IMG/VR virus record: IMGVR_UViG_3300035670_000174
Location: 1 to 64,000 of that record
Direction: 5' to 3' (one strand)
Length of the DNA: 64,000 bases
Origin: a virus
Shown here one piece after another: positions 1 through 64,000 of the stretch. Positions within the stretch are counted from its first letter, which is position 1; the number at the start of each line of letters is the position of its first letter. The notes under the pieces were generated by a model that searched no databases, had not been told where the DNA came from, and was given only the letters and a program-made list of their open reading frames with translations. Both the position numbers and the translations under genes were made by a program.

Positions 1-96
1 ATTTCTGTTGAAGCCAAGTTTAATCCAATTACTGCCAAGAATATTTTACTAGAACATTTTGAATTAGAAAGAGAAAACGATGAACTTGATTTCTGA
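1..96 (+). CDS. C-terminal end of an unidentified protein (partial)
   Basis: Frame 1 is open from the window edge to a TGA at 94-96 and gives 31 residues ending ELERENDELDF. The gene starts outside the window. The tail is acidic, and its hydrophobic end (LDF) resembles clamp-binding C-termini of some phage proteins, but that is only a resemblance. It overlaps the start of the next gene by 17 nt, consistent with the tight packing elsewhere. No family can be named from so short a piece. Confidence 0.5.
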   Translation: MSVEAKFNPITAKNILLEHFELERENDELDF

Positions 97-700
97 AAAT
101 CAGGAAATGCGCTGGCACTTCCTTCACTCTGCCATGGCTCCAGCAGAAGAGTCTTGGCTCACTGGTCAATGTAAAGAAGTTTTCACACCAGAAGAATGCG
201 CCAAGATTATCGAAATTGGTAAGTCTCAAGAAATGATGCAGGCACGACTTGGTGATGATAAGATTGAACCATCTGTTCGAGATTCTCGTGTTCGTTGGAT
301 TCTTCCAGAAGAAAACACAGACTGGATTTTTGAAAAACTAGAAGACACTGTAATGAGTGTAAATCAAGCACTGTTTCGTTTTGAACTTACTGGGTTTGCA
401 GAAGGATTTCAATTTACAGAGTATACTGAACCTGGAGGTCACTACACTGCTCACATCGATAGAATGAATATCGGTGGAACTGTTCGAAAACTTTCCATGA
501 CTATACAGTTATCAGATCCTGCAGATTATGAGGGTGGTGAATTAGAGATTTTGTCAAATTTAGAACATCCAGAACTTGCACCAAAAGAGCAAGGAACTGC
601 GTTCTTTTTTAATAGTCATTTGTTGCATAGAGTAAAACCTGTCACAAAGGGAACACGATATGCGTTAGTAGCATGGATCACTGGTCCAAGATTTAAATGA
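80..700 (+). CDS. 2OG-Fe(II) oxygenase, PKHD/PiuC-like hydroxylase
   Basis: 206 aa. The iron ligands of the double-stranded beta-helix fold are visible: H125-x-D127 in HIDRM, distal H183, and R193 (GTRYALVAW) to bind 2-oxoglutarate. The motif EGGELEI sits between them as in PKHD-type hydroxylases. Such enzymes couple 2-oxoglutarate decarboxylation to hydroxylation of a protein or small molecule; the substrate is unknown. The ATG at 80 is chosen because it gives the full N-terminus after a purine-rich leader. An in-frame ATG at 107 (M10) is the alternative. It is the first of three different 2OG-Fe(II) oxygenases in this window. Confidence 0.85.
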   Translation: MNLISENQEMRWHFLHSAMAPAEESWLTGQCKEVFTPEECAKIIEIGKSQEMMQARLGDDKIEPSVRDSRVRWILPEENTDWIFEKLEDTVMSVNQALFRFELTGFAEGFQFTEYTEPGGHYTAHIDRMNIGGTVRKLSMTIQLSDPADYEGGELEILSNLEHPELAPKEQGTAFFFNSHLLHRVKPVTKGTRYALVAWITGPRFK

Positions 701-707
701 GGTTTAT

Positions 708-1634
708 ATGAAAGTTGCTGTTTGTTCCGATCTACATCTAGAGTTTGGTCCAATTGTCCTTGAAAACAAAGACAATGTGGAAGTGCTCATTCTCTCTGGA
801 GACATTTTTGTTAATCATGATTTAATGGATCATGACGATCCCATGCCATCATATAAGTCTAAACAAATTCATGAGTTCTTTTACAACTGTTGTAATGTGT
901 TTCCTCATGTTGTTTATGTTGCAGGTAATCATGAACACTATCATGGTGACTTTGCCACCACGCTAAAAGAAATCAAGCGTAAACTAAAGTATCTCCCAAA
1001 TCTGCAGGTGCTTGATAAAGATGTCTGGGATTACAAAGAAGAGTATCGCTTTATCGGTGGCACTCTTTGGACTGACATGAACAAGGAAGACCCAATAACT
1101 CTAAATCACATCAAAGGTGTGATGAATGACTTTCGTTGTGTGAAAAATAGTGATCGTAGAGTTTATTCCAAAGTTCCAGTCTATGAAAAAGATGAGAATG
1201 GTAAGTATGTGATGGAAGAAGTTGGTTCTGGTCATACCAAGATGAAAGAAATTGGTATGAAGATGAAAGAGCAACCAGCAAGATTCTCTCCAGAAGATGC
1301 AGTGGAAGATCACAGAAAGATGGTGGACTACATCAAACTCATGTATTCAGAAACACCACCATGGATGAAAGTGATTGTTGTTGGTCATCACGCACCAAGT
1401 AAGGCATCGACACATCCACGTTATCGAGGTGAAACAATCGTCAATGGCGCATACTCATCAGATCTTTCTGAGTTTATCCTAGATCGTCCAGGGATTAAAT
1501 TGTGGACTCATGGACATACTCATGAAGACTTTGACTACATGATTGGTGACTGTCGTGTTGTCTGCAATCCTCGTGGTTATGATGGATATGAAAGACGTGC
1601 AGCTTTCTTTGAACTAAAGGTAATTGACGTATGA
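708..1634 (+). CDS. calcineurin-like metallophosphoesterase
   Basis: 308 aa. Metal-binding motifs appear in the usual order: SDLHLE near residue 8, SGDIF near 31, AGNHEH near 73, a GHH motif near 227 and HGHTHEDF near 270. This is the di-metal site of the calcineurin-like phosphoesterase superfamily. Relatives are frequent in T4-like marine phages, often next to nucleotide or DNA metabolism genes, but the substrate (nucleic acid end, nucleotide or phosphoprotein) cannot be told from sequence. A GAGG Shine-Dalgarno precedes the ATG. Its stop overlaps the next gene (ATGA). It is distinct from the LpxH-like phosphoesterase at 6439. Confidence 0.85.
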   Translation: MKVAVCSDLHLEFGPIVLENKDNVEVLILSGDIFVNHDLMDHDDPMPSYKSKQIHEFFYNCCNVFPHVVYVAGNHEHYHGDFATTLKEIKRKLKYLPNLQVLDKDVWDYKEEYRFIGGTLWTDMNKEDPITLNHIKGVMNDFRCVKNSDRRVYSKVPVYEKDENGKYVMEEVGSGHTKMKEIGMKMKEQPARFSPEDAVEDHRKMVDYIKLMYSETPPWMKVIVVGHHAPSKASTHPRYRGETIVNGAYSSDLSEFILDRPGIKLWTHGHTHEDFDYMIGDCRVVCNPRGYDGYERRAAFFELKVIDV

Positions 1635-1807
1635 CATGGACGTTGATAGTACAGGAAGATCCAGAAACTGGTGATCAGATTCTGGAATTCCCAGATGATT
1701 TAATGGAGTCTGCTGGATGGAAAGAAGGCGACTCTATTGAATGGATTGATAACAAAGATGGTTCTTGGACACTAAGGAAGAAAGATGATACCAATTCCAT
1801 TAAGTGA
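1631..1807 (+). CDS. small AbrB/MazE-like phage protein
   Basis: 58 aa, beginning at an ATG that overlaps the preceding TGA. It reads MTWTLIVQEDPETGD, then LEFPDDLMESAGWKEGD and SIEWID, then a DGSWTL end. This is the swapped-hairpin beta pattern (functional up to 'GW..GD') of AbrB/MazE/SpoVT-like DNA-binding domains, and similar small proteins are common in T4-like cyanophages. A DNA-binding or antitoxin-like role is possible but unproven. No toxin gene is recognisable beside it. The next ORF overlaps its 3' end by 23 nt. Confidence 0.7.
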   Translation: MTWTLIVQEDPETGDQILEFPDDLMESAGWKEGDSIEWIDNKDGSWTLRKKDDTNSIK

Positions 1808-1922
1808 ACAAGAAGAAACCATTCTTCAGTTGTTGGTTGAGAATTCTAATCTTAAACGAGAGATAGAAGAACTAAAATATCGAATTAAAGAATTGAATTG
1901 GTGTCTTGAGGAGAAAGATTGA
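1785..1922 (+). CDS. short coiled-coil protein
   Basis: 45 aa starting at an ATG inside the end of the previous gene and ending in TGATG, so that the next ATG overlaps its stop. After an IPIPLSEQEE start, the sequence forms one leucine-heptad helix (LVENSNLKREIEELKYRIKE). It has no enzymatic motif. Its position in a chain of overlapping small genes supports it being translated. Function unknown. Confidence 0.55.
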   Translation: MIPIPLSEQEETILQLLVENSNLKREIEELKYRIKELNWCLEEKD

Positions 1923-2173
1923 TGACTTTACCAAACGAAAGACGAATGTCCATTTTACGAACAGAAGAATTTTTAAAAGATCTTCTAAATCCAGTAAAAA
2001 CACCAAGAGTCCCGAAAGAAATTCGTCAGCGAGCATCTTCTTGTCTACGTCACTTTCCATCAGAGTATCATATGGAACAGGCAAAAGAAGCTGCACCAAA
2101 AATTTTTGGTGAATGGGACTCAGAATACACTGAACATTCACAATATTACTACGATACGGAGCGAAACAAATGA
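1922..2173 (+). CDS. BPSL0761-like conserved protein
   Basis: 83 aa from ATG 1922, which overlaps the upstream stop. An in-frame TTG three bases earlier is less likely. It reads MTLPNERRMSILRTEEFLKD, then a TPRVP motif and a RQRASSCLRHFPS motif. This resembles the BPSL0761 family of short bacterial proteins known mainly from Burkholderia-like bacteria, whose function is unknown. The likeness is a hint of exchange with proteobacterial hosts. Its 3' end overlaps the MazG-like gene by 4 nt. Confidence 0.6.
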   Translation: MTLPNERRMSILRTEEFLKDLLNPVKTPRVPKEIRQRASSCLRHFPSEYHMEQAKEAAPKIFGEWDSEYTEHSQYYYDTERNK

Positions 2174-2571
2174 GCAAAGTGTTTACAGATGTACATGTTT
2201 TTATGAAAGCGTGCGATCATGCAACACCAATTGAGCCAACAGAGCCTACTGCGCTGTCTGAACTCTATAAACAACTCATCGAAGAAGAATATAATGAGTT
2301 TCAAGAGGCAGTTTCCAACAATGATGATGCGGAACAGCTTGATGCATGCTTCGATATGATCTGGGTTATTGTTGCATATGCAAAAACACGTGGTTGGGAC
2401 ATTGATAAAGCGTGGGATGAGGGTGCAAAGAGCAATTTGTACAAGATTGACCAGCTGACTGGACGTGTTATTCGTCGCGAAGATGGAAAAATCTTGAAAC
2501 CAAAGGACTGGCAACCCCCAAATTTTGCAAAATTCACCAAAATTGCTGAAAAACCAGCAGGAATTCGTTGA
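2170..2571 (+). CDS. MazG-like/HisE-type nucleotide pyrophosphohydrolase
   Basis: 133 aa all-alpha protein. LIEEEYNEFQEA carries the EExxE metal motif near residues 37-44 and LDACFDMIWV the second acidic motif near 57-66, followed by KSNLYKID near 89-96. This is the layout of the MazG/phosphoribosyl-ATP pyrophosphatase superfamily. Phage members hydrolyse (d)NTPs or lower alarmones during infection. It starts in an ATGA overlap with the previous gene. A consensus promoter for the next gene straddles its stop codon. Substrate not determinable. Confidence 0.75.
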   Translation: MSKVFTDVHVFMKACDHATPIEPTEPTALSELYKQLIEEEYNEFQEAVSNNDDAEQLDACFDMIWVIVAYAKTRGWDIDKAWDEGAKSNLYKIDQLTGRVIRREDGKILKPKDWQPPNFAKFTKIAEKPAGIR

Positions 2572-2596
2572 CATTTATTGAAAAAACTGGTATAAT
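2568..2596 (+). promoter_or_regulatory. consensus sigma70-like promoter
   Basis: TTGACA (2568-2573), a 17-nt spacer and TATAAT (2591-2596): a perfect match to the bacterial housekeeping consensus. The predicted start of transcription is 2603, the A of the next gene's ATG, so the mRNA should be leaderless. Confidence 0.85.
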
Positions 2597-2602
2597 AACA
2601 TT

Positions 2603-3100
2603 ATGATTAAACTTTACCTTGATATGGATGGTGTGATTTGTGATTTTAACAGCAAATTTGCAGAAATTATGCCAGAATTGCCTGACCATCAGCGTTTTCG
2701 TCATGCTGTGATGGATCACAAGATCTTTACACTGCTAAAACCAATGCCTGATGCCAAAGAATTGCTTGATTATGTTGCATGCTTGCGTCATATTGACATT
2801 CAAATTCTAACTTCTGTTGGAACTTTTGATGAACAACGTGGATATGAAGCAAAAATTCAAAAAAGATCATGGTTGGATCGAAATAATATCTTTTACCAAG
2901 CAAATTTTGTGAGATGTAAACCTGAAAAAGCAAATTTTGCTGATGACCAGTCTATTTTAATTGATGATTCTCCTGGATGCATTGATCCGTTCAACGCAAA
3001 AGGTGGTTTTGGTATTTTACACACAGATACTAAAAGCACGATTGAAAAGATTGAGAATGTTTTTAAGAAAATGAAAGAATTGAAAGCGTATAGATCATGA
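2603..3100 (+). CDS. HAD-family 5'(3')-deoxyribonucleotidase-like phosphatase
   Basis: 165 aa. YLDMDGVICDF at residues 5-15 is the catalytic DxDGV motif of HAD phosphatases, LTSVGT near 69-74 is motif II and ILIDDSPG near 116-123 carries the acidic motif IV. Size and motif order fit the 5'(3')-deoxyribonucleotidase (NT5C-like) branch, which dephosphorylates nucleoside monophosphates. This suits the neighbouring MazG-like enzyme in nucleotide turnover. The ATG lies 6 nt after a consensus -10 box with no room for a Shine-Dalgarno. It overlaps the next gene in an ATGA. Confidence 0.8.
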   Translation: MIKLYLDMDGVICDFNSKFAEIMPELPDHQRFRHAVMDHKIFTLLKPMPDAKELLDYVACLRHIDIQILTSVGTFDEQRGYEAKIQKRSWLDRNNIFYQANFVRCKPEKANFADDQSILIDDSPGCIDPFNAKGGFGILHTDTKSTIEKIENVFKKMKELKAYRS

Positions 3101-3384
3101 ATGAATTATTTCGCCCAACACTAGAATGGATTAAAGATGATTGGAATAGTAATCGCTTTCGTTTTATTATTGAGTTGCTCGCTTGGGCTATTTCTATCGG
3201 TTGCGCCATCACTATGGCAGTCACAGTCCCCAACCCACCACTTCTTGTTCTTTATCCTATCTGGATTAGTGGTTGCGCTATGTATGCTTGGGCTGCTTAT
3301 ACTCGGAAATCATTTGGCATGTTGGCCAACTACATGTTACTAGTCACTATTGACATTGTTGGGTTAATTCGAATGGTGATTTAA
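3097..3384 (+). CDS. small multi-pass membrane protein
   Basis: 95 aa. A soluble, tryptophan-rich start (residues 1-20) is followed by about three hydrophobic segments, near 22-43, 47-67 and 74-92. No family motif is seen. It overlaps the nucleotidase by 4 nt and abuts the next small membrane-protein gene. It could sit in the host inner membrane during infection; function unknown. Confidence 0.65.
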   Translation: MNELFRPTLEWIKDDWNSNRFRFIIELLAWAISIGCAITMAVTVPNPPLLVLYPIWISGCAMYAWAAYTRKSFGMLANYMLLVTIDIVGLIRMVI

Positions 3385-3534
3385 ATGTGGAGACTTTGGG
3401 CTAAAGCATTAGGAGAAAAAGCAAGTGAAGATAATGGTGAAGCGGACAAGGTTGCGATCGTCAGAACTATTATTGTACTATCTTATATTATTACTAATAT
3501 TTTTATTATTGCTGGTGTTATAAGACATTGGTAA
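3385..3534 (+). CDS. single-pass small membrane protein
   Basis: 49 aa. The ATG follows directly after the previous TAA. It begins MWRLWAKALGEKA, has an acidic linker (EDNGEAD), then one hydrophobic helix (residues 24-46) and ends RHW. Very similar short proteins occur in T4-like cyanophages, so I take it as real although it is short. Function unknown. Confidence 0.65.
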   Translation: MWRLWAKALGEKASEDNGEADKVAIVRTIIVLSYIITNIFIIAGVIRHW

Positions 3535-3538
3535 ACTG

Positions 3539-4153
3539 ATGAATATTTTTTACTTACACACAGACACTAAAGAATGCGCCAAGCAACATCTTGACAAACA
3601 TGTTGTTAAGATGATTCTAGAATACGCACAACTTCTTTCAACTGCTCATCGACTTCTTGATGGTACAGAGTATGAAGGGCGTACTGTTAGAGGGACTCGT
3701 AAAGCCATGCGTTGGTTACTTAATGATGAACGTGAAACAGGATTGTACATGGCTTCTCACATGAAACATCCATCTGGTATTTGGTGTCGAGAAACATCAG
3801 AAAATTATAATTGGTTGTATTCTTTATGGCGTGATCTTATGCGCGAATATACATTTCGATATGGTAAACATCATGTAGCTGAAAAGTTAATCCCATATCT
3901 GGATAATATGCCGACTAATATAAAAAGTGGTAAAATAACTCCAATGCCACAGTGTATGCCAGATCAATACAAAGTTCCTGGAAATTCTATTCAAGCATAT
4001 CATAATTATTATATTGGTGATAAACAAAGATTTGCAGTTTGGACTAATCGTCCAATCCCTCAATGGTATGTAGATGCATATCGTGCACAAAACCATAAAG
4101 CAATTGCTATAAAAGAATCAGATAAAGTAAGATTCAAGATGGTACCAGCATAA
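3539..4153 (+). CDS. conserved phage protein, unknown function
   Basis: 204 aa. It starts MNIFYLHTDTKECAKQHLDK, followed by HVVKMILEYAQLLSTAHRLL, an N-terminus I recognise from many T4-like marine phages. The repeated His/Asp/Glu positions (H18, H21, E28, H37) could be a metal site, but I cannot assign an activity. The C-terminal half has FAVWTNRPIPQWY. Some homologues are loosely linked to pyrimidine-dimer glycosylases; the motifs here do not settle that. The ATG is in a TGATG context 4 nt past the preceding gene. Confidence 0.75.
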   Translation: MNIFYLHTDTKECAKQHLDKHVVKMILEYAQLLSTAHRLLDGTEYEGRTVRGTRKAMRWLLNDERETGLYMASHMKHPSGIWCRETSENYNWLYSLWRDLMREYTFRYGKHHVAEKLIPYLDNMPTNIKSGKITPMPQCMPDQYKVPGNSIQAYHNYYIGDKQRFAVWTNRPIPQWYVDAYRAQNHKAIAIKESDKVRFKMVPA

Positions 4154-4156
4154 ATA
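4150..4156 (+). promoter_or_regulatory. T4-type late promoter
   Basis: ATAAATA, overlapping the stop codon of the previous gene and 19 nt before the next ATG, which has its own AAGGAG site. It matches 7 of 8 bases of the T4 late -10 element TATAAATA. Confidence 0.5.
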
Positions 4157-4174
4157 CAGATGTAAGGAGTTATT

Positions 4175-4423
4175 ATGCCAACGTATTCATTTCGAAATAA
4201 AGAAACTGGTGATGTGTTCGATCAATCTATGCGTATTTCAGAACGCGAAGATTTTCTCAAACAAAATCCCCATTTAGAATCTATCATCACTGGTGCGCCT
4301 GCGTTTACTGGCGACCATATTAGTGCTGTCAAAAAACACGACACAGGGTTTAAGGAGGTTCTTCAACGAATTCATGAAAAAACACCAGGAAGTCAGTTAA
4401 ATAAAACATCTAGTCAATTATAA
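4175..4423 (+). CDS. conserved small phage protein, FmdB-like start
   Basis: 82 aa. MPTYSFRNKETGDVFD resembles the beginning of FmdB-type proteins (MPTYxYxC...), but the zinc-ribbon cysteines are absent: there is no Cys in the protein. The C-terminal part (HDTGFKEVLQRIHEKTPGSQ) is conserved in T4-like cyanophages, where the gene commonly precedes phoH as it does here. A strong AAGGAG ribosome site precedes it. Function unknown. Confidence 0.7.
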   Translation: MPTYSFRNKETGDVFDQSMRISEREDFLKQNPHLESIITGAPAFTGDHISAVKKHDTGFKEVLQRIHEKTPGSQLNKTSSQL

Positions 4424-4438
4424 TTAAAAGGAAGACTA

Positions 4439-5221
4439 ATGGCTCGTAAACCATCAGCAACTAAAACATTAGAAAATGAAGAACACTGTGAGCCAAGAGA
4501 AGGAACAAGAAGCAATAAACCTATTAATAATAGTTTAAAAATTAGAATTGATGATTTAAAAACTTTTGATCCATTAACATCAAATCAAAAGTTATTTTTT
4601 GATGCATATAAAAGGCAAGACTACTTTATAGCATTACATGGTGTGGCAGGAACAGGTAAAACATTTATTGCTTTATATAAAGCAATAGAAGAAGTCTTAG
4701 ACAAGAGTAATCCTTTTAATAAAATTATTATTGTTCGTTCTGCAGTTCCTTCAAGAGAAGTTGGGCATCTTCCAGGGTCTATTGACGAAAAAACTGAAAT
4801 TTATCGTCAACCTTATCAGCAAATTTGCCAAACTTTATTTGGTAGACCTGATGCATACCAAAGACTTGAAGAACAACATCATATTGAATTTATTTCTACA
4901 TCATTTATTCGTGGTATGTCTTTTGATGATGCTATTATTATCGTAGATGAGATGCAAAATTTAACCTACGAAGAAATCGATACAGTTATGACTCGTGTTG
5001 GTTATCGCTCTAAAATTATTTGGTGTGGTGACTATCGTCAAACTGATTTAAATAAACGTAAAAACGATATGAGCGGTATTTTAAAGTTTTTTGATATTGC
5101 CTCTCATATGTCAGCATTCACTCGTATTGAATTTACACCAGATGACATTGTTCGTTCATCGTTGGTAAAAGAATATATTCTTGCTAAATTAAAATACGAA
5201 GATCTAGTAGAAGGAAACTAA
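4439..5221 (+). CDS. phoH: PhoH-like ATPase
   Basis: 260 aa P-loop NTPase. Walker A is GVAGTGKT (68-75), Walker B is IIIVDEMQ (D170-E171), and sensor-like WCGDYRQTDL follows near 195. A family-typical RSAVPSREVGHLPG motif lies at 100-113. PhoH-like genes are widespread in marine phages. The bacterial protein is an ATPase linked to phosphate stress and RNA metabolism, but the phage role is not established. The first ~45 residues are charged and poorly conserved. An AAAGGAAG ribosome site precedes the ATG. Confidence 0.92.
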   Translation: MARKPSATKTLENEEHCEPREGTRSNKPINNSLKIRIDDLKTFDPLTSNQKLFFDAYKRQDYFIALHGVAGTGKTFIALYKAIEEVLDKSNPFNKIIIVRSAVPSREVGHLPGSIDEKTEIYRQPYQQICQTLFGRPDAYQRLEEQHHIEFISTSFIRGMSFDDAIIIVDEMQNLTYEEIDTVMTRVGYRSKIIWCGDYRQTDLNKRKNDMSGILKFFDIASHMSAFTRIEFTPDDIVRSSLVKEYILAKLKYEDLVEGN

Positions 5222-5222
5222 A

Positions 5223-5846
5223 ATGTTAATTACAGGTGCACAATTTAAACAACTATTCCCAAAATCTCAAGATCCAGATACTTGGGCAGAATCCATGAAT
5301 AGTGTTTTTCCAACATATGAGATTAATACACCACAACGTGTTGCAGCTTTTCTGGCTCAATGTGGTCATGAGTCTGGTGGGTGGACAGTATTCGAAGAAA
5401 ATCTAAACTATTCTGCTAAAGGACTAATGGGAATTTTCAAAAAGTATTTCCCTACAGAAGAATTGGCTAATCAATATGCTCGTCAGCCACAAAAAATTGC
5501 TAATCGTGTTTATGCTAATCGTATGGGCAATGGTGATGAATCTTCTGGTGACGGATGGTTGTATCGTGGACGTGGTCCAATTCAGTTGACTGGAAAAGCA
5601 AATTATATTTCTTTTGCAAAAGATATGTTTGAAGACTGGGAAAATGTAGTTCAAAATCCAGACTGGGTTACTGCAGATCGTGATTTTGCTCTTATGTCTG
5701 CTATTTGGTTTTGGAATAAAAACAAATTAAATAAAGAAGCAGACGCTGGTGATATTAAAACAATGACACGTAAGATTAATGGTGGATATATTGGTCTTGA
5801 AGATCGAATTCATCATTATGAAGAAGCCATTCATCTTCTAGGATAA
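5223..5846 (+). CDS. GH19 chitinase-like endolysin
   Basis: 207 aa glycoside hydrolase family 19 (lysozyme-like fold). The catalytic Glu is E50 in AQCGHESGGW and the second acid is in FEENLNYS (E58/E59). The substrate-cleft motif YRGRGPIQLTGKANY lies near 117-131. GH19 enzymes of phages cleave the peptidoglycan glycan strand. There is no signal peptide, so release would need a holin; none is obvious next to it, though the small membrane proteins at 3097, 3385 and 16614 are candidates. A related GH19 domain is built into the tail spike at 28637. Confidence 0.88.
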   Translation: MLITGAQFKQLFPKSQDPDTWAESMNSVFPTYEINTPQRVAAFLAQCGHESGGWTVFEENLNYSAKGLMGIFKKYFPTEELANQYARQPQKIANRVYANRMGNGDESSGDGWLYRGRGPIQLTGKANYISFAKDMFEDWENVVQNPDWVTADRDFALMSAIWFWNKNKLNKEADAGDIKTMTRKINGGYIGLEDRIHHYEEAIHLLG

Positions 5847-5848
5847 TT

Positions 5849-6442
5849 ATGATATATTATCATAATGATTTTATTGGAGTTTTTGAAAATGTCTTGACGA
5901 AAGATGAGTGTCAAGACATTATTAATTATTTTGATAATTCCGAAAAGATCGGTGATGTCTGGTCTAGACAATTAAGTGAAAATAAAATTGCAAAAACAAA
6001 GAAAAATGATTCAACATGTTTTATAGATTTTAGAAAAGAATATTGTTTCACAGGCGCACCTTTTATTAATATGATTAATGAAAAGGTATATGAATGTTAT
6101 CTCTTATATAAAGAAACATATGACATACTTTCTTCTGTAGAAGAACATATACTAACGCCATCTATTCGGATACAAAAAACTCAAGTAGGTGGTGGTTATC
6201 ATTTATGGCATTGTGAACATGGTAGTATTCAAGTTGGTAGTAGACTTCTTGCGTGGACAATATATCTAAATGATGTACATGAAGGTGGAGAAACAGAGTT
6301 CTTATATCAGCATATGAGAGTTCCATCAAAGCAAGGGTCTGTTTGTATATTTCCTTCTGGATTCACTCATGCACATCGCGGTAATCCACCTCTAAGTAAT
6401 GACAAATATATTATCACTTCTTGGATAGAATATATTAAATGA
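5849..6442 (+). CDS. 2OG-Fe(II) oxygenase, prolyl-4-hydroxylase-like
   Basis: 197 aa. The double-stranded beta-helix core shows WHCEHG (H121-x-E123, a Glu variant of HxD), the strand LLAWTIYLNDV, HEGGETEF, a distal His in FTHAHRG (H174/H176) and K187, which replaces the usual Arg for 2-oxoglutarate as in prolyl-4-hydroxylases. The substrate is unknown; many marine myophages carry such genes. It overlaps the following phosphoesterase by 4 nt and starts 2 nt after the endolysin. Confidence 0.82.
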   Translation: MIYYHNDFIGVFENVLTKDECQDIINYFDNSEKIGDVWSRQLSENKIAKTKKNDSTCFIDFRKEYCFTGAPFINMINEKVYECYLLYKETYDILSSVEEHILTPSIRIQKTQVGGGYHLWHCEHGSIQVGSRLLAWTIYLNDVHEGGETEFLYQHMRVPSKQGSVCIFPSGFTHAHRGNPPLSNDKYIITSWIEYIK

Positions 6443-7224
6443 ATCATACGTACAAAACTATTTTTATTAGTGATGTACATTTAGGTACTCGTGATTCGCA
6501 AGCTGAAAAATTAAATAACTTTTTGAAACATAACACCTGCGAGACTTTATATCTTGTTGGTGATATTATTGATGCTTGGAAGATACAACAGAATAAGTGG
6601 CGTTGGAAACAATCACATACAAATGTAGTTCGTAGAATTCTTGGTCACGCTAAACGTGGCACAAGAGTTGTGTATGTCGCTGGTAATCACGATGAATTTT
6701 TAAGACCAATGATTCCTTATGGATTCTCATTTGGTCTAATTGAAATACAAAATCAAACTGAGCACGTAGGTGTAGATGGAAAACGATATTTGGTTACACA
6801 TGGAGATTTGTTTGATGGTATAACAAGACTTGCTCCTTGGTTAGCATTTCTTGGTGATAAATTATATGACTTAGTGCTTGATTGGAATTCAAGATTTAAT
6901 TGGATTCGTCATAAGATGGGATTTGGTTATTGGTCATTATCAAAATATTTAAAGCATAAAGTAAAATCTGCAGCAGACTTTATGTTTCAGTTTGAAAAAA
7001 ATATTTCAGCTTATTGTAAAAAACGTGGGTTTGATGGTGTAATTTGTGGGCACATTCACCATGCTGAAATAAAAGAAATTGATGGTGTCGTTTATATGAA
7101 CGATGGTGATTGGGTTGAATCATGTACTGCTTTGGTTGAACATCACGATGGAAGATGGGATATCGTAACTTGGACTAAGGAGAAAGACTATGAAAGTTCG
7201 CAAACTAATCAAGAAAATGTATGA
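6439..7224 (+). CDS. LpxH-like metallophosphoesterase
   Basis: 261 aa. SDVHLGTRDSQ (near 11-21), VGDIIDAW (near 40), AGNHDEFLRP (near 82), THGD near 119 and CGHIHHAE (near 197) form the metal-binding set of UDP-2,3-diacylglucosamine hydrolase (LpxH)-like enzymes. The WRWKQSHTNVVRRIL insertion is typical of this branch. Acting on lipid A precursors or other envelope nucleotides would fit the glycosyltransferase two genes downstream, but this is inference. ATGA coupled to the upstream gene. Confidence 0.8.
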   Translation: MNHTYKTIFISDVHLGTRDSQAEKLNNFLKHNTCETLYLVGDIIDAWKIQQNKWRWKQSHTNVVRRILGHAKRGTRVVYVAGNHDEFLRPMIPYGFSFGLIEIQNQTEHVGVDGKRYLVTHGDLFDGITRLAPWLAFLGDKLYDLVLDWNSRFNWIRHKMGFGYWSLSKYLKHKVKSAADFMFQFEKNISAYCKKRGFDGVICGHIHHAEIKEIDGVVYMNDGDWVESCTALVEHHDGRWDIVTWTKEKDYESSQTNQENV

Positions 7225-7321
7225 AGCATGTTTGAAGCATGATAAAGAACAAGAAAAAAAACTTTGGCGTAAAGCACTAAAGAAATCTTTAAAGCATAAA
7301 CACACTGAAGCGATTAAATGA
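7190..7321 (+). CDS. small lysine-rich protein
   Basis: 43 aa starting at an ATG within the 3' end of the phosphoesterase gene, with an AAGGAG site 7 nt upstream, and ending in ATGA overlap with the glycosyltransferase. It is highly basic (MKVRKLIKKMYEAC, KKLWRKALKKSLKHKH) and probably helical. Similar short basic ORFs are found in T4-like cyanophages. It could bind nucleic acid or membrane. Function unknown. Confidence 0.6.
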   Translation: MKVRKLIKKMYEACLKHDKEQEKKLWRKALKKSLKHKHTEAIK

Positions 7322-8028
7322 AATTAGAAGATAAGATTACGATTGTTGTTCCATGTAAGAATGAAGAGAATTATATTCATCATTTATTAGATCATCTAAG
7401 AAATCAAAAGATTGGCAACACTCGTATCATTATTGCTGATGCCTCCACGGATAATACTAGAGAAGTTATTCAAAGAGCAAAAGGATATCTTAATGTTGAA
7501 GTTATCGATGGTGGACCAGTTTCTGTCGCAAAGAATAATGGAGCGAAATTAGTAACTACACCATATATTTTATTCATTGATAGTGATGTTAGATTCTTTT
7601 CTCCAAATACTATTAAAGATGCCGTCACGTCTTTAGAATACTACAATTTAGATCTAGTTGGTTTATATGCCAAGTGTTATGATAATAGTATTCCAGCGAA
7701 GATTGGATTCTCTATATTCAATCTAATTAATGGTATTATGCAGCATTTTATACCATTCGCTGTTGGTGCGTTCTTTTTAACTCGTAGAGATAAATTCGAA
7801 GAGTTGGGTGGATTCCCTGCAAAATATGAAACTAGTGAAGATTTCTTTTTATCTAAAAAATATGATGTAAATAAGTTTGCTCTAGTTAAACATTATTTTG
7901 GACAAGACAGCAGAAGATTTCAAAAAATGGGTTACTTTGGTATGGCTTGGTATCTAATTAAAAACTTTTGGAATCGTAACAATCAAAAATATTGGGACTC
8001 GATAGATTATTCTAAATACTGGAAATGA
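7318..8028 (+). CDS. family 2 glycosyltransferase
   Basis: 236 aa GT-A fold. The N-terminus TIVVPCKNEENYI (8-20) is the nucleotide-sugar binding start, IIADASTDNT (near 38) the first Asp, and FIDSDVRFF (near 88) the DxD-like metal motif. Around residues 125-160 there is a hydrophobic stretch, as in polyprenyl-phosphate GT2 enzymes. GGFPAKYETSEDFFLSKK carries the ED catalytic-base region. It may modify host surface glycans or phage components. It overlaps both neighbours by 4 nt. Confidence 0.83.
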   Translation: MKLEDKITIVVPCKNEENYIHHLLDHLRNQKIGNTRIIIADASTDNTREVIQRAKGYLNVEVIDGGPVSVAKNNGAKLVTTPYILFIDSDVRFFSPNTIKDAVTSLEYYNLDLVGLYAKCYDNSIPAKIGFSIFNLINGIMQHFIPFAVGAFFLTRRDKFEELGGFPAKYETSEDFFLSKKYDVNKFALVKHYFGQDSRRFQKMGYFGMAWYLIKNFWNRNNQKYWDSIDYSKYWK

Positions 8029-8678
8029 AAAACTTTATACATCATGATATACCCAAACTTGAACGTATCACCAACTCTGATGGTTCGAGACTATACGCAA
8101 CCCCATCTGGTAAGTCCTATCCATCCGTCACAACGATTACAGGACAACTTAAAAAGAAAGCCATCATGGAATGGCGAGCTAGAGTCGGCGCAGAAGAGGC
8201 TAATAGAGTCTCTTCCAGAGCATCAAGTAGAGGTACAAGAATCCACTCCTTGTGTGAAGAATATTTGCTTGGAAACGATGCTAACCCAGATATATTTGAT
8301 GCGGAGATGTTCCACTCAATTCGTGGACAATTAGACTGTATAAATAATATACATGCTCTAGAAACCCCATTATTTTCAGATTTTTTAGAAGTTGCTGGTA
8401 CAGTAGATTGTATAGCAGAATTCGAGGGTAAGTTATCGGTTATAGACTTCAAAACTTCTAGTCGTCCAAAGTCTAGGGATGATATTCATGATTATTTTAT
8501 GCAGACCGCTGCATACGCTGTAGCATTCGAGGAATTGACTAAAATCCCTGTTTCGAGACTAGTTGTTATAATGGCTGTAGAGAACGATTCTCCATTAATT
8601 TTTAAAGAAAAACGAGACACATGGATAGACTCTTTTAGGGATTTGCGTCAGGATTACAAACGCCTAAATAATGTCTAG
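8025..8678 (+). CDS. RecB/MGME1-like PD-(D/E)XK exonuclease
   Basis: 217 aa. GTRIHSLCEEYL near 66-77 carries the His and Glu of motif I, GTVDCIAEF near 126-134 the first metal Asp, VIDFKTS near 140-146 the (D/E)xK core, and FMQTAAYAVAFEE near 158-170 the Gln/Tyr motif. This is the Cas4/RecB-like single-strand exonuclease group. Phage relatives act in recombination or DNA degradation. ATGA coupling to the glycosyltransferase. It is the last gene before a late-type promoter. Confidence 0.8.
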   Translation: MKNFIHHDIPKLERITNSDGSRLYATPSGKSYPSVTTITGQLKKKAIMEWRARVGAEEANRVSSRASSRGTRIHSLCEEYLLGNDANPDIFDAEMFHSIRGQLDCINNIHALETPLFSDFLEVAGTVDCIAEFEGKLSVIDFKTSSRPKSRDDIHDYFMQTAAYAVAFEELTKIPVSRLVVIMAVENDSPLIFKEKRDTWIDSFRDLRQDYKRLNNV

Positions 8679-8680
8679 AC

Positions 8681-8687
8681 ATAAATA
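8681..8687 (+). promoter_or_regulatory. T4-type late promoter
   Basis: ATAAATA three bases after the nuclease stop and 32 nt before the next ATG, which has an AAGG site. It would drive the two di-iron protein genes, whose transcript could end at the hairpin at 10196-10226. Confidence 0.55.
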
Positions 8688-8719
8688 GTAAGTCTTATTA
8701 ACATAAGAAGGATAACAAA

Positions 8720-9418
8720 ATGCAAGCTGCTCTATTCGTAGATCAATTAGAACAAGGTAATGAAGCAATGTTCCGCGCTTCAGAACTACAAGTTAAAGCA
8801 TATTTCGATTCAAAGCCATCAAAAGATGAGTTAATCGACCATTTTAAAGGTCGTATGGTTAACGAAAGAATGAACCTAATCGAAATTTCTGCTCAAATCG
8901 CTGCAGCACCTGCTGACGCAGATGTACAGCACTTAAATCTCCTTTCCAAACAAGCGCAAGACGAAGCCAAACATTTTCGTATGGTTAAAAATGTTATCGA
9001 GCATATCTCTGGTGAAAAACTAGACGTAGCTGCAGCTGTTGAAGAGCATTCTAAGAAATTAGACCAGAAGGGTGCTGCTCTTATTAAGAAATATGGCGCA
9101 GACAAAGATCCATTAATGCTAGCTGTATATCAGTTAATCGCTGAAGGTCGTGCTGCTCGTAACTGGAAAATGATGTCAGAGTGTATCGAAGATCAGTTTA
9201 TTGCTAAGACATATGCAAAAATTGCTCGCGATGAAAAGTTTCACTCAAGTATCGGTCGCAATGAACTTCTAAAACTTTGTGATGATCCAATTAATCAACA
9301 GAAAGTTATGGCTGTTGTTGACCAAATGCGTAAAGATCTATTCCTAATCACTTGTGCTAAATCTGGTATGAACCCAGAAAGCAAGAAGATTATGGAAGAT
9401 GCTTATGGTCCACTATAA
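8720..9418 (+). CDS. ferritin-like di-iron protein (paralogue 1)
   Basis: 232 aa, all-helical. Four conserved carboxylate/histidine sites fit a four-helix di-iron bundle: E50 region in MVNERMNLIE, DEAKHFRM (ExxH, near 90), AEGRAARNW (near 142) and RDEKFHSSIG (ExxH, near 172). This pattern is shared by PaaA/PaaC, ribonucleotide reductase beta and related oxygenases. Spacing and length look closer to small oxygenase-like ferritin-superfamily proteins than to RNR. Substrate unknown. A close paralogue follows 13 nt downstream, so the pair could form a heterodimer (compare PaaA/PaaC). No reductase gene is seen nearby. Confidence 0.72.
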   Translation: MQAALFVDQLEQGNEAMFRASELQVKAYFDSKPSKDELIDHFKGRMVNERMNLIEISAQIAAAPADADVQHLNLLSKQAQDEAKHFRMVKNVIEHISGEKLDVAAAVEEHSKKLDQKGAALIKKYGADKDPLMLAVYQLIAEGRAARNWKMMSECIEDQFIAKTYAKIARDEKFHSSIGRNELLKLCDDPINQQKVMAVVDQMRKDLFLITCAKSGMNPESKKIMEDAYGPL

Positions 9419-9431
9419 TAAGGAATCTAAA

Positions 9432-10160
9432 ATGACTTCAGGTAAACAGTTTGTTAAAGAATTAAAAGAGAGTTTTGAGACTCTTTATGGTGTAGCTGAT
9501 AAAACTACACGTGAGTATTTTGCTACCAATCCAAGCAAAGAGCAAATGCTTGCTTACTTTAAAATTCGTCTATTCAATGAGCGTTGGAACATGGTCGAAT
9601 TGAGCCAAGCAGTTGCTAATCTTCCACATGACACTCCAATGGAAGAAGCACAAATGTTAGCAAAACAAGCATACGATGAAGCAAATCACTTCCGTATGGT
9701 TAAAGAAGTTCTTGACCACATTGCTGGTGAAGAAGTTTCTGTTGCTGAAATTGGTAAAACACATGGTAAGAAAATGCCATCTCAGGGTGCTTATATTCTA
9801 GACAAGTATAATGCTCAGAATGACGAACTAGCACTATCACTATATCAGTTCCTAGCTGAAGGTCGTGCTGCAGTTGTTTGGCAAGCAATGGCTGAGTCAA
9901 TCCAAGATCCATATGTTGCTTCTCGTTATGCAAAGATTGCACGTGATGAAAAGTTCCACAGCAACATTGGTCGCCTAAAATTAGAAAAATTATGTGAGTC
10001 AGTTGAGAATCAAGAGCGCGCTAAGAAAATGGTTCAAAACTTTATTTGGGATCTTTATGAGAATACTTGTTTGTCTATCGCACAAGTTTCTGAAGAAGGT
10101 CGTGTTGCAATGAAACAAGCATATGGTCAACCAACTCGTGAGTTGTCAGTGGCTCTTTAA
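9432..10160 (+). CDS. ferritin-like di-iron protein (paralogue 2)
   Basis: 242 aa from ATG 9432, which has AAGGAA 8 nt upstream; the reading frame is open to 9399, but that start has no ribosome site and lies inside the previous gene. It aligns with its neighbour over the whole length: FNERWNMVEL, DEANHFRM (ExxH), AEGRAAVVW and RDEKFHSNIG keep all four predicted metal positions. Both copies seem active, so this is not a decayed duplicate. Likely partner of the first copy in one di-iron complex. Function unknown beyond the fold. Confidence 0.72.
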   Translation: MTSGKQFVKELKESFETLYGVADKTTREYFATNPSKEQMLAYFKIRLFNERWNMVELSQAVANLPHDTPMEEAQMLAKQAYDEANHFRMVKEVLDHIAGEEVSVAEIGKTHGKKMPSQGAYILDKYNAQNDELALSLYQFLAEGRAAVVWQAMAESIQDPYVASRYAKIARDEKFHSNIGRLKLEKLCESVENQERAKKMVQNFIWDLYENTCLSIAQVSEEGRVAMKQAYGQPTRELSVAL

Positions 10161-10175
10161 TATCATCATGTAGTT

Positions 10176-10727
10176 ATGAGAATTTTGATATCACAGAGGG
10201 AGGTCATTGTGCCTCCCTCATTTTTTACCTTTGATGCTTTGGAACGTAGTTGGTACACTTTGTTTAGTGAACACCAACTAATCCCAATCCCAAACATTTG
10301 CAAAATAGATCCAACTATTAATTATGACTGTTTAGTTCTAACAGGTGGTCCAGATAGTGTTGAAAGACACATCACTGAAAATCTCCATTTTAAATATGCA
10401 CTAAATCAAAACAAACCTATCATTGGGATTTGTCATGGTGCATTTGCAGTTAATGATTTAACTGGTGGTAAAAATGGTAAAGTAGAAGGACATTGGCAAA
10501 ACGATCATGCAATTTACATGGAAAACCAAGAATTTCTTGTGAATAGTTATCATGAACAGTCTATTGCAAGTATTGGTCCAGAAATGGTTGTCGTTGCAAC
10601 CGATGAAGAGTATAATATAGAAGCATTTAAACATAAGTCTAAACCAATTTTTGGGATTGTGTGGCATCCAGAAAGAATGGAAGTTCCAATTTTACCGATG
10701 GAGGTTAGACAACTACTGGGGATGTGA
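10176..10727 (+). CDS. class I glutamine amidotransferase (peptidase C26-like)
   Basis: 183 aa. The triad of class I amidotransferases is present: C86 in GICHGAF, and H164-x-E166 in WHPERM. LVLTGGPDS (54-61) is the oxyanion strand region. The N-terminus MRILISQREV with W26 and IPIPN (36-40) matches gamma-glutamyl hydrolase-like proteins found in surface-sugar and polyamine loci, so the ATG at 10176 is right although a terminator hairpin (10196-10226) lies in codons 7-17. No synthase domain is attached. It is coupled by ATGA to the TctA gene, so a shared role with the transporter is likely; the substrate is unknown. Confidence 0.8.
   Translation: MRILISQREVIVPPSFFTFDALERSWYTLFSEHQLIPIPNICKIDPTINYDCLVLTGGPDSVERHITENLHFKYALNQNKPIIGICHGAFAVNDLTGGKNGKVEGHWQNDHAIYMENQEFLVNSYHEQSIASIGPEMVVVATDEEYNIEAFKHKSKPIFGIVWHPERMEVPILPMEVRQLLGM
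10196..10226 (+). terminator. intrinsic terminator inside a coding sequence
   Basis: GAGGGAGG (10196-10203), 8-nt loop, CCTCCCTC (10212-10219), then A and six T (10221-10226). It is a textbook Rho-independent terminator placed 36 nt after the stop of the second di-iron gene, but it also forms codons 7-17 of the amidotransferase gene. Confidence 0.75.
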
Positions 10728-12157
10728 TGGAATATATTATTTGGTGTTTGATTGGTACATTATATGGAACACTAATCGGTGTTCTGCCAATGGCAGGTGC
10801 AACAACAGGACTATTGACAGTCTTTGCCCTCGCTCCATATTTTTTAGCAGATCCTTATCTTGGTATTGTCTTTATGACAAGTCTTGTAGCTGCATCTAGT
10901 ACAGGTGATAGTTACACGAGCATTCTCACAGGTATTCCAGGTGGAGGACAAACAGCTGCATCTATTATCGATGGTCACCCAATGGCATTACGAGGTGAAG
11001 CAGGAAGAGCGATTGGTATTTCTCTACTTGACAGCACAATCAATGGTGTTGTTTGGGGTATAATTGCATTTGCCTTTCTTCCATTTTATAGTAAAATAAT
11101 TTTATACTTTGGCGTTCCTGAGTTTGCTGCATTATTCTTGTTAAGTTTCTGTTGTGTTGGTATGTTAACGAGTAAGAATTTCTTTTATGGATTCCTTAGT
11201 GTAATTGTTGGATTGTATCTTGGATTGATTGGACTAGATCCAGGAACATCGTCTCCAAGACTAACATTTGGTTGGGATTATCTTGATTCTGGAATTCAGA
11301 TTCTTCCAATGATTGCTGGATTATTTGCCATTCCTGAATTGGTTGAAGGATGGAAACGTAGGCACTACGCTGTAGTAAAAATAGAAAATTACTACACACA
11401 ACTATTCCAGGGATTTAAAGACTGTCTTGTTTATTGGCGTGATGTTGTTCGTGGTGGATTCATAGGATTCTTCACTGGCATTCTTCCAGGTGCTGGTGGA
11501 ACTATCGGTGATATGATGTCATATTCTGTCACTGTTGCTAAAAACCCTAAAGAACAATTTGGAAATGGTAACCCAAGAGGACTAGCTGGATGTGAAGGTG
11601 CAAACAATGCACAGAAAACATCTTCGCTTTTACCAACAATATTATTTGGTGTTCCAGCTGCACCATTTGCAGCAGTGATGATGGCGATATGTGTTTATTT
11701 CGGTATGTATATGGGTAGTCCAGAATTAGCAACTGACACAAAGTTTATTTGGTCTATTGGTGCTAGTTTTATTGCTGCGACTATCATTACATTTATTCTG
11801 GGAATTTTTATCACTAAATATGTAGTGAAGATACTTGAGATTCCATATTGGATCTATGCAACAGGTATCCTCTGTATAGTTGTTTGGAGTTGCTTTCAAT
11901 ATACTGGAACTCTTAACGATTTATACATTTTAATTATGTGTAGTGTTGTCGGACTAGGTGCCAAATACTTACACTTAAGTAGACCTGCGATTTTGTTATC
12001 TTTCATTGTCGCAGAGAAATTTGAGAATTATGCCCAACAAGCATATACGTTGTATAGTATTGGTGATCTAATCCAACGACCACTAACAGTTGGGCTATTC
12101 TCATTGTGTTTGTTTATACTTTATTGGACAATACTAAGGAGAAAGCCAAATGTATAA
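10724..12157 (+). CDS. tctA: TctA-family tripartite tricarboxylate transporter permease
   Basis: 477 aa, very hydrophobic, about 11-12 membrane helices. The TctA signature is present: GATTGLLTVFALAP near 23-36 and TGDSYTSILTGIPGGGQTAA followed by DGHPMALRGEAGRA (near 64-100), with a second copy-like GILPGAGGTIGDM near 251. TctA is the large permease of the TTT system that imports tri- or dicarboxylates with a periplasmic TctC protein. Full length (family ~500 aa), no frameshift. It is coupled to the amidotransferase upstream and to a TctC gene downstream. The small subunit TctB is not visible on either side. Confidence 0.88.
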   Translation: MMEYIIWCLIGTLYGTLIGVLPMAGATTGLLTVFALAPYFLADPYLGIVFMTSLVAASSTGDSYTSILTGIPGGGQTAASIIDGHPMALRGEAGRAIGISLLDSTINGVVWGIIAFAFLPFYSKIILYFGVPEFAALFLLSFCCVGMLTSKNFFYGFLSVIVGLYLGLIGLDPGTSSPRLTFGWDYLDSGIQILPMIAGLFAIPELVEGWKRRHYAVVKIENYYTQLFQGFKDCLVYWRDVVRGGFIGFFTGILPGAGGTIGDMMSYSVTVAKNPKEQFGNGNPRGLAGCEGANNAQKTSSLLPTILFGVPAAPFAAVMMAICVYFGMYMGSPELATDTKFIWSIGASFIAATIITFILGIFITKYVVKILEIPYWIYATGILCIVVWSCFQYTGTLNDLYILIMCSVVGLGAKYLHLSRPAILLSFIVAEKFENYAQQAYTLYSIGDLIQRPLTVGLFSLCLFILYWTILRRKPNV

Positions 12158-13199
12158 GTACTTAATTGCAGCAGCACTCGCTGTTGTATCACTTACTGCT
12201 CGTGCAGAATATACTATGATTGTTCCAGATTCTCCTGGATCTGGTGGTGCAGTATGGGCATCAGTCATCGCTAAACATCTTAGCAAATACACAGACGAAC
12301 CAATCGTGTTGCAACATGTTCCAGGTGCACGCAATATTCCTGGAATGAATGAGTGGCATAAAAAGTTTCGTCATGATGATAAAACCATGGTAATTAGTCT
12401 TGGTTCACATGCAGTAAATTTTTTGCTCGAGCCAGTTGACTACAATTTTAGTGATTACTCTGTTATTGGTATGATGAATCTTGATTTGATAGTTGGTCAT
12501 AATAAAAATCATGATCCAAAAACACAGAAGTCTAAGATGGCAGGTGGTAATGCTCTAAACGATGCACTTGCTGTTGGTATTATGATTTGTGGTCCACAAC
12601 CAAATACTGATGCATATCTTGCTTGCTGGAAAGAGCGCATGACATGGGTTAATGGTGTTGCTGGAAATCAGATTCGACCAATGTATCTTCGTGGTGAAAT
12701 TAACGTGACACGTGATCCACCAACTTCTTGGATTCGTTTCTATGAGAAAGAACCAAATACAGTTGTTTGGTTTACGCATGGGTTGAAAGATCTAAAAACT
12801 GGTAAACAAATTGAAAACCCAAATTTCAAAGGTAAATTATTTGAAGATGTTTATAAGAAAACTTGGGGAGTATCACCATCTGGTGATTTGTTTGAAGCAT
12901 ATCATATGGCACGAACATTTAATAATGTTCTTCAAAAAGTTATTTGGGTTAACAAAGGTAATCCAAATGCAGAGAAACTTCGTGCTGCTATGAAAAAGAT
13001 GTTGGCTGATCCAGAGGCAGTTAAAGCGATTGAAGAAGACTCTGGAAAGTATGAATGGGTTGTTGGTGAACATGCTGATAAGATTCGCCAAGATCTATTC
13101 AAGATGATTACAGAAAAGAGATTGCAGACTCTCGTTCAGTGGTATCAAGGTGCTTACGGAACAAAGAGTGTATACAAACCTGAATTAGTCACAAAGTGA
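12150..13199 (+). CDS. tctC: TctC/Bug-family periplasmic solute-binding protein
   Basis: 349 aa. A Sec signal peptide covers residues 1-19 (MYKYLIAAALAVVSLTARA). The mature part starts YTMIVPDSPGSGGAVWA, the phosphate-loop-like ligand motif of Bug/TctC proteins, and VLQHVPGARNIPGMN matches the family's second motif (PGAgg..g). Bug proteins bind carboxylates or amino acids and hand them to TctA/TctB. Its overlap with tctA by 8 nt suggests coupled translation. Ligand class cannot be read from the sequence. Periplasmic export from a phage gene implies function in the infected cell. Confidence 0.82.
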   Translation: MYKYLIAAALAVVSLTARAEYTMIVPDSPGSGGAVWASVIAKHLSKYTDEPIVLQHVPGARNIPGMNEWHKKFRHDDKTMVISLGSHAVNFLLEPVDYNFSDYSVIGMMNLDLIVGHNKNHDPKTQKSKMAGGNALNDALAVGIMICGPQPNTDAYLACWKERMTWVNGVAGNQIRPMYLRGEINVTRDPPTSWIRFYEKEPNTVVWFTHGLKDLKTGKQIENPNFKGKLFEDVYKKTWGVSPSGDLFEAYHMARTFNNVLQKVIWVNKGNPNAEKLRAAMKKMLADPEAVKAIEEDSGKYEWVVGEHADKIRQDLFKMITEKRLQTLVQWYQGAYGTKSVYKPELVTK

Positions 13200-13780
13200 T
13201 AAAACATTTAGGTAGATTTGAAGGTGATTGGCAAGATGCTATGGCTTCGGTCGTAGCATCTGCTATTCCAGCTACATGGGAAACAGTTCGATACTGGAGA
13301 GTAAAAACTTCAGTTGGTCAAATATTAGATTTACCATCACCAGATGGCAAGAAAGAAGAAGATCATATTGCTGATGCAGGAGGTGATAAAAATTTAGTAT
13401 TGACTAATATGGAACATGATATTCATCCAGTGTTTCAGGAAATGATTGATGAGATTGGACTTGAAAACTCTTATAATAGAATCCATGTGCAATGGACTGG
13501 TCAGGTTTTTAATTGGCATAAAGATAAACTAGCAAGATACAATCGTGATGACCCAAGTAAAGTTTTGCGTGTTGTGGTTATGTTAACTGATTATATTCCT
13601 GGACATTTTTATCAGTATAACGATCAAATGTATACAGGATGGAAAGCTGGAGATGTTCACACATTTGATTGGCAGACAGATTACCACTGCACTGCCAATG
13701 CAAGTTTAATGCCAAGAGTTAGTTTAGTGACTACTGGTGTTATTAGTGATAAGACTAAACAGTTTTTATATGATAAATAG
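13196..13780 (+). CDS. 2OG-Fe(II) oxygenase-like protein
   Basis: 194 aa. NWHKDKL (H108-x-D110), YHCTANASLMPRVSL (H164 and R174) give the facial triad and 2-oxoglutarate ligand of the double-stranded beta-helix; GWKAGDVHTFDW is the strand before the distal His. Substrate unknown. The start is a GTG overlapping the TGA of tctC (GTGA), the only start that keeps the N-terminus. Being fourth in the amidotransferase-TctA-TctC chain suggests that it works on, or uses, the imported compound. Third such oxygenase in the window and dissimilar to the other two. Confidence 0.75.
   Translation: MIKHLGRFEGDWQDAMASVVASAIPATWETVRYWRVKTSVGQILDLPSPDGKKEEDHIADAGGDKNLVLTNMEHDIHPVFQEMIDEIGLENSYNRIHVQWTGQVFNWHKDKLARYNRDDPSKVLRVVVMLTDYIPGHFYQYNDQMYTGWKAGDVHTFDWQTDYHCTANASLMPRVSLVTTGVISDKTKQFLYDK
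13773..13779 (+). promoter_or_regulatory. possible late promoter for the tmRNA
   Basis: ATAAATA overlapping the stop codon of the preceding gene. With the 6-nt spacing seen elsewhere, transcription would begin at about 13786, exactly where base-pairing evidence puts the 5' end of the tmRNA acceptor piece. Confidence 0.45.
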
Positions 13781-13785
13781 ATTTA

Positions 13786-13848
13786 TTGCTGTATGAAGCA
13801 ATGAGAAAAGTGTTCTGGACGAGGGTTCGATTCCCTCCACCTCCACCA
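13786..13848 (+). ncRNA. ssrA: two-piece tmRNA, acceptor (3') piece
   Basis: T arm GAGGG-TTCGATT-CCCTC (13821-13837) is followed by the acceptor strand CACCTCC and an encoded ACCA ending at 13848. The acceptor strand pairs base for base (one G-U) with GGGGGTG at 13987-13993 of the coding piece. TGCTGT (13787-13792) complements ACAGCA (14029-14034) and GTTCTG (13812-13817) pairs with CAGGGC (14006-14011), as expected for helix 2. The 3' half therefore lies upstream of the 5' half: the circularly permuted gene order known in alphaproteobacteria and some other lineages. The exact 5' end is estimated. Confidence 0.85.
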
Positions 13849-13859
13849 AAAGGAATTTT

Positions 13860-13985
13860 ATGAGTAATTTATTGCTTGGATTATTAATTATAGGTTTGCA
13901 TGGTTATTGGATTTACAAACTTGTGACATATGATTGGAGTCAGTATGATGAAGATCAGAAGCAATTAGATGAAGATTTCTTTTGA
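13860..13985 (+). CDS. 41-aa membrane peptide encoded between the tmRNA pieces
   Basis: ATG 13860 to TGA 13985, with AAAAGGAA 6 nt upstream. The product starts MSNLLLGLLIIGLHGYWIYK, a hydrophobic helix, and has a very acidic tail ending QLDEDFF. The ORF fills almost the entire segment between the mature CCA end (13848) and the mature 5' G of the coding piece (13987). Whether it is translated from the precursor before processing is unknown. The clean ribosome site, membrane helix and snug fit argue for a real gene. Confidence 0.6.
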   Translation: MSNLLLGLLIIGLHGYWIYKLVTYDWSQYDEDQKQLDEDFF

Positions 13986-13986
13986 T

Positions 13987-14161
13987 GGGGGTGACTAGGT
14001 TTCGACAGGGCAAGTAGTAACAGAGTGGACAGCACGGTAGGCGATCTCCGTAAAAGAAGCAAAACTATAAATGCAAATGACGCATTTTTCGGAGAAGTTC
14101 GCTTAGCAGCGTAACCTCCGTGGGGTTTCGGTGACTGTCCTTATTACCCAATCAGTCACCA
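13987..14161 (+). ncRNA. ssrA: two-piece tmRNA, coding (5') piece
   Basis: Begins GGGGGTGACTAGGTTTCGAC, the conserved 5' end of tmRNA. The tag frame resumes at GCA 14073 and runs to TAA 14112-14114, encoding ANDAFFGEVRLAA, which has the usual AND start and the LAA degron end recognised by ClpXP. A hairpin GGTGACTG/CAGTCACC (14130-14137/14153-14160) followed by a T-rich run closes the piece; it may be either the last helix of the mature RNA or a terminator. tmRNA with SmpB rescues stalled ribosomes. No smpB gene is in the window. Confidence 0.88.
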
Positions 14162-14176
14162 CTATTTTTTATTTTT

Positions 14177-14203
14177 GGTAAAATTAGATGGTTTACCTTT
14201 TTT
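14177..14203 (+). terminator. intrinsic terminator after the tmRNA
   Basis: GGTAAA (14177-14182), 9-nt loop, TTTACC (14192-14197), then six T (14198-14203). It ends the tmRNA transcript; the preceding GC-richer hairpin at 14130-14160 with its own T-run may act with it. Confidence 0.7.
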
Positions 14204-14216
14204 GGCACTAGACATT

Positions 14217-14245
14217 TTGTCTATGGTTTCCTCGTAACAGAATAA
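14217..14245 (+). promoter_or_regulatory. weak sigma70-like promoter
   Basis: TTGTCT (14217-14222), 17-nt spacer, GAATAA (14240-14245), 25 nt before the next ATG. The same TTGTCT box is used by the better promoters at 16907 and 17668, but the -10 is poor. Confidence 0.3.
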
Positions 14246-14269
14246 CCTACCACTAATTCGGAGATAACA

Positions 14270-14782
14270 ATGAAAGTTGCATTGCTTTGCAATGGTCCAA
14301 GTAGATTTGCCTATAATGGTAGATTAGGGTATGCTTATGTTATTGGCTGTAACATCCCTTGGACTGATGTAGACGCAACTGTTGTTTTAGATGAGAATGT
14401 TATACATCGATGGGCTAAAGAACCAGACTTAATTAAATGTAAGGTTTTCTTTAGTAGAAAGGCATGGATGGAAACAGATGCTATTAAGAAACGAGATTTC
14501 TTCCAACCGTATCTTATTGAGATCATAGATATAATGCCTGAGTATGATTCAAGTGGGCATAATGCAGCAAGATGCGCTATTAAACTTGGTGCAAAACAAT
14601 TAGACATTTATGGTTGTGACTCTTGGTTTGATCAGACTATTGTTAGTTACACACATAAGTATTTTAAGAATTTAAATCCAGATGACAGTAAAAAACATGT
14701 TATCGGATGGCGTAAGAGATGGGAAGAGATGATGTTATCAAATCCTAATGTTGAGTTTAATTTTATAAAGGGTATCTCATGA
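14270..14782 (+). CDS. phage protein with MptE/DUF115-like NGPS motif
   Basis: 170 aa. The start MKVALLCNGPSRFAYNGRLG contains the NGPS loop after a beta strand, as in Rossmann-like DUF115/MptE-type and some glycosyltransferase-linked phage proteins. Later GHNAARCAIKLGAKQLDIYG resembles the second conserved helix and strand of the same group. A nucleotide-sugar or phosphate ligand is plausible, but no activity can be named. A GGAG ribosome site lies 7 nt upstream. ATGA overlap with the next gene. Confidence 0.6.
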   Translation: MKVALLCNGPSRFAYNGRLGYAYVIGCNIPWTDVDATVVLDENVIHRWAKEPDLIKCKVFFSRKAWMETDAIKKRDFFQPYLIEIIDIMPEYDSSGHNAARCAIKLGAKQLDIYGCDSWFDQTIVSYTHKYFKNLNPDDSKKHVIGWRKRWEEMMLSNPNVEFNFIKGIS

Positions 14783-14964
14783 AATCAGTTATTTTCGCAG
14801 TAATGGTAGCAATTGGATCTGTTGCTATGGCTAAAGAAGAACCAAAGAAAGCAGAGCCAGCAAAACAGGAACAAAATTGTGTCAAGAAGGATAAAAATGG
14901 TAAGTGTCCTCCAGCACCAAAGTCTCCAAAGCCAACTCCAAAGAAGCCAGCTGAGAAGAAGTAA
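14779..14964 (+). CDS. secreted Lys/Pro-rich small protein
   Basis: 61 aa. Residues 1-18 form a signal peptide (MKSVIFAVMVAIGSVAMA, cleavage after AMA). The mature part is low-complexity KEEPKKAEPAKQE and later PKSPKPTPKKPAEKK with two cysteines (NCVKK, KCPPA). A periplasmic location is likely. Proline-lysine-rich tails can bind the cell wall, so a spanin-like or wall-binding role is conceivable but not supported by any family match. Confidence 0.65.
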   Translation: MKSVIFAVMVAIGSVAMAKEEPKKAEPAKQEQNCVKKDKNGKCPPAPKSPKPTPKKPAEKK

Positions 14965-14967
14965 TAC

Positions 14968-14974
14968 CTAAATA
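14968..14974 (+). promoter_or_regulatory. possible late promoter
   Basis: CTAAATA just after the preceding stop, 68 nt before the next ATG. The leader between them contains a short GGAAG/CTTCC inverted repeat and ends in a strong GAAGGAG ribosome site. Confidence 0.4.
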
Positions 14975-15042
14975 TTAGATACGAGGGTTGGAAGATCCCT
15001 TTAAAACTTCCATTTTACACACAACACACGAAGGAGATGTAA

Positions 15043-15318
15043 ATGTCAAATCTGACTCCGTTCGAGATTCGCCTTGAACTATTAAAAATGGCGAAAGATA
15101 TGCTTACCGAAGATTACTACGGAAAGCGTGAAGTCATTAACAATGACTGGCAGATGAAAATTGAATCTGCCAAACTTAATGGTGGTGTGGTTCCTGATCA
15201 TCCAGGATTCCCTCCATATCCAACAGAAGCTGAAATAATTGCTAAAGCACAGCAACTAAATGGCTTCGTTTCACAAATCCCAGCTACATTAGAAAAGACT
15301 AGCAAAAAGTCAACCTGA
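15043..15318 (+). CDS. conserved T4-like phage protein, unknown function
   Basis: 91 aa starting MSNLTPFEIRLELLKMAKDM, with FPPYPTEAEIIAKAQQLNGF in the second half. Both stretches are familiar from T4-like marine phages, where the gene is usually left as hypothetical. It is probably helical. The GAAGGAG ribosome site 6 nt upstream fixes the start. It stands alone between a late-type promoter and a 10-bp hairpin, so it looks like its own, probably well expressed, transcript. Confidence 0.75.
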   Translation: MSNLTPFEIRLELLKMAKDMLTEDYYGKREVINNDWQMKIESAKLNGGVVPDHPGFPPYPTEAEIIAKAQQLNGFVSQIPATLEKTSKKST

Positions 15319-15326
15319 TAGGGATG

Positions 15327-15355
15327 ACTCATGGGGATAAACACACCCCATGAGT
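15327..15355 (+). terminator. hairpin, probable terminator or processing stem
   Basis: ACTCATGGGG (15327-15336), 9-nt loop, CCCCATGAGT (15346-15355): a perfect 10-bp stem right after a stop codon. The following TTATC has too few T for a classical terminator, so attenuation or mRNA protection is also possible. Confidence 0.5.
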
Positions 15356-15374
15356 TTATCAATAAGGAGATTAT

Positions 15375-15890
15375 ATGCAAAAACGATTTTATATCGTCAT
15401 TTCGTTATTTCTAATTACATTATTAATCTTTATAATTGCGTTAGTGCCAAAAACAAAAATTATAGAGATAAACTATTCTCAATTAACCAAAGAAGGTAAG
15501 GCACAAGTAGACTGCTTAGCAGAAAACATTTACCACGAAGCAGCATATGAACCTATTAATGGTAGAATTGCTGTTGCGCTCGTTACAATGAATCGCGTAA
15601 ACGATCCAAGATATCCAAATAATATTTGTTCTGTAGTGAAACAAAGGATAAAATATACATGTCAGTTCTCTTGGTATTGTGAGCGAAACAAACATATAAG
15701 AAATTATAATGCATATCTAGAAGCGCAAAGAATTGCGTTACATGTATATGCGAATTACGAATCACTAAAGGATTTAACTGGTGGTGCGTTGTTTTATCAT
15801 GCAGATTATGTCCAACCTAATTGGCGCAATCTGCAAAAAACTGCAGTTATCGGAAGACATATTTTTTATAAAGAAAGAAATCCATTATGA
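15375..15890 (+). CDS. SleB/CwlJ-type cell wall hydrolase (Hydrolase_2)
   Basis: 171 aa. An N-terminal membrane anchor (residues 6-25) precedes a SleB-like domain: DCLAENIYHEA (E50 as catalytic acid), INGRIAVALVTMNRV, FSWYCE and GGALFYHADYVQPNW near 133-146 follow the family order. SleB-type enzymes are lytic transglycosylases on peptidoglycan. The anchor suggests action in the periplasm from the inner membrane, which could assist lysis alongside the GH19 endolysin. A TAAGGAG site precedes the ATG. Overlaps the ClpP-like gene by 4 nt. Confidence 0.8.
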   Translation: MQKRFYIVISLFLITLLIFIIALVPKTKIIEINYSQLTKEGKAQVDCLAENIYHEAAYEPINGRIAVALVTMNRVNDPRYPNNICSVVKQRIKYTCQFSWYCERNKHIRNYNAYLEAQRIALHVYANYESLKDLTGGALFYHADYVQPNWRNLQKTAVIGRHIFYKERNPL

Positions 15891-16444
15891 TGAATAAATT
15901 AAATCTTCAATTAAAAGAAGACACGTCTCAGCATTCGTTTTATCTTTTAATGGAAGATATTTCGTTAGCATCTTGTAAGAATGTAGTTGAATGGATCTTC
16001 GAAGCAAATTTCTCTGAAGAACGACCAGATATGTTAAATCTTATCATTACTTCTCCAGGTGGTGATTTGAATGCTGCTTTTGCAGTTATAGACACTATGC
16101 GTGGCTCTGCTATTCCTGTTCGTACAATCGGACTAGGTCAAATTGCTTCTGCTGGTTTAATGATTTTTATTGCAGGCAGTAAAGGTAAAAGAATCCTTAC
16201 ACCAAATACTTCTATCCTCAGTCATCAATATACTTGGGGTGCGTTTGGTAAAGAACATGAGTTATTCGCTACAGTGAAAGAATTTGATTTAACTACCAAG
16301 AAAATGATTGCTCATTATAAAAGATGCACTGGATTATCTGAAGCAAAAATTCGTGAAATTCTTTTGCCACCACAAGATATGTGGTTGAGTCCACCAGAGG
16401 CTAAGAAATTAGGAATTTGCGATGATATTAAAGAATTATCTTAA
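15887..16444 (+). CDS. clpP: ClpP-like serine protease
   Basis: 185 aa. The ClpP fold is clear: SPGGDLNAAFAVIDTMR (56-72), the nucleophile S88 in GQIASAGLM, H113 in ILSHQYTW and D164 in PPQDMWLS form the triad. The handle region is present. It is slightly shorter than bacterial ClpP (~195-207 aa). Phage ClpP-like proteins are either capsid maturation proteases or ClpP paralogues; the lack of a scaffold fusion and the location away from head genes favour a stand-alone ClpP-like peptidase. Two adjacent ATGs are available; the first overlaps the hydrolase stop. Confidence 0.82.
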   Translation: MMNKLNLQLKEDTSQHSFYLLMEDISLASCKNVVEWIFEANFSEERPDMLNLIITSPGGDLNAAFAVIDTMRGSAIPVRTIGLGQIASAGLMIFIAGSKGKRILTPNTSILSHQYTWGAFGKEHELFATVKEFDLTTKKMIAHYKRCTGLSEAKIREILLPPQDMWLSPPEAKKLGICDDIKELS

Positions 16445-16604
16445 GTATTCTGGATTATGGTTTGGGTTTGTATTAAACCCTTACCATTGGAATCTAAAAT
16501 TAGAACATAAATCTGATGGATTATTTGATGATTATGTTTTCTTTTTAAATGTATATCTTGGACCAATTTGGTTTAGGATTATTATCGATAACGGTAAATG
16601 GTAA
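16422..16604 (+). CDS. small aromatic-rich phage protein
   Basis: 60 aa, starting inside the 3' end of the ClpP-like gene (23-nt overlap) and ending 9 nt before the next gene. It is rich in Trp, Tyr and Phe (GLWFGFVLNPYHWNL, VYLGPIWFRIII). The NPYHW...GPIW pattern is one I associate with small hypothetical proteins of marine phages, which is why I keep it. It has no membrane helix of normal length and no known function. Confidence 0.55.
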   Translation: MILKNYLKYSGLWFGFVLNPYHWNLKLEHKSDGLFDDYVFFLNVYLGPIWFRIIIDNGKW

Positions 16605-16613
16605 GGAGATTGT

Positions 16614-16856
16614 ATGAACGAAAATAAATTGTTTATTATTGCGATTCTAATTGCATTTATTTCTATAATTATTTCAATCACATATTATAATATTTCTCAT
16701 TTGCAATCAATAGAAAAGAATATCGAAACTGCTATTCAAAAAGGTATTGATCCAGTAGCAGTAAGATGTTCATATTCAACTGAAAAAGATAATGTATGTA
16801 TTGCGTATGTGGCATCTCATCAGACTTCATTTTCTATCGGAAAAAATAGTAAGTAA
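16614..16856 (+). CDS. small signal-anchored protein
   Basis: 80 aa. One hydrophobic helix at residues 6-26 is followed by a soluble domain with two cysteines (VRCSYS, NVCIAY), which could form a disulfide in the periplasm. A TAAGGAG ribosome site fixes the start. Its stop codon lies in a perfect 24-bp palindrome. It could be a holin, antiholin or superinfection factor by size and topology, but nothing specific supports any of these. Confidence 0.6.
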   Translation: MNENKLFIIAILIAFISIIISITYYNISHLQSIEKNIETAIQKGIDPVAVRCSYSTEKDNVCIAYVASHQTSFSIGKNSK

Positions 16857-16870
16857 GTACTTACTTACTA
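16847..16870. repeat. perfect 24-bp palindrome
   Basis: TAGTAAGTAAGT followed directly by its reverse complement, with internal AAGT/ACTT periodicity. It covers the stop codon of the upstream gene. No T-run follows, so it is not a plain terminator. It could be an operator, a cruciform or a nuclease or transcription-factor site. Confidence 0.9.
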
Positions 16871-16876
16871 ACTTAT

Positions 16877-16903
16877 GATAACCCTACTAGATGTGGGGTT
16901 ATC
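16877..16903 (+). terminator. stem-loop after the palindrome
   Basis: GATAACCC (16877-16884) and GGGTTATC (16896-16903) form an 8-bp stem with an 11-nt loop. Only CCCTTGTCTTT follows, so termination would be weak. Together with the palindrome it separates the upstream operon from the promoter at 16907. Confidence 0.4.
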
Positions 16904-16906
16904 CCC

Positions 16907-16935
16907 TTGTCTTTAATTCCAATTTAGGGCATAAT
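16907..16935 (+). promoter_or_regulatory. sigma70-like promoter for the GP88 gene
   Basis: TTGTCT (16907-16912), 17-nt spacer, CATAAT (16930-16935). It lies 33 nt upstream of the ATG at 16969, leaving a short leader with a GGAG site. Confidence 0.6.
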
Positions 16936-16968
16936 ATCTCTTATATCGTTGATTATGGAGATGTGAAA

Positions 16969-17664
16969 ATGGCTTTACTTACTGTTGGGAACCCAAAATT
17001 GCTTAAAGGTCAAAAGAAGGGATATCTTTCTTCTGTCCTCCATCTAGCACCTGCTGATTTGTCTGGTAAAAATACCTGTCCAAAAGCCACAGCTGGATGT
17101 AAAGCAGCATGTTTGAACACAGCTGGACGTGGTGGCATCTTCAAGAAAGGTGAGACCACCAATGTGATTCAACAAGCACGCATTCGTAAAACGAAAATGT
17201 TCTTTGAGAATCGCAATCAATTCATGCTTGACTTGGTCAAAGAGATTCAAGCAACGATTAAGAAAGCAGAAAAGCAAGGATTGATTCCAGTCTTTCGTCT
17301 CAATGGTACTTCTGATATTGCATGGGAGAAATATACACTACCAAATGGTAAGAATATTTTTCAACATTTTCCAGAAGTCCAGTTCTATGATTACACCAAA
17401 ATTCTTGGTCGCAAAGTATACCAAATTCCAAACTATCATCTGACTTTCTCTAAAGCAGATGGCAACGATATGGATGCACGTCTTGCTGCATCAAATGGAA
17501 TGAATGTTGCAGTTGTGTTTCACAATGTTCCTGAAACCTACATCGGTCGAACAGTCATCAATGGTGATGAAACCGATCTACGTTTCTTGGATCCCAAAGG
17601 TGTCGTTGTTGGTCTGAAAGCCAAAGGTAAAGCCAAAAAAGACACTTCTGGTTTCGTAGTTTAA
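16969..17664 (+). CDS. GP88-family phage protein
   Basis: 231 aa from ATG 16969, which has GGAG 9 nt upstream; the frame is open to 16891, but that part holds the promoter and hairpin. The protein begins MALLTVGNPKLLKGQKKGYL, then has CPKATAGCKAACLNTAGRGG with a Cys cluster (CxxxxxxCxxxC), VFRLNGTSDIAWE and IFQHFPEVQFYDYTK. This matches the GP88 family of phage proteins. The Cys cluster and TIM-barrel-like strand motifs resemble radical-SAM-type proteins, which is only a guess. Function unknown. Confidence 0.75.
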   Translation: MALLTVGNPKLLKGQKKGYLSSVLHLAPADLSGKNTCPKATAGCKAACLNTAGRGGIFKKGETTNVIQQARIRKTKMFFENRNQFMLDLVKEIQATIKKAEKQGLIPVFRLNGTSDIAWEKYTLPNGKNIFQHFPEVQFYDYTKILGRKVYQIPNYHLTFSKADGNDMDARLAASNGMNVAVVFHNVPETYIGRTVINGDETDLRFLDPKGVVVGLKAKGKAKKDTSGFVV

Positions 17665-17667
17665 TCC

Positions 17668-17696
17668 TTGTCTTGCAACTTTAAATAGTGTATAAT
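17668..17696 (+). promoter_or_regulatory. sigma70-like promoter
   Basis: TTGTCT (17668-17673), 17-nt spacer, TATAAT (17691-17696). Six bases later comes ATG 17703, which would be the +1 position, so the transcript is predicted to be leaderless. Confidence 0.75.
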
Positions 17697-17702
17697 ACAA
17701 TT

Positions 17703-18044
17703 ATGATTATTCATACTACCACTAAAAAATCTAAGAAACGCAAACCAACAGCCAAGCAACGACAGTTGCAAGCTGACTGGGAAACACTGGTTAAGAAGTA
17801 TGCCCCAAAGAAGCCGATAGCGAAGACTAAGGATGATGGTTGGACATACTCACTTGGGGTGACTGCTCGTCGGGAGACGCCTAAGATCCCAAGTCTTCCA
17901 TTCACAGGTGGTCCATGCTTGAAAAAAGAGCAACCGACATATACTGGGACTGCCATGAAGGGTATTGGAACTATGCACAAGTCTAATGCTGTTCCAATCT
18001 TCTCTGATGAAGATGCTGTGCATATCGCAAATATGCGAAGATAA
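17703..18044 (+). CDS. basic phage protein, unknown function
   Basis: 113 aa from ATG 17703; a GTG at 17688 is in frame but overlaps the -10 box and cannot be the start. The first 25 residues are very basic (TTKKSKKRKPTAKQRQLQ), then a helix (DWETLVKKYAPKK) and a Pro/Gly-rich region (IPSLPFTGGPCLKKEQPTYTG, shown here in part). It could bind nucleic acid. Similar basic small proteins are found near replication genes in marine myophages. Followed at once by a late-type promoter. Confidence 0.65.
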   Translation: MIIHTTTKKSKKRKPTAKQRQLQADWETLVKKYAPKKPIAKTKDDGWTYSLGVTARRETPKIPSLPFTGGPCLKKEQPTYTGTAMKGIGTMHKSNAVPIFSDEDAVHIANMRR

Positions 18045-18047
18045 ATA
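18041..18047 (+). promoter_or_regulatory. T4-type late promoter
   Basis: ATAAATA within GATAAATAAATAAG, overlapping the preceding stop and 41 nt before ATG 18089. The tandem TAAATAAATA makes the exact register uncertain. Confidence 0.45.
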
Positions 18048-18088
18048 AATAAGAATTGTACTTCACAACCATCTCTAACGAGGAACCC

Positions 18089-18382
18089 ATGAAAATCAGA
18101 CAAAGAGTAAAACTATTCGACGAATTAAATGCTACAAAGGCTAGACTAACAGCATTCATCACAACACTACAAGCGAACAATGCTGAGATTCTTTCTTCAG
18201 AATCTGAGGATGAAGAAGTTGTTGCAGCAAAAGCTGAGTTGACTAAGATTATCGCAGCAAAACAGGCTAAGTTAGACGAAGTGAATAAAGAAATTAAAGA
18301 CCACAACTACTTCTTTAGAAAAACTAAGACTGATTTAGAGAAGTATAGAGGAACTGTTGAATATATCGGCGAAGACGATTAA
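18089..18382 (+). CDS. coiled-coil phage protein
   Basis: 97 aa from ATG 18089, which has a GAGGAA ribosome site; upstream codons to 18056 are in frame but lack a start signal. It has two helical segments (LFDELNATKARLTAFITTLQ and VVAAKAELTKIIAAKQAKLD) around an acidic loop SSESEDEE. The end KTKTDLEKYRGTVEYIGEDD is charged. No family recognised; it is probably an oligomeric helper protein. Confidence 0.65.
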   Translation: MKIRQRVKLFDELNATKARLTAFITTLQANNAEILSSESEDEEVVAAKAELTKIIAAKQAKLDEVNKEIKDHNYFFRKTKTDLEKYRGTVEYIGEDD

Positions 18383-18384
18383 TT

Positions 18385-18591
18385 ATGAAAGAATTTTGTC
18401 ATGAATGTGCGAGATTAGAGAGTGAACTTGAGATAGTTCGTTCTCAATCGCATAGCGAGATTGAGAGACTAAAGAAAGAACTTGCAGATGCAAGAGCGTA
18501 TGCATCTGCTGTTCATCGTGAAAACGATAAACTTGCATTAGACTTAGCCTTTTATAATAAAGATGTTATTTTGCCTTGTAATCAAAAGTGA
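18385..18591 (+). CDS. coiled-coil protein with CxxC motif
   Basis: 68 aa starting MKEFCHECARLESELEIVRS; C5 and C8 form a CxxC that may bind zinc or be redox active. The rest is a heptad-repeat helix (IERLKKELADARAYASAVHR). It starts 2 nt after the previous stop. The promoter of the next gene (18571-18599) lies in its 3' end. Function unknown. Confidence 0.6.
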   Translation: MKEFCHECARLESELEIVRSQSHSEIERLKKELADARAYASAVHRENDKLALDLAFYNKDVILPCNQK

Positions 18592-18599
18592 TGTATAAT
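18571..18599 (+). promoter_or_regulatory. sigma70-like promoter before the gp33 cluster
   Basis: TTGCCT (18571-18576), 17-nt spacer, TATAAT (18594-18599). The ATG at 18606 is 6 nt further on, at the predicted +1. It sits within the preceding gene's coding sequence. Confidence 0.7.
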
Positions 18600-18605
18600 A
18601 TGAAT

Positions 18606-18818
18606 ATGAATGAACTTTATAATAAACGACGTGACCTAACTATCCAAAAGATGAAATTAGACAAATTCTTTTCCATGTTTCTTGAAAAATTTGAGAGGAA
18701 GATGGATCCAGAAAAACCAAACACTCCTATTTGGAAACTTTACAAAGAAAAACTAAAAGAATACGATAGTATTCAACAAGAGATCAGAAATACTAACTAC
18801 TGGATTTCTAAATCATAA
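18606..18818 (+). CDS. conserved small helical phage protein
   Basis: 70 aa from ATG 18606. Two earlier in-frame starts (18591, 18600) and a GTG at 18588 would lie upstream of or inside the promoter's initiation region, so they are less likely. Sequence: helical MNELYNKRRDLTIQKMKLDK, then NTPIWKLYKEKLKEYDSIQQ. Related short proteins with a PVWKxYK motif occur before gene 33 in T4-like cyanophages. Function unknown. Confidence 0.65.
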   Translation: MNELYNKRRDLTIQKMKLDKFFSMFLEKFERKMDPEKPNTPIWKLYKEKLKEYDSIQQEIRNTNYWISKS

Positions 18819-18820
18819 TT

Positions 18821-19036
18821 ATGTTTAAAACTGCGAATGAATTTTCCATGCACATCGAACATCTAGTGCGTGAGAAGAAAGTTACTCACATGGATGCTGT
18901 TCTGGAATATTGTAAAGAAAATTACATTGAACCAGAAGACATCACATCACTAATCAATAAGTCACTCAAAGATAAAATTGAGATGGACTTCAGAGAACTA
19001 AATTATCTTCCAAAACAAGCACAACTAGATTTATAA
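18821..19036 (+). CDS. 33: gp33-like late transcription coactivator
   Basis: 71 aa. IEHLVREKKVTHMDAVLEYC, then ENYIEP and SLINKSLKDKIEMDFRELN follow the core of T4 gp33, which bridges RNA polymerase beta-flap and the sliding clamp at late promoters. The hydrophobic C-terminus QLDL would be the clamp-binding tail (T4 ends LDFLL). T4 gp33 is 112 aa; the N-terminal part is missing here, as in cyanophages. The gene order 33-59-32 matches T4, and late promoters of the TATAAATA type across the window fit its role. Confidence 0.8.
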   Translation: MFKTANEFSMHIEHLVREKKVTHMDAVLEYCKENYIEPEDITSLINKSLKDKIEMDFRELNYLPKQAQLDL

Positions 19037-19647
19037 TGGATGGGTTTAAAGCATACCGCTATTACCTAGCGATTAAATTGCATTTCACCACAGACAAGTT
19101 TAATGTTTTTGAAAACAGAGGAAATGTTCGTGGAACTCGAGAGGCATTTAATGCTAGAAATGATAGATACATTTTTGAAAAGTTAGCGAACAAATTCGAT
19201 AATGATAAAGACATTATACAATATTTTGTTGCTATCTTTGCATATGGTAACAGCACTGCCATTTATGATGGTAAAGAAGCAGATGATGCTTATGTTGAGT
19301 GGATGAAAAGAAAGCAAAGTATCACTAAAGTTTTTATTGACGATCTGGCATCATTACTAACTCATATAGAAACTAATAAATTAAAGCCGACGGCAATATT
19401 TGAATTTACAGAAAATGAGTATCCTGTTGCACTTAAGATGTTTCTTGGTAATAAGATATCAATCGAAACTATTAGAATCATTGATGATTTAATGCCATTA
19501 CTTGATAAATGGTCTAATAATGCATCTGTAAAATATATTTGGGAAGATGAACTTCGTAGGATTAAAAAGTTGACAGGATTTGTGAAATACGATAAGATTA
19601 AACTTAAGAAAATCTTTGAACACTTCGTTGAAGAAACATTGAAATAA
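19036..19647 (+). CDS. 59: gp59-like helicase loader
   Basis: 203 aa (T4 gp59: 217). The N-terminus KAYRYYLAIKLHFTTDKFNV and RNDRYIFEKLANKF match T4 gp59 (YKLYLMIKQH, RRDKYFFQKLSEK). The C-terminal helical half has SIETIRIIDDLMPLLDKW, equivalent to the T4 SFETFILLDSFLNIID region. gp59 loads the gp41 helicase on gp32-coated DNA. It overlaps gp33 by 1 nt (TAATG) and lies one small gene before gp32. Confidence 0.85.
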   Translation: MDGFKAYRYYLAIKLHFTTDKFNVFENRGNVRGTREAFNARNDRYIFEKLANKFDNDKDIIQYFVAIFAYGNSTAIYDGKEADDAYVEWMKRKQSITKVFIDDLASLLTHIETNKLKPTAIFEFTENEYPVALKMFLGNKISIETIRIIDDLMPLLDKWSNNASVKYIWEDELRRIKKLTGFVKYDKIKLKKIFEHFVEETLK

Positions 19648-19648
19648 A

Positions 19649-19882
19649 ATGGGCAAGACTTATACTAAGAATTCGCGTCGTTACGACGACGATGAAACCA
19701 GTGGGCGATCTGGAAAACATGCCAAACATTCTAGTGGTAAAAAGAGTGGTGGTATGAAAACGCTAAATAGTTATGTTGAAGAAGATTATGATTTTGATGA
19801 TTACGATCCATTTGATGATGAGGTTGAATTACAAGATGATATACAGATTGAACATACTAAAGATACTAACGATACTCCGTAA
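19649..19882 (+). CDS. small charged protein between gp59 and gp32
   Basis: 77 aa. A basic, low-complexity first half (GKTYTKNSRRYDDDETSGRS, HAKHSSGKKSGG) leads to MKTLNSYVEEDYDFDDYDPF and an acidic tail. The same two-part layout and position are seen in T4-like cyanophages. The acidic C-terminus resembles that of gp32, so an interaction with replication proteins is plausible. Function unknown. Begins 1 nt after the gp59 stop. Confidence 0.7.
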   Translation: MGKTYTKNSRRYDDDETSGRSGKHAKHSSGKKSGGMKTLNSYVEEDYDFDDYDPFDDEVELQDDIQIEHTKDTNDTP

Positions 19883-19885
19883 ATA
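19879..19885 (+). promoter_or_regulatory. possible late promoter before gp32
   Basis: GTAAATA overlapping the stop codon of the preceding gene, 14 nt before the gp32 ATG, followed by an AAAGGA ribosome site. It has one mismatch to the ATAAATA form used elsewhere. Confidence 0.3.
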
Positions 19886-19899
19886 CGAAAGGAAATACT

Positions 19900-20808
19900 A
19901 TGGACATTCAAGCACTGCGTAAAATGCGCAACACTGACTTCGGTCAAATCACTCAAGCATTCGATAAGATTGCAAATCCCCAAACAGAAACGAAATCATA
20001 TGCAGACGATCGCTTTTGGCGTCTTGAGGGCGACAAAGCAGGTAATGGTACTGCAACTATTCGTTTCCTACCACGTGTAGAAGGCGACGAACTCCCTTGG
20101 GTTCGTATCTTCAGTCATGGTTTCCAAGGTCCAACTGGTAAGTGGTACATTGAAAACTCTCTAACCACTCTTGGTGAAAACGATCCTGTTGGCGAACTAA
20201 ACACCCAACTTTGGAACAGTGGCTCTGAAGCCAACAAAGAAATTGCTCGCAAACAAAAGCGTAAACTCTCTTTCATTGCGAATATCCTAGTTGTTTCCGA
20301 TCCTAAGCACCCAGAGAATGAAGGTAAAGTATTCCTCTTCAAATTTGGTAAGAAAATCTTTGATAAGATTATGGACAAAGCACGTCCAACCTTTGAAGAT
20401 GAAAAACCAGTCAACGTGTTTGACCTTTGGGAAGGTGCTAACTTCAAACTACGTATGCGTAAGAAAGATGGCTATGCCAATTATGATGAATCTGTTTTTA
20501 CAGAGCCATGTGCAGTAGCCGATGATGAAGAAACTCTACTTAAAGTAGTTAATTCTCAGTATAAATTGGCTGAGTTTGTCGATCGTAAAAACTTTAAGTC
20601 TTACGACGAACTGAAAAAGAAACTCAATGAAGTTTTATCTGGTGATGCTTTTGCCAGCAAGTCTGCTGCTGAGATTGCTGAAGAAGATCGCCCAGTTGCT
20701 TCTGCGCCTAAGATTGCATCAAAGCCTGCTCCTGCTCCAAAAGCAATGGAAGAAGATGATGACGATGATGTGATGTCTTACTTCGAGAAGATTGCTAAGG
20801 AAGACTAA
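19900..20808 (+). CDS. 32: gp32 single-stranded DNA-binding protein
   Basis: 302 aa (T4: 301). The OB-fold core includes RFWRLEGDKAGNGTATIRFL, LPWVRIFSHGFQGPTGKWYI, KRKLSFIANILVVSDPKHPE and FLFKFGKKIFDKI, all typical gp32 positions. A Pro/Ala linker (PAPAPK) leads to the acidic tail EEDDDDDVMSYFEKI, which recruits replication partners such as gp59. Only one cysteine exists, so the T4 zinc site (three Cys plus His) is missing, as in other marine T4-like phages. A strong terminator follows. Confidence 0.93.
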   Translation: MDIQALRKMRNTDFGQITQAFDKIANPQTETKSYADDRFWRLEGDKAGNGTATIRFLPRVEGDELPWVRIFSHGFQGPTGKWYIENSLTTLGENDPVGELNTQLWNSGSEANKEIARKQKRKLSFIANILVVSDPKHPENEGKVFLFKFGKKIFDKIMDKARPTFEDEKPVNVFDLWEGANFKLRMRKKDGYANYDESVFTEPCAVADDEETLLKVVNSQYKLAEFVDRKNFKSYDELKKKLNEVLSGDAFASKSAAEIAEEDRPVASAPKIASKPAPAPKAMEEDDDDDVMSYFEKIAKED

Positions 20809-20832
20809 ACGAATCCCATGCAAGTGCGGTTG

Positions 20833-20858
20833 GGGGAGACTTCGGTCTCCCCTTTTTT
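20833..20858 (+). terminator. strong intrinsic terminator after gp32
   Basis: GGGGAGAC (20833-20840), TTCG tetraloop, GTCTCCCC (20845-20852), then six T. It ends the + strand gp32 transcript and lies 4 nt from the end of the convergent - strand operon. On the - strand it lacks a T-run. Confidence 0.92.
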
Positions 20859-20861
20859 ATT

Positions 20862-22652
20862 TTAGAAATTATTGAATGCGTATCTAGATGATTGATATCT
20901 AGACCAAGATGATTCTTGGTTTCTTATGTTTGGTTTAATTACGTTTGTTTGATTATTCACGTTATTCACAGTAGGTGCTACCACATTAGTATTACCTGCA
21001 GCACCATTACGAGATTGCATAGCTAATTGACTATTTTGTGCAGATCTGCTTTCTACTGCTGTAGCATTTCCCATTGCTGCACCCATAGCAGCAATTTTTT
21101 CTGTAGGTAAAGCAGAAATTGCTTTAATTTTATCTGTATCAATACCAGAAAATGCTTTTAAACCTGTAGCAAGTTTTTCAACACCGATACCTGCCTTTTC
21201 AATATTTACACCATTTTCACCTAGTTTCGTAATTTGTTCTATTGGTCCACCACCAGGAGTAATTGCTCCAAGAAGACCACCGACAAGATTAGTAACACCA
21301 GCAATAGCACTACCTGCACCAAATGCAGCTAGACCACCAGCAACTGCCACCAATCCAGCACCAACGGCAAAAAGTTTCTCACCACCAATTGCTGCTAGTC
21401 TTTCAATGCTGAGTGTCACTTCATCTATTACACCTATAATCGCATTTGCTACTGTATCAACAATAACTGTTATTGCTTTGGCAATTGATGCGATAATGTC
21501 TGGAATCATCTTTAAACCAGTCATGAGAACTTCACCAACAACTTCTGCTACTGTCATTAATACTGGTGCGAATGCTGCTATGGCTGGTGCAGCCATTTGT
21601 AATGCTTTACCTAATCCCATCATGGCAAGAGTAAACGCACCAAGCCCCAATAGAGATGCTGGATTAGCTAAAGCAGCAACACCAGAAGCAAGCCCACGTA
21701 AAAATAATGCAAGACCTCTTCCTGCTCCACCACCAATAGATTGTAAAAGTTTTCCTAATCCTTTACCTAACGATCCAAGACCAGCACCAATACCACCTAA
21801 TAATCCACCACCTTCTCCACCAGAAGCACTCGATGCTTTTTGATCTGGTGAACCACCACGTGTATTTTCTTCGATCTTATGAAGAAGATCTGTTTGATCT
21901 CCCATTAAACGAGCGTTTTCTATTTGTGCTTCTTGTTGTTCACCAGCATTTTGTGCAGCTGTAGAAGGAGTAATAGGTTGTAAATTTGTCATTGGTGCTT
22001 GTGCCATTGGACCAGTAGCAACCAATCCTGCTCTTGCGTCAAATTTAGAAAATTCAGAAGATGCTTGTGCACGTTTCTCTAAAAGCGCCTTTCCTGGAGC
22101 AGTCTTACTTAATTGTTCCTCATTTAGACCAGTAATTTTCTTTAGTCTTTCAAATTCTGCTTCATTAGATTGTAAACTTTTAGCTGCACTTTGTGCACCT
22201 TCATATTTTTGTTTTAATTCAGCACGAGAACTAGTCACACCTAGTGCTTTTTGTTGTTGAATAAAATCTTCTCTTGCCAATCTTTTATTGTTTATTCCAC
22301 CAACATTTGTAGCAGACAGAACAGATTTTCTTAAATTATCTAAAGAAAATTTACTTTTAAAAGAACCAAACCCATCACTAAGTCTTTCACTAAGAGATTT
22401 AAAAGTAGTAACACCTTGTGCGAGTTTAGCAATATCAGCTGCATCTTCTGCTCTTGCTTTAGCATCTTCCTTCATCTGCTCAAGCATTTCTTTTTGTACG
22501 TCTAATGTTTCTTTTTCTATAGATTTAGAAGAAACTATCGTTGAAGGAGATGATTCAATCACAGATCTAATTGAACGTAAATTTTCGTTAGCAACTTCCT
22601 GCAGTTCAATTAGTCTGCTGAAACTTTTTGGTGAAGCGGTTATGACTGTCAT
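20862..22652 (-). CDS. 29: tape measure / baseplate hub protein, gp29-like
   Basis: 596 aa, close to the 590 aa of T4 gp29, so a T4-length tail is expected. Charged helical N-terminal half (RLIELQEVANENLRSIRSVI, EMLEQMKEDAKARAEDAADI), a Gly-rich linker near 280-320, then long hydrophobic helices near 325-470 typical of tape measures that insert into the host membrane (LMGLGALTLA-like stretches, AVGAGLVAVAGGLAAFGAGS). Position after the gp26 chaperone-like gene and its frameshift ORF is the usual place for a tape measure. No GTPase-like folate motif recognisable. Assignment by length, composition and context. Confidence 0.75.
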   Translation of the reverse strand: MTVITASPKSFSRLIELQEVANENLRSIRSVIESSPSTIVSSKSIEKETLDVQKEMLEQMKEDAKARAEDAADIAKLAQGVTTFKSLSERLSDGFGSFKSKFSLDNLRKSVLSATNVGGINNKRLAREDFIQQQKALGVTSSRAELKQKYEGAQSAAKSLQSNEAEFERLKKITGLNEEQLSKTAPGKALLEKRAQASSEFSKFDARAGLVATGPMAQAPMTNLQPITPSTAAQNAGEQQEAQIENARLMGDQTDLLHKIEENTRGGSPDQKASSASGGEGGGLLGGIGAGLGSLGKGLGKLLQSIGGGAGRGLALFLRGLASGVAALANPASLLGLGAFTLAMMGLGKALQMAAPAIAAFAPVLMTVAEVVGEVLMTGLKMIPDIIASIAKAITVIVDTVANAIIGVIDEVTLSIERLAAIGGEKLFAVGAGLVAVAGGLAAFGAGSAIAGVTNLVGGLLGAITPGGGPIEQITKLGENGVNIEKAGIGVEKLATGLKAFSGIDTDKIKAISALPTEKIAAMGAAMGNATAVESRSAQNSQLAMQSRNGAAGNTNVVAPTVNNVNNQTNVIKPNIRNQESSWSRYQSSRYAFNNF

Positions 22653-22655
22653 CTT

Positions 22656-22844
22656 TTATGCTCTTCTAGTAGATTCGATTCTTTTCTTTTCTTCTTCCAA
22701 ATATTGAACTAACATGTAAATGTAGACTTCTCTTTCAAACGGTATCATATTCTCAAGTTCCGTTAGCGAGTATTTGTGATATTGCATTAATGCGAAGTTT
22801 AGTTTATAATGATTCTCTAAACTTTCATGACAAAGATTAATCAA
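22656..22844 (-). CDS. -1 frameshift extension of gp26 (tail assembly chaperone-like)
   Basis: 62 codons joined to gp26 by a -1 slip at 22850-22844, giving a 302-aa fusion. The extension reads LINLCHESLENHYKLNFALM, then EREVYIYMLVQYLEEEKKRI. The frame is open up to 22901, but its only ATG there lies 60 nt inside gp26 with no clear ribosome site; the next in-frame ATG is deep in the conserved helix. Position between gp26 and the tape measure equals that of the lambda G/GT frameshift. If not fused, it would be a small separate protein. Confidence 0.6.
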   Translation of the reverse strand: MINLCHESLENHYKLNFALMQYHKYSLTELENMIPFEREVYIYMLVQYLEEEKKRIESTRRA

Positions 22845-23563
22845 AAAAAACTTTGCATTCCCTCCAACACTTTGTGGTGATGTTTCCCACAAACTGGACA
22901 ATTATATTCTACTTCTGTTTTAATTCTTGGCATTGTTTCAAAGAATTTCTGCACTTTCATAAATTGATCAGAAGTTAAGTTATTCAAGAATTGTATTAAT
23001 TCTTCATGTTTCTGTTCATTTCCGTAGAAAATTTCTTCACCTTGAAACACGTAATCAATAGATCCTGCAATAATATCAAAAACTTTATCTATGTTGTCAT
23101 TTTCTAATGCTTCGAGTTTTTTCATAACATCAATAGTTGGATATTTCATAACAACACCAACATCAGCAAATAAATCAATTTTATTTGTATGTTCAGGGTT
23201 TTTATCAACTACAATTTTAGTTAAATCAATAGAAACTTTTGATCTGGCTTTTTCATTCATTTCACCATGATCGTCATCACATGGGAAAATTAAATCAATA
23301 GTCTCACCAACTGACTTAGCACGGATTTGAGTAAACATATACTCTAAATCAAATGTAGCTAGTTTTGTCGCATCAATTTTATCTTGGACGCAAGAAATAA
23401 TAATATTCTTTAATGTCTCAACCATAATTTTAACATCTTCAGACTGTTGAGCAATAAGAAGAGCTTTTTCTTCTTTTACCAAAAATGGTCTAAATTTTAC
23501 TGTCAATCCACTTGAAGGCACAACCATTGTATAGGTTGGTGCGCTCATCATAGGTAATGCCAT
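22841..23563 (-). CDS. 26: gp26-like baseplate hub / tail chaperone protein
   Basis: 240 aa (T4 gp26: 208). The family pattern LPSSGL-TVKFRPFLVKEEKALL (here VVPSSGLTVKFRPFLVKEEK), LKNIIISCV and FDLEYMFTQIRAKSVGE is that of the T4_baseplate (gp26) family, in which bacterial tail chaperone relatives are also found. The C-terminus NCPVCGKHHHKVLE carries a CxxC-HHH zinc-like cluster. The reading frame ends in T8GA: a slippery T TTT TTT just before the TGA. Strong AAAGGAG site upstream. Needed for hub assembly around the tape measure. Confidence 0.82.
   Translation of the reverse strand: MALPMMSAPTYTMVVPSSGLTVKFRPFLVKEEKALLIAQQSEDVKIMVETLKNIIISCVQDKIDATKLATFDLEYMFTQIRAKSVGETIDLIFPCDDDHGEMNEKARSKVSIDLTKIVVDKNPEHTNKIDLFADVGVVMKYPTIDVMKKLEALENDNIDKVFDIIAGSIDYVFQGEEIFYGNEQKHEELIQFLNNLTSDQFMKVQKFFETMPRIKTEVEYNCPVCGKHHHKVLEGMQSFF
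22843..22850 (-). other. slippery run for programmed -1 frameshift
   Basis: On the - strand AG followed by eight T and GA. In the gp26 frame this reads AGT TTT TTT TGA, so T TTT TTT is a perfect X-XXY-YYZ heptamer. A -1 slip continues TTG ATT AAT into the open extension frame. Confidence 0.65.
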
Positions 23564-23564
23564 A

Positions 23565-23972
23565 TTAATCTCCTTTAGTCATATTTTTAATTAACTTATT
23601 CAACTCACTAGTGCTACCTACAAAGATAGCATTATTGTTTGTCACTTCTTTCTTTGCGCTTTCTTTTGGTGCATCAAGTTTTGCTTTTTGCTGATGCAGA
23701 TCCATTAGTTGTTGGTTTACATCAGCTAATTGTTTCATTAAATTGCCAACAACTTCAAATGCTCTTGGGTGTTCAGATTGTTTTGCGACTTCAAGCGCAC
23801 TATTTAATGCTTCTTGTCCTTGCACCAATAACATTCTTATATGAGACCTTGTTATTTCATAATCGTCTTCGATATTTTTATCTGATTTAATAATAATGTT
23901 ATTTTTGTCTACAATCTCAGTTTTTACTGGTTCAACATCAAACACTTTAGATAATGATTCATCGATATTCAT
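23565..23972 (-). CDS. 16: gp16-like terminase small subunit
   Basis: 135 aa (T4 gp16: 164). It matches T4 gp16 in order: DDYEITRSHIRMLLVQGQEA (T4 [20 protein letters not shown]), then SEHPRAFEVVGNLMKQLADV (T4 [20 protein letters not shown]), and NNAIFVGSTSELNKLI (T4 NATVFMGSPTELMDEI). The helical core forms the oligomeric DNA-recognition ring for packaging. It is unusual to find it here on the - strand among tail genes instead of directly before gp17, which lies 38 kb away on the other strand. Starts 10 nt after the tube-fold gene. Confidence 0.8.
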   Translation of the reverse strand: MNIDESLSKVFDVEPVKTEIVDKNNIIIKSDKNIEDDYEITRSHIRMLLVQGQEALNSALEVAKQSEHPRAFEVVGNLMKQLADVNQQLMDLHQQKAKLDAPKESAKKEVTNNNAIFVGSTSELNKLIKNMTKGD

Positions 23973-23982
23973 ATTTACTCGC

Positions 23983-24696
23983 TTAAAATTTCAATAATCC
24001 TGGTATTTTTGTTACACCATAAGTTAATGCAGATCCTGTGATAAAATTACCAGCACGTTCACCTAAAGTTTTATTAATAGTTTCTTGAAATCCACTAAAA
24101 TCTTTAGTGAACTTACCTAAGATACCACCTGGAATTTTTTGATCATTATTAAGAACAGAAACATTAGAAGCTGTCCAATATTTGTACTGCATAGTTACTT
24201 GTAGTTTCATAACATCTTTGTTAGATGCATCTAATTGAATGCTTGATAAAGTTTTTGGATAGCATTCCCAAAGTGTAACTTCATATCTAGTTTTGTCATT
24301 GATGTCTTGCACCTCAATAACCATATTTGTGGTATAATTATTATAATAGTTAAAAGTTCTTGTTCTAGGATTTTGAATTCCATTAATCCATTGATCAAAA
24401 AGATTTTTAACTTTTAGATCTTGATCTACATAGAATGACATATTTACATTATCGAACAATTTTTCATATGGAACTTCTCTAAATTCACCATAAGATCTAT
24501 TTTGAATAGTCGAAAAGTTTACTCCTGGAATCTGAATAGAATCACAAAATAATAGAAGTTTTCTAAGAGAACCATAGTCTGGAGTAGTAGCATTACCTTC
24601 TCCAGTAACTGCAACAGGTGGTGTGAAGAAAATGGCATATCTATTAGATCTTGCCACTGCTCCTCTTTTTATTTCTGATACGAAATCTTTTATCAT
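23983..24696 (-). CDS. 54: tail-tube-fold protein, gp54-like tube initiator
   Basis: 237 aa of the gp19/gp54 tube fold: ARSNRYAIFFTPP (near 15-27), CDSIQIPGVNFST (near 51-63), YGEFREVPYEKLFDNVNMSF, KNLFDQWINGIQNP and VTLWECYPKTLSSIQLD. It is longer than a plain tube protein (T4 gp19: 163 aa), and its neighbours are hub genes, so the baseplate-tube junction protein gp54 is more likely than the tube itself, which normally follows gp18. ATGA coupling with the upstream 200-aa gene. Confidence 0.72.
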   Translation of the reverse strand: MIKDFVSEIKRGAVARSNRYAIFFTPPVAVTGEGNATTPDYGSLRKLLLFCDSIQIPGVNFSTIQNRSYGEFREVPYEKLFDNVNMSFYVDQDLKVKNLFDQWINGIQNPRTRTFNYYNNYTTNMVIEVQDINDKTRYEVTLWECYPKTLSSIQLDASNKDVMKLQVTMQYKYWTASNVSVLNNDQKIPGGILGKFTKDFSGFQETINKTLGERAGNFITGSALTYGVTKIPGLLKF

Positions 24697-25295
24697 TTTG
24701 TTCTAATTATCCTTCTGGAATCTGCCCAGATTTCTTGTTTACTAGCACCGACAAATCTTTCTACTGGCAATAACATAGCAGTAGCCCAGTCGTTAGAATT
24801 TACTTTTCTAAACTGAGATCTAACATGTCCAGTTAAATACTGTTTTATACAAGGTTTTGCTGCATCAAATCTAGAAACACCATCAATCAAAGCCCATGAA
24901 TATTTAATTCTAGTAGTTTCATTCATTTTTGCGTTACTTTTATAAACCAACAATCTATCTAAAAGCTGTATCCTTAAACCATATGGAAGATAATGCATAT
25001 TTAAACCAATAAATCCATCTTCAGTTTTTCTAAATGGAAACACCAATGGAAATCTATCATAATAAGGTAATTCGTTTTTTAGTTTAGGATCATACAAAAA
25101 CATGTATAAATGACCAGGCATTATTGTAGTTGTTAATTGCTCTGGATTTCCCTGTAATACTTTTGGAGGAGTGATCTGCTGCCTAGTCATCAATGTGACT
25201 TGTTGATCGAACCAACCTTTAGATTTCCTAGCAGCTGTTGCTAGGTCATATTTGTTGCGTTCGAAGACGTCGAGTAAAGTTTTAGATTTAGGCAT
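24693..25295 (-). CDS. conserved T4-like structural protein, gp2-like candidate
   Basis: 200 aa. The core YMFLYDPKLKNELPYYDRFP, FPFRKTEDGFIGLNMHYLPY and LRIQLLDRLL is well conserved in T4-like marine phages. Being next to gp4 suggests a DNA-end protector (gp2) or head/tail completion role, as T4 genes 2 and 4 are adjacent, but I cannot confirm this from motifs. The ATG is 6 nt after a CTAAATA element on the same strand, so a leaderless transcript may start here. Confidence 0.6.
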   Translation of the reverse strand: MPKSKTLLDVFERNKYDLATAARKSKGWFDQQVTLMTRQQITPPKVLQGNPEQLTTTIMPGHLYMFLYDPKLKNELPYYDRFPLVFPFRKTEDGFIGLNMHYLPYGLRIQLLDRLLVYKSNAKMNETTRIKYSWALIDGVSRFDAAKPCIKQYLTGHVRSQFRKVNSNDWATAMLLPVERFVGASKQEIWADSRRIIRTK

Positions 25296-25300
25296 AAATA

Positions 25301-25732
25301 TTATTTAGCTGCTATACCCAAGTCGTATTCAGTTATAATTTTAAACTCCCATCCTCTATCTTTAGCGTATTCTTTTGCAGCATCCCATTTAGCCTGATTT
25401 TTCATGAAAATAAGAGATTCTGTTAGATATTTTTGTGTTCTTTTTCCAGGATAAATTGGAGGGCTAACTTGTTTGCTTGGTTTAACTTCAATAAGATAGG
25501 TTTTACCTGTATTCAATGTCATTTTAAAGTCTACAAAATAACGATGGATTCTATTATCTGTAGGACATCTGTAAGGAATCACGATTTCTTCAGAGTTCCA
25601 TTTTACGATAGAAGGATTTTTATCACACCAATTTGCGAACATAGTTTCCCACGAAGACCTCATAATTATATTTGTAGGGTCTCCTGTGTATTTTTCAGGA
25701 AAAATAGGAGTAAACTTTCTTTTATGGAACAT
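25301..25732 (-). CDS. 4: gp4 head completion protein
   Basis: 143 aa (T4 gp4: 150). MFHKRKFTPIFPEKYTGDPT followed by IIMRSSWETMFANWCD and KWNSEEIVIPY, then HRYFVDFKMTL and YLIEVKPSKQ give the PD-(D/E)xK-type nuclease core (D, ExK) of gp4-family head completion proteins. In T4 it is needed to stabilise filled heads before tail joining. First gene of the - strand block, 30 nt after a late-type promoter. Confidence 0.82.
   Translation of the reverse strand: MFHKRKFTPIFPEKYTGDPTNIIMRSSWETMFANWCDKNPSIVKWNSEEIVIPYRCPTDNRIHRYFVDFKMTLNTGKTYLIEVKPSKQVSPPIYPGKRTQKYLTESLIFMKNQAKWDAAKEYAKDRGWEFKIITEYDLGIAAK
25302..25308 (-). promoter_or_regulatory. possible late promoter with leaderless start
   Basis: Reading the - strand, CTAAATA (25308-25302) overlaps the gp4 stop codon and is followed by ATATTT and the ATG at 25295. 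This is the same 6-nt spacing as at 31964 and at the three sigma70-like promoters. Confidence 0.4.
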
Positions 25733-25737
25733 AAATA
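25731..25737 (+). promoter_or_regulatory. late promoter for the + strand baseplate operon
   Basis: ATAAATA, 46 nt before the gp48 ATG. It faces and overlaps the 5' end of the divergent gp4 gene, so the two opposed late transcripts overlap by about 25 nt. Confidence 0.55.
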
Positions 25738-25762
25738 ATCTTGGAAAATAATAACCACCAAT

Positions 25763-25769
25763 TATTTAG
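25763..25769 (-). promoter_or_regulatory. late promoter for the - strand block
   Basis: CTAAATA on the - strand (25769-25763), followed by 30 nt to the gp4 ATG. It pairs with the + strand promoter at 25731 in a convergent-overlap arrangement inside the divergent intergenic region. Confidence 0.5.
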
Positions 25770-25783
25770 GTTAAAGGTACTAA

Positions 25784-26881
25784 ATGAGCCAAGCAGACAT
25801 TAGAAAAGCAGAACAAAGACAAGAACAGAGATCCAATCTCTATACCCCAAGAGGTTCTGCAACTACGTTTAAAGAAAAGGGTAAAGATGGCTATGAAGTA
25901 AAAAGCCATAGTTACCCATCGGATCTTATGAGCCCAACCGATATCTACGGTGGTAACTATGTCATTTTCTATATTAACGTAGCAGTTGACTCTAAACTAG
26001 CTAAAACTGCAGGTGAAGATAAATTTGTCAATGAGTTGTTGCCTAGAGATCGCGGTGATCTAATTGCTCAGAATTTTTCAAACAAGGGGTTATTTGCTAG
26101 TAACGCAGCATTATCTGCTGGTGGTGCTTTGCTTGGTTCTGCATTAGGTATTGGTGGAGTTTCTGCTGGGGCTGCTACACTAGCAACAGTTGGTGCTGGA
26201 GCAGTTGCTAGTTATGCTGCTTCTGCGACAAGAGCACAAAAAAGATTAAAAACTGCTATTGCCTTACATATGCCAAATCAATTACAGATCAGGTATGGTA
26301 TGCAATGGTCTGAAGATGATACAGCTGCGATCGCTATGGTTGGTGCAGCAGGTGATGAAATAATGAATGCTCTTAAATCTAAAGATGGTGGAAAAAATCT
26401 AGCAGAGCCAGCCAAAGCAATTATAACAAATTTAGCCTTATCTAAAGGTCCATTTGCTGCAGCAAATTCTGCTGCCACTGGTTTAGCAGCAAATCCAAAG
26501 AAAGAACAAATTTTTAAGGGTGTAGACTTTAGAACATTTCAGTTTGAATATCAATTCTTCCCAAGAAGTCCTGAAGAGGCTCAAAATGTATTGAATATTA
26601 TTCAAGAGTTTAAATACCATATGCATCCAGAATTTAAAGATTCAAATAATTTTGTTTACATTTATCCATCTGAGTTTGATATATTCTATTATCAGGGTGG
26701 AAAGGAAAATCTCAATATTCATCGTCACACTTCTTGCGTACTAACAGAGATGAGTGTTAACTATACACCGAACGGAGCATTTACAACATTTGAAAATGGT
26801 ATGCCAACTCAGATAAATGTGCAATTAAGTTTCCGTGAACTTGCTCTTCTCACTAAAGATAAAGTTAAGGATGGTCTATAA
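25784..26881 (+). CDS. 48: gp48 baseplate tail-tube cap
   Basis: 365 aa, the same size as T4 gp48 (364). SQADIRKAEQRQEQRSNLY, SYPSDLMSPTDIYGGNYVIF and GVDFRTFQFEYQFFPRSPEE are characteristic of the family. A Gly/Ala-rich hydrophobic segment near residues 105-150 interrupts the tube-like fold. The C-terminal half (NFVYIYPSEFDIFYYQGG, TSCVLTEMSVNYTPNG) carries the tube-fold strands. It caps the hub and starts tube polymerisation with gp54. First gene of the long + strand structural operon. Confidence 0.85.
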   Translation: MSQADIRKAEQRQEQRSNLYTPRGSATTFKEKGKDGYEVKSHSYPSDLMSPTDIYGGNYVIFYINVAVDSKLAKTAGEDKFVNELLPRDRGDLIAQNFSNKGLFASNAALSAGGALLGSALGIGGVSAGAATLATVGAGAVASYAASATRAQKRLKTAIALHMPNQLQIRYGMQWSEDDTAAIAMVGAAGDEIMNALKSKDGGKNLAEPAKAIITNLALSKGPFAAANSAATGLAANPKKEQIFKGVDFRTFQFEYQFFPRSPEEAQNVLNIIQEFKYHMHPEFKDSNNFVYIYPSEFDIFYYQGGKENLNIHRHTSCVLTEMSVNYTPNGAFTTFENGMPTQINVQLSFRELALLTKDKVKDGL

Positions 26882-27372
26882 TGTACTTTAAAGATTTTCC
26901 AGAGTTCCTATATGATTTTAAATATGGGACGCAAACAAAAACTAGCATAGTTAAAGATATTACTAGAAATGTAAGAATTAGAAAAGAAATTCTAAGTAAT
27001 ATCACTCTTTATGATGAATATGATATTGTTGATGGAGAGACAGTAGAAATTATTGCAGAAAAGGTATATGGTAACCCAGAATATCACTGGATAATTATGT
27101 TAGCCAATGATAGAATTAGTCACATATGCGATTTTCCTTTAGAAGAACCTGCTCTTGACAGTCATATTCAAAACATTTATGGTAATGCACGTTATGATAT
27201 CGCTTTTTATGAAGACGAAAGAGGATTTGTTGTTAATTCAGATTATCCAGGTGCTGTTGGTGTAACTAATGATACAGCCGAGCGTAGACTAAACGAACAA
27301 AAACGAAGAATAAAAATTATACCTTTAGAGGTAGTAAATACTATTCTAAAAGAATTTAAAGAATTGTTATAA
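26881..27372 (+). CDS. 53: gp53 baseplate wedge protein
   Basis: 163 aa (T4 gp53: 196). The LysM-like core is clear: LYDEYDIVDGETVEIIAEKV, YGNPEYHWIIMLANDRI, close to the T4 motif IYGNPQLYWVLLMCNDN. gp53 clamps neighbouring wedges together. It overlaps gp48 and gp27 by 1 nt each (TAATG). Confidence 0.88.
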   Translation: MYFKDFPEFLYDFKYGTQTKTSIVKDITRNVRIRKEILSNITLYDEYDIVDGETVEIIAEKVYGNPEYHWIIMLANDRISHICDFPLEEPALDSHIQNIYGNARYDIAFYEDERGFVVNSDYPGAVGVTNDTAERRLNEQKRRIKIIPLEVVNTILKEFKELL

Positions 27373-28637
27373 TGCAAACAGGTAATACATTAAGATTTGC
27401 TGGTGATGTAAGCATTGATAAAGTTAGGATAATTACTCAAACTGGTTTTTATCAAGACATCACTGCACAAGTTTTAGCAGTACATTTTTATGAAGATATA
27501 TTTGCACCATTTATTTCTGGTAGTTTAGTTGTAAAAGAATCTTTAGATCTTATCAATCTATTCCCATTTATTGGTGAAGAATATCTAGATCTTCAGATAA
27601 CAACTCCAACTCTAGAAAAGAATCCAATTAGAGGTAAATATTACATCTACAAATTAACTGACAGACAGTTAGTTGGCGATAGATCTGTAGTTTACCAATT
27701 ACATTTTATTTCAGTAGAAGCAGTTACTGATTTAAATAAAAAAACAAGCAGAGTATATGCTGATAAAATTTCTAATTTGATTGAACCATTTATTAAAGAT
27801 AAAACAATCGGATTAGAAAGCGAAAAACAGGTTTACATTGAAGATACATTAAATAATACCAAATACATTTCAAATTTTTGGTCTCCTACCAAAAATATTA
27901 TGTGGTTGGTTGATAGTGCAATTAATAAAAATAAAACACCAAATTATGTCTTTTTTGAAAACAGAGATGGGTTTTATTTTATAAGTTTAGAAAGTCTTTA
28001 TAGTAATCAACCTTATCAAGAATTTGTTTATGATAAATTTGCTAGTGAATCTGGAAGCAACATTGATATTGAAAAAGATTACAAACGAATCACGTCATAT
28101 AGTATACCAGTTGCTTATGATTACATTGATAGAATTAATAATGGTATGCTTGCTTCTAAAATGATTGCATATGATGTAACAAAGAAAACATACAGTAGTA
28201 AAAATTACTCGATGTTTGATAGATTTGCACAACAGAAACATCTTAACACATATCCAATAAATTCTGATAGCGCTATTTTTAGATCTAATTCATATATTAT
28301 GAATATGCCAAAATATTTTGGTAACTTCAATGGATTTGGAGATGTGACTAATGCTAAACATATACAGGAAAGATTATCTTTATTAAAAATAGCAGAAGCA
28401 AATAAAATACAGATAACTGTTCCAGGCAGAACAGACTATACAGTTGGTTTAAAGGTATTTGTAAGATTTAATAGAATTGAGCCTGTTACCAAAAAAGATG
28501 ATGATATAACAGATAAAATTTTTTCTGGTTATTATATTATTTCAGCTATTAATCATTCTATTGACAGAGAGAAACATGAATGTCATATAGAATTAATAAA
28601 AGACTCATCATTAATGAATATGAATAAGGGTAAGTAA
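27372..28637 (+). CDS. 27: gp27-like baseplate central hub
   Basis: 421 aa (T4 gp27: 391). N-terminal tube-like domain with ITAQVLAVHFYEDIFAPFIS and SLVVKESLDLINLFPFIGEE; C-terminal IQITVPGRTDYTVGLKVFV and FSGYYIISAINHSIDREKHE, matching the hub cup domains. The trimer joins the spike (next gene) to the baseplate. The middle region NFWSPTKNIMWLVDSAINKN is the family's conserved helix. Contiguous with gp53 and gp5. Confidence 0.85.
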   Translation: MQTGNTLRFAGDVSIDKVRIITQTGFYQDITAQVLAVHFYEDIFAPFISGSLVVKESLDLINLFPFIGEEYLDLQITTPTLEKNPIRGKYYIYKLTDRQLVGDRSVVYQLHFISVEAVTDLNKKTSRVYADKISNLIEPFIKDKTIGLESEKQVYIEDTLNNTKYISNFWSPTKNIMWLVDSAINKNKTPNYVFFENRDGFYFISLESLYSNQPYQEFVYDKFASESGSNIDIEKDYKRITSYSIPVAYDYIDRINNGMLASKMIAYDVTKKTYSSKNYSMFDRFAQQKHLNTYPINSDSAIFRSNSYIMNMPKYFGNFNGFGDVTNAKHIQERLSLLKIAEANKIQITVPGRTDYTVGLKVFVRFNRIEPVTKKDDDITDKIFSGYYIISAINHSIDREKHECHIELIKDSSLMNMNKGK

Positions 28638-31600
28638 TGAATTTTTACTATGGTGTTGTAGAAAATAGACAAGATCCATTAAGACTTGGTCGTTGCCAAG
28701 TCAGGGTTGTTGGATTACACACGCACGATAAATCTCAGTTACCTACTGCAGATTTACCATGGGCAGTTCCAGTTCAACCTGTTACATCCGCTGCTATGAA
28801 TGGTATTGGATATTCCCCAATTGGTCCAGTCGAAGGAACATCAGTAATTATAATTTTTGCTGATGATGGTCATCAGCAACCTATTATGATTGGTACTGTA
28901 GGTGGTGTCCCAAGTGCGCCAGGAAATATTGATCAAGATGATGAAACTCCTATTGTTCGACCAACTAAGATTAAAGATTTACAGCTTAGAACTATCCCTG
29001 GACCAGTATCTGGTAAAACTATAACATTTTATGATCCAGATACCAACAATCAAAATTTAACAGCACCACTAAAAGCCAACATGAAAGTTTTTGGCTTTAG
29101 TATTCCGCAAGGAACTTTTATTGTTTCTGTTAATAATGGAACACAGATCACAATTAGTAATCCAGTTTCAGAATATAAAGAAAATATTATAACATTTGAA
29201 GATGTTCCAACAAATTTAGAAGCAGTAAATCAAAGTAAAGTACAATCTTATCTTATTGATAGCAGTGGAAATACAGTTGTTTCTGGTTCTGGTGATCCAA
29301 TTACCACTGGTTCTACATCATCAAATCCAGTTAAACAGACTCCAGTTAATTCTTCAATACCAACTATTCCACCAGCAAAATCTTCTTCAAATCCAAGTAA
29401 ATCGTCAGAAGGTATTAAAGCGTTACTTGTTGCTTGCGACAAAGTTGGATTGACAACTAAAGAGCAGAAGTGCGCTTTGCTTGGGATTGCTGGAGGTGAG
29501 TCTCGTTGGATTCCTCAATTAGAATCTTTTAATTATAGCCCATCTAGACTTAAACAGATATACTCTTTTGCTACAGAAGAAGATATTCAAAAATATTCTA
29601 ATGCTTCTAGAAAAGGTATCACAAGAGAAGAATTCTTTTCTTGGGCTTATGGACCAACTAAACGTGGTAAAAATTTCTTAGGAAATGAAACTGATGCAGA
29701 TGGCGGTAAATATTTTGGTCGTGGATTTATCCAGCTAACAGGTAAGGCTAATTATAGAAGATATCAAAATTTAGCTAATCAAATGGGATTGTCTTTAGAC
29801 ATTGTAAACAATCCAGATTCTTTAGATGCAGACATTAATATTTCTGCTCTTATTGCTGCTCTTTATTTTAAAGACAGAGTTAAAGGTGTTTCACCTAATG
29901 CACATCCAGGATATTTCCTTGCTGCTAAAAAAGCAGTTGGAGTTAATTCACCAGATATCGCTGCATTAAAACAATCATATTATGAGTATTTTTATGGACA
30001 ACCAGGAATAGGTGGAGAAGAAAAAGATGCTGGTGCGCCAATTGCTGAACCACCAGTAGATGGAAGTTCAGAGCCTGGACCATCTAAGAAAAGTATTCAA
30101 ACTGGTTCCAACACAATAGGTTTTAGAGATCCAAATAACAAATATCCACTTAATGAGTATATTGGTGAACCAGATACAAACAGATTAAGTCGTGGGATTA
30201 TTGATGGTACAATTGTTAAGAAAAAAGATAATCTTAGAGTTAGATCTGTTCCAAAAGCATTAAATGGTGGAACATGGGATCAACCAGAATCTGTGTATGG
30301 TGCAAAGTATCCATTTAATAAAGTATTTGAAACAGAATCTGGTCATGTTCAAGAATTTGATGACACTCCAGGTTACGAAAGAATAAACACATATCATAGA
30401 TCTGGTACATTTACTGAGATCGACCCAAATGGTGTTCAAGTCAATTACATTGTAGGTGACAGTTTTGTTTTAATAGAAAAGAATGGATGTATCCGAGTTG
30501 CTGGCGAATGTAATATTACTGTTGATGGTAATACAAACATTTATGCCAGAACAGATGCAAATATCCAAGTCGAACAAAACGCTACTGTTAAAGTGGGTAA
30601 TAATTTAGATCTTGGAGTCGCAACAGATTTTACTCTCGCTGTTGGTGGAGATTTTAGAGTTAAAGTTGCTGGAGACTATCAGATCCAAGCAGCAAATATT
30701 AGTCAAAAGTCTAATGATAAAGTTAACATAGAAGCTGCGGGAGAAGCCAATTATCTATCTGGATCTTCCACAAGAATGGATTACTCCGAAGGTCAATTTG
30801 GTAATGGTGCTGAAGGTGCTGTTCCTGTCGATATAGTTCCACCAGAATTAGGAAACCCAGTAAATCCGATTATTCCATATGCAATTCCTCCAGAAAGAGA
30901 ATTCGAAGAAAAGACAACTGCAGAAACACCAGAAGATTATGATACACCAGAAGGAAGAAAATCTTCATCAGAACAGGCAAGAACCGAAGGCGTAGTTGGC
31001 GGTGGTGTAGTAGTTGCTGCAGAAGAAGCAGAACCTACTGGTGGAGGTGGAACTCAGAAAACAGTAGAATGCAAATTAATCTATACTACTAAAGAATTTG
31101 GTAATGATTATAGACTATCTAAGAACTTCACTGTTGGTATGTTAATTGATGGTGGTATTAATGGAAGACATAGATTAGTCGATCAGTTGCTTTCTAATGG
31201 TAAGGAACAAAGAATATATACTGTCGGCGAAATAGTATGTAACATGGCTAATATGGCTGAAAATTTATTAGAACCAGCATTAGAAATTCTTCCTGGCGGA
31301 ATTGGTGGATACAAAACTCAATGGAGAATTAACTCTGGATATCGTCTAAAAGGTGTTATTGGTGCTGTAGAATCTCCAGTATCTCAACACCCCAAAGGAC
31401 AAGCTGTAGATATTGGAATTTTATTACCAGATAGAATTGGTAAAACATATGAAATTATCCAAAAGATGGAGCGTTCCTTACCATATGACCAGTTAATTTT
31501 AGAATATCGTTATCCAAGTTCAGTTTGGATCCATGCATCGTATACACCTACTGGACCAAGAAAGATGGCATTTACTATGGTTAATGATAAAGTCTACAAG

Positions 31601-31666
31601 AGAAATGCACAAGGTATACCAACTGGATTTGTTTTAGTGAATGATATTCCACCGAAAGCAGCATAA
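28637..31666 (+). CDS. 5: gp5-like spike with GH19 and M15 hydrolase domains
   Basis: 1009 aa, almost double T4 gp5 (575). Order of domains: OB fold (1-90: MNFYYGVVENRQDPLRLGRC, IIIFADDGHQQPIMIGTVGG); Ser/Pro-rich linker (210-260); GH19 chitinase-like domain (about 260-460; E near 286-287 in GGESRW, YFGRGFIQLTGKANY at 358-372); gp5 triple beta-helix (about 600-720, VKVAGDYQIQA-type repeats); Glu-rich linker; C-terminal M15 D,D-peptidase-like domain (about 850-990; SQHPKGQAVDI near 915 and WIHASY near 964 supply the zinc ligands). Two different peptidoglycan activities on one needle. T4 gp5 has a single T4-lysozyme domain instead. Confidence 0.88.
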   Translation: MNFYYGVVENRQDPLRLGRCQVRVVGLHTHDKSQLPTADLPWAVPVQPVTSAAMNGIGYSPIGPVEGTSVIIIFADDGHQQPIMIGTVGGVPSAPGNIDQDDETPIVRPTKIKDLQLRTIPGPVSGKTITFYDPDTNNQNLTAPLKANMKVFGFSIPQGTFIVSVNNGTQITISNPVSEYKENIITFEDVPTNLEAVNQSKVQSYLIDSSGNTVVSGSGDPITTGSTSSNPVKQTPVNSSIPTIPPAKSSSNPSKSSEGIKALLVACDKVGLTTKEQKCALLGIAGGESRWIPQLESFNYSPSRLKQIYSFATEEDIQKYSNASRKGITREEFFSWAYGPTKRGKNFLGNETDADGGKYFGRGFIQLTGKANYRRYQNLANQMGLSLDIVNNPDSLDADINISALIAALYFKDRVKGVSPNAHPGYFLAAKKAVGVNSPDIAALKQSYYEYFYGQPGIGGEEKDAGAPIAEPPVDGSSEPGPSKKSIQTGSNTIGFRDPNNKYPLNEYIGEPDTNRLSRGIIDGTIVKKKDNLRVRSVPKALNGGTWDQPESVYGAKYPFNKVFETESGHVQEFDDTPGYERINTYHRSGTFTEIDPNGVQVNYIVGDSFVLIEKNGCIRVAGECNITVDGNTNIYARTDANIQVEQNATVKVGNNLDLGVATDFTLAVGGDFRVKVAGDYQIQAANISQKSNDKVNIEAAGEANYLSGSSTRMDYSEGQFGNGAEGAVPVDIVPPELGNPVNPIIPYAIPPEREFEEKTTAETPEDYDTPEGRKSSSEQARTEGVVGGGVVVAAEEAEPTGGGGTQKTVECKLIYTTKEFGNDYRLSKNFTVGMLIDGGINGRHRLVDQLLSNGKEQRIYTVGEIVCNMANMAENLLEPALEILPGGIGGYKTQWRINSGYRLKGVIGAVESPVSQHPKGQAVDIGILLPDRIGKTYEIIQKMERSLPYDQLILEYRYPSSVWIHASYTPTGPRKMAFTMVNDKVYKRNAQGIPTGFVLVNDIPPKAA

Positions 31667-31962
31667 TGCCTTCTGCATATAGAAAGGGTGATTATTCTGT
31701 TGGAGCAGATGGTGGTGCTCCAACAGAATTAACTGCTTTTAATCATTGTATTAAGACTTATATTAATTCTAAATTAGCAGCTGTAATCGGCGATCAACAT
31801 CAACCACATGTAGTTCCTCCGATACACTCTGGAAGTCAAAGAGCTATTTCTAGTGGAGCTAATAAAACATTCTGGGAAGGTGTTTTAGCAGCAAGAACTG
31901 GAGACTCGATTGCAGATGGAGATATCTGTGGAGAAGGTTCTCCAAACACTTTCATAGAATAA
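31666..31962 (+). CDS. 5.4: PAAR-repeat spike tip protein
   Basis: 98 aa. It reads like PAAR proteins: AYRKGDYSVG at the start, H63 in HVVPPIHSG, then AARTGDSIADGDICGEG with the final C and H-type zinc ligands of the cone tip. It sharpens the gp5 spike (T4 gp5.4). TAATG overlap with gp5 supports joint expression. The usual PAAR motif Pro-Ala-Ala-Arg is degenerate (LAARTGD). Confidence 0.83.
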   Translation: MPSAYRKGDYSVGADGGAPTELTAFNHCIKTYINSKLAAVIGDQHQPHVVPPIHSGSQRAISSGANKTFWEGVLAARTGDSIADGDICGEGSPNTFIE

Positions 31963-31963
31963 C

Positions 31964-31970
31964 CTAAATA
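31964..31970 (+). promoter_or_regulatory. late promoter, leaderless for gp25
   Basis: CTAAATA directly after the PAAR stop, followed by AAGAAT and the gp25 ATG. At this distance transcription should start at the ATG. Confidence 0.5.
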
Positions 31971-31976
31971 AAGAAT

Positions 31977-32369
31977 ATGGCAAGAAACACAAGACTTTTC
32001 TCAGATTTAGACTTCAATTTCACCGCTCATCCTGTGAATGGGGATGTATCACGTAGATACGATGAGAATGCTATAAAGCAATCTATTAAAAACCTTCTTT
32101 TAACTAGAAATTTTGAAAGACCTTTCCATAGCGAAATTGGGTCACCTATTAGATCTCTTTTATTTGAAAACCCTGGACCAATGTTTACTGTTATGATGCA
32201 GAAGTCTATCATAGATGTTATTAATAACTTTGAGCCAAGAGCACAGATTATAGATGTTACTGTTGATGATTCCAGAGATACTAATACGGTTTATGTTAGT
32301 ATAGAATTTAAAATTATCAACACTGAGAGACCAGTAACTCTTGACTTTGCATTAGAGAGAACACGATAA
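31977..32369 (+). CDS. 25: gp25 baseplate wedge protein
   Basis: 130 aa (T4 gp25: 132). FSDLDFNFTAHPVNGDVSRR, the EN-A motif in DENAIKQSIKNLLLT, RNFERPFHSEIGSPIRSLLF and FEPRAQIIDVTV are the conserved gp25-like (GPW) signature. gp25 nucleates sheath assembly in all contractile tails. No ribosome site stands in the 6 nt between promoter and ATG. The next gene starts immediately after its stop. Confidence 0.92.
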   Translation: MARNTRLFSDLDFNFTAHPVNGDVSRRYDENAIKQSIKNLLLTRNFERPFHSEIGSPIRSLLFENPGPMFTVMMQKSIIDVINNFEPRAQIIDVTVDDSRDTNTVYVSIEFKIINTERPVTLDFALERTR

Positions 32370-34214
32370 ATGGGAACACCAAATAACAATAGAAGATTAA
32401 ATGTAGCAGAATTAGATTTTGATGCAATAAAAACTAATTTAAAAAATTATTTAAAGTCACAAGATGAATTTTCTGACTATGACTTTGATGGTTCTGCTCT
32501 TTCTGTTCTGCTAGATGTTCTAGCATACAACACTCACTATAATGGTATCTATACCAATCTAGCAGTTAATGAGATGTTTTTAGACTCAGCGTCTAAAAGA
32601 TCCTCAGTCGTTTCTCTTGCTAAAATGTTGGGATATACTCCAAGATCTGCTAAATGCGCGACTGCAGTAGTTAATCTAACTGTTACATCGCCAACATCTT
32701 CTCCAGATTCCGTCACATTACCAGCAAATCAAGCGTTTCTTACAAATATTGATAATGTGACATATACGTTTTATAATGTCGAAGACGTAACAATTACACC
32801 TAATACATCTGGTTCTTATATTTTCTCTAATTTAAAAATTATTGAAGGTACACCATTACAATATAAATTTGTTGTTGCTGCTGGATCTAGATTTATTATT
32901 CCTAACGCAAATGTCGATATTTCTACCATTAGTGTTAAAGTGCAAGAAAATGCTTCTACAGACGTATACCAAACATATACATTGTCTGATAATATCGCAT
33001 CAGTGACATCTTCTTCTAAAGTCTTTTATCTTAAAGAAATTGATGGTGGACTTTATGAAATAATTTTTGGTGATGACAACATTTCTAAAGCGTTAAGCAT
33101 TGGTAATGTGGTTACTGTAGATTATTTTATTTCTAGTTTAGAGGCTCCAAATAATGCAAATGTGTTTTCATACAATGGGGTTACTCTTCTAGGAAGCAAC
33201 TTAACAGTAACAACAGTTTCAAAAGCAACTGGCGGTGCAGAGCCTGAAGATATCAACAGCATTAAATTTAATGCACCAAGATTGTATTCTGCTCAAAACA
33301 GAGCAGTTACACCAGATGACTATAAGACTATTATCTACAATCTATTCCCACAAGCAAAATCAGTAACAGTTTGGGGTGGTGAGGATAATAATCCTCCTGT
33401 TTATGGTAAAACATATGTTTGTGTTAAACCAAAAGAAGCTGACAGACTAACTAACATAGAAAAAGATTCTATCAAGAATAACATTCTTGCTTCTAGAAAC
33501 ATTGTTTCTATTTTCCCAGAAATTGTTGACCCAGAATATTTTGATGTTCTAGTCACTTCTTATGTCCATTATAATCCAAGAGAAACTAGTAGCACTCCAT
33601 CTCAGATTGAGAGCACTGTTAAAGCTGCTTTATTAGATTATAATGAGACCGAGTTACAGAGATTTGATAGTATTCTTAGATTCTCTAAGATGTCAAGAAT
33701 TATTGATGAATGCGATCCATCAATTACGAATAATACCACAAGAATTTTAATCAGAAGAACATTTGAGCCAATTTATAATATTTCTAGCGAATATAAATTA
33801 AATCTAATCAACCCTATTTCTAAAGCTGGAAATAAAGAGGGTGATGTGTTTTCTTCTAGTGGTTTCTTTATCCCAAACAGTACACAAGTTCATTATCTTG
33901 ATGATGATGAAAATGGTAACATTAGATTATACTATTTGAATACAAACTTTGATAAAGTTATTGTTAACTCTACTATTGGAACAATTAACTATGATGCTGG
34001 TTTGGTAGTTGTTAGAAACCTTAATATAACTTCATTAAATGATGGAACATTAGACTTTATTATTCGCCCAGCTTCTTATGATGTAGTATCAGCGTTAAAT
34101 CAAATCGTTGAAATTTCTCAAGCAGATTTAAATATTACAGCCATAGCAGACAATACAAATAATGGCGACTTAGGCGCAGGATACAATTACATCTTTAATT
34201 CAATTAGATCATAA
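32370..34214 (+). CDS. 6: gp6 baseplate wedge protein
   Basis: 614 aa (T4 gp6: 660). FDAIKTNLKNYLKSQDEFSD, FDGSALSVLLDVLAYNTHYN and NLAVNEMFLDSASKRSSVVS are the strongest gp6/gpJ signature; GGAEPEDINSIKFNAPRLYS, then NRAVTPDDYKTII and ASRNIVSIFPEIVD mark the central part. gp6 dimers form the iris of the baseplate. Starts at the base after the gp25 stop. Confidence 0.92.
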   Translation: MGTPNNNRRLNVAELDFDAIKTNLKNYLKSQDEFSDYDFDGSALSVLLDVLAYNTHYNGIYTNLAVNEMFLDSASKRSSVVSLAKMLGYTPRSAKCATAVVNLTVTSPTSSPDSVTLPANQAFLTNIDNVTYTFYNVEDVTITPNTSGSYIFSNLKIIEGTPLQYKFVVAAGSRFIIPNANVDISTISVKVQENASTDVYQTYTLSDNIASVTSSSKVFYLKEIDGGLYEIIFGDDNISKALSIGNVVTVDYFISSLEAPNNANVFSYNGVTLLGSNLTVTTVSKATGGAEPEDINSIKFNAPRLYSAQNRAVTPDDYKTIIYNLFPQAKSVTVWGGEDNNPPVYGKTYVCVKPKEADRLTNIEKDSIKNNILASRNIVSIFPEIVDPEYFDVLVTSYVHYNPRETSSTPSQIESTVKAALLDYNETELQRFDSILRFSKMSRIIDECDPSITNNTTRILIRRTFEPIYNISSEYKLNLINPISKAGNKEGDVFSSSGFFIPNSTQVHYLDDDENGNIRLYYLNTNFDKVIVNSTIGTINYDAGLVVVRNLNITSLNDGTLDFIIRPASYDVVSALNQIVEISQADLNITAIADNTNNGDLGAGYNYIFNSIRS

Positions 34215-36091
34215 TGGCAAAAGTAGATATTTGTTCTATTGTTAGAAGACAATTACCTGAATTTGTCAGGGAAGACTATCCAACATTTGTTGCGTTTGTT
34301 GAAGCATATTATCAGTTTTTAAAAACACAACAATTAAATCTAGAAGATATTAAAGATTTAGATAAAACTCTTGATAAGTTTATCATAGAGTTTAAGAAAG
34401 AACTTTCTTATAATCTTCCTGCTATTATTTCTAATGATAGATTTGTTCTAGAAAGAATTAGAGATCAATATCTTTCAAAAGGATCAGCTGCGTCTTATAA
34501 ACTTCTTTTCAGATTGATGTTTGGTAAAGAAGTTCAGATTTCATATCCAGGACAACAGATGCTTATTGCTTCTGATGGAAGATGGAATCAAGATAGTTCT
34601 ATTTTTGCTAAAGTAGTATTTGGTGATCCAAACGAAATTGTTGGTAAGGTTGTTCAGATTGAAGATGGTAATAAAATTCTTAGAGTGCAGGTTAATAAAA
34701 AGTTAGACCTGCAGGGTGAGATTGACAGAATCGTTGCGCTTGGTGGCGACATTTATGAATTTTTCTTAGATAAGAAAATATATGGTAAAATAAATGTCGG
34801 TAACATTTTAAGATACGAAGATAAGTTTAAAGCCAATATTCTTGCAACTACTTCTGTTATTAAAATCTATGAGGCAGGACAAGGGTTTCGTGTAGGACAA
34901 GTTTTTGAAATTAAGAGTAGTACTGGTACTGGAACTTTAATTAAAGTGACCAGAATTAACAGTGTTGGTGGTATTGTTCACGCACAGATTATTAGATTTG
35001 GTGTAGGATATATCGCTGACTTTACTGCTTCTGTATTACCTTCAGATTCGATCACATCAAGAACTATAACCCAAGAAGAAGAGAACATATCAACAATTAG
35101 CGTTGATTCAGGATCTGGACCAATTATTGTCGGTCTTGAGCCAGAAGTAAATATTAGTGAACTCGGTTTTATTAATAGCGTTGACTATGTAGAGTCTGGA
35201 TATGTAGATGGTGCCTACTCAGGAACTATTTTAAAAGAATTTTCTTTTGATGCTCAGAATATTGTATCAAGCAATATTAAACCAGCTATCATTGAGATTA
35301 ATCTAGGCGCTCTTGCAAAATATCCAGGATACTACGAAACAAATAATGGTTTTCTATCAGACTCAATTTATATTCAAGATAGTAAATACTATCAGGTTTA
35401 TTCGTATGTTTTAAAAATTGATGAGAGATTATCCTCTTATAAAACCGCAGTTAAAACTATGATTCACCCAGCAGGTGTAGCGCTGTTTGGTGAATTTGAA
35501 ATTTCAAATAATTTTGACTTGGCTGTTGAACTAGAATCTCTAGTTAAGTCTCTTGGTATTGGTGTTGAAGAGCCAGAACTTATTGTTACCGATGAGAAAT
35601 TCTTAAATCTATTCACGTCTCTTTCTAGCGCACCTGTCCAGATAGTAGAGCCAACAATTAATAATTTTGTTGGTGGTGGCACTTCTATATTAACTAGCAT
35701 TTTTAATAAAAATTTTACAGGAGATGATGCGGATGAAGTTACAGTATCCGACACAGAACCTGTAGAAAAGTTATTATCTACAGAAAAGACAGAATTAGTT
35801 ACTATTGATGATAGTGATTTTGATGCTTCTATTGGATTGTCATTAGCTCACAGTCAGCTTATTGATGATTCAGAGTTGTTTAGAGATGTAGGAACAAGTT
35901 TAGAGTCTCCAGAACAAGTTATTGAAGAAACTAATCTTCTGCTTGAGATGAACGACACTAAATATATGAATCCACCAATTCAATATTTGATTCAATCAGA
36001 ATTTGGCTACGTAGTGCTAGATCCGTATGAAGAAGGAAATTACTTCTCAGAAATTTATGTAAATAACAGAGATGCTATTTTTAGCAGTTAA
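34214..36091 (+). CDS. baseplate wedge protein, gp7-like
   Basis: 625 aa. N-terminal REDYPTFVAFVEAYYQFLKT, then DQYLSKGSAASYKLLFRLMF and QQMLIASDGRWNQDS are conserved in T4-like cyanophages, where this gene follows gp6. The middle carries a GQGFRVGQVFEIKS/GVGYIADFTASV beta-repeat akin to those in gp8 and gp14. Acidic C-terminal third. T4 gp7 is 1032 aa, so this is a much reduced counterpart or a functional analogue; the position is the main evidence. TAATG overlap with gp6. Confidence 0.7.
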   Translation: MAKVDICSIVRRQLPEFVREDYPTFVAFVEAYYQFLKTQQLNLEDIKDLDKTLDKFIIEFKKELSYNLPAIISNDRFVLERIRDQYLSKGSAASYKLLFRLMFGKEVQISYPGQQMLIASDGRWNQDSSIFAKVVFGDPNEIVGKVVQIEDGNKILRVQVNKKLDLQGEIDRIVALGGDIYEFFLDKKIYGKINVGNILRYEDKFKANILATTSVIKIYEAGQGFRVGQVFEIKSSTGTGTLIKVTRINSVGGIVHAQIIRFGVGYIADFTASVLPSDSITSRTITQEEENISTISVDSGSGPIIVGLEPEVNISELGFINSVDYVESGYVDGAYSGTILKEFSFDAQNIVSSNIKPAIIEINLGALAKYPGYYETNNGFLSDSIYIQDSKYYQVYSYVLKIDERLSSYKTAVKTMIHPAGVALFGEFEISNNFDLAVELESLVKSLGIGVEEPELIVTDEKFLNLFTSLSSAPVQIVEPTINNFVGGGTSILTSIFNKNFTGDDADEVTVSDTEPVEKLLSTEKTELVTIDDSDFDASIGLSLAHSQLIDDSELFRDVGTSLESPEQVIEETNLLLEMNDTKYMNPPIQYLIQSEFGYVVLDPYEEGNYFSEIYVNNRDAIFSS

Positions 36092-36101
36092 AGGAGATCC
36101 C

Positions 36102-36563
36102 ATGAAACAAACAATCGCAGAAAACATGAAGGCAACTGGTCTAGTTAAAGTTGTCAAGAAAAATGCTCTTGGTCAGGTTACCCAAGAGTTTGAAGTTCCT
36201 AACCTAGTTGTTACTGCAGGTAAGAACTATATTGCATCAAAAATTGTTGCAACTACTAACAGCCCAGCTTCCATGACTCACATGGCGATCGGAACTGGAA
36301 CAACTGCTGCTTCCCTTACAGACACTCAGCTAGTTACACAAACTGGTCGAGTTACTCTATCTGGTTCTTCTGTTGCAAACAACACAATCACTTACACTGC
36401 TACTTTCCCAGCAGGTACTGGTGATGGCGCAATCACTGAAGCAGGTATTTTTAACGGAGCAACTTCTCCAGCAGCAACAATGCTATGCCGTACAACATTC
36501 CCAGTTGTCAATAAAGGTGCTGGTGACACTATTGCTATCACTTGGGTTATCACAGTAAGTTAA
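36102..36563 (+). CDS. small virion structural protein (fibre-like)
   Basis: 153 aa from ATG 36102, which follows an AAAGGAGATCCC ribosome site; codons back to 36072 are in frame but within the previous gene. KATGLVKVVKKNALGQVTQE, NLVVTAGKNYIASKIV and MAIGTGTTAASLTDTQL resemble small baseplate or tail-fibre connector proteins of many phages. The C-terminal TFPVVNKGAGDTIAITWVIT is a beta-strand end. Probably attached to the wedge or fibre base. Its codon choice is slightly richer in C than its neighbours. Confidence 0.65.
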   Translation: MKQTIAENMKATGLVKVVKKNALGQVTQEFEVPNLVVTAGKNYIASKIVATTNSPASMTHMAIGTGTTAASLTDTQLVTQTGRVTLSGSSVANNTITYTATFPAGTGDGAITEAGIFNGATSPAATMLCRTTFPVVNKGAGDTIAITWVITVS

Positions 36564-36584
36564 TTTTAAAATTAGGCTTAGTAC

Positions 36585-39245
36585 ATGTCTCAAGTTACAG
36601 GCAATTCGTCTCTTATAAAAACAATATTACATAAATCTCTTGCAGAAGGGGTTTATCGTGATATTGTTACCAGAAATTCGTCTTACTATTATTTCTTAGG
36701 AAAGACATTGGAGTGGGCTAATGATGATGTTCCACCATATCCAACAGACAGTTTGGCTTATGAGCAAGATGTTAGAAATGAAATCATAACATTTAAGCAG
36801 ATTAAGCCAAACGATGTTTCATTTGTTATTCCAAGAACTAGAAATGGTTTAGATCATAACTGGACAGCTGGTACCATTTATGACATGTATGATGATGAAT
36901 ACAATACTGAAATTCTTGGGCTAGATGTTATTTCTGGCGGAACAGGTTATGTGACATTGCCTACTATTACTATCAATGGAGGAGACGGAGTTGGGGCTGC
37001 GTTTACTGCAGTTGTAGATAGTAGTTCTGGACAAATTGTTGGTACTGAGTTAGTTTCAAGAGGTACTGGATATACATCTCCACCAACAGTAACAGTTACA
37101 GGTGGTGGAGGTTCTGGTGCTGTATTAAGAGCAGTTTTAAATATTGCTCCATCTGGATCTCAAAAATTAGAAGATTGCATCTTCTATGTGATGACAGATG
37201 AGTTTAATGTTTATAAATGTTTAGATAATAATAACGATTCTCCTTCTACTGTAAAACCAACAGGAACACAGATCGAACCAATTATTCTTTCTGACGGATA
37301 TGTTTGGAAATACATGTATAACGTGCCAATCGGATTAAGAAATAAGTTTTTAACTGGTGATCAAATTCCTGTCACCAGTGCTTTAACAAATCAATTTTAC
37401 AATAATGGTTCTTTAGACACTATTTCTATTTTAAACAAGGGTGCTGGATATACATCAGCAACTATTCTTGTTAATGGAGATGGTTATAGAGAGTCTGATC
37501 CAGTTTATATTGAAACTGTTGCACCGATTGATGGTGGATCTGGGTTTACTTCACCAACTATAACATTTTCTGATCCAGTTGGTAACTCATCTCCATTCCT
37601 TGCATCAACTTCTGTTTTCTTGGGTCAAAAGTTATATAACTCTGAAAAAGATTTCTATGAAGTTATTACTCCAGGAACTCTTGGATTAAACGAGCCTACT
37701 CATAAAGAAGGTATTGTTAGAAACGGCACTGCTGTTCTAAAATATATTGGAACTACTGCTACTGGTACATTAACTGTTACTGGTGGAGTTATTACAGGTG
37801 TTAACCTTATAGGCTCTGTTAGAGATGCTATTATGGTCACTGGTGGTTCTGGATACACTTCTGTTCCAACTGTAACATTTACAGGTGGTGGTGGCACTGG
37901 CGCTGCTGGTGTTGCAAAAATGCATAATGGAAGTGTTCTTTACATTTCTATAACCAATCAAGGTAAAGGCTATACTAGCGATCCTACAATTATTATTGGA
38001 GAAGAGTGGCAAGCGTCAACAGCTGTCGAATTATATCAGCAAGTATTCTACTCAAATAGATTGTATACTGTTACTACTGCAGGAACTACTGGAACAACTG
38101 CCCCAACCCATACTACTGGTTCCCAAACAGATGGAACTGCAGTGTTAGAATATGCTGGAACACGCGCATCAGCAACATCTGTTAGAAAATATGGATCTGG
38201 CTACAAAACTGCTCCAGAAATAACTATCACTGGAACAAGAACAACTGATCCAGAATTTGTTGTATATACTTCTCTTTCTGATGCAAAACTGATCCCAGTT
38301 ATTGATAGTGGTCAAATTACAGGAATTATTGTTGAAGATGCTGGTGTTGGATATACTTTTGCAGATCTAACTGTCATCTCAGATGGTGGCGGTACAGGTG
38401 CTGAGTTGTTAGCTAATTTAAATATTGGTAATATCGATTCACTCCAAGCAAATAATGAGATGTTAACGGTATCAGGAACAATCGATGCAATCAAAGTTGT
38501 TAGTGGTGGTTATGCTTATGCGAATGCTACAGTTTTAATTGAAGGGGATGGAGTTAATGCAAGAGCAACTGCAGAAATTGATCCAGTAACAGGTAGTATT
38601 TCAAAGATAAATATTATCAACAGAGGTAGTGGATATACGTATGCAAATATCACTATCACTGGTAGTGGACATGCAGCTACAGCAAGAGCAATTATTTCTC
38701 CATATGGTGGACATGGTAAAAACGCACCAGACGAATTATTTGCAAGAACTTTAATGTTTTATGGTAATGTCTCTACTGACTTGAATCAAGGTTTAGAAAT
38801 TAACAACGACTATCGTCAAGTTGGAATTATCAAAAACCCAAGAGCATATAATAGCACATCATTTTATAGCAACACTCTTGGTTCTGCATGTTTTGTGTTA
38901 GCGACTAGTATTGATCCAGAAGATTTTCCAAAAGATAGTAAAGTTTTTGTTAATAGATCTGTGAATGTTACGTCAGGTAATAACAATATTACACAAACTA
39001 TTCAAAAAGCATATCGAGTAGTAACATCAACAGCAACTGCAGTACTACTACAGTCATTAGATAATGATGTTCCACAAGTTAATGATACATTTTTAAATGA
39101 TGATTTACAATCATTCACAGTGGCAACAGTAGGTTATCCAAACGTAGATAAATATTCTGGTCAGATGATGTTTATCGATAATAAAGGCGGTTTCACTCCT
39201 TCGGGCGCAGAAACTGTCACATTAAGAACTGTTATAAAATTCTAA
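36585..39245 (+). CDS. 8: gp8-like baseplate wedge with beta-repeat insertions
   Basis: 886 aa, versus 334 in T4. The gp8 start and end are recognisable: SSYYYFLGKTLEWANDDVPP, PTDSLAYEQDVRNEIITFKQ and VSFVIPRTRN at the N-terminus, with LEDCIFYVMTDEFNVYKCLD and ILSDGYVWKYMYNVP after the first insert. Between and after these are at least five copies of a Gly-rich beta motif (GTGYTSPPTVTVTGGGGSGA and variants near 120-180, 285, 420, 450, 580, 640, 680). The insertions probably decorate the baseplate surface. The final part RQVGIIKNPRAYNSTSFYSN is again gp8-like. Confidence 0.8.
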   Translation: MSQVTGNSSLIKTILHKSLAEGVYRDIVTRNSSYYYFLGKTLEWANDDVPPYPTDSLAYEQDVRNEIITFKQIKPNDVSFVIPRTRNGLDHNWTAGTIYDMYDDEYNTEILGLDVISGGTGYVTLPTITINGGDGVGAAFTAVVDSSSGQIVGTELVSRGTGYTSPPTVTVTGGGGSGAVLRAVLNIAPSGSQKLEDCIFYVMTDEFNVYKCLDNNNDSPSTVKPTGTQIEPIILSDGYVWKYMYNVPIGLRNKFLTGDQIPVTSALTNQFYNNGSLDTISILNKGAGYTSATILVNGDGYRESDPVYIETVAPIDGGSGFTSPTITFSDPVGNSSPFLASTSVFLGQKLYNSEKDFYEVITPGTLGLNEPTHKEGIVRNGTAVLKYIGTTATGTLTVTGGVITGVNLIGSVRDAIMVTGGSGYTSVPTVTFTGGGGTGAAGVAKMHNGSVLYISITNQGKGYTSDPTIIIGEEWQASTAVELYQQVFYSNRLYTVTTAGTTGTTAPTHTTGSQTDGTAVLEYAGTRASATSVRKYGSGYKTAPEITITGTRTTDPEFVVYTSLSDAKLIPVIDSGQITGIIVEDAGVGYTFADLTVISDGGGTGAELLANLNIGNIDSLQANNEMLTVSGTIDAIKVVSGGYAYANATVLIEGDGVNARATAEIDPVTGSISKINIINRGSGYTYANITITGSGHAATARAIISPYGGHGKNAPDELFARTLMFYGNVSTDLNQGLEINNDYRQVGIIKNPRAYNSTSFYSNTLGSACFVLATSIDPEDFPKDSKVFVNRSVNVTSGNNNITQTIQKAYRVVTSTATAVLLQSLDNDVPQVNDTFLNDDLQSFTVATVGYPNVDKYSGQMMFIDNKGGFTPSGAETVTLRTVIKF

Positions 39246-39268
39246 GTTAAGAGTAAAGAGAAAAAACA

Positions 39269-42200
39269 ATGGCAATTAACTTTAACACTGAACCATATTA
39301 CGACGATTTTTCTGAGTCTAAGAAATTCTACAGAATTTTATATCGTCCTGGCTATGCTGTTCAGGCTAGAGAACTAACACAGATGCAGACTATTCTGCAA
39401 AATCAGATTTCTCGTTTTGGTGATCACATCTTCAAAGAAGGTGCAATGATTATTCCAGGACAAATCTCTGTTGATACAAAAATTGCATACATTAAATTAG
39501 AAAGTACATATAACTCTGTACTAGCTGATACTATTCTTGAATCTTATGTTGGAAAAATTATTACTGATGCTCCAGATGATACAACAGAAGGTCTAAGAGC
39601 AAAAGTAATTTTCTATTCTAAAGCAGAAGGCTCTGATGCTCCAACATTATTTGTTCGTTATGTTAACTCTGGCGATAATAGTATAACTAAGCAATACTCA
39701 GCTTCTGCTGTTCTCCGTGTAGTAGATGACTCTTCTATTGCAAACATCCAAGCACTTTCATCATCTCCTTGTGGTGCTGGATCTATCGCTACAATCACTG
39801 AAGGTGTGTTTTATCTAAAAGAACATTTTGTTTTAGTCGAAGAGCAAAGTATTGTTCTTGACAAATATTCTAACACACCATCTTATAGAATTGGTTTAAC
39901 TGCTACTGAAAAGATTATCACGCCAGAAGACGATTCTTCTCTATTCGATAACGCTCAAAATACATTTAACTTTGCAGCTCCAGGCGCACATCGCTATTAC
40001 ATCGAGGCTGTTTTAAGTAAGTTATCATTAACAGATACTAATGATACTGATTTTATTGAACTTGTAAGAATTAGTTCAGGTAAAGTACAAAAAGAAACTA
40101 GAAGAACAGAATACTCTATTCTTGAGCAAACATTAGCAAGAAGAACATATGATGAGTCTGGTAACTATACAGTTAAACCATTTGAGATTGATGTTCGCGA
40201 GTACAGAAATAATAATCGTGGTGCATGGACATCAGGTAGAGTTTATCTAATCGGAGATGTAGTCACTAACTCTAGTAATACATACGTCGCGAAAAATTCT
40301 GGAACATCTTCTTCAAGCACGCCTCCAACACATACTGCTGGTTCAGTGTATGATGGTCCAGGTAATACTGGAATTCAGTGGGAATATAATTTAACTCCAT
40401 ATTACAATCGTGGTATCTATTTTCCAGACAATAGCGATAACTTAGCTACTCAACAAGCAGCAGAAGCAAAACTAGCTGTTGGATTAGAGCCAGGAAAAGC
40501 ATACATTCAGGGTTTTGAACTTGAAAAAATTGCTACTGAATATCTTGAGGTAGAAAAGGCAAGAGATTACGTTCAAGTTGATAATGGAATTATTCCAACT
40601 ACTGCAGGAAACTATGTTCTTATCACAAACATTAATGGTCTTCCTCCAGTAGACACATTCTCTGAAGTCACTTTATACGACAAAGTCACATCATCTGTTG
40701 GCGTTGCTCCAACAAGTTCTACTGTTATCGGAACAGCGAGAGTTAGATTTTTAGAGTGGCACAATGGAACAATCGGTACTCAAGCATCAATTTACAAACT
40801 TGGTTTATTTGATATTAAATTAAATAATAACTTTGACTTTAACAGAAAAGTTAAATCTGTTTATTTTAGTAGAGGCGATGCAAATATCAACTTTACTGCA
40901 GATATTTCTCCTGTCAATACAAGATTAGTTGGTTCTGTTTTCTCTGGAAGCATTGCAACACCTTCTTCCTCAACAACAATTATTGGATCTGGCACATCGT
41001 TTGAAACAGATTTGATTGTTGGTGATTATATTTCTATTGGTGGTAGCATCAGACGTGTAGAGAGTATTGTTTCTCAAACTAATATTACTATAGATACTGC
41101 TGTTAATCTTAGTGGTGTTACTATTGATAGAATTTCTACAGATATTCTAGAGCCACAAAACACACCACTGGTATTTCAGTTACCATACTATGCAATTAAA
41201 GACGTTCGTTCTTCTCTTTTAACAAATGATACTATCTACACTGTATATGAAACATTCACAGGTAGCGTGACATCTGGACAAATTTCTATTTCTACTGCTT
41301 CTGGAACATTTGCTTCTGCAGCAGAAACTGACAATTATGTTGTTATTGATTATGATGTAACTAGTGGTGGTGCAATCATTAATCCATCTAGCGTCGTTCC
41401 ATCTGGTTCTGGTTGCGTTATTAACGTATCAACAGCATTAAACGGCAGAGCAGTTAAAGTTATTGCTGCAGTTAATAAGAGTGGTTCTGTTTTAACAGAG
41501 AAAACAAAGACCTTAGTTTCTTCAGCAACTGTTGCATTTACATCTAAAGCAACTGCACAATCTTCAACTCTATTGCTTGGTAAAGCTGATGCATACAGAA
41601 TAGTTTCTGTCAAAATGAAATCTGGAACATTTGCGTCTCCAGGTGCTACATATTCTATTGATATTAGCGATCGATATGATTTCGATAATGGACAAAGAGA
41701 TACTCACTATGATCAATCAAGATTGATCTTAAAGAATTCTTTTGCTCCACCAGAAGCACCTATTGAAATTACGTTTGATTACTTCACTCATTCTACTGGC
41801 GATTATTTTACAGTAAACTCATATCCTGCAAATATTGATTACAAGGCTATTCCATATTTCCAAAATGTATCGTTAAGAGATTGCATCGACTTTAGACCAA
41901 GAATTGATGATGCTGGCACAACTTTCTCAGGAACAGGTGCTTCTGTCTCATTAGTTCCAAAGAGAGGTATAGATGTAAGCGCAGACTTCACATACTATCT
42001 CCCAAGAAAAGTTAAAATTGCTATGGACTTTTCTGGCAATTTCTTCTCTATTGATGGTGTCCCATCTCTAAATCCTGGTGAACCACAAGATCCAGAACTT
42101 GGTCTTGTGTTGTATAATCTAACATTAGAGCCATATACATTTGGCACTCTAAGCAATAATGTTCAAGTTAATAGACTAGACAATAAACGTTATACAATGC

Positions 42201-45200
42201 GCGATATTGGTAAGTTAGAAAAGCGTATTGACAATCTAGAATATTATACTTCTCTATCGCTATTAGAACAGCAAACAGAATCATTAGATGTTATCGACTC
42301 TAATGGTGATACTAGATTTAAGAATGGATTTATTGTAGATAATTTCCAAGGTCATAATACTGGTGATACAAATTCTCCAGATTATATTTGCTCTATCGAC
42401 ATGGAAGCTGCAGAGTTAAGACCATTCTATGCTATGCAGAATATCAATCTGTTAGAGAAAAATTCTAATAACACTCAACGCGCAGGATCTAACTACAAAT
42501 TATATGGCGATGTTATAACTCTTCCAGTTGTAGAAGATGTTAAATTAATCGAACAACCATATGCTTCTAGATTAGAAAACATCAATCCATTTGCAGTTTT
42601 CACTTTCTTAGGTGATGTTAAACTAAACCCATCTTCTGATGATTGGTTTGAAATCGATCGTCGTCCAGACATTGTTAATAACGTAGAAGGTAATTTTGAA
42701 TCTATTAAGAACATGGCTGAACAGGCTGGTGTTCTTGGAACTGTTTGGAATGCTTGGCAAACTCAGTGGTCTGGTGCACCTGTTAACACTGGTCGTGTTG
42801 TTTATACATTTGGTAGTAACTGGGCTTCTGGGTTTGGTGATGTTCGTTTATCTCAAGCAGAAGTTCAGCAGCGTTTTGGTATCACATCTTGGGGTAATGC
42901 TCGTCAAATAACTGCAGAAACTACTGCTGTAGAATTAGGGCAGCAAAGAACTGGCGTTAAGTCTACTGTTGTTGCAAAAATCGATAGACAGATTGTCAAT
43001 GATCGAGTTTTATCAACTGCAGCTATTCCATATATCCGTAGTCGTAATGTCTTAGTTCAGGTACGTGGACTAAAACCAAATACAAGATTCTATCCATATT
43101 TCGACGATATCGCTATAACCAGCTATTGCACACCAGCCACTAAAATTGTTTATACTCCAACAGGTGCTACTTCTGCGTTGAAATATGCACAACATAGTGC
43201 GTTTGACACTGAAACTAACGTAGGTGGTTTGGCTTCAGCAGCAGCCAGAAGAGTAAATGGTGATACACAAGTTTGTTTAAATCGTGGTGACATCATTACT
43301 GGTTCTACATCTGGAGCAACTGGTGTTCTTGTTGGAAAAGAATATAATCCAGATACTGAAACATATGCGTTGTATGTTTTAAATGTTATTGGAACATTTA
43401 GTCCAACTGAAACTATTACTGGTTCTGTTTCTGCTGCAACAGGTACTGTTTCTACTATTGCTTCTGGTACTACTGGTGCTAACCTTGTATCAAACTTTAA
43501 TGGTGACATTCAACTACTGTTTAATATTCCAAATACTGACGCTGTACGTTTCCGTTGTGGAACTAGAGAATTTAAATTAATCGATGCTGCTACTGCAGAT
43601 GGAGAATTTACTTCTCGTGGTCGTGCAAACTATCGCGCTGAAGGTGTTCTTGAAACTAGACAACAAACAGTTAATGCTGTTAGAAACGCAGAGATTGTTG
43701 AAGAGCGTGTTGTTGAGAATAGAGTTATCACTCAAACTACAGACAGAGTAGTTTCTGATACTGGTTGGTGGGATCCACTAGCACAGTCATTCTTAATCGA
43801 GCAACGTGGTGGATGTTTCCTATCAAAAGTTGATATTTTCTTTGCAACAAAAGATTCAGCTATTCCTGTAACTCTAGAAATTAGAGAAATGGTAAATGGT
43901 TATCCAGGAAAACGTGTTCTACCATTCTCTCGCATTAAGTTAAATCCAGAGCAAGTTAATATCTCAACAAATACAGTAAACCTAGATGGAACAACTGTAG
44001 CGAAGTATGATACACCAACTTCTTTTGTTTTCCCATCTCCAGTATATGTTGAAGAGAACACTGAGTACTGTATCGTTCTAGCATCTGATTCAAATAACTA
44101 TAAAGTTTGGATCTCTCAGATCGGTGATCAGATGCCAGGAACTGCTAGAACAATTTCTGAGCAGCCATATCTTGGTTCTCTGTTTAAGTCACAAAACGCT
44201 TCTACATGGACTGCAGACCAAACTCAAGATCTAAAATTCACTCTATATCGTGCAAGATTTGAGACTGGTGTTGTTGGAAACATAGAATATGTTAACGACG
44301 TTGTTCCTCAACAAACTCTATTCCAGGATCCATTTGAAACTAGATCTGGCACTAATAAGGTTAGAGTTTGGCAGAAAGAACATGGAATGCCTTCAGGTTC
44401 TAGAGTTACTATAAGTGGAGTTTCTGGAACTATCAATAATATTCCAAGTTCTGAGTTTAATACAACTCATATCATTAGCGATGTAGATCTAGACAGTTAC
44501 GTTATTACAGTTTCTACTAATGCTAATGCTTCTGGTTATGTTGGTGGTTCTTCTGTTAGAGCAACTAGAAATATTCAGATTGACGGTATTCAACCATCTG
44601 TTCAAGTTCAGAGATTCTCTGATACTGTAATTAACTTTGGATTGAAAACAACTACTGGTAAGTCTGTAGATTCAACTACTCAAAATGCATATGTTCAGGA
44701 ATCTTCATTTACTCCTGTTCTTGCGAATGAAAATAATTTCTTTGAAGCACCAAGAATGATTGCTTCTGAAATTAATGAGACTAATTCTCTAGCTGGTAAT
44801 AAATCATTAACAATGAACGTGACAATGTCCACAACTAATGATGCATTGTCTCCTATTATCGACACACATAGAACCAGTGCGATTGTATTCACAAACAAAG
44901 TTAATGACCCATCAGAAGTTAATATGAACGTAGTGGCATTAGATAGTAATGTCATCGTTTCTAATTCAGCTAATATTAGCATTTCTGGTAATACTATTAC
45001 TACTTCTGATACTGCTACAAAAGAAGCATTCTTATCTGCTAGCATTGGAAAGTATATGATTATTGCTGGTGCATCTTCTGGAGAAAGCACTAGACTTATC
45101 ACAGATATCGCTGCTGATGGATCTTCTATAACATTCTCTGAAGCACCAGCAGCAGTCACTGGTAATGTCACAATTACACAGAAAGAGCGTTTTGTTGATG

Positions 45201-45568
45201 AAATTGCATCTTTTGATTCTTCAACATACAGTAAATATGTAACTAAGAAGATCAATTTTGCAAATGCTTCTAACTTCTTAAAGATTAGATTCGCAGTAAA
45301 TCTACCTTCAGATGCTACTGTTGAGGTGTGGTATAAAACTGCTGTAGTTGGATCTACATCATCGTTTGATACATTAACATACACTAAACTAGATCCAGAT
45401 GCTCCTATTATTAATGCTACAAATGGAAGCAATCAATTCTTTGATGTTTCTTATTCCAAAGATAACATCGAATCATTTGATGCGGTCCAAGTGAAACTTG
45501 TTATGAAATCTAAGAATAGTTCTGAAGTTCCACGCATTAAAGATCTACGTATTATCGCTTGCGCATAA
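39269..45568 (+). CDS. giant virion protein, DUF4815-type (gp10-like)
   Basis: 2099 aa, the largest gene here. It begins FNTEPYYDDFSESKKFYRIL and GYAVQARELTQMQTILQNQI, the DUF4815 signature of large marine-phage structural proteins. Middle: DIGKLEKRIDNLEYYTSLSL (helical junction). A GDIITGSTSGATGVLVGK insert near 1340 matches one in gp13. WWDPLAQSFLIEQRGGCFLS near 1500 precedes a jelly-roll-like domain. It probably links wedge and tail fibres as T4 gp10 does; the assignment to gp10 is positional. AAAGAGAAAA serves as a weak ribosome site. Confidence 0.75.
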   Translation: MAINFNTEPYYDDFSESKKFYRILYRPGYAVQARELTQMQTILQNQISRFGDHIFKEGAMIIPGQISVDTKIAYIKLESTYNSVLADTILESYVGKIITDAPDDTTEGLRAKVIFYSKAEGSDAPTLFVRYVNSGDNSITKQYSASAVLRVVDDSSIANIQALSSSPCGAGSIATITEGVFYLKEHFVLVEEQSIVLDKYSNTPSYRIGLTATEKIITPEDDSSLFDNAQNTFNFAAPGAHRYYIEAVLSKLSLTDTNDTDFIELVRISSGKVQKETRRTEYSILEQTLARRTYDESGNYTVKPFEIDVREYRNNNRGAWTSGRVYLIGDVVTNSSNTYVAKNSGTSSSSTPPTHTAGSVYDGPGNTGIQWEYNLTPYYNRGIYFPDNSDNLATQQAAEAKLAVGLEPGKAYIQGFELEKIATEYLEVEKARDYVQVDNGIIPTTAGNYVLITNINGLPPVDTFSEVTLYDKVTSSVGVAPTSSTVIGTARVRFLEWHNGTIGTQASIYKLGLFDIKLNNNFDFNRKVKSVYFSRGDANINFTADISPVNTRLVGSVFSGSIATPSSSTTIIGSGTSFETDLIVGDYISIGGSIRRVESIVSQTNITIDTAVNLSGVTIDRISTDILEPQNTPLVFQLPYYAIKDVRSSLLTNDTIYTVYETFTGSVTSGQISISTASGTFASAAETDNYVVIDYDVTSGGAIINPSSVVPSGSGCVINVSTALNGRAVKVIAAVNKSGSVLTEKTKTLVSSATVAFTSKATAQSSTLLLGKADAYRIVSVKMKSGTFASPGATYSIDISDRYDFDNGQRDTHYDQSRLILKNSFAPPEAPIEITFDYFTHSTGDYFTVNSYPANIDYKAIPYFQNVSLRDCIDFRPRIDDAGTTFSGTGASVSLVPKRGIDVSADFTYYLPRKVKIAMDFSGNFFSIDGVPSLNPGEPQDPELGLVLYNLTLEPYTFGTLSNNVQVNRLDNKRYTMRDIGKLEKRIDNLEYYTSLSLLEQQTESLDVIDSNGDTRFKNGFIVDNFQGHNTGDTNSPDYICSIDMEAAELRPFYAMQNINLLEKNSNNTQRAGSNYKLYGDVITLPVVEDVKLIEQPYASRLENINPFAVFTFLGDVKLNPSSDDWFEIDRRPDIVNNVEGNFESIKNMAEQAGVLGTVWNAWQTQWSGAPVNTGRVVYTFGSNWASGFGDVRLSQAEVQQRFGITSWGNARQITAETTAVELGQQRTGVKSTVVAKIDRQIVNDRVLSTAAIPYIRSRNVLVQVRGLKPNTRFYPYFDDIAITSYCTPATKIVYTPTGATSALKYAQHSAFDTETNVGGLASAAARRVNGDTQVCLNRGDIITGSTSGATGVLVGKEYNPDTETYALYVLNVIGTFSPTETITGSVSAATGTVSTIASGTTGANLVSNFNGDIQLLFNIPNTDAVRFRCGTREFKLIDAATADGEFTSRGRANYRAEGVLETRQQTVNAVRNAEIVEERVVENRVITQTTDRVVSDTGWWDPLAQSFLIEQRGGCFLSKVDIFFATKDSAIPVTLEIREMVNGYPGKRVLPFSRIKLNPEQVNISTNTVNLDGTTVAKYDTPTSFVFPSPVYVEENTEYCIVLASDSNNYKVWISQIGDQMPGTARTISEQPYLGSLFKSQNASTWTADQTQDLKFTLYRARFETGVVGNIEYVNDVVPQQTLFQDPFETRSGTNKVRVWQKEHGMPSGSRVTISGVSGTINNIPSSEFNTTHIISDVDLDSYVITVSTNANASGYVGGSSVRATRNIQIDGIQPSVQVQRFSDTVINFGLKTTTGKSVDSTTQNAYVQESSFTPVLANENNFFEAPRMIASEINETNSLAGNKSLTMNVTMSTTNDALSPIIDTHRTSAIVFTNKVNDPSEVNMNVVALDSNVIVSNSANISISGNTITTSDTATKEAFLSASIGKYMIIAGASSGESTRLITDIAADGSSITFSEAPAAVTGNVTITQKERFVDEIASFDSSTYSKYVTKKINFANASNFLKIRFAVNLPSDATVEVWYKTAVVGSTSSFDTLTYTKLDPDAPIINATNGSNQFFDVSYSKDNIESFDAVQVKLVMKSKNSSEVPRIKDLRIIACA

Positions 45569-45798
45569 TGAATAATTTTCTAAAAATAGAAGGTAAAGAT
45601 TCTCTTGTTCGAGATATGAGTAGTGGAGCTATCATAAATACTAATAAGATTGATTATGAAAATTATGTGAACAAGAGAAGAACTCATCAAAAAATTAATG
45701 AAGAAGTAAAAAAGAACACTGATGATATCGAAAGTATAAAAACTGATATCGCAGAAATTAAGAATATCTTAATTGCGTTACTAAACAAAGGTCAATAA
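45568..45798 (+). CDS. small conserved tail-region protein
   Basis: 76 aa from ATG 45568 (TAATG overlap); the frame is open a few codons upstream but only inside the giant gene. NNFLKIEGKDSLVRDMSSGA, then IINTNKIDYENYVNKRR and a helical end with TDDIESIKTDIAEIKNIL. The same short protein follows the large fibre-base gene in other T4-like marine phages. Possibly a chaperone or connector; function unknown. Confidence 0.7.
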   Translation: MNNFLKIEGKDSLVRDMSSGAIINTNKIDYENYVNKRRTHQKINEEVKKNTDDIESIKTDIAEIKNILIALLNKGQ

Positions 45799-47009
45799 TG
45801 GCAGTCATTTTCTTAAGAAGCACTAAAGGTAGCCCTTTAACTATTGCCGAAGCAGATGCTAACATCAACAACCTAAACACTGAGTTAGGTGGTAAGTTAG
45901 ATATAACATCTTACACTGCAACAGATGTGCTTGCAAAAATTTTATCAGTCGATGGTGCTGGTTCTGGTTTAGACGCAGATAGAGTGCAGGGTAAAAATAT
46001 TGCGTCAACTAACACCAATAACACTCTGGTATTAAGAGACTCATCTGGTAATTTTGCAGCAACTACTGTTACCGCAAATTTAGTCGGTAATGTTACTGGA
46101 AATATTACAGGTAATGGTATCGGTACATGGACAGGTACTGCAACTAATGTCAGTGGCGTGGTTACTGTGGAGCATGGTGGTACTGGTGTAACAACAGTAG
46201 ATGCTATTAAAACATTATTGTCTATTGGAAATATGGCTTCTCAAAACTCTGCCAGCGTTAATATTACTGGTGGAAATATTACAGGCATCAATCCAATTGA
46301 TGTTTCTAGTGGTGGTACTGGAGCAAGTTCTGCTACTATCGCCAGAATTAACTTGGGTCTAAATATTGGTACTGATATTCAAGGTTTTGCGCCAATTTTA
46401 TCTTCCATCTCTGCACTATCTAACAATGGTGTCGTAGTTAAAACTGGTTCTGGTACTTCAACTACAGCAGCGCTTGTTGCTGGCACAAATATTAATATCA
46501 CTAACAGTGATTTTACTGGTGGTAATCCAACAATATCATTAATTTCTAGTCCTGCTTTAACAGGAACTCCTACTGCGCCAACTGCAGCTGCTGGAAATAA
46601 TACTACACAAATCGCAACTACAGCGTTTGTTAAATCTGCAGTAGATACAGGTGATGCTGCTCAACAAGTTTATACTGATAATAAGTTTAATTCTGTAGTT
46701 GGTTTAGCTAAAGCATGGGTTGTGTTTAACGGATCTGATGGTTCTATTTTAGCAAGTAATAATGTAAATAGTGTCACATCAAATGGTGCAGGTCAGTACA
46801 CAATTAATATCGCTTCTGGAACATTTAGTAATGCAAACTTTGTAGCGTTTGGTATGTGCGGTGGTGGTGGAACAACAGCAGGAAGATTTATGACATTCGT
46901 CAATTCTAGTGCTACTGCTTTAGTTGTCTACACACTAACAGCAGCATTTAGTGGTGGTACTGTAGCAGGCGTCAATAATGGTGTTGTTCGAGTTGCAATG
47001 TTTAACTAA
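45798..47009 (+). CDS. tail fibre protein
   Basis: 403 aa. N-terminal attachment-like segment (FLRSTKGSPLTIAEADANIN), phage fibre repeats (TLVLRDSSGNFAATTVTANL, VEHGGTGVTTVDAIKTLL, SSGGTGASSATIARINLGLN), and the PTAPTAAAGNNTTQIATTAF motif followed by VKSAVDTG, typical of tail-fibre shafts. The last ~110 residues form a separate tip domain. TAATG coupling with the upstream gene. Confidence 0.8.
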   Translation: MAVIFLRSTKGSPLTIAEADANINNLNTELGGKLDITSYTATDVLAKILSVDGAGSGLDADRVQGKNIASTNTNNTLVLRDSSGNFAATTVTANLVGNVTGNITGNGIGTWTGTATNVSGVVTVEHGGTGVTTVDAIKTLLSIGNMASQNSASVNITGGNITGINPIDVSSGGTGASSATIARINLGLNIGTDIQGFAPILSSISALSNNGVVVKTGSGTSTTAALVAGTNINITNSDFTGGNPTISLISSPALTGTPTAPTAAAGNNTTQIATTAFVKSAVDTGDAAQQVYTDNKFNSVVGLAKAWVVFNGSDGSILASNNVNSVTSNGAGQYTINIASGTFSNANFVAFGMCGGGGTTAGRFMTFVNSSATALVVYTLTAAFSGGTVAGVNNGVVRVAMFN

Positions 47010-47018
47010 GGTTAAGAA

Positions 47019-47468
47019 ATGAAACATATTTTATATCTACAACAAGATGGTATCGTTGCTATTATTTCTGGAGCTAAAAATATATCTCTAGTAGATCTAC
47101 AACAGCAAGTTCCAGTAGGTCTTCCTTCTGTTATGATCGATAGCGAACAATTGCCAAAAACAGAACATTTAGAAATTTTTAGAGATGCTCTTACTGCAGA
47201 TTTTGATAGTCCAGGTCAACCTAAAGTTAAAATTGATCTTGAAAAGGCTAAAAATATTGCAAAGGTTAAAATTCGCCAATATAGAAAAGAACTATATGCA
47301 GCAAACGATATTGTCATTAGAGACGCAATGATTTCTAATGACCAAGTAACTTTAAAGTCTGCTATCAAGCAAAGAGATTATCTCAAAGATTTAACTAAGG
47401 TCGTTAACAATGTAGCAAATGTTGACGAAATTATAGAAAAATTAGAAAACCTTAATATCAAGGTATAA
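47019..47468 (+). CDS. tail-fibre-associated helical protein
   Basis: 149 aa. A beta-rich start (KHILYLQQDGIVAIISGAKN) and a long helical C-terminal half with DLEKAKNIAKVKIRQYRKEL and a LENLNIKV end. The Y-R-K-E-L helix resembles the C-terminal region of tail fibre assembly (chaperone) proteins, which often sit between fibre genes as here. Assignment is tentative. Confidence 0.5.
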   Translation: MKHILYLQQDGIVAIISGAKNISLVDLQQQVPVGLPSVMIDSEQLPKTEHLEIFRDALTADFDSPGQPKVKIDLEKAKNIAKVKIRQYRKELYAANDIVIRDAMISNDQVTLKSAIKQRDYLKDLTKVVNNVANVDEIIEKLENLNIKV

Positions 47469-47472
47469 TTAA

Positions 47473-48189
47473 ATGGCTGCAATTACCACAAGACAAACTG
47501 GAACAACTGGTGTAGATGGTGTAACTAGAAAAGACGCACCATTGAATAATACTGAGATTGATAATAACTTTATTAGTCTTAACAATAATAAGTTAGAAAG
47601 ATCTAATAATCTTAGTGACTTAACAGATGCTCTAGTAGCAAGAGCAAACTTAGGTGTAACTATCGGTTCTCAGGTTCAAGCATTTGATACTGACCTAGCT
47701 GCTCTATCATCTCTAACTACTAATGGAATTCTTGTTAGAACAACAGAGGGTTCTGCGACAACTAGAGCATTAACAGGCGCGACAAACGAAGTTATTATCG
47801 GAAACGCAGATGGTGTTGCAGGCAACATTTCAGTTACACTTGGTTCTAATATTCCTCGTTTAGATGCAGCAAGTAATGTGTTTAGTGGTGACATCACTGC
47901 AGCAAACTTAAATTCTTCTTCTGATATGCGACTAAAACACAGCGTTGCACCAATTCAGAATGCATTAGAAACAGTTAGAAAACTAGAAGGAAAATCTTTT
48001 ACTTGGATTAAAACTGGTAAAGATTCTTTTGGTGTTATGGCTCAAGAACTAGAACTTGTTATTCCACAATTAGTTCAAGAAGAAAAAGATGAAAAGTCTG
48101 TCAACTATCTTGGTTTAATTGCATTTTTAATTAATGCAGTTAAAGAATTAGATCAAGAAATTCAGAATTTGAAATCAAAAGAGTTATAA
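47473..48189 (+). CDS. tail fibre with self-cleaving S74 chaperone
   Basis: 238 aa. N-terminal part with fibre repeats (NNTEIDNNFISLNNNKLERS, VTIGSQVQAFDTDLAALSSL) followed by the peptidase S74 intramolecular chaperone: S150-D151 in LNSSSDMRLKHSVAP is the predicted cleavage dyad, FTWIKTGKDSFGVMAQELE and the final coiled coil (LINAVKELDQEIQNLKSK) match the family. The chaperone folds the trimeric fibre and is then cut off. The fibre body is short. Confidence 0.85.
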   Translation: MAAITTRQTGTTGVDGVTRKDAPLNNTEIDNNFISLNNNKLERSNNLSDLTDALVARANLGVTIGSQVQAFDTDLAALSSLTTNGILVRTTEGSATTRALTGATNEVIIGNADGVAGNISVTLGSNIPRLDAASNVFSGDITAANLNSSSDMRLKHSVAPIQNALETVRKLEGKSFTWIKTGKDSFGVMAQELELVIPQLVQEEKDEKSVNYLGLIAFLINAVKELDQEIQNLKSKEL

Positions 48190-48192
48190 ATA
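48185..48192 (+). promoter_or_regulatory. T4-consensus late promoter
   Basis: TATAAATA, a perfect match to the T4 late element, overlapping the stop of the S74 fibre gene and 34 nt before the next ATG. Confidence 0.7.
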
Positions 48193-48226
48193 ACTCTATA
48201 ACAGCCGAGTTCTAAAGGGAGCGAAG

Positions 48227-48508
48227 ATGGCATTAAAGATTCAAAATGTCACCGTCGTAGATGACGGTAAAAACGGTAAATTTCTAAGCCTATCGCTGGA
48301 ACAAAATCCAGGAAATACAGGCGCATCCTACCTAAAAGTTCCCTTTTATACAGACGCTTCCGCAAGAGATACTGCTTTGCCATCTCCAGAAGTTGGCATG
48401 GTTGCATTCGTAGGAAATCTGTTTATGGGTTATGATGGTACAAAGTGGGACTCAGTTGCTGGTCCAGCACTGGACGAAGCATTAACCATAGCGATTATGA
48501 GTTTATAA
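48227..48508 (+). CDS. short fibre-tip-like protein
   Basis: 93 aa. VPFYTDASARDTALPSPEVG and MVAFVGNLFMGYDGTKWDSV follow the pattern 'TDAxRDAxLPSPExGMxxFV...YDGTxW' that is common in receptor-facing phage fibres of marine myoviruses. The first 30 residues (VVDDGKNGKFLSLSLEQNP) are beta-rich. It is bracketed by perfect late promoters, so it may be expressed strongly and alone. AAGGGAGCG ribosome site. Confidence 0.65.
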   Translation: MALKIQNVTVVDDGKNGKFLSLSLEQNPGNTGASYLKVPFYTDASARDTALPSPEVGMVAFVGNLFMGYDGTKWDSVAGPALDEALTIAIMSL

Positions 48509-48511
48509 ATA
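48504..48511 (+). promoter_or_regulatory. T4-consensus late promoter
   Basis: TATAAATA overlapping the previous stop codon, 29 nt before the next ATG with a CGGAG site between. Confidence 0.7.
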
Positions 48512-48540
48512 AAAGGTCAGAAAAGATCGGAGAATAATAA

Positions 48541-49503
48541 ATGCCAGTTAATATCTCATCATTAGAAACAGTAATTCAGGCTAAACTGAATGCTCTTACT
48601 AGCAGCAGTGATAGTAAAGAAGTCATCTATTTGGCTAAAGCACTAGAGTCATTAGACAATGGTGTTATGACAACATATGCATTATATTCAAGCCTACCAG
48701 CTGCTGCAACAAACACTGGTAGAGTTGTTTATGTGCAAGACACTGAAAGAGTCTACTACTCCAATGGTACATCTTGGGTTACTCTTTCTACTGCACAAAA
48801 CCCAAATTTCCAAATTAACACTCTTGGTGTTGAAACTTTAGATATAGAAGATTATTCTACTCTAACAGAAGCTGTTAACCTAACAGAAGACTTTGATTTA
48901 ATCACTTCTCCAGTAGATAGCACTGAAGATTGGTTCCAACTGTCATTAGTTAACAAAGGTTCTCAGGGTGATATCTATATCGACCCAACATGGTTTACAT
49001 TTACAGTTTATGATGGTGTCACTCGCGCTGGTGTTAAACATTTAGCTGCACATAGAAATAACTTAGACTTTGAGAATATGAACTCTTCTCAGCAAGGTCT
49101 AGTGCATCTATTAAAAACTAGTGATACTTTAGTCCCACAGGGTACTCCAACACCAATCCCATTTAGCAGCGCAAGATTGATTGATACACGTCTTGGCACA
49201 TTTAGTGGTGGTTATTTCACTACTAACTTCGAAGGTTGGTATCTAGTACACCTTTCTATCTTCTCTGACAATGATGTGTATTTCATGTTAGGTGGTAGCC
49301 AGTCTCCAATGGATAATACCACAACTACTTTTGCAAACAACGAAGTTTATGCAAATCGTGTTGTTTACCTAAAGAAATATGAAACTCTAAGATTATATGC
49401 AATGTGTGATGGTGTCGGTTCTCTAGTTAATAGAACTGTTAGAGCCTATGACTATAACCATCCAAACTTGTCACAGATGACTATCCAATTTATTGGTAAA
49501 TAA
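48541..49503 (+). CDS. tail fibre / virion surface protein
   Basis: 320 aa. Helical start (NISSLETVIQAKLNALTSSS), the motif RVVYVQDTERVYYSNGTSWV found in many fibre tips, and a C-terminal jelly-roll-like domain (SAARLIDTRLGTFSGGYFTT, FEGWYLVHLSIFSDND, AYDYNHPNLSQMTIQFIG) resembling C1q/TNF-type folds of phage receptor-binding proteins. No catalytic motif. Confidence 0.68.
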   Translation: MPVNISSLETVIQAKLNALTSSSDSKEVIYLAKALESLDNGVMTTYALYSSLPAAATNTGRVVYVQDTERVYYSNGTSWVTLSTAQNPNFQINTLGVETLDIEDYSTLTEAVNLTEDFDLITSPVDSTEDWFQLSLVNKGSQGDIYIDPTWFTFTVYDGVTRAGVKHLAAHRNNLDFENMNSSQQGLVHLLKTSDTLVPQGTPTPIPFSSARLIDTRLGTFSGGYFTTNFEGWYLVHLSIFSDNDVYFMLGGSQSPMDNTTTTFANNEVYANRVVYLKKYETLRLYAMCDGVGSLVNRTVRAYDYNHPNLSQMTIQFIGK

Positions 49504-49523
49504 TATAGAATAGGGAAATAAAC

Positions 49524-50216
49524 ATGTCAAAACAAGTTAGATTTAGAAGAGGTACTACTGCGCAACATAGCGTATTCACTGGTCCAGCTGGTGAAATTAC
49601 AGTAGATACTGATGAAAAAGCACTAGTCGTTCATGATGGCGTAGTTGCAGGTGGTATTCCTGTTGCTCGTGCTGATCGCCCACGTGGATTTACTAAAGTC
49701 GAATATTTTACTTCATCAGGCACATACAGTATTTCTGGTAAAACTGATCTAAAACGCATTCGTGTTTTAGCATCAGGCGGCGGTGGCGGTGGCGGAAGTG
49801 GTGGTGATAACTCTGGTGGTGCTCAAGGTGGACAAGGTATTGTAACTATCGAAGCAACTTCACTACCAGCTACTGTTGCTGTTACTATTGGTGCTGGCGG
49901 TGGACAAAACGCTAGTGGTGGTACTACTTCATTTGGTACCTTTATTTCTTGTTCTGGTGGTGGTGCTGGTAACCAAGGAAGCCAGTCTGCATCATCTATT
50001 CCAGGTTCTGCTTCAGGAACTGGTGTTATCAATTTAGGTGCACAATCAGGTGTATCTGGTGTCGGTTTAGGTTCTGCACAAGGTCGTGGTGGTAGTCCTT
50101 GGGGTGGTGGCAGATATGGTGAGGCTGGAAAAGGATTATTTGGATCTGGTGGCGGACCAACAGCATCAGGAGGTTCTGGTGGTGTTATTATTGAAGAAAT
50201 TTATGGATATGTATAA
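49524..50216 (+). CDS. glycine-rich adhesin 1
   Basis: 230 aa. N-terminal module (1-55) VRFRRGTTAQHSVFTGPAGE, ITVDTDEKALVVHDG is the attachment domain seen in tail-associated hydrolases and fibres. The C-terminal module from 75 on is more than 40% Gly in runs (SGGGGGGGSGGDNSGGAQGG), ending GVIIEEIYGYV. The polyglycine blocks recall the receptor-binding GRM domains of T-even adhesin gp38. First of three tandem paralogues whose 5' ends are near identical in DNA (49524-49567 equals 50232-50275). Confidence 0.78.
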   Translation: MSKQVRFRRGTTAQHSVFTGPAGEITVDTDEKALVVHDGVVAGGIPVARADRPRGFTKVEYFTSSGTYSISGKTDLKRIRVLASGGGGGGGSGGDNSGGAQGGQGIVTIEATSLPATVAVTIGAGGGQNASGGTTSFGTFISCSGGGAGNQGSQSASSIPGSASGTGVINLGAQSGVSGVGLGSAQGRGGSPWGGGRYGEAGKGLFGSGGGPTASGGSGGVIIEEIYGYV

Positions 50217-50231
50217 TAGAGGATAACTAAA

Positions 50232-50951
50232 ATGTCAAAACAAGTTAGATTTAGAAGAGGTACTACTGCGCAACACGCAACATTTACTGGCGTTGAAGGC
50301 GAAGTAACTGTAGATACAGATAAAGATGTTCCTGTAGTTCATAATGGAACTACAGCAGGTGGTATTCCTCTATTAAGAAAAGATCGTCCACGTGGTATGA
50401 CTAGAATGGAAATTTTTACTTCTAGTGGAACATGGACACTGTCAGGAAAAACAGATTTAAAACGTATTCGTGTTACTTGCTACGGTGGTGGCGGTGGTGG
50501 TGGTGGACAATCTGGTGGCGGTGGTGGTGGTATTACACAAGTTGTGTTAGAAGTTACTGATTTAACTACAAACGTAGCAGTTACTATTGGTTCTGGTGGT
50601 GGTTCTGGAGCTGGCGGTGGCACTACTTCATTTGGTACATACATTAATGCAACTGGTGGCGGTGCTGGTTCTGGTTATAGTGGTGGATCTGGTGGATCAG
50701 GCGGTGGCGGTGGCGGTAGCGTTTCTGGAAACCCTGTATATATACTAGGTGGACAAGGTGCTTGTCAAGGAGAATCTTCTAACTATCCAGCACGTAACTC
50801 ATCATATTCTGCTGGTCGTATGGTTGGTGGCGGTTTCGGTGGTGGTCGATCAGGTACAGGTGGTAATGGTATTCGTGGTGGTGGTGGTGGATCAGGAGCA
50901 GGTGGCGCACAAGGTTCTGTTATTGTTGAAGAATTCTACGGATTTGTATAA
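50232..50951 (+). CDS. glycine-rich adhesin 2
   Basis: 239 aa. Same N-terminal module as its neighbours (RFRRGTTAQHATFTGVEGEV, TVDTDKDVPVVHNG) and linker DLKRIRVTCYGGGGGGGG, but a different Gly-rich loop set (SSNYPARNSSYSAGRMVGGG) before the shared end GSVIVEEFYGFV. The differences lie in the loops between polyglycine blocks, which is where receptor specificity is located in comparable adhesins. 15 nt after adhesin 1, with its own AGAGGA site. Confidence 0.78.
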   Translation: MSKQVRFRRGTTAQHATFTGVEGEVTVDTDKDVPVVHNGTTAGGIPLLRKDRPRGMTRMEIFTSSGTWTLSGKTDLKRIRVTCYGGGGGGGGQSGGGGGGITQVVLEVTDLTTNVAVTIGSGGGSGAGGGTTSFGTYINATGGGAGSGYSGGSGGSGGGGGGSVSGNPVYILGGQGACQGESSNYPARNSSYSAGRMVGGGFGGGRSGTGGNGIRGGGGGSGAGGAQGSVIVEEFYGFV

Positions 50952-50962
50952 GGAATTACACT

Positions 50963-51700
50963 ATGTCAAAACAAGTTAAATTAAGAAGAGGTACTACTGC
51001 TCAGCACGCTGCATTTACAGGAGCGTTAGGAGAAGTCACAGTAGATACAGATAAAGACGTAACAATCGTTCATGATGGTGTTACTGCTGGTGGTATTCCA
51101 TCTGCTAGAGAAGATCGTCCGCGCGGTTGGACTCGTACAGAATATTTTACAACTGCTGGCGCATCAACATATTCTACAACTGGTAAGAATGATCTAAAGC
51201 GTTTACGTGTTACTTGCTACGGTGGTGGCGGTGGTGGCGGATCAAACTCTGGCGGAGGCGCTGGAGGTATAGCTGTTCGTGTTTTAGATATTTCAGAAAT
51301 TAGTACTACTGTTACAGTTACTGTTGGCGCAGGTGGTGGTTCTGGAGCTGGCGGTGGCACTACTTCATTTGGTTCTTACGTTGCAGCTACTGGTGGTGGT
51401 GCAGGCGGAACGAATTCTGGAGGATCTGGTGGTTCTGGTTCAGGTTCTGGAGCAATTGTTTATGGTGGACAAGGCGGTATTTCTGGAACACAATTTTCTT
51501 ATGGACCATATTGGGTTCCACAAGGTGAAAGTGGATACAACCCAGGATCAGGATCTTTTCAATATTTTGGAGCTGGTGGTGGACTAGGTGGTGGCGGATC
51601 TAGCCAACCAGGTAAAGGAATTTATGGATCTGGTGGTGGACATGGACAATCAGGTTCAACTGGTTCTGTTATCGTTGAAGAAATTTACGGACTTTGGTAA
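50963..51700 (+). CDS. glycine-rich adhesin 3
   Basis: 245 aa. N-terminal module VKLRRGTTAQHAAFTGALGE, shared linker NDLKRLRVTCYGGGGGGG and end GSVIVEEIYGLW. Its variable loops (TQFSYGPYWVPQGESGYNPG, FQYFGAGGG) are richer in aromatics than those of copies 1 and 2. Copies 2 and 3 share more of the first Gly-rich part (SGAGGGTTSFG) with each other than with copy 1. Starts 11 nt after copy 2. Confidence 0.78.
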   Translation: MSKQVKLRRGTTAQHAAFTGALGEVTVDTDKDVTIVHDGVTAGGIPSAREDRPRGWTRTEYFTTAGASTYSTTGKNDLKRLRVTCYGGGGGGGSNSGGGAGGIAVRVLDISEISTTVTVTVGAGGGSGAGGGTTSFGSYVAATGGGAGGTNSGGSGGSGSGSGAIVYGGQGGISGTQFSYGPYWVPQGESGYNPGSGSFQYFGAGGGLGGGGSSQPGKGIYGSGGGHGQSGSTGSVIVEEIYGLW

Positions 51701-51714
51701 AAAGGGGATTTTAA

Positions 51715-51972
51715 ATGACACACAATGTAGCAATTATTAGAAATGGTATTATCGAAAACGTAGCAGTCTACGATAATGTTCCAGCACAAACTGACATTAA
51801 TCAACAAGGTATTGAATTTGTAGAAATCGCAGATGCACCAATCGGTATTGGTTGGGAATATGCTGATGGAACTTTTTCTAATCCAGATTTTAATTATGTT
51901 TGGAGCGTTTCTCAGGGTAGAATTGATTTGGTTCAGCCAGAACAAGAAGAATCTGAAGAAGCACCAGAATAA
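51715..51972 (+). CDS. small tail-tip protein
   Basis: 85 aa. HNVAIIRNGIIENVAVYDNV, then FVEIADAPIGIGWEYADGTF: the GWxYxxGxF pattern is common at the C-terminus of phage tail-fibre assembly or tip proteins. Acidic tail QPEQEESEEAPE. It follows the adhesins with an AAAGGGGA ribosome site and precedes a terminator, so it closes the adhesin operon; it may be their chaperone. Confidence 0.6.
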   Translation: MTHNVAIIRNGIIENVAVYDNVPAQTDINQQGIEFVEIADAPIGIGWEYADGTFSNPDFNYVWSVSQGRIDLVQPEQEESEEAPE

Positions 51973-51994
51973 GTTAACTTATTCTAAAAATAAA

Positions 51995-52018
51995 ATCCCT
52001 CCTTATGGAGGGATTTTT
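51995..52018 (+). terminator. intrinsic terminator closing the adhesin operon
   Basis: ATCCCTCC (51995-52002), TTAT loop, GGAGGGAT (52007-52014) running into TTTTT. Clear Rho-independent terminator. Confidence 0.9.
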
Positions 52019-52036
52019 ATTTGCATTCTCTGGAAT

Positions 52037-52044
52037 TATAAATA
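52037..52044 (+). promoter_or_regulatory. T4-consensus late promoter
   Basis: TATAAATA 29 nt before the next ATG. It lies within a 9-bp inverted repeat, TCTGGAATT (52029-52037) and AATTCCAGA (52065-52073), whose right arm touches the start codon. Confidence 0.7.
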
Positions 52045-52073
52045 AAGAAGTATAAAGATTAGGAAATTCCAGA

Positions 52074-52409
52074 ATGGCAACCATCGGCAATCTATATGTG
52101 GACGCTGGATCAACATACAGCAACATTATCTCAGTCACTGCATCTAATGGGTCTCCATTAGATTTGACTGGGTACACTGTCGCCTCTCAATTAAGAAAAT
52201 CATATCAATCTAGTACATCTTATTCATTTAATGCATCTGTTCATGATGCTGCGAATGGTAAGATACGATTACAATTAACACCATCTCAATCTGAAGCCAT
52301 TCCAGCAGGAAGATGGTTATATGATGTCGAAATAACTTCACCAATCGGTACAAAGACTAGGGTTGTTGAAGGTATTGTTACAGTAACACCTCAGATTACA
52401 CAGATTTAA
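52074..52409 (+). CDS. Ig-like small virion protein
   Basis: 111 aa, all-beta. MATIGNLYVDAGSTYSNIIS, LDLTGYTVASQLRKSYQSST, then IPAGRWLYDVEITSPIGTKT and RVVEGIVTVTPQIT. The pattern of YT/LR strands and 'W.YDVE' followed by 'G.V.V.P..T' is shared with small immunoglobulin-like baseplate or fibre proteins of many phages (BppU N-terminus-like). Likely a fibre adaptor. Start 4 nt after an inverted repeat arm; AGGAAATTCC acts as ribosome site. Confidence 0.65.
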   Translation: MATIGNLYVDAGSTYSNIISVTASNGSPLDLTGYTVASQLRKSYQSSTSYSFNASVHDAANGKIRLQLTPSQSEAIPAGRWLYDVEITSPIGTKTRVVEGIVTVTPQITQI

Positions 52410-52410
52410 A

Positions 52411-52671
52411 ATGGCAGAAATTATAGCTGTAGTTGAAGACGATAGTTTATCTAATCTGACTGTAACATCGTCAGAAAATACTGCAACATTATTTACAACT
52501 AGTGATTTAACAAACCCTGCAGTATTAAACACATTAGACGATGTTGGTGATATTGATATGACATCTGAAGGTAAAAACGATGGTTCTGTTTTAGTCTATA
52601 GAACAATAACAAATAAATGGACAGCCACCACTACGCTAGATGCGCAGAATATGGAAGGCGGAGAATTTTAA
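52411..52671 (+). CDS. small fibre-locus protein
   Basis: 86 aa. AEIIAVVEDDSLSNLTVTSS, then TSDLTNPAVLNTLDDVGDID and LVYRTITNKWTATTTLDAQN. The 'LDDVGDVDxxxxxDGSVLVYxxxTxKWTATxxL' pattern is widely seen in marine phage fibre proteins and is thought to be structural. Begins 1 nt after the previous gene's stop region, so translation is coupled. Ends EGGEF. Confidence 0.65.
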   Translation: MAEIIAVVEDDSLSNLTVTSSENTATLFTTSDLTNPAVLNTLDDVGDIDMTSEGKNDGSVLVYRTITNKWTATTTLDAQNMEGGEF

Positions 52672-52685
52672 CGGAGAATTAAAAG

Positions 52686-55079
52686 ATGGCATCTATTATT
52701 CGAATTAAGCGTTCCACAGTAAGCGGTAATCCTAGTACCCTTGCTGCTGGTGAATTAGCATACTCAGGTTTACAAGATAATGGCTCTAATGGTGGCGATA
52801 GATTATACATCGGTCTTGGAACAGAGACTGCTGGTAATGCTGCTAACCATATTGTTATCGGTGGTAAGTTTTTTACCGATATGTTGGACCACACAAAAGG
52901 TGTTCTAACTGCTAATTCCGCTTTAGTCGTAGATGGCGATTCTAAATTAGACAACTTAAAAGTTGATAATTTAGATCTAAACGGAAACACATTAAGTTCT
53001 ACCAATACAAATGGTGATATTCTTATCACACCTAATGGTACTGGTAAGACTATTATCACAAATCTGTATACTGATGCAAACACATCATTAACAGAATTTA
53101 TTCAAGACGTAACTGGTGGACAGATTATAGGTGGCATAGCGCTTACAGCTACTTATGATGACGCTGCTGGCACTACAACACTAGACTTAGATGACACATC
53201 AGTTACTGCTGGTTCTTATGGATCTGCTTCTGCTATTCCAACATTTACTGTTGACGCACAAGGTAGATTAACTGCTGCTGGTGAAGTTTCTGTCTCAACT
53301 GTTCTTTCTATTTCTGGTGATTCTGGTACTGACACGGTTTCTTTAATATCAGATACTTTAGCATTTACTGGTGGAACAGGTCTATCAACATCTGTTACAA
53401 ATAATCAAGTAACAGTAGCATTAGACAATACTTCTGTTACAGCAGGATCTTATGGTTCAGCAACTGCTATCCCAACTTTTACAGTTGACGCACAAGGTCG
53501 TTTAACTGCTGCTGGTGAAGTTTCTGTTGCAACAACTCTATCATTAGCAGGCGATACAGGTACTGATACAGTAGATCTATTATCAGACACTTTAACATTT
53601 ACTGGTGGTACTGGTGTCACAACTGCAATCACTGACAATGAACTAACAATTTCTATTGGTCAGGACGTTGGTACTACTAGTAGTGTTACATTTGGTACAC
53701 TATCAGTAACAAATAATACTACAGTTGGTGGCACATTAGGTGTCACTGGCGCAGCAACACTATCTAATAATCTCTCAGTTGGTGGAAATATTTCAGTTAC
53801 TGGAACTGCAGCAGTAACAGGAAATCTTTCTGTTAATACTAATAAGTTTACAGTAGATTCTGCCACTGGTAATACTTCTGTTGCTGGAACACTAAGTGTT
53901 ACTGGAAATTCTACTTTAAGTGGTAATGCGTCTGTTGCTGGTACATTAGGTGTAACTGGTAATGCTACATTTGGTGGTACACTAGAAACTACTAGCGATT
54001 TAAGAGTTGGAACTACATTTGAAATAGATGCAGTAACTGGTGACACAACCACTGATGGTGATTTGACTGTTGCTGGAACTGCTACATTTAATAGCGATAT
54101 TTCTCTTGGTGGTAATAAGATTACCAACCTTGCTGAGCCAGTAAATGCTACTGATGCTGCAACAAAAGGATATGTTGATGCAGCACGCTCTGGTCTAGAT
54201 GTTAAACAGTCTGTTCGTGTTGCGACTACTGCAAATATTTCTCTAAGTGGCGTACAAACTATTGATGGAGTCTCTCTATCAGCTGGTGATCGTGTTTTAG
54301 TTAAAGATCAAACAACAGCGTCTCAAAATGGCGTTTATGTTGTTGCAGCTGGTGCTTGGTCTCGTGCAAGTGATTTTGACGAACCATATGAAGTCACAGC
54401 TGGTGTGTTCTTCTTTGTTGAAGAAGGTTCTACAAATGCTGATGCTGGTTTCGTTATTACTTCTAATAATCCACAGACAGTTGGAACTGACCCATTAGTA
54501 TTCACACAATTCTCTGGTGCAGGACAAATTATTGCTGGTGATGCTCTTACTAAGACTGGTAATCAGTTAGACGTTGTTGTTGCAGCTTCTGGTGGTATTG
54601 AAATTGCTAACGATGCATTACAATTAAAATCTTCTGTAGCTGGCAATGGTTTAGCTTACAGCGCTGGTGTTCTATCAGTCGGTGGAACTGCAGATAGAAT
54701 CACAGTTGGTGCAGATTCTATTGATATCGCTGCGACTTATGTTGGTCAAACATCTATCACAACACTAGGTACAATTACTACTGGTGTTTGGAACGCTGAT
54801 GTAATTGATGCTGCTTATATCGCACAAAACCTAACAATTTCTGGCGGAACAATTAATAACACACCAATTGGTGCGTCTACTCGTTCTTCTGGTGCGTTTA
54901 CAACTCTTGCAGCAAATGGTGCAACTACCCTAACTAATACATTATCTGTTAGTGGTGCGACATCATTATCATCAACATTAAGCGTTTCTGGAAACGTGAG
55001 CATGCTAGCAAATCTAACAGGTGCTGGCGCAGGAACATCTTCGATTGATGGTTTTAATATTGATGGTGGTACGTATTAA
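52686..55079 (+). CDS. long tail fibre protein with internal repeats
   Basis: 797 aa. N-terminal attachment module IIRIKRSTVSGNPSTLAAGE, LAYSGLQDNG..RLYIGLG. Two copies of a ~90-aa repeat containing VTAGSYGSATAIPTFTVDAQ and GRLTAAGEVSV (near 175-265 and 245-325), then a series of short VSGNLSV/VTGTLGV beta-strand repeats (345-450), a helical ITNLAEPVNATDAATKGYVD junction near 480 and a C-terminal WNADVIDAAYIAQNLTISGG tip. Trimeric shaft is likely. Terminator follows. Confidence 0.8.
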   Translation: MASIIRIKRSTVSGNPSTLAAGELAYSGLQDNGSNGGDRLYIGLGTETAGNAANHIVIGGKFFTDMLDHTKGVLTANSALVVDGDSKLDNLKVDNLDLNGNTLSSTNTNGDILITPNGTGKTIITNLYTDANTSLTEFIQDVTGGQIIGGIALTATYDDAAGTTTLDLDDTSVTAGSYGSASAIPTFTVDAQGRLTAAGEVSVSTVLSISGDSGTDTVSLISDTLAFTGGTGLSTSVTNNQVTVALDNTSVTAGSYGSATAIPTFTVDAQGRLTAAGEVSVATTLSLAGDTGTDTVDLLSDTLTFTGGTGVTTAITDNELTISIGQDVGTTSSVTFGTLSVTNNTTVGGTLGVTGAATLSNNLSVGGNISVTGTAAVTGNLSVNTNKFTVDSATGNTSVAGTLSVTGNSTLSGNASVAGTLGVTGNATFGGTLETTSDLRVGTTFEIDAVTGDTTTDGDLTVAGTATFNSDISLGGNKITNLAEPVNATDAATKGYVDAARSGLDVKQSVRVATTANISLSGVQTIDGVSLSAGDRVLVKDQTTASQNGVYVVAAGAWSRASDFDEPYEVTAGVFFFVEEGSTNADAGFVITSNNPQTVGTDPLVFTQFSGAGQIIAGDALTKTGNQLDVVVAASGGIEIANDALQLKSSVAGNGLAYSAGVLSVGGTADRITVGADSIDIAATYVGQTSITTLGTITTGVWNADVIDAAYIAQNLTISGGTINNTPIGASTRSSGAFTTLAANGATTLTNTLSVSGATSLSSTLSVSGNVSMLANLTGAGAGTSSIDGFNIDGGTY

Positions 55080-55085
55080 ATAAAC

Positions 55086-55110
55086 AGGGTAGTTTTTACT
55101 ACCCTTTCTT
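55086..55110 (+). terminator. intrinsic terminator after the long fibre gene
   Basis: AGGGTAG (55086-55092), 6-nt loop, CTACCCT (55099-55105), then TTCTTT. A second T6 run (55121-55126) follows before the next ribosome site. Confidence 0.75.
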
Positions 55111-55136
55111 TGTGAAATCCTTTTTTAAGGTATAGA

Positions 55137-55385
55137 ATGGCAAACAAGGTTTTACTTAAAAAGTCGTCTGTTGCGGCTAAAGTCCCATTACCAACTGACT
55201 TAGAATACGGTGAGTTAGCGATTAACTACACTGATGGTAAACTATACTTTAAAAATAATAGTAATCAAGTACAAGCATTTACTGCAGGTGCAGATGGTGC
55301 AAGTGGTTCACCATACTTAGATGCAGGATCAATAGTTGACCCAGTAAACACTTTCGCCCAAGTAGATGGCGGAACAATAGCGTAA
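55137..55385 (+). CDS. short fibre N-terminal-type protein
   Basis: 82 aa. KVLLKKSSVAAKVPLPTDLE, YGELAINYTDGKLYFKNNSN is the classical N-terminal baseplate-attachment module of marine T4-like fibres, here without a shaft. The C-terminus LDAGSIVDPVNTFAQVDGG is also found at the end of many phage fibre proteins. It may be a free-standing adaptor or a trimmed fibre; no frameshift with the next gene is visible, because that gene starts with its own attachment module. Confidence 0.68.
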   Translation: MANKVLLKKSSVAAKVPLPTDLEYGELAINYTDGKLYFKNNSNQVQAFTAGADGASGSPYLDAGSIVDPVNTFAQVDGGTIA

Positions 55386-55397
55386 TAAGGATTAATA

Positions 55398-57491
55398 ATG
55401 TCAATTCAGATTCAACTTAGAAGAGGTACAGCTTTACAGCACGATACATTTACTGGTGCTAATGCTGAACTTACAGTTGACACAACTAACTATGCATTAA
55501 GACTTCATGATGGTTCTACTGCTGGTGGTTTTGAAATCCTTAGAAAAGATTTATCAAACCTAACAAACGCATCAATATCTAATTCCAAACTAGCAAATAG
55601 TTCTGTAACTATCAATGGACAATCTGTTTCATTGGGTGGTTCTACTACAATTACTGCAACAGCATCAAACGCTCTTACCATCGGAACTGGTTTATCTGGT
55701 TCTTTGTATGATGGTTCTTCGGCAGTAACAATTTCGCTTTCTAATACTGGAGTTACTGCTGGATCTTATGGTTCAGCAACTGCTATCCCTGTATTAACAA
55801 TCAATGCACAAGGTCAGATAACTGCAGTTACTACTGCTTCTGTTGCAACAAATCTTTCTATTGATGGTGACGCTGGTTCTGATACAATTGATTTACTATC
55901 AGACACACTATCATTTGTTGGTGCTAGTGGTATCGCAACATCTGTATCTGGAAATACAGTAACAATTTCTGGACAAACACTAACAAATAGTATTACATCA
56001 GTTGCATCAGATATTTCAAATGAAACTATCGCTAGAACATCAGCAGATACTACTTTACAAAATAATATCAATACGGAAGCAACAACTCGTGCAGCTGCTG
56101 ATACAACATTAACAAATAATTTAAATGCAGAAATTTCTAGAGCAACAAGTGCTGAATCTGCTCTTGGTACAAGAATTGATAATTTAGATGTAACTGATAT
56201 AGCAAATGCTGCAAGTACATCTTATGTCAATACTGCAATATCTAATCTAATTGATACTGCTCCTGCAGCGCTTGATACATTAAATGAATTAGCTGCTGCT
56301 TTAGGAGACGATTCTAATTTTGCTTCTACTGTAACTACAAATCTATCTACAAAAGCAGATAAATCAACTATTATTTCTGCAGGCGTAGGACTTTCTGGTG
56401 GTGGTGATCTTTCTGCAAATAGAACTTTATCATTATCTTCTTCTGGTGTCACTGCTGGTTCTTATGGTTCTGGTACTTCAATACCTACAATCACTGTTGA
56501 TCAGTATGGTAGAATTACAAATGTTACAGGGAACTCTGTAGTATTTCCAACAGCATTATCTGAATTTACAAATGATGTTGGATATTCTACACTATCAGGA
56601 ACTGAAACACTAACAAATAAAACATTATCTTCTCCAACAATTTCTGGATCAATTTTATATTCATCTGTTGGTTCAAATGCTGTTATAGATTATAAAACTG
56701 GAAATGTATCAACAACTTTTGATGTAAGAGTTGTTGCAAGTGGTGGTGACGGAACACAAGGCAATGGTAATTATAATATTATTTCTGGAACATTAACTCA
56801 CAATTTAGTTCCATTAGTCACTACAAGCGGAACACAGAGTTTAACAAATAAAACTCTTGTTTCTCCAACAATCACTGGTGTGTCTCCAACAATTACGTTG
56901 GCTGGTGATTTAACTGGTTCAGTTACATTAACAGACTTAGCAAACGGAACATTAAATGCAACGATTGCTGCAAACTCTGTTGCTCTTGGAACAGATACTA
57001 TTGGAAATTATGCTTCTGAAGTGGTTGCTGGTAGTGGTATAATAGTATCAGGAAGTGCAGGAGAAGGTACATCATTTACTATATCTCATGCTGATACATC
57101 TTCAGTTTCAAACTTATCTGCATCAAATAGAACATATGTCAATAGTCTTACATTTGACACTTTTGGTCATGTAACAGGTTATACAACTGAAACAGAAAGT
57201 GTAGTAAATACAACTTATTCTATTTCAGCAGAAACAGATGTTTCTGGCGCTAAGATTAGAATTTCTGGATCAGATTCTTCAGTAGATGATGTAAAACTTA
57301 CTGCAGGATCAAACATAAATATTACAAGGACTGATGCAAACACAATTACTATTGAGAGCACAGCGTCATCATCTAAATTTTTAGTATATAAAAGAGGTGA
57401 TGTTGCACCAAGTAGTGCCACTCCAATTGTTATTTCTAGTGGGCAATTAACAGTCTATGGTAGAACACAAAATATAGGGGTACTAGTTTAA
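55398..57491 (+). CDS. tail fibre protein
   Basis: 697 aa. N-terminal module IQIQLRRGTALQHDTFTGAN (same family as the glycine-rich adhesins), repeat VTAGSYGSATAIPVLTINAQ and later VTAGSYGSGTSIPTITVDQY (shared with the fibre at 52686), a long helical segment (NETIARTSADTTLQNNINTE, ATTRAAADTTLTNNLNAEIS) like fibre coiled coils, then LSGTETLTNKTLSSPTISGS repeats and a C-terminal tip. AAGGATTA ribosome site. Its stop overlaps the next ATG. Confidence 0.8.
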   Translation: MSIQIQLRRGTALQHDTFTGANAELTVDTTNYALRLHDGSTAGGFEILRKDLSNLTNASISNSKLANSSVTINGQSVSLGGSTTITATASNALTIGTGLSGSLYDGSSAVTISLSNTGVTAGSYGSATAIPVLTINAQGQITAVTTASVATNLSIDGDAGSDTIDLLSDTLSFVGASGIATSVSGNTVTISGQTLTNSITSVASDISNETIARTSADTTLQNNINTEATTRAAADTTLTNNLNAEISRATSAESALGTRIDNLDVTDIANAASTSYVNTAISNLIDTAPAALDTLNELAAALGDDSNFASTVTTNLSTKADKSTIISAGVGLSGGGDLSANRTLSLSSSGVTAGSYGSGTSIPTITVDQYGRITNVTGNSVVFPTALSEFTNDVGYSTLSGTETLTNKTLSSPTISGSILYSSVGSNAVIDYKTGNVSTTFDVRVVASGGDGTQGNGNYNIISGTLTHNLVPLVTTSGTQSLTNKTLVSPTITGVSPTITLAGDLTGSVTLTDLANGTLNATIAANSVALGTDTIGNYASEVVAGSGIIVSGSAGEGTSFTISHADTSSVSNLSASNRTYVNSLTFDTFGHVTGYTTETESVVNTTYSISAETDVSGAKIRISGSDSSVDDVKLTAGSNINITRTDANTITIESTASSSKFLVYKRGDVAPSSATPIVISSGQLTVYGRTQNIGVLV

Positions 57492-59113
57492 TGGCTAATC
57501 GTTTTCCGTTAATTATAGATGCAGTTTCTGAAACTGTCAGGGAACTTGCAGCTGGTGATAATCTAGATTTAACAAGCAGTAGCATTTATAATAATGGTGC
57601 TACTTTATTATTGCCAACTGCCAGTGGAACTCTTGCTACATTAGCAGGGACTGAAACACTAACAAATAAAACCCTAGTATCACCATCTATTACTACTAGT
57701 ATAGATTCTTCTAGCACTACATTTACTGCGTTTTCTACCCCTACTACATTAAATATCGGTAATAATAGTGCTTCAGATAGTCATACAATAAACATTGCCA
57801 TTGCTGCAACTGGTAGCGGTCTAACAAAAACTGTTAATATCGGTACTGGTGGTGATACAGGTTCTACAACTAATATTAATCTTGGTTCTGCAAATGGTGG
57901 AACTGTAACAGTAAATAAAGATTTAGTTGTTTCTGGTGATTTAACTGTCAATGGTTCTGTTACTACAGTTAACTCTACTACAATCTCAGTTGACGATAAA
58001 AATATTGAACTTGGCTCTGTAAGTTCACCATCAGATTTAACTGCTGATGGTGGTGGTATTACTCTTAAAGGTTCTACAGATAAAAGTATTACATGGTCTT
58101 CTGTAGGATGGACTTCTTCTGAAGATTTCAATCTTGCTGTTGGTAAACAATACGAAATTAATGGCGTATCTGTTTTATCTGCTACTACATTAGGTTCTAA
58201 TGTAATCACATCATCACTAACTACAGTTGGAACTATCACAACTGGTACTTGGCAAGGTACTATTGTTAGTCCAACATATGGTGGCACTGGTATTAATAAT
58301 GGTTCTAGAACTATTACACTTAACACAGGTAATCTAACTGTAGCAACTGCTGCTGGTGGATCTTCTGTATCATTACCATCTACTGGTACGCTTGTTGGTT
58401 CTAACGATGTAGGAACAGTTACTTCTACAATGATTGCAGATGGCACTATTGTCAACGCTGACATTAATGCAAATGCTGCTATCGCAATAACTAAACTAGC
58501 AAATTATACAATATCAGGAATTTCACTAGGTCAAGATTTAGCAACTCTAACAATCGGTAGTGGTTTATCTGGTGGTTCTTATAATGGTTCTGGTGCAGTT
58601 ACTATTTCCAATAGTGATAAGGGTTCTACACAAAACATCTTCAAAAATATCGCGGTTGCTGGTCAAGATACAGTTACAGCTAGTAACAATAATGACACAT
58701 TCACTCTTGTTGCTGGTCCAAACGTAGCCATTGCAACAGATGGTGTCGCCAAAACAATTACATTCGCTGCTGGTGGTGGTGGATGGTTAGTCAAAACATC
58801 AAATCATACTGCCAATCTAGGTGAATCTATTTTAGCGAATACTAGTAGTGGATCTTTTACAATTACTCTGCCATCAAGTGCCTCTGCTGGTGCTCAGATT
58901 ACAATCGCGGATGGAGATAACTGGAGTGCAAACCCATTAGTTATCGCAAGAAATGGTAATACAATTATGGGTGATTCTGTTGACTTAGTTCTAAATTACT
59001 CAGGAACTAAAGTAGATTTTATCTACAGTGGATCTACTTGGATGGTTTATGGTAATACTCCAGGCGGTGATGATGTTCTTGCTCTTGGTCTTGCTCTTGG
59101 AGATGAATTCTAA
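57491..59113 (+). CDS. tail fibre protein
   Basis: 540 aa. LAGTETLTNKTLVSPSITTS repeat (shared with the previous fibre), GDLTVNGSVTTVNSTTISVD followed by DKNIELGSVSSPSDLTADGG, which is a marine-phage fibre hallmark, then GTWQGTIVSPTYGGTGINNG and a C-terminal WLVKTSNHTANLGESILANT tip with SWMVYGNTPGG. Last gene of the fibre locus; coupled to gp13 by TAATG. Confidence 0.8.
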   Translation: MANRFPLIIDAVSETVRELAAGDNLDLTSSSIYNNGATLLLPTASGTLATLAGTETLTNKTLVSPSITTSIDSSSTTFTAFSTPTTLNIGNNSASDSHTINIAIAATGSGLTKTVNIGTGGDTGSTTNINLGSANGGTVTVNKDLVVSGDLTVNGSVTTVNSTTISVDDKNIELGSVSSPSDLTADGGGITLKGSTDKSITWSSVGWTSSEDFNLAVGKQYEINGVSVLSATTLGSNVITSSLTTVGTITTGTWQGTIVSPTYGGTGINNGSRTITLNTGNLTVATAAGGSSVSLPSTGTLVGSNDVGTVTSTMIADGTIVNADINANAAIAITKLANYTISGISLGQDLATLTIGSGLSGGSYNGSGAVTISNSDKGSTQNIFKNIAVAGQDTVTASNNNDTFTLVAGPNVAIATDGVAKTITFAAGGGGWLVKTSNHTANLGESILANTSSGSFTITLPSSASAGAQITIADGDNWSANPLVIARNGNTIMGDSVDLVLNYSGTKVDFIYSGSTWMVYGNTPGGDDVLALGLALGDEF

Positions 59114-60066
59114 TGGCTGTTGCAACTAGAGAACAATTAAAACAGTATTGTCTCAGAGCACTGGGTGCACCAGTGCTTGAGATAAACGTCGATGAAGATC
59201 AATTAGAAGATCGTATTGACGAAGCATTAGATTATTGGCGTCTATACCACTATGAAGGTATTGAACAAATTTATATGAAGCATCAGATTCGTGCTTCAGA
59301 AATTACATTAACTACTTCTGTTGCAAATACATTTCAGATTGCTGATAAAATCACAGGGCAAATATCTGGCGCAACTGCTGAAGTTTGCCGTGAAACAACT
59401 AGAGAATCTTCAGGAACATTACTGCTAGTTAAAAATGTTGTTGGTACATTTGCTGCAAATGAAATAATTAGTAATGGAACAACAACAGCTACATTAGCAT
59501 CTATTACTCTTCGAGAGTACGACAACAAGTATATTGAAATTCCAGATCTAGTTTATGGTGTCACCAAAGTATTAAGTATTGGTATGGCATCATCTTCGAA
59601 AAACATTTTTGATCTTCAATATCAGTTAAGATTAAATGATTTATATGATTTGACTTCAACATCTATCATTTATTATAAAACTGTAATGCAACATCTAGCA
59701 TTATTAGATTTAGAGTTAAATGGTCATACATCTTTTAGATTTAATCGTACACAAAATCGTTTATACTTAGATATCAATTGGCAACAAGATATTCCTCTTG
59801 GTGATTACATTATTATTCAAGGATATCGTGCTTTAGATCCAGCTCAATTTTCTAAAGTGTGGAATGAAGCATGGCTAAAACATTATGTTACTGCGCTATT
59901 TAAAAAGCAGTGGGCAACTAATATTAAAAAGTTTTCTGGAATTCAACTTCCAGGTGGTGTAACATTAGATGGTGATAAATTGTATGATGAAGCAACTGGT
60001 GAAATTAAAGAACTAGAAGACGAACTACAAAACAAATCAGCACCTCTAGACTTTTTCTTAGGATAA
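59113..60066 (+). CDS. 13: gp13 neck protein
   Basis: 317 aa (T4 gp13: 309). REQLKQYCLRALGAPVLEIN, DQLEDRIDEALDYWRLYHYE and QIYMKHQI are the conserved start; FDLQYQLRLNDLYDLTSTSI and PLGDYIIIQGYRALDPAQFS the core. An insertion of ~60 aa near 62-130 (GQISGATAEVCRETTRESSG) is absent in T4 and resembles an insert in the giant virion protein. gp13 forms the head-tail collar with gp14. Confidence 0.88.
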   Translation: MAVATREQLKQYCLRALGAPVLEINVDEDQLEDRIDEALDYWRLYHYEGIEQIYMKHQIRASEITLTTSVANTFQIADKITGQISGATAEVCRETTRESSGTLLLVKNVVGTFAANEIISNGTTTATLASITLREYDNKYIEIPDLVYGVTKVLSIGMASSSKNIFDLQYQLRLNDLYDLTSTSIIYYKTVMQHLALLDLELNGHTSFRFNRTQNRLYLDINWQQDIPLGDYIIIQGYRALDPAQFSKVWNEAWLKHYVTALFKKQWATNIKKFSGIQLPGGVTLDGDKLYDEATGEIKELEDELQNKSAPLDFFLG

Positions 60067-60069
60067 CTC

Positions 60070-60984
60070 ATGCCAACCAATGTATATTTCTCTCATGGCA
60101 CGAGAAATGAGCAGTATCTAGTTGAAGACTTGATCATTGAATCTTTAAGAATTTATGGTCAAGAGTTTTTCTACATTCCAAGAAAGTTAGTATCAAAAGA
60201 CGAGATTCTTGGTGAAGATCGTCTATCAGAATTTAAAGCATCATTCCCAATAGAAATGTATTTTGAAAATATAGATAGTTTTGCGGGACAAGGTGCATTT
60301 ATTCAAAAATTTGGTTTAATGATGGAGCAGTCAGCTACACTAGTAGTTGCTCGTCGTAGATGGGATCAATTGGTTGGTCGTTTTGGACAAACAACAATTC
60401 CTACTCGACCAAACGAAGGTGATTTAATTTATTTCCCACTAACTGGTGGATTATTTGAAATTAAATTTGTACAACATCAAGATCCATTTTATCAACTTGG
60501 TAAATTATATGTATATAAATTACAAGTTGAATTGTTTCAATATAGCAGTGAAAGAATTGATACTGGTGTTGCAGAAGTAGATCAGTTTGAAACATTAAAA
60601 TCCTTCACAACTAATACAACAAGATCTAAGTTTGGCGAGGTTACTAGTATACAAGTGACGAATACTGGATCAGGTTACACATCTGCTCCAACTGTATCAT
60701 TCTTAGCATCTAGTGGATATGGTGCAACTGCTGTAGCAGTATTAGGAACAGATGCAAATGCTAATAAAGTTGTAAGAGTCGATTTGACTAATGGTGGTAC
60801 TGGTTATGCATCTGCTCCAATAGTTCAATTTTCTGGTGGTGGTGGCTCAAACGCAGCAGCGACTGCAACAATAGAAAATAATATTGATATGCCAGATTCA
60901 TTTGGTGACAATAATAAATTTAAAGAGCAAGCAGAAGATATATTATTTAATGAGACTAACCCATTTGGTGAGGTAGGCGATTAA
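60070..60984 (+). CDS. 14: gp14 neck protein
   Basis: 304 aa (T4 gp14: 256). NVYFSHGTRNEQYLVEDLII, then LRIYGQEFFYIPRKLVSKDE, and GDLIYFPLTGGLFEIKFVQH are gp14 signatures. The gain in length is due to two Gly-rich repeats near 196-275 (GSGYTSAPTVSFLASSGYGA and GGTGYASAPIVQFSGGGGSN). After these the sequence returns to the gp14 end NNKFKEQAEDILFNETNPFG. Starts 3 nt after gp13. Confidence 0.9.
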   Translation: MPTNVYFSHGTRNEQYLVEDLIIESLRIYGQEFFYIPRKLVSKDEILGEDRLSEFKASFPIEMYFENIDSFAGQGAFIQKFGLMMEQSATLVVARRRWDQLVGRFGQTTIPTRPNEGDLIYFPLTGGLFEIKFVQHQDPFYQLGKLYVYKLQVELFQYSSERIDTGVAEVDQFETLKSFTTNTTRSKFGEVTSIQVTNTGSGYTSAPTVSFLASSGYGATAVAVLGTDANANKVVRVDLTNGGTGYASAPIVQFSGGGGSNAAATATIENNIDMPDSFGDNNKFKEQAEDILFNETNPFGEVGD

Positions 60985-61730
60985 TGTTAAACAATCAAGT
61001 ATTTTATCATGGCATTATTCGCAAGAGTATTGTAGCATTTGGTCGTTTGTTTAGCGACATTTACATTGACAGAAAACAAGGTGATTCTGTTACTGGAACT
61101 ACAGTTCAAAGAATTCAAGTGCCGTTAGCATATGCACCAAAAGAAAAATGGTTAGTTCGTATCGAACAAGATCCAAATCTTGATAATCACACATATGTGA
61201 CTTTACCAAGAATGTCGTTTGAAATACTTGGTTATTCATATGATCCTACTCGTAAAGTAAATCGTATGCAACAAATTAAGTGTGGTGATGGCACTGGTTT
61301 AGTATCTACAATGTATACTCCAGTTCCTTATAATATTGATTTGTCATTGTACATCTTAACAAAAACTCAAGAAGATGGTTTACAAATTATCGAACAAATT
61401 CTACCAACATTTACTCCAGAGTATACATTAACAATTAATGCTGTTCCAGATATGAATGTTAAGATAGACGCTCCTATTATTTTAAATAGTGTTTCTGTAC
61501 AAGATGAATACGATGGAGATTTTCAGACAAGACGATTTGTTACACATACATTAAATTTTCAAATGAAAGTTAATCTGTTTGGACCAATTAGTGGTAAATC
61601 TGTTATTGATACAGTTAATGCTAATATCGGTCAAAATGAAGATTTTAGTAATCCTAATAGAATATACACAGCAGAAGGTGATGTTACTACTGCTACAGTA
61701 GATCAAGAAAACTGGGAAGATAATTTTTAA
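60984..61730 (+). CDS. 15: gp15 tail completion / sheath terminator
   Basis: 248 aa (T4 gp15: 272). FYHGIIRKSIVAFGRLFSDI, YIDR, VPLAYAPKEKWLVRIEQDPN and VTLPRMSFEILGYSYDPTRK are the typical gp15 sequence. It caps the tail and joins it to the neck. TAATG overlap with gp14. The terminase large gene follows 2 nt after its stop, so no gp16 lies in between. Confidence 0.92.
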   Translation: MLNNQVFYHGIIRKSIVAFGRLFSDIYIDRKQGDSVTGTTVQRIQVPLAYAPKEKWLVRIEQDPNLDNHTYVTLPRMSFEILGYSYDPTRKVNRMQQIKCGDGTGLVSTMYTPVPYNIDLSLYILTKTQEDGLQIIEQILPTFTPEYTLTINAVPDMNVKIDAPIILNSVSVQDEYDGDFQTRRFVTHTLNFQMKVNLFGPISGKSVIDTVNANIGQNEDFSNPNRIYTAEGDVTTATVDQENWEDNF

Positions 61731-61732
61731 TT

Positions 61733-63310
61733 ATGGCTGAAATTTATAATGCTAATGCGAATTTAAAGGCAGTAGGAGTTTCGGTTGAATTTACTCCAGA
61801 AAATATTCAAGAGTATATAAAATGTTCGCAAGATCCTATCTACTTTATTGAAAGTTACTGCTATATTGTTACACTAGATCATGGATTACAATTATTTAAA
61901 TTGTATGATTGCCAAAAGAAAAAGATTGATGTAATTCATAGTAATCGTCGTGTTATTCTTATGGAAGGTCGTCAACAAGGTAAGACGACGACATCAGCTG
62001 CTTATATTCTCTGGTATACATTATTTCAACCAAATAAAAACGTAGCCATTCTTGCTAACAAAAAAGATGCAGCAAGAGAAGTTTTAGATCGTTATCAAAC
62101 GATGTATGAGATGCTTCCAAAATGGATGCAACAAGGTGTGCTTACTTGGAACAAAGGTGACATTGAATTAGAAAATGGAAGTAAGGTATTTACTGCTGCA
62201 ACTGGTAAGTCTGGTATTCGTGGTAAATCAGTAAACTTACTATATGTTGACGAAGCTGCAATTATTCCAAACAACGTAGCTGAAGAATTCTTCACTTCTG
62301 TTTATCCAACAATTTCTGCTGGTCAAACCACTAAAATTCTTTTAAGTTCTACTCCCCTCGGCTATAATCATTTCTGGAAATTTTGGAATGATGCTGAAAA
62401 TGGACGAAATGGTTTCGTTCCTCTTTTTATTCCATACTGGGAAATTCCTGGTAGAGATGAAAAATGGGCAGCTGAGCAAAGAGCCATGCTTGGTGAACTT
62501 AAATACAACCAAGAGGTTCTTTGTAAATTCTTGGGTTCTAGTCTTACACTTATTAATGCAGATGTAATTGCTAAGATGAGTGTTGGAAATAAAGTCTATC
62601 AAAAAGATGGATTAGATGTCTATGTCGAGCCACAAGCTGGGCACACTTATTGTTTAATAGCAGACGTGGCTAAAGGTGTTGGTGGAGATTATTCAGCATT
62701 TCAAGTAGTTGATATTACTGAAACTCCATATAAACTTGTAGCCAAATATCGTAATAACGAAATTAGCCCACTTCTTTATCCAAATGTAATATACAAAGTC
62801 GGTAAAGATTATAATAATGCATGGATTCTTCTTGAAATCAACATCTCTGAGCAAGTCGCTCATATTTTATACTCTGAGATGGAGTATGAAAATATACTAT
62901 TTGTGACTCGACACACAACTGGTCAAACAGTTTCTGGTGGTTTTGGTGGAGGAAAAACTCAATTAGGAGTTGTTACCGACAAAAAAATCAAACGAATTGG
63001 ATGCCAAAATTTTAAAGCACTTGTTGAAGAAAATAAACTTCTAGTTCCTGATGCAGATACGATCTCTGAAATCTCTACATTTATTGAGAAAAAAGGATCT
63101 TATGAGGCAGATGAAGGATATCATGATGATTTGGTTATGCCATTAGTTCTATTCGGGTGGCTTACAACCAACTCGTATTTCAAAGATCTAAATAATGTAA
63201 ACCTAAGAGAAGTAATGTACAAAAAACAGATGCAAGCTATTGAGGAAGAGCTAACACCATTCGGATTTTATGACGATGGTGGACCAGAAAAACCACCTCT
63301 AAATTTCTAG
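61733..63310 (+). CDS. 17: gp17 terminase large subunit
   Basis: 525 aa (T4 gp17: 610). ATPase: adenine motif near 50-62, Walker A EGRQQGKTT (78-86), Walker B LLYVDEAA (D173-E174), coupling motif LLSSTPLGYNHFW near 203. Nuclease: LIADVAKGVGGDYSAFQVVD near 305 (first Asp) and GYHDDLVMPLVLFGW near 462 (Asp pair) of the RNaseH-like fold. It pumps DNA into the prohead by a headful mechanism in T4 relatives. The C-terminal tail of T4 gp17 that binds gp20 is shortened. Confidence 0.94.
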   Translation: MAEIYNANANLKAVGVSVEFTPENIQEYIKCSQDPIYFIESYCYIVTLDHGLQLFKLYDCQKKKIDVIHSNRRVILMEGRQQGKTTTSAAYILWYTLFQPNKNVAILANKKDAAREVLDRYQTMYEMLPKWMQQGVLTWNKGDIELENGSKVFTAATGKSGIRGKSVNLLYVDEAAIIPNNVAEEFFTSVYPTISAGQTTKILLSSTPLGYNHFWKFWNDAENGRNGFVPLFIPYWEIPGRDEKWAAEQRAMLGELKYNQEVLCKFLGSSLTLINADVIAKMSVGNKVYQKDGLDVYVEPQAGHTYCLIADVAKGVGGDYSAFQVVDITETPYKLVAKYRNNEISPLLYPNVIYKVGKDYNNAWILLEINISEQVAHILYSEMEYENILFVTRHTTGQTVSGGFGGGKTQLGVVTDKKIKRIGCQNFKALVEENKLLVPDADTISEISTFIEKKGSYEADEGYHDDLVMPLVLFGWLTTNSYFKDLNNVNLREVMYKKQMQAIEEELTPFGFYDDGGPEKPPLNF

Positions 63311-63324
63311 AAATCATGTAAAAA

Positions 63325-63331
63325 CTAAATA
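63325..63331 (+). promoter_or_regulatory. late promoter for the tail sheath gene
   Basis: CTAAATA 14 nt after the gp17 stop and 55 nt before the gp18 ATG, fitting strong separate expression of the sheath. An AAGGAG ribosome site follows at 63374. Confidence 0.6.
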
Positions 63332-63386
63332 AAAGAGTAGACATGATTGTTGTCTAAAGGTAAACTTATTAACAAGGAGAATTACA

Positions 63387-64000
63387 ATGCCGTTCCAATT
63401 ATCTCCAGGCGTTGCAGTCGTAGAAAAAGATTTCACTTCTATCGTTCCAGCAGTATCTTCTTCAATTGGTGCTTTCGCTGGTGCATTCCAGTGGGGTCCA
63501 GTTATGGAGCCAACTACTGTTAGTTCTGAGAATGAGTTAGTTCGTCGTTTTGGTAAGCCAAACGATTCTAACTTTGATTCCTTCTTTACAGCTGCGAACT
63601 TCCTATCATATACAAATAATCTATTGCTAGTTCGCGCTGACGCTGGACATTTGAACGCTGTTGCTGCAGCTGCAGGTGGTCTTGCAACTATTAGCATTAC
63701 TGCTGCAGGTAGCGGTTATGTTTCTACATCTCCAGCCCCTGCAGTAACTATTTCCGCTCCTGACTTAGATGGCGGTGTTCAAGCTACTGCTACAACTACT
63801 ATTTCTGGTGGTGCTATTAGTGCTATCGTTGTTGGTGGAACTATGTCTGGTTACACAACAGCTTCTGTAGCAATCACACCAGCAGCAGGTGACACTGGTT
63901 CAGGTGCTACTGCTACTGCAACAGTTTCTGGTGGTGTTATTACTGGTATCGTTATCACTAATGGTGGTTCTGGATACAAAGCAACTCCAACTGTTACAAT
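63387..64000 (+). CDS. 18: gp18 tail sheath protein (5' part)
   Basis: The first 204 codons; the gene continues beyond the window. SPGVAVVEKDFTSIVPAVSS, IGAFAGAFQWGPVMEPTTVS and RRFGKPNDSNFDSFFTAANF are the T4-type sheath N-terminus. From residue ~98 Gly-rich beta motifs (AAGSGYVSTSPAPAVTISAP, GGSGYKATPTV) interrupt the domain, like those in gp8 and gp14. AAGGAG ribosome site 9 nt upstream fixes the start. Confidence 0.92.
   Translation, partial: MPFQLSPGVAVVEKDFTSIVPAVSSSIGAFAGAFQWGPVMEPTTVSSENELVRRFGKPNDSNFDSFFTAANFLSYTNNLLLVRADAGHLNAVAAAAGGLATISITAAGSGYVSTSPAPAVTISAPDLDGGVQATATTTISGGAISAIVVGGTMSGYTTASVAITPAAGDTGSGATATATVSGGVITGIVITNGGSGYKATPTVT

Follow-up and report, generated by a model that had tools for sequence, protein, structure and literature searches.

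Introduction

Two-piece, circularly permuted ssrA genes are known in phages, Methylophilales phage Melnitz being an example (PMC9004378). The spacer of one permuted tmRNA holds a tRNA gene and that of another a repetitive element, and group I introns of tmRNA genes carry LAGLIDADG endonuclease ORFs (PMC11915505). For permuted pre-tRNAs, removal of the spacer by RNase P and 3'-end enzymes has been proposed (PMC3978253). Our search of the literature on permuted and two-piece tmRNA, outside of which the founding two-piece papers lay, did not turn up any account of such a spacer harbouring a protein gene.

The locus described here is part of a stretch of 64,000 nucleotides (the window) from a T4-like phage, whose virus record comprises 67,959 bases and whose terminase is closest (~50% identity) to those of Melnitz, marine viruses and cyanophages. 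A preliminary description of the window, made from its letters, had proposed that a permuted tmRNA gene encloses an ORF for a small membrane peptide and that processing and translation of the precursor may be linked.

Results

The permuted tmRNA gene and its neighbours

The proposed split, circularly permuted tmRNA gene was confirmed by RF04321, RF01850 and ARAGORN. The RF04321 match covers positions 13787-14114 and the full model (1-213) with 143.6 bits (E 2.9e-28), RF01850 matches 13753-14171 with 105.7 bits, and the ARAGORN call at the locus is 'tmRNA*'. The acceptor piece lies upstream of the coding piece, the acceptor strands pair, and the tag reading frame at 14073-14114 ends in the proteolysis tag ANDAFFGEVRLAA. 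An encoded CCA (13846-13848) closes the 3' piece, and GGGGGUG at 13987 opens the 5' piece. The coordinates of the preliminary description hold throughout, and the helices named in it all pair, TGCTGT at 13787-13792 with ACAGCA at 14029-14034 and GTTCTG at 13812-13817 with CAGGGC at 14006-14011, the latter including two G-U pairs. By analogy with permuted tmRNA in general, the intervening segment (IVS, or spacer) is expected to be excised during tmRNA maturation. The features of the locus are listed in Table 1.

Table 1. Positions in the window of the features at the permuted tmRNA locus and the basis of each assignment.
Feature	Position	Strand	Basis
194-aa gene, no Pfam match	13196..13780	+	ORF list; the tmRNA 3' piece follows after a few bases
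tmRNA 3' (acceptor) piece, T arm and encoded CCA	13787..13848	+	RF04321, ARAGORN; start is the first model position
Whole intervening segment (IVS), 138 nt	13849..13986	+	Between mature ends from RF04321 and acceptor pairing
5' strand of acceptor-stem extension helix (AAAGGAAUUUU), holds SD AAGGA 13850-13854	13849..13859	+	Covariation, fold
41-codon ORF, ATG to TGA, fills the IVS; conserved peptide with predicted hydrophobic helix	13860..13985	+	Homologues in place, pN/pS 0.27, AlphaFold
3' strand of extension helix, overlaps last ORF codons	13972..13982	+	Pairing, covariation
tmRNA 5' (coding) piece, tag frame 14073-14114 (ANDAFFGEVRLAA)	13987..14160, end approximate	+	ARAGORN, RF01850

For the 194-aa gene and the tmRNA region that follows it, no terminator-like site was found and promoter-like sites occurred at chance level; judged from the sequence, the two are probably on one transcript. 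Positions 10724-13199, directly upstream of the tmRNA region, hold an unusual host-like transport cassette, in which a TctA-family transporter gene (Pfam PF01970, E 1e-99) is followed by a 349-aa gene with no Pfam match, a putative periplasmic solute-binding partner by its signal-like start. Two adjacent genes at 8720-10160 with the similar motifs EANHFRMVK and EAKHFRMVK, one of them weakly DUF455-like (E 5e-4), are possibly a tandem pair of ferritin-like proteins. On the downstream side, a ClpP-family protease gene (15887-16444; Pfam PF00574, E 1e-28) follows the tmRNA gene at a distance of under 2 kb. Proteins carrying tmRNA tags are sent to ClpP-type proteases, and this neighbourhood may therefore be meaningful.

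A protein gene in the spacer

The 41-codon ORF with its own Shine-Dalgarno (SD) sequence, which the preliminary description had placed in the IVS, was recovered as such; it encodes the peptide MSNLLLGLLIIGLHGYWIYKLVTYDWSQYDEDQKQLDEDFF, and its stop codon TGA stands one base ahead of the mature tmRNA 5' end. The treatment of the spacer as coding was borne out as well, in that the peptide is conserved at exactly this position with dN/dS well below 1. Homologues keep frame, length and start, and among eight distinct IVS copies pN/pS was 0.27 in the ORF frame versus 0.90 and 1.46 in the other two. The closest pairs, which had diverged while in the IVS, amounted (sums by hand) to ~9 synonymous changes in ~105 sites versus 8 non-synonymous changes in ~510. 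These substitution patterns show that the window ORF encodes a protein and that purifying selection has acted on it in its spacer position.

AlphaFold predicted two helices for the window peptide, a hydrophobic one at residues 2-23 and a charged one at 26-40 (pLDDT 92). For this family the likeliest place of action would be the membrane of the infected cell. Searches of PHROGs and Pfam with the peptide returned nothing significant, and no convincing relatives were found in cultured phages (two weak matches, E 0.6). The earlier picture of a single membrane peptide stands as regards the predicted helical fold with a hydrophobic first helix, but as a description of the site it is too narrow, because many unrelated small ORFs, many of them without a hydrophobic stretch, share this position.

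Relatives inside and upstream of the tmRNA gene

A scan for permuted genes with spacers of 120-150 nt detected the same ORF at the same place in other phage tmRNAs, and a search with the peptide alignment yielded 23 loci carrying the window family (family A). At 14 of the 23 the ORF is in the IVS (L278-L281, L283-L287, L294-L297 and L299; some near-identical), and at eight it is a separate gene that ends just before the tmRNA 3' piece (L282, L288, L289, L291, L292, L293, L298 and L300), the contig of L289 stopping before its tmRNA is complete. At L290 the gene is found elsewhere, not beside the tmRNA; in all other family A loci scanned with Rfam a permuted tmRNA adjoins the ORF. Separate-gene copies end in TAA or TAG, whereas every IVS copy uses the TGA that belongs to the conserved UNUGAUGG leader, and this stop usage also marks the ORF as a real gene. 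Besides its upstream family A gene, L298 carries a different ORF of 63 aa in its spacer. The T arm is unusual in the tmRNA 3' pieces of L279, L280, L281 and L283-L285, where, for example, GGGGGCAGTGCCC replaces GGGTTCGATTCCC; in L279, L281 and L283 ARAGORN finds no tmRNA, yet RF04321 scores 86-103 bits.

Four families, A, J (MFENWHW), B and that of L141, show such alternation, each being represented by spacer copies and by a small gene directly upstream of ssrA. Family J ends in AGTCTTTTTGACAACGTGAAAGAGTAA as an upstream gene and in AGTCTTTTTGATGGGG in its spacer version, and a short TTTTTGA stretch at the junction is common to the two versions, which suggests that they were joined at that stretch.

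A recurrent gene site

With the 3' piece as its sole anchor, a scan found at least 56 permuted genes in IMG/VR loci, nine of which had an ATG-started spacer ORF. In the same scan the spacer ORF of L061 started with TTG and was a homologue of that of L114, and four other TTG-started spacer frames were without homologue support. When several scans were pooled and spacers of at least 75 nt were clustered by sequence, an ORF beginning 8-16 nt past the CCA and open as far as the spacer end was present in 17 of 56 clusters among the matches listed, compared with 1.8 expected from dinucleotide shuffles (maximum 6), and the starts piled up at offsets 8-15 from the CCA. A scan anchored on the SD, for which CCA-N-AAGGA-N3-6-ATG plus the 5' leader was required and an open frame was not, gave 56 of 59 distinct spacers open to the end among the matches listed, versus 7.7 expected; two of the three exceptions are open from a TTG, as read from the printed sequence. 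These figures from the collection scans are motif-anchored or refer to the matches listed, and are distinct from population frequencies.

By our count, at least about 30 unrelated small-ORF families occupy phage IVSs, nearly all of them starting 8-16 nt past the CCA; the peptides measure 22-63 aa. Short hydrophobic peptides are represented by the window family and by MT(R/W).., MDPEVKYQY.. and MKTPD.., and other peptides include the tryptophan-rich MFENWHW family, a zinc-finger-like CxxC...HxC type and soluble ones, a good part of the ORFs at the site being without a hydrophobic stretch. In three further families in-frame pN/pS was 0.35, 0.38 and 0.44, below the values of their other frames; in family B it was 0.64-0.70, which with few sequences is weak by itself. 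The IVS peptides scanned from the other families gave no PHROGs or Pfam match above the curated cut-off, and for family J no relatives were found in cultured phages. Small genes of unrelated families are maintained at this very position by many related phages, so that the spacer of permuted tmRNA is, on sequence comparison, a gene site in use, and apparently an undescribed one.

Spacers of another class (L006, L019, L020, L124, L131 and L148) share a protein-like stretch that is conserved, WYYTENEWSRLG..PERN; its reading frame stays open across the acceptor piece and the spacer into the 5' piece, and it may represent either a fragment of a gene or an ORF that overlaps the two halves of the tmRNA. 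In the spacer region of the permuted tmRNA match in L140, the stretch that separates a CTCCACCA from the tmRNA 5' piece contains a tRNA-like element, with TTCCAA in its anticodon-loop region, together with a second piece resembling an acceptor.

A helix shared by the precursor and the start signal

The acceptor stem runs on through the CCA into the spacer, where positions 2-11 pair with the bases just before UGAU. In the window this extension helix comprises 10-11 base pairs with the AUG at its loop end. Its ten pairs are nearly all kept in 42 ORF-bearing spacers, with many compensatory changes. Among 26 family representatives 248 of 260 cells pair, versus 186 when the letters of the 3' strand are reshuffled, and sliding the partner strand by one or two bases removed nearly all of the pairing excess. 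Non-coding spacers form the same helix from other bases; its primary role is therefore probably in the tmRNA precursor, and it need not have evolved for translation control.

In ORF spacers the SD is usually on the 5' strand and the last codons on the 3' strand, and the AUG is at or next to the helix end. An SD 4-mer was present in 25 of 40 unique ORF spacers and the motif was absent from the others. In folding predictions for the window, the SD (13851-13855 as computed) was about half open (0.42-0.55) in nascent RNA extending as far as 13975 and was shut (0.00) in RNA extended to 13986. For the folded precursor the AUG was predicted to be largely unpaired (0.84), and the helix of acceptor stem plus extension was assigned -24.7 kcal/mol. 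An SD that is buried, on covariation and predicted folding, in the conserved helix capping the acceptor stem lends new support to the suggested link between translation and processing.

Discussion

Proposed translation and maturation of one transcript

The spacer of this permuted ssrA gene contains a small gene, and from the sequence patterns and the folding predictions we consider it rather probable that the transcript is translated briefly and then folded and processed. The polycistronic transcript would be translated from an open SD during transcription of the ~120 nt that precede the closing strand. Once ribosomes clear the spacer, the extension helix would form and initiation would be shut off. 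With the helix closed, the acceptor stem would be offered to RNase P and to the 3'-end enzymes, which would remove the spacer and leave a two-piece tmRNA, one transcript thus serving as a brief mRNA first and as tmRNA thereafter. The occurrence of the helix in non-coding spacers, the ORF spacers that have no SD motif, the loop position of the SD in Melnitz and the failure to find close relatives of the window peptide in cultured phages count against this reading. It is rather doubtful that the pre-tmRNA is moreover bifunctional, in the sense that ribosome loading would exclude folding and processing, tmRNA output would track initiation capacity and, in families whose frame crosses the cut, maturation would itself make a nonstop message for the new tmRNA.

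The main rival to brief translation followed by processing is compaction only, to which we give a little less than an even chance. Here the spacer would be free space in a tightly packed T4-like genome, small genes would have been captured in it by local recombination, and the peptide would come from the common transcript, its translation and the maturation of the tmRNA being functionally unconnected. The diversity of unrelated peptides at the site, hydrophobic and not, agrees with this, as do the same families adjoining ssrA as ordinary genes and the TTTTTGA that the spacer and upstream forms of family J share at the junction. An SD that lies nearly always inside the processing helix would, however, be a cost without a benefit; yet any ORF filling the spacer must start there, and the point is not decisive. 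Capture could also have been so recent that the ORF is no longer translated inside the spacer. Separate-gene copies do exist, but the preponderance of synonymous changes in the close pairs that diverged within the IVS, together with the SD and start kept at the helix end in many families, makes such an inert copy very improbable. A chance ORF has a negligible probability: most phage spacers are non-coding, but codon selection, homologous separate genes and the 56 of 59 open frames speak against it, and it was ruled out by selection and open-frame statistics.

Another possibility is an arfA-like feedback, in which the RNase P cut would leave an ORF message with a terminal stop codon or none, and the new tmRNA would tag and clear this by-product. 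The stop is at the very end in the window family and missing in the run-through families; in J, K, L and others the frame continues beyond the RNase P site and enters the 5' piece. There is a precedent in the arfA mRNA, which is without a stop codon and repressed by trans-translation (PMC10107115). The window ORF nevertheless has kept a stop codon, the ORFs of several families close with TGA ahead of the cut, and the register between frame and cut site varies even among members of family J, so that we consider this feedback improbable.

An origin from a host bacterium was considered and rejected: in ~85,000 species genomes the pattern with a 120-150-nt IVS had nine matches, and ARAGORN found a tmRNA in two. 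One of the two is Achromobacter, with a non-coding spacer; the other, L307, lies on a MAG contig that is phage-like by its genes. This contig (CALMJT010000228.1), binned in an Alteromonadales MAG, has a permuted tmRNA with a 37-aa spacer ORF and is probably misbinned. In a control within one bacterial order, five of 150 genomes were above the model cut-off, and it says little beyond Achromobacter.

Relation to known systems

The cultured phage Melnitz has, in the spacer of its own tmRNA (locus L344:5985-6437, equal to MZ577097.1 45984-46436), a candidate ORF (MFKWLSKTRLVVITRDYFRERNRKADAKIPKYLSGTRSVYDGG.../MFKWLSKTRLVV..., from record position 46096 onward), which has a GGAG site, reads into the 5' piece and is without divergent relatives; its SD is in the loop, not in the helix. 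The Melnitz record annotates the tmRNA only, and locus tags 87 and 88 are missing there. The spacer of permuted tmRNA, described as absent from the mature RNA and left unannotated, is in many phages the site of conserved micropeptide genes, with start signals that share bases with the precursor helix. Small phage proteins are thereby hidden from annotation, the Melnitz candidate being an example, and the site offers a testable case of translation and RNA maturation competing on one transcript.

With the alpha, beta and cyano forms of permuted tmRNA (RF04321) and with that of Melnitz, the window gene shares gene order, acceptor pairing, CCA, tag frame and an aquatic phage setting. In the available part of PMC9004378 the spacer is an intervening sequence absent from the mature tmRNA and no protein gene is mentioned, whereas the window spacer carries one. 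Spacers with a tRNA gene or a repeat likewise house a feature, but these are single cases and not a recurrent class of protein genes as found here (PMC11915505). The ORFs of group I introns (PMC11915505) also are protein genes inside a removed tmRNA segment. Such introns are self-splicing, sit in the T-loop and encode a homing enzyme, whereas Rfam gave no intron match in the window, and Pfam and PHROG no endonuclease match among the IVS peptides scanned. The spacers of circularly permuted tRNA genes in algae and archaea measure 1-74 nt, and the accessible part of PMC3978253 mentions no ORF in them. In size and in its predicted hydrophobic helix, the window peptide is compatible with a membrane toxin of a type I toxin-antitoxin system. 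Finally, the feedback between arfA and tmRNA (PMC10107115) likewise involves a small gene, the message of which may have no stop codon and be dealt with by tmRNA; arfA, however, is a separate gene, whereas the small gene of the window is nested in the tmRNA precursor.
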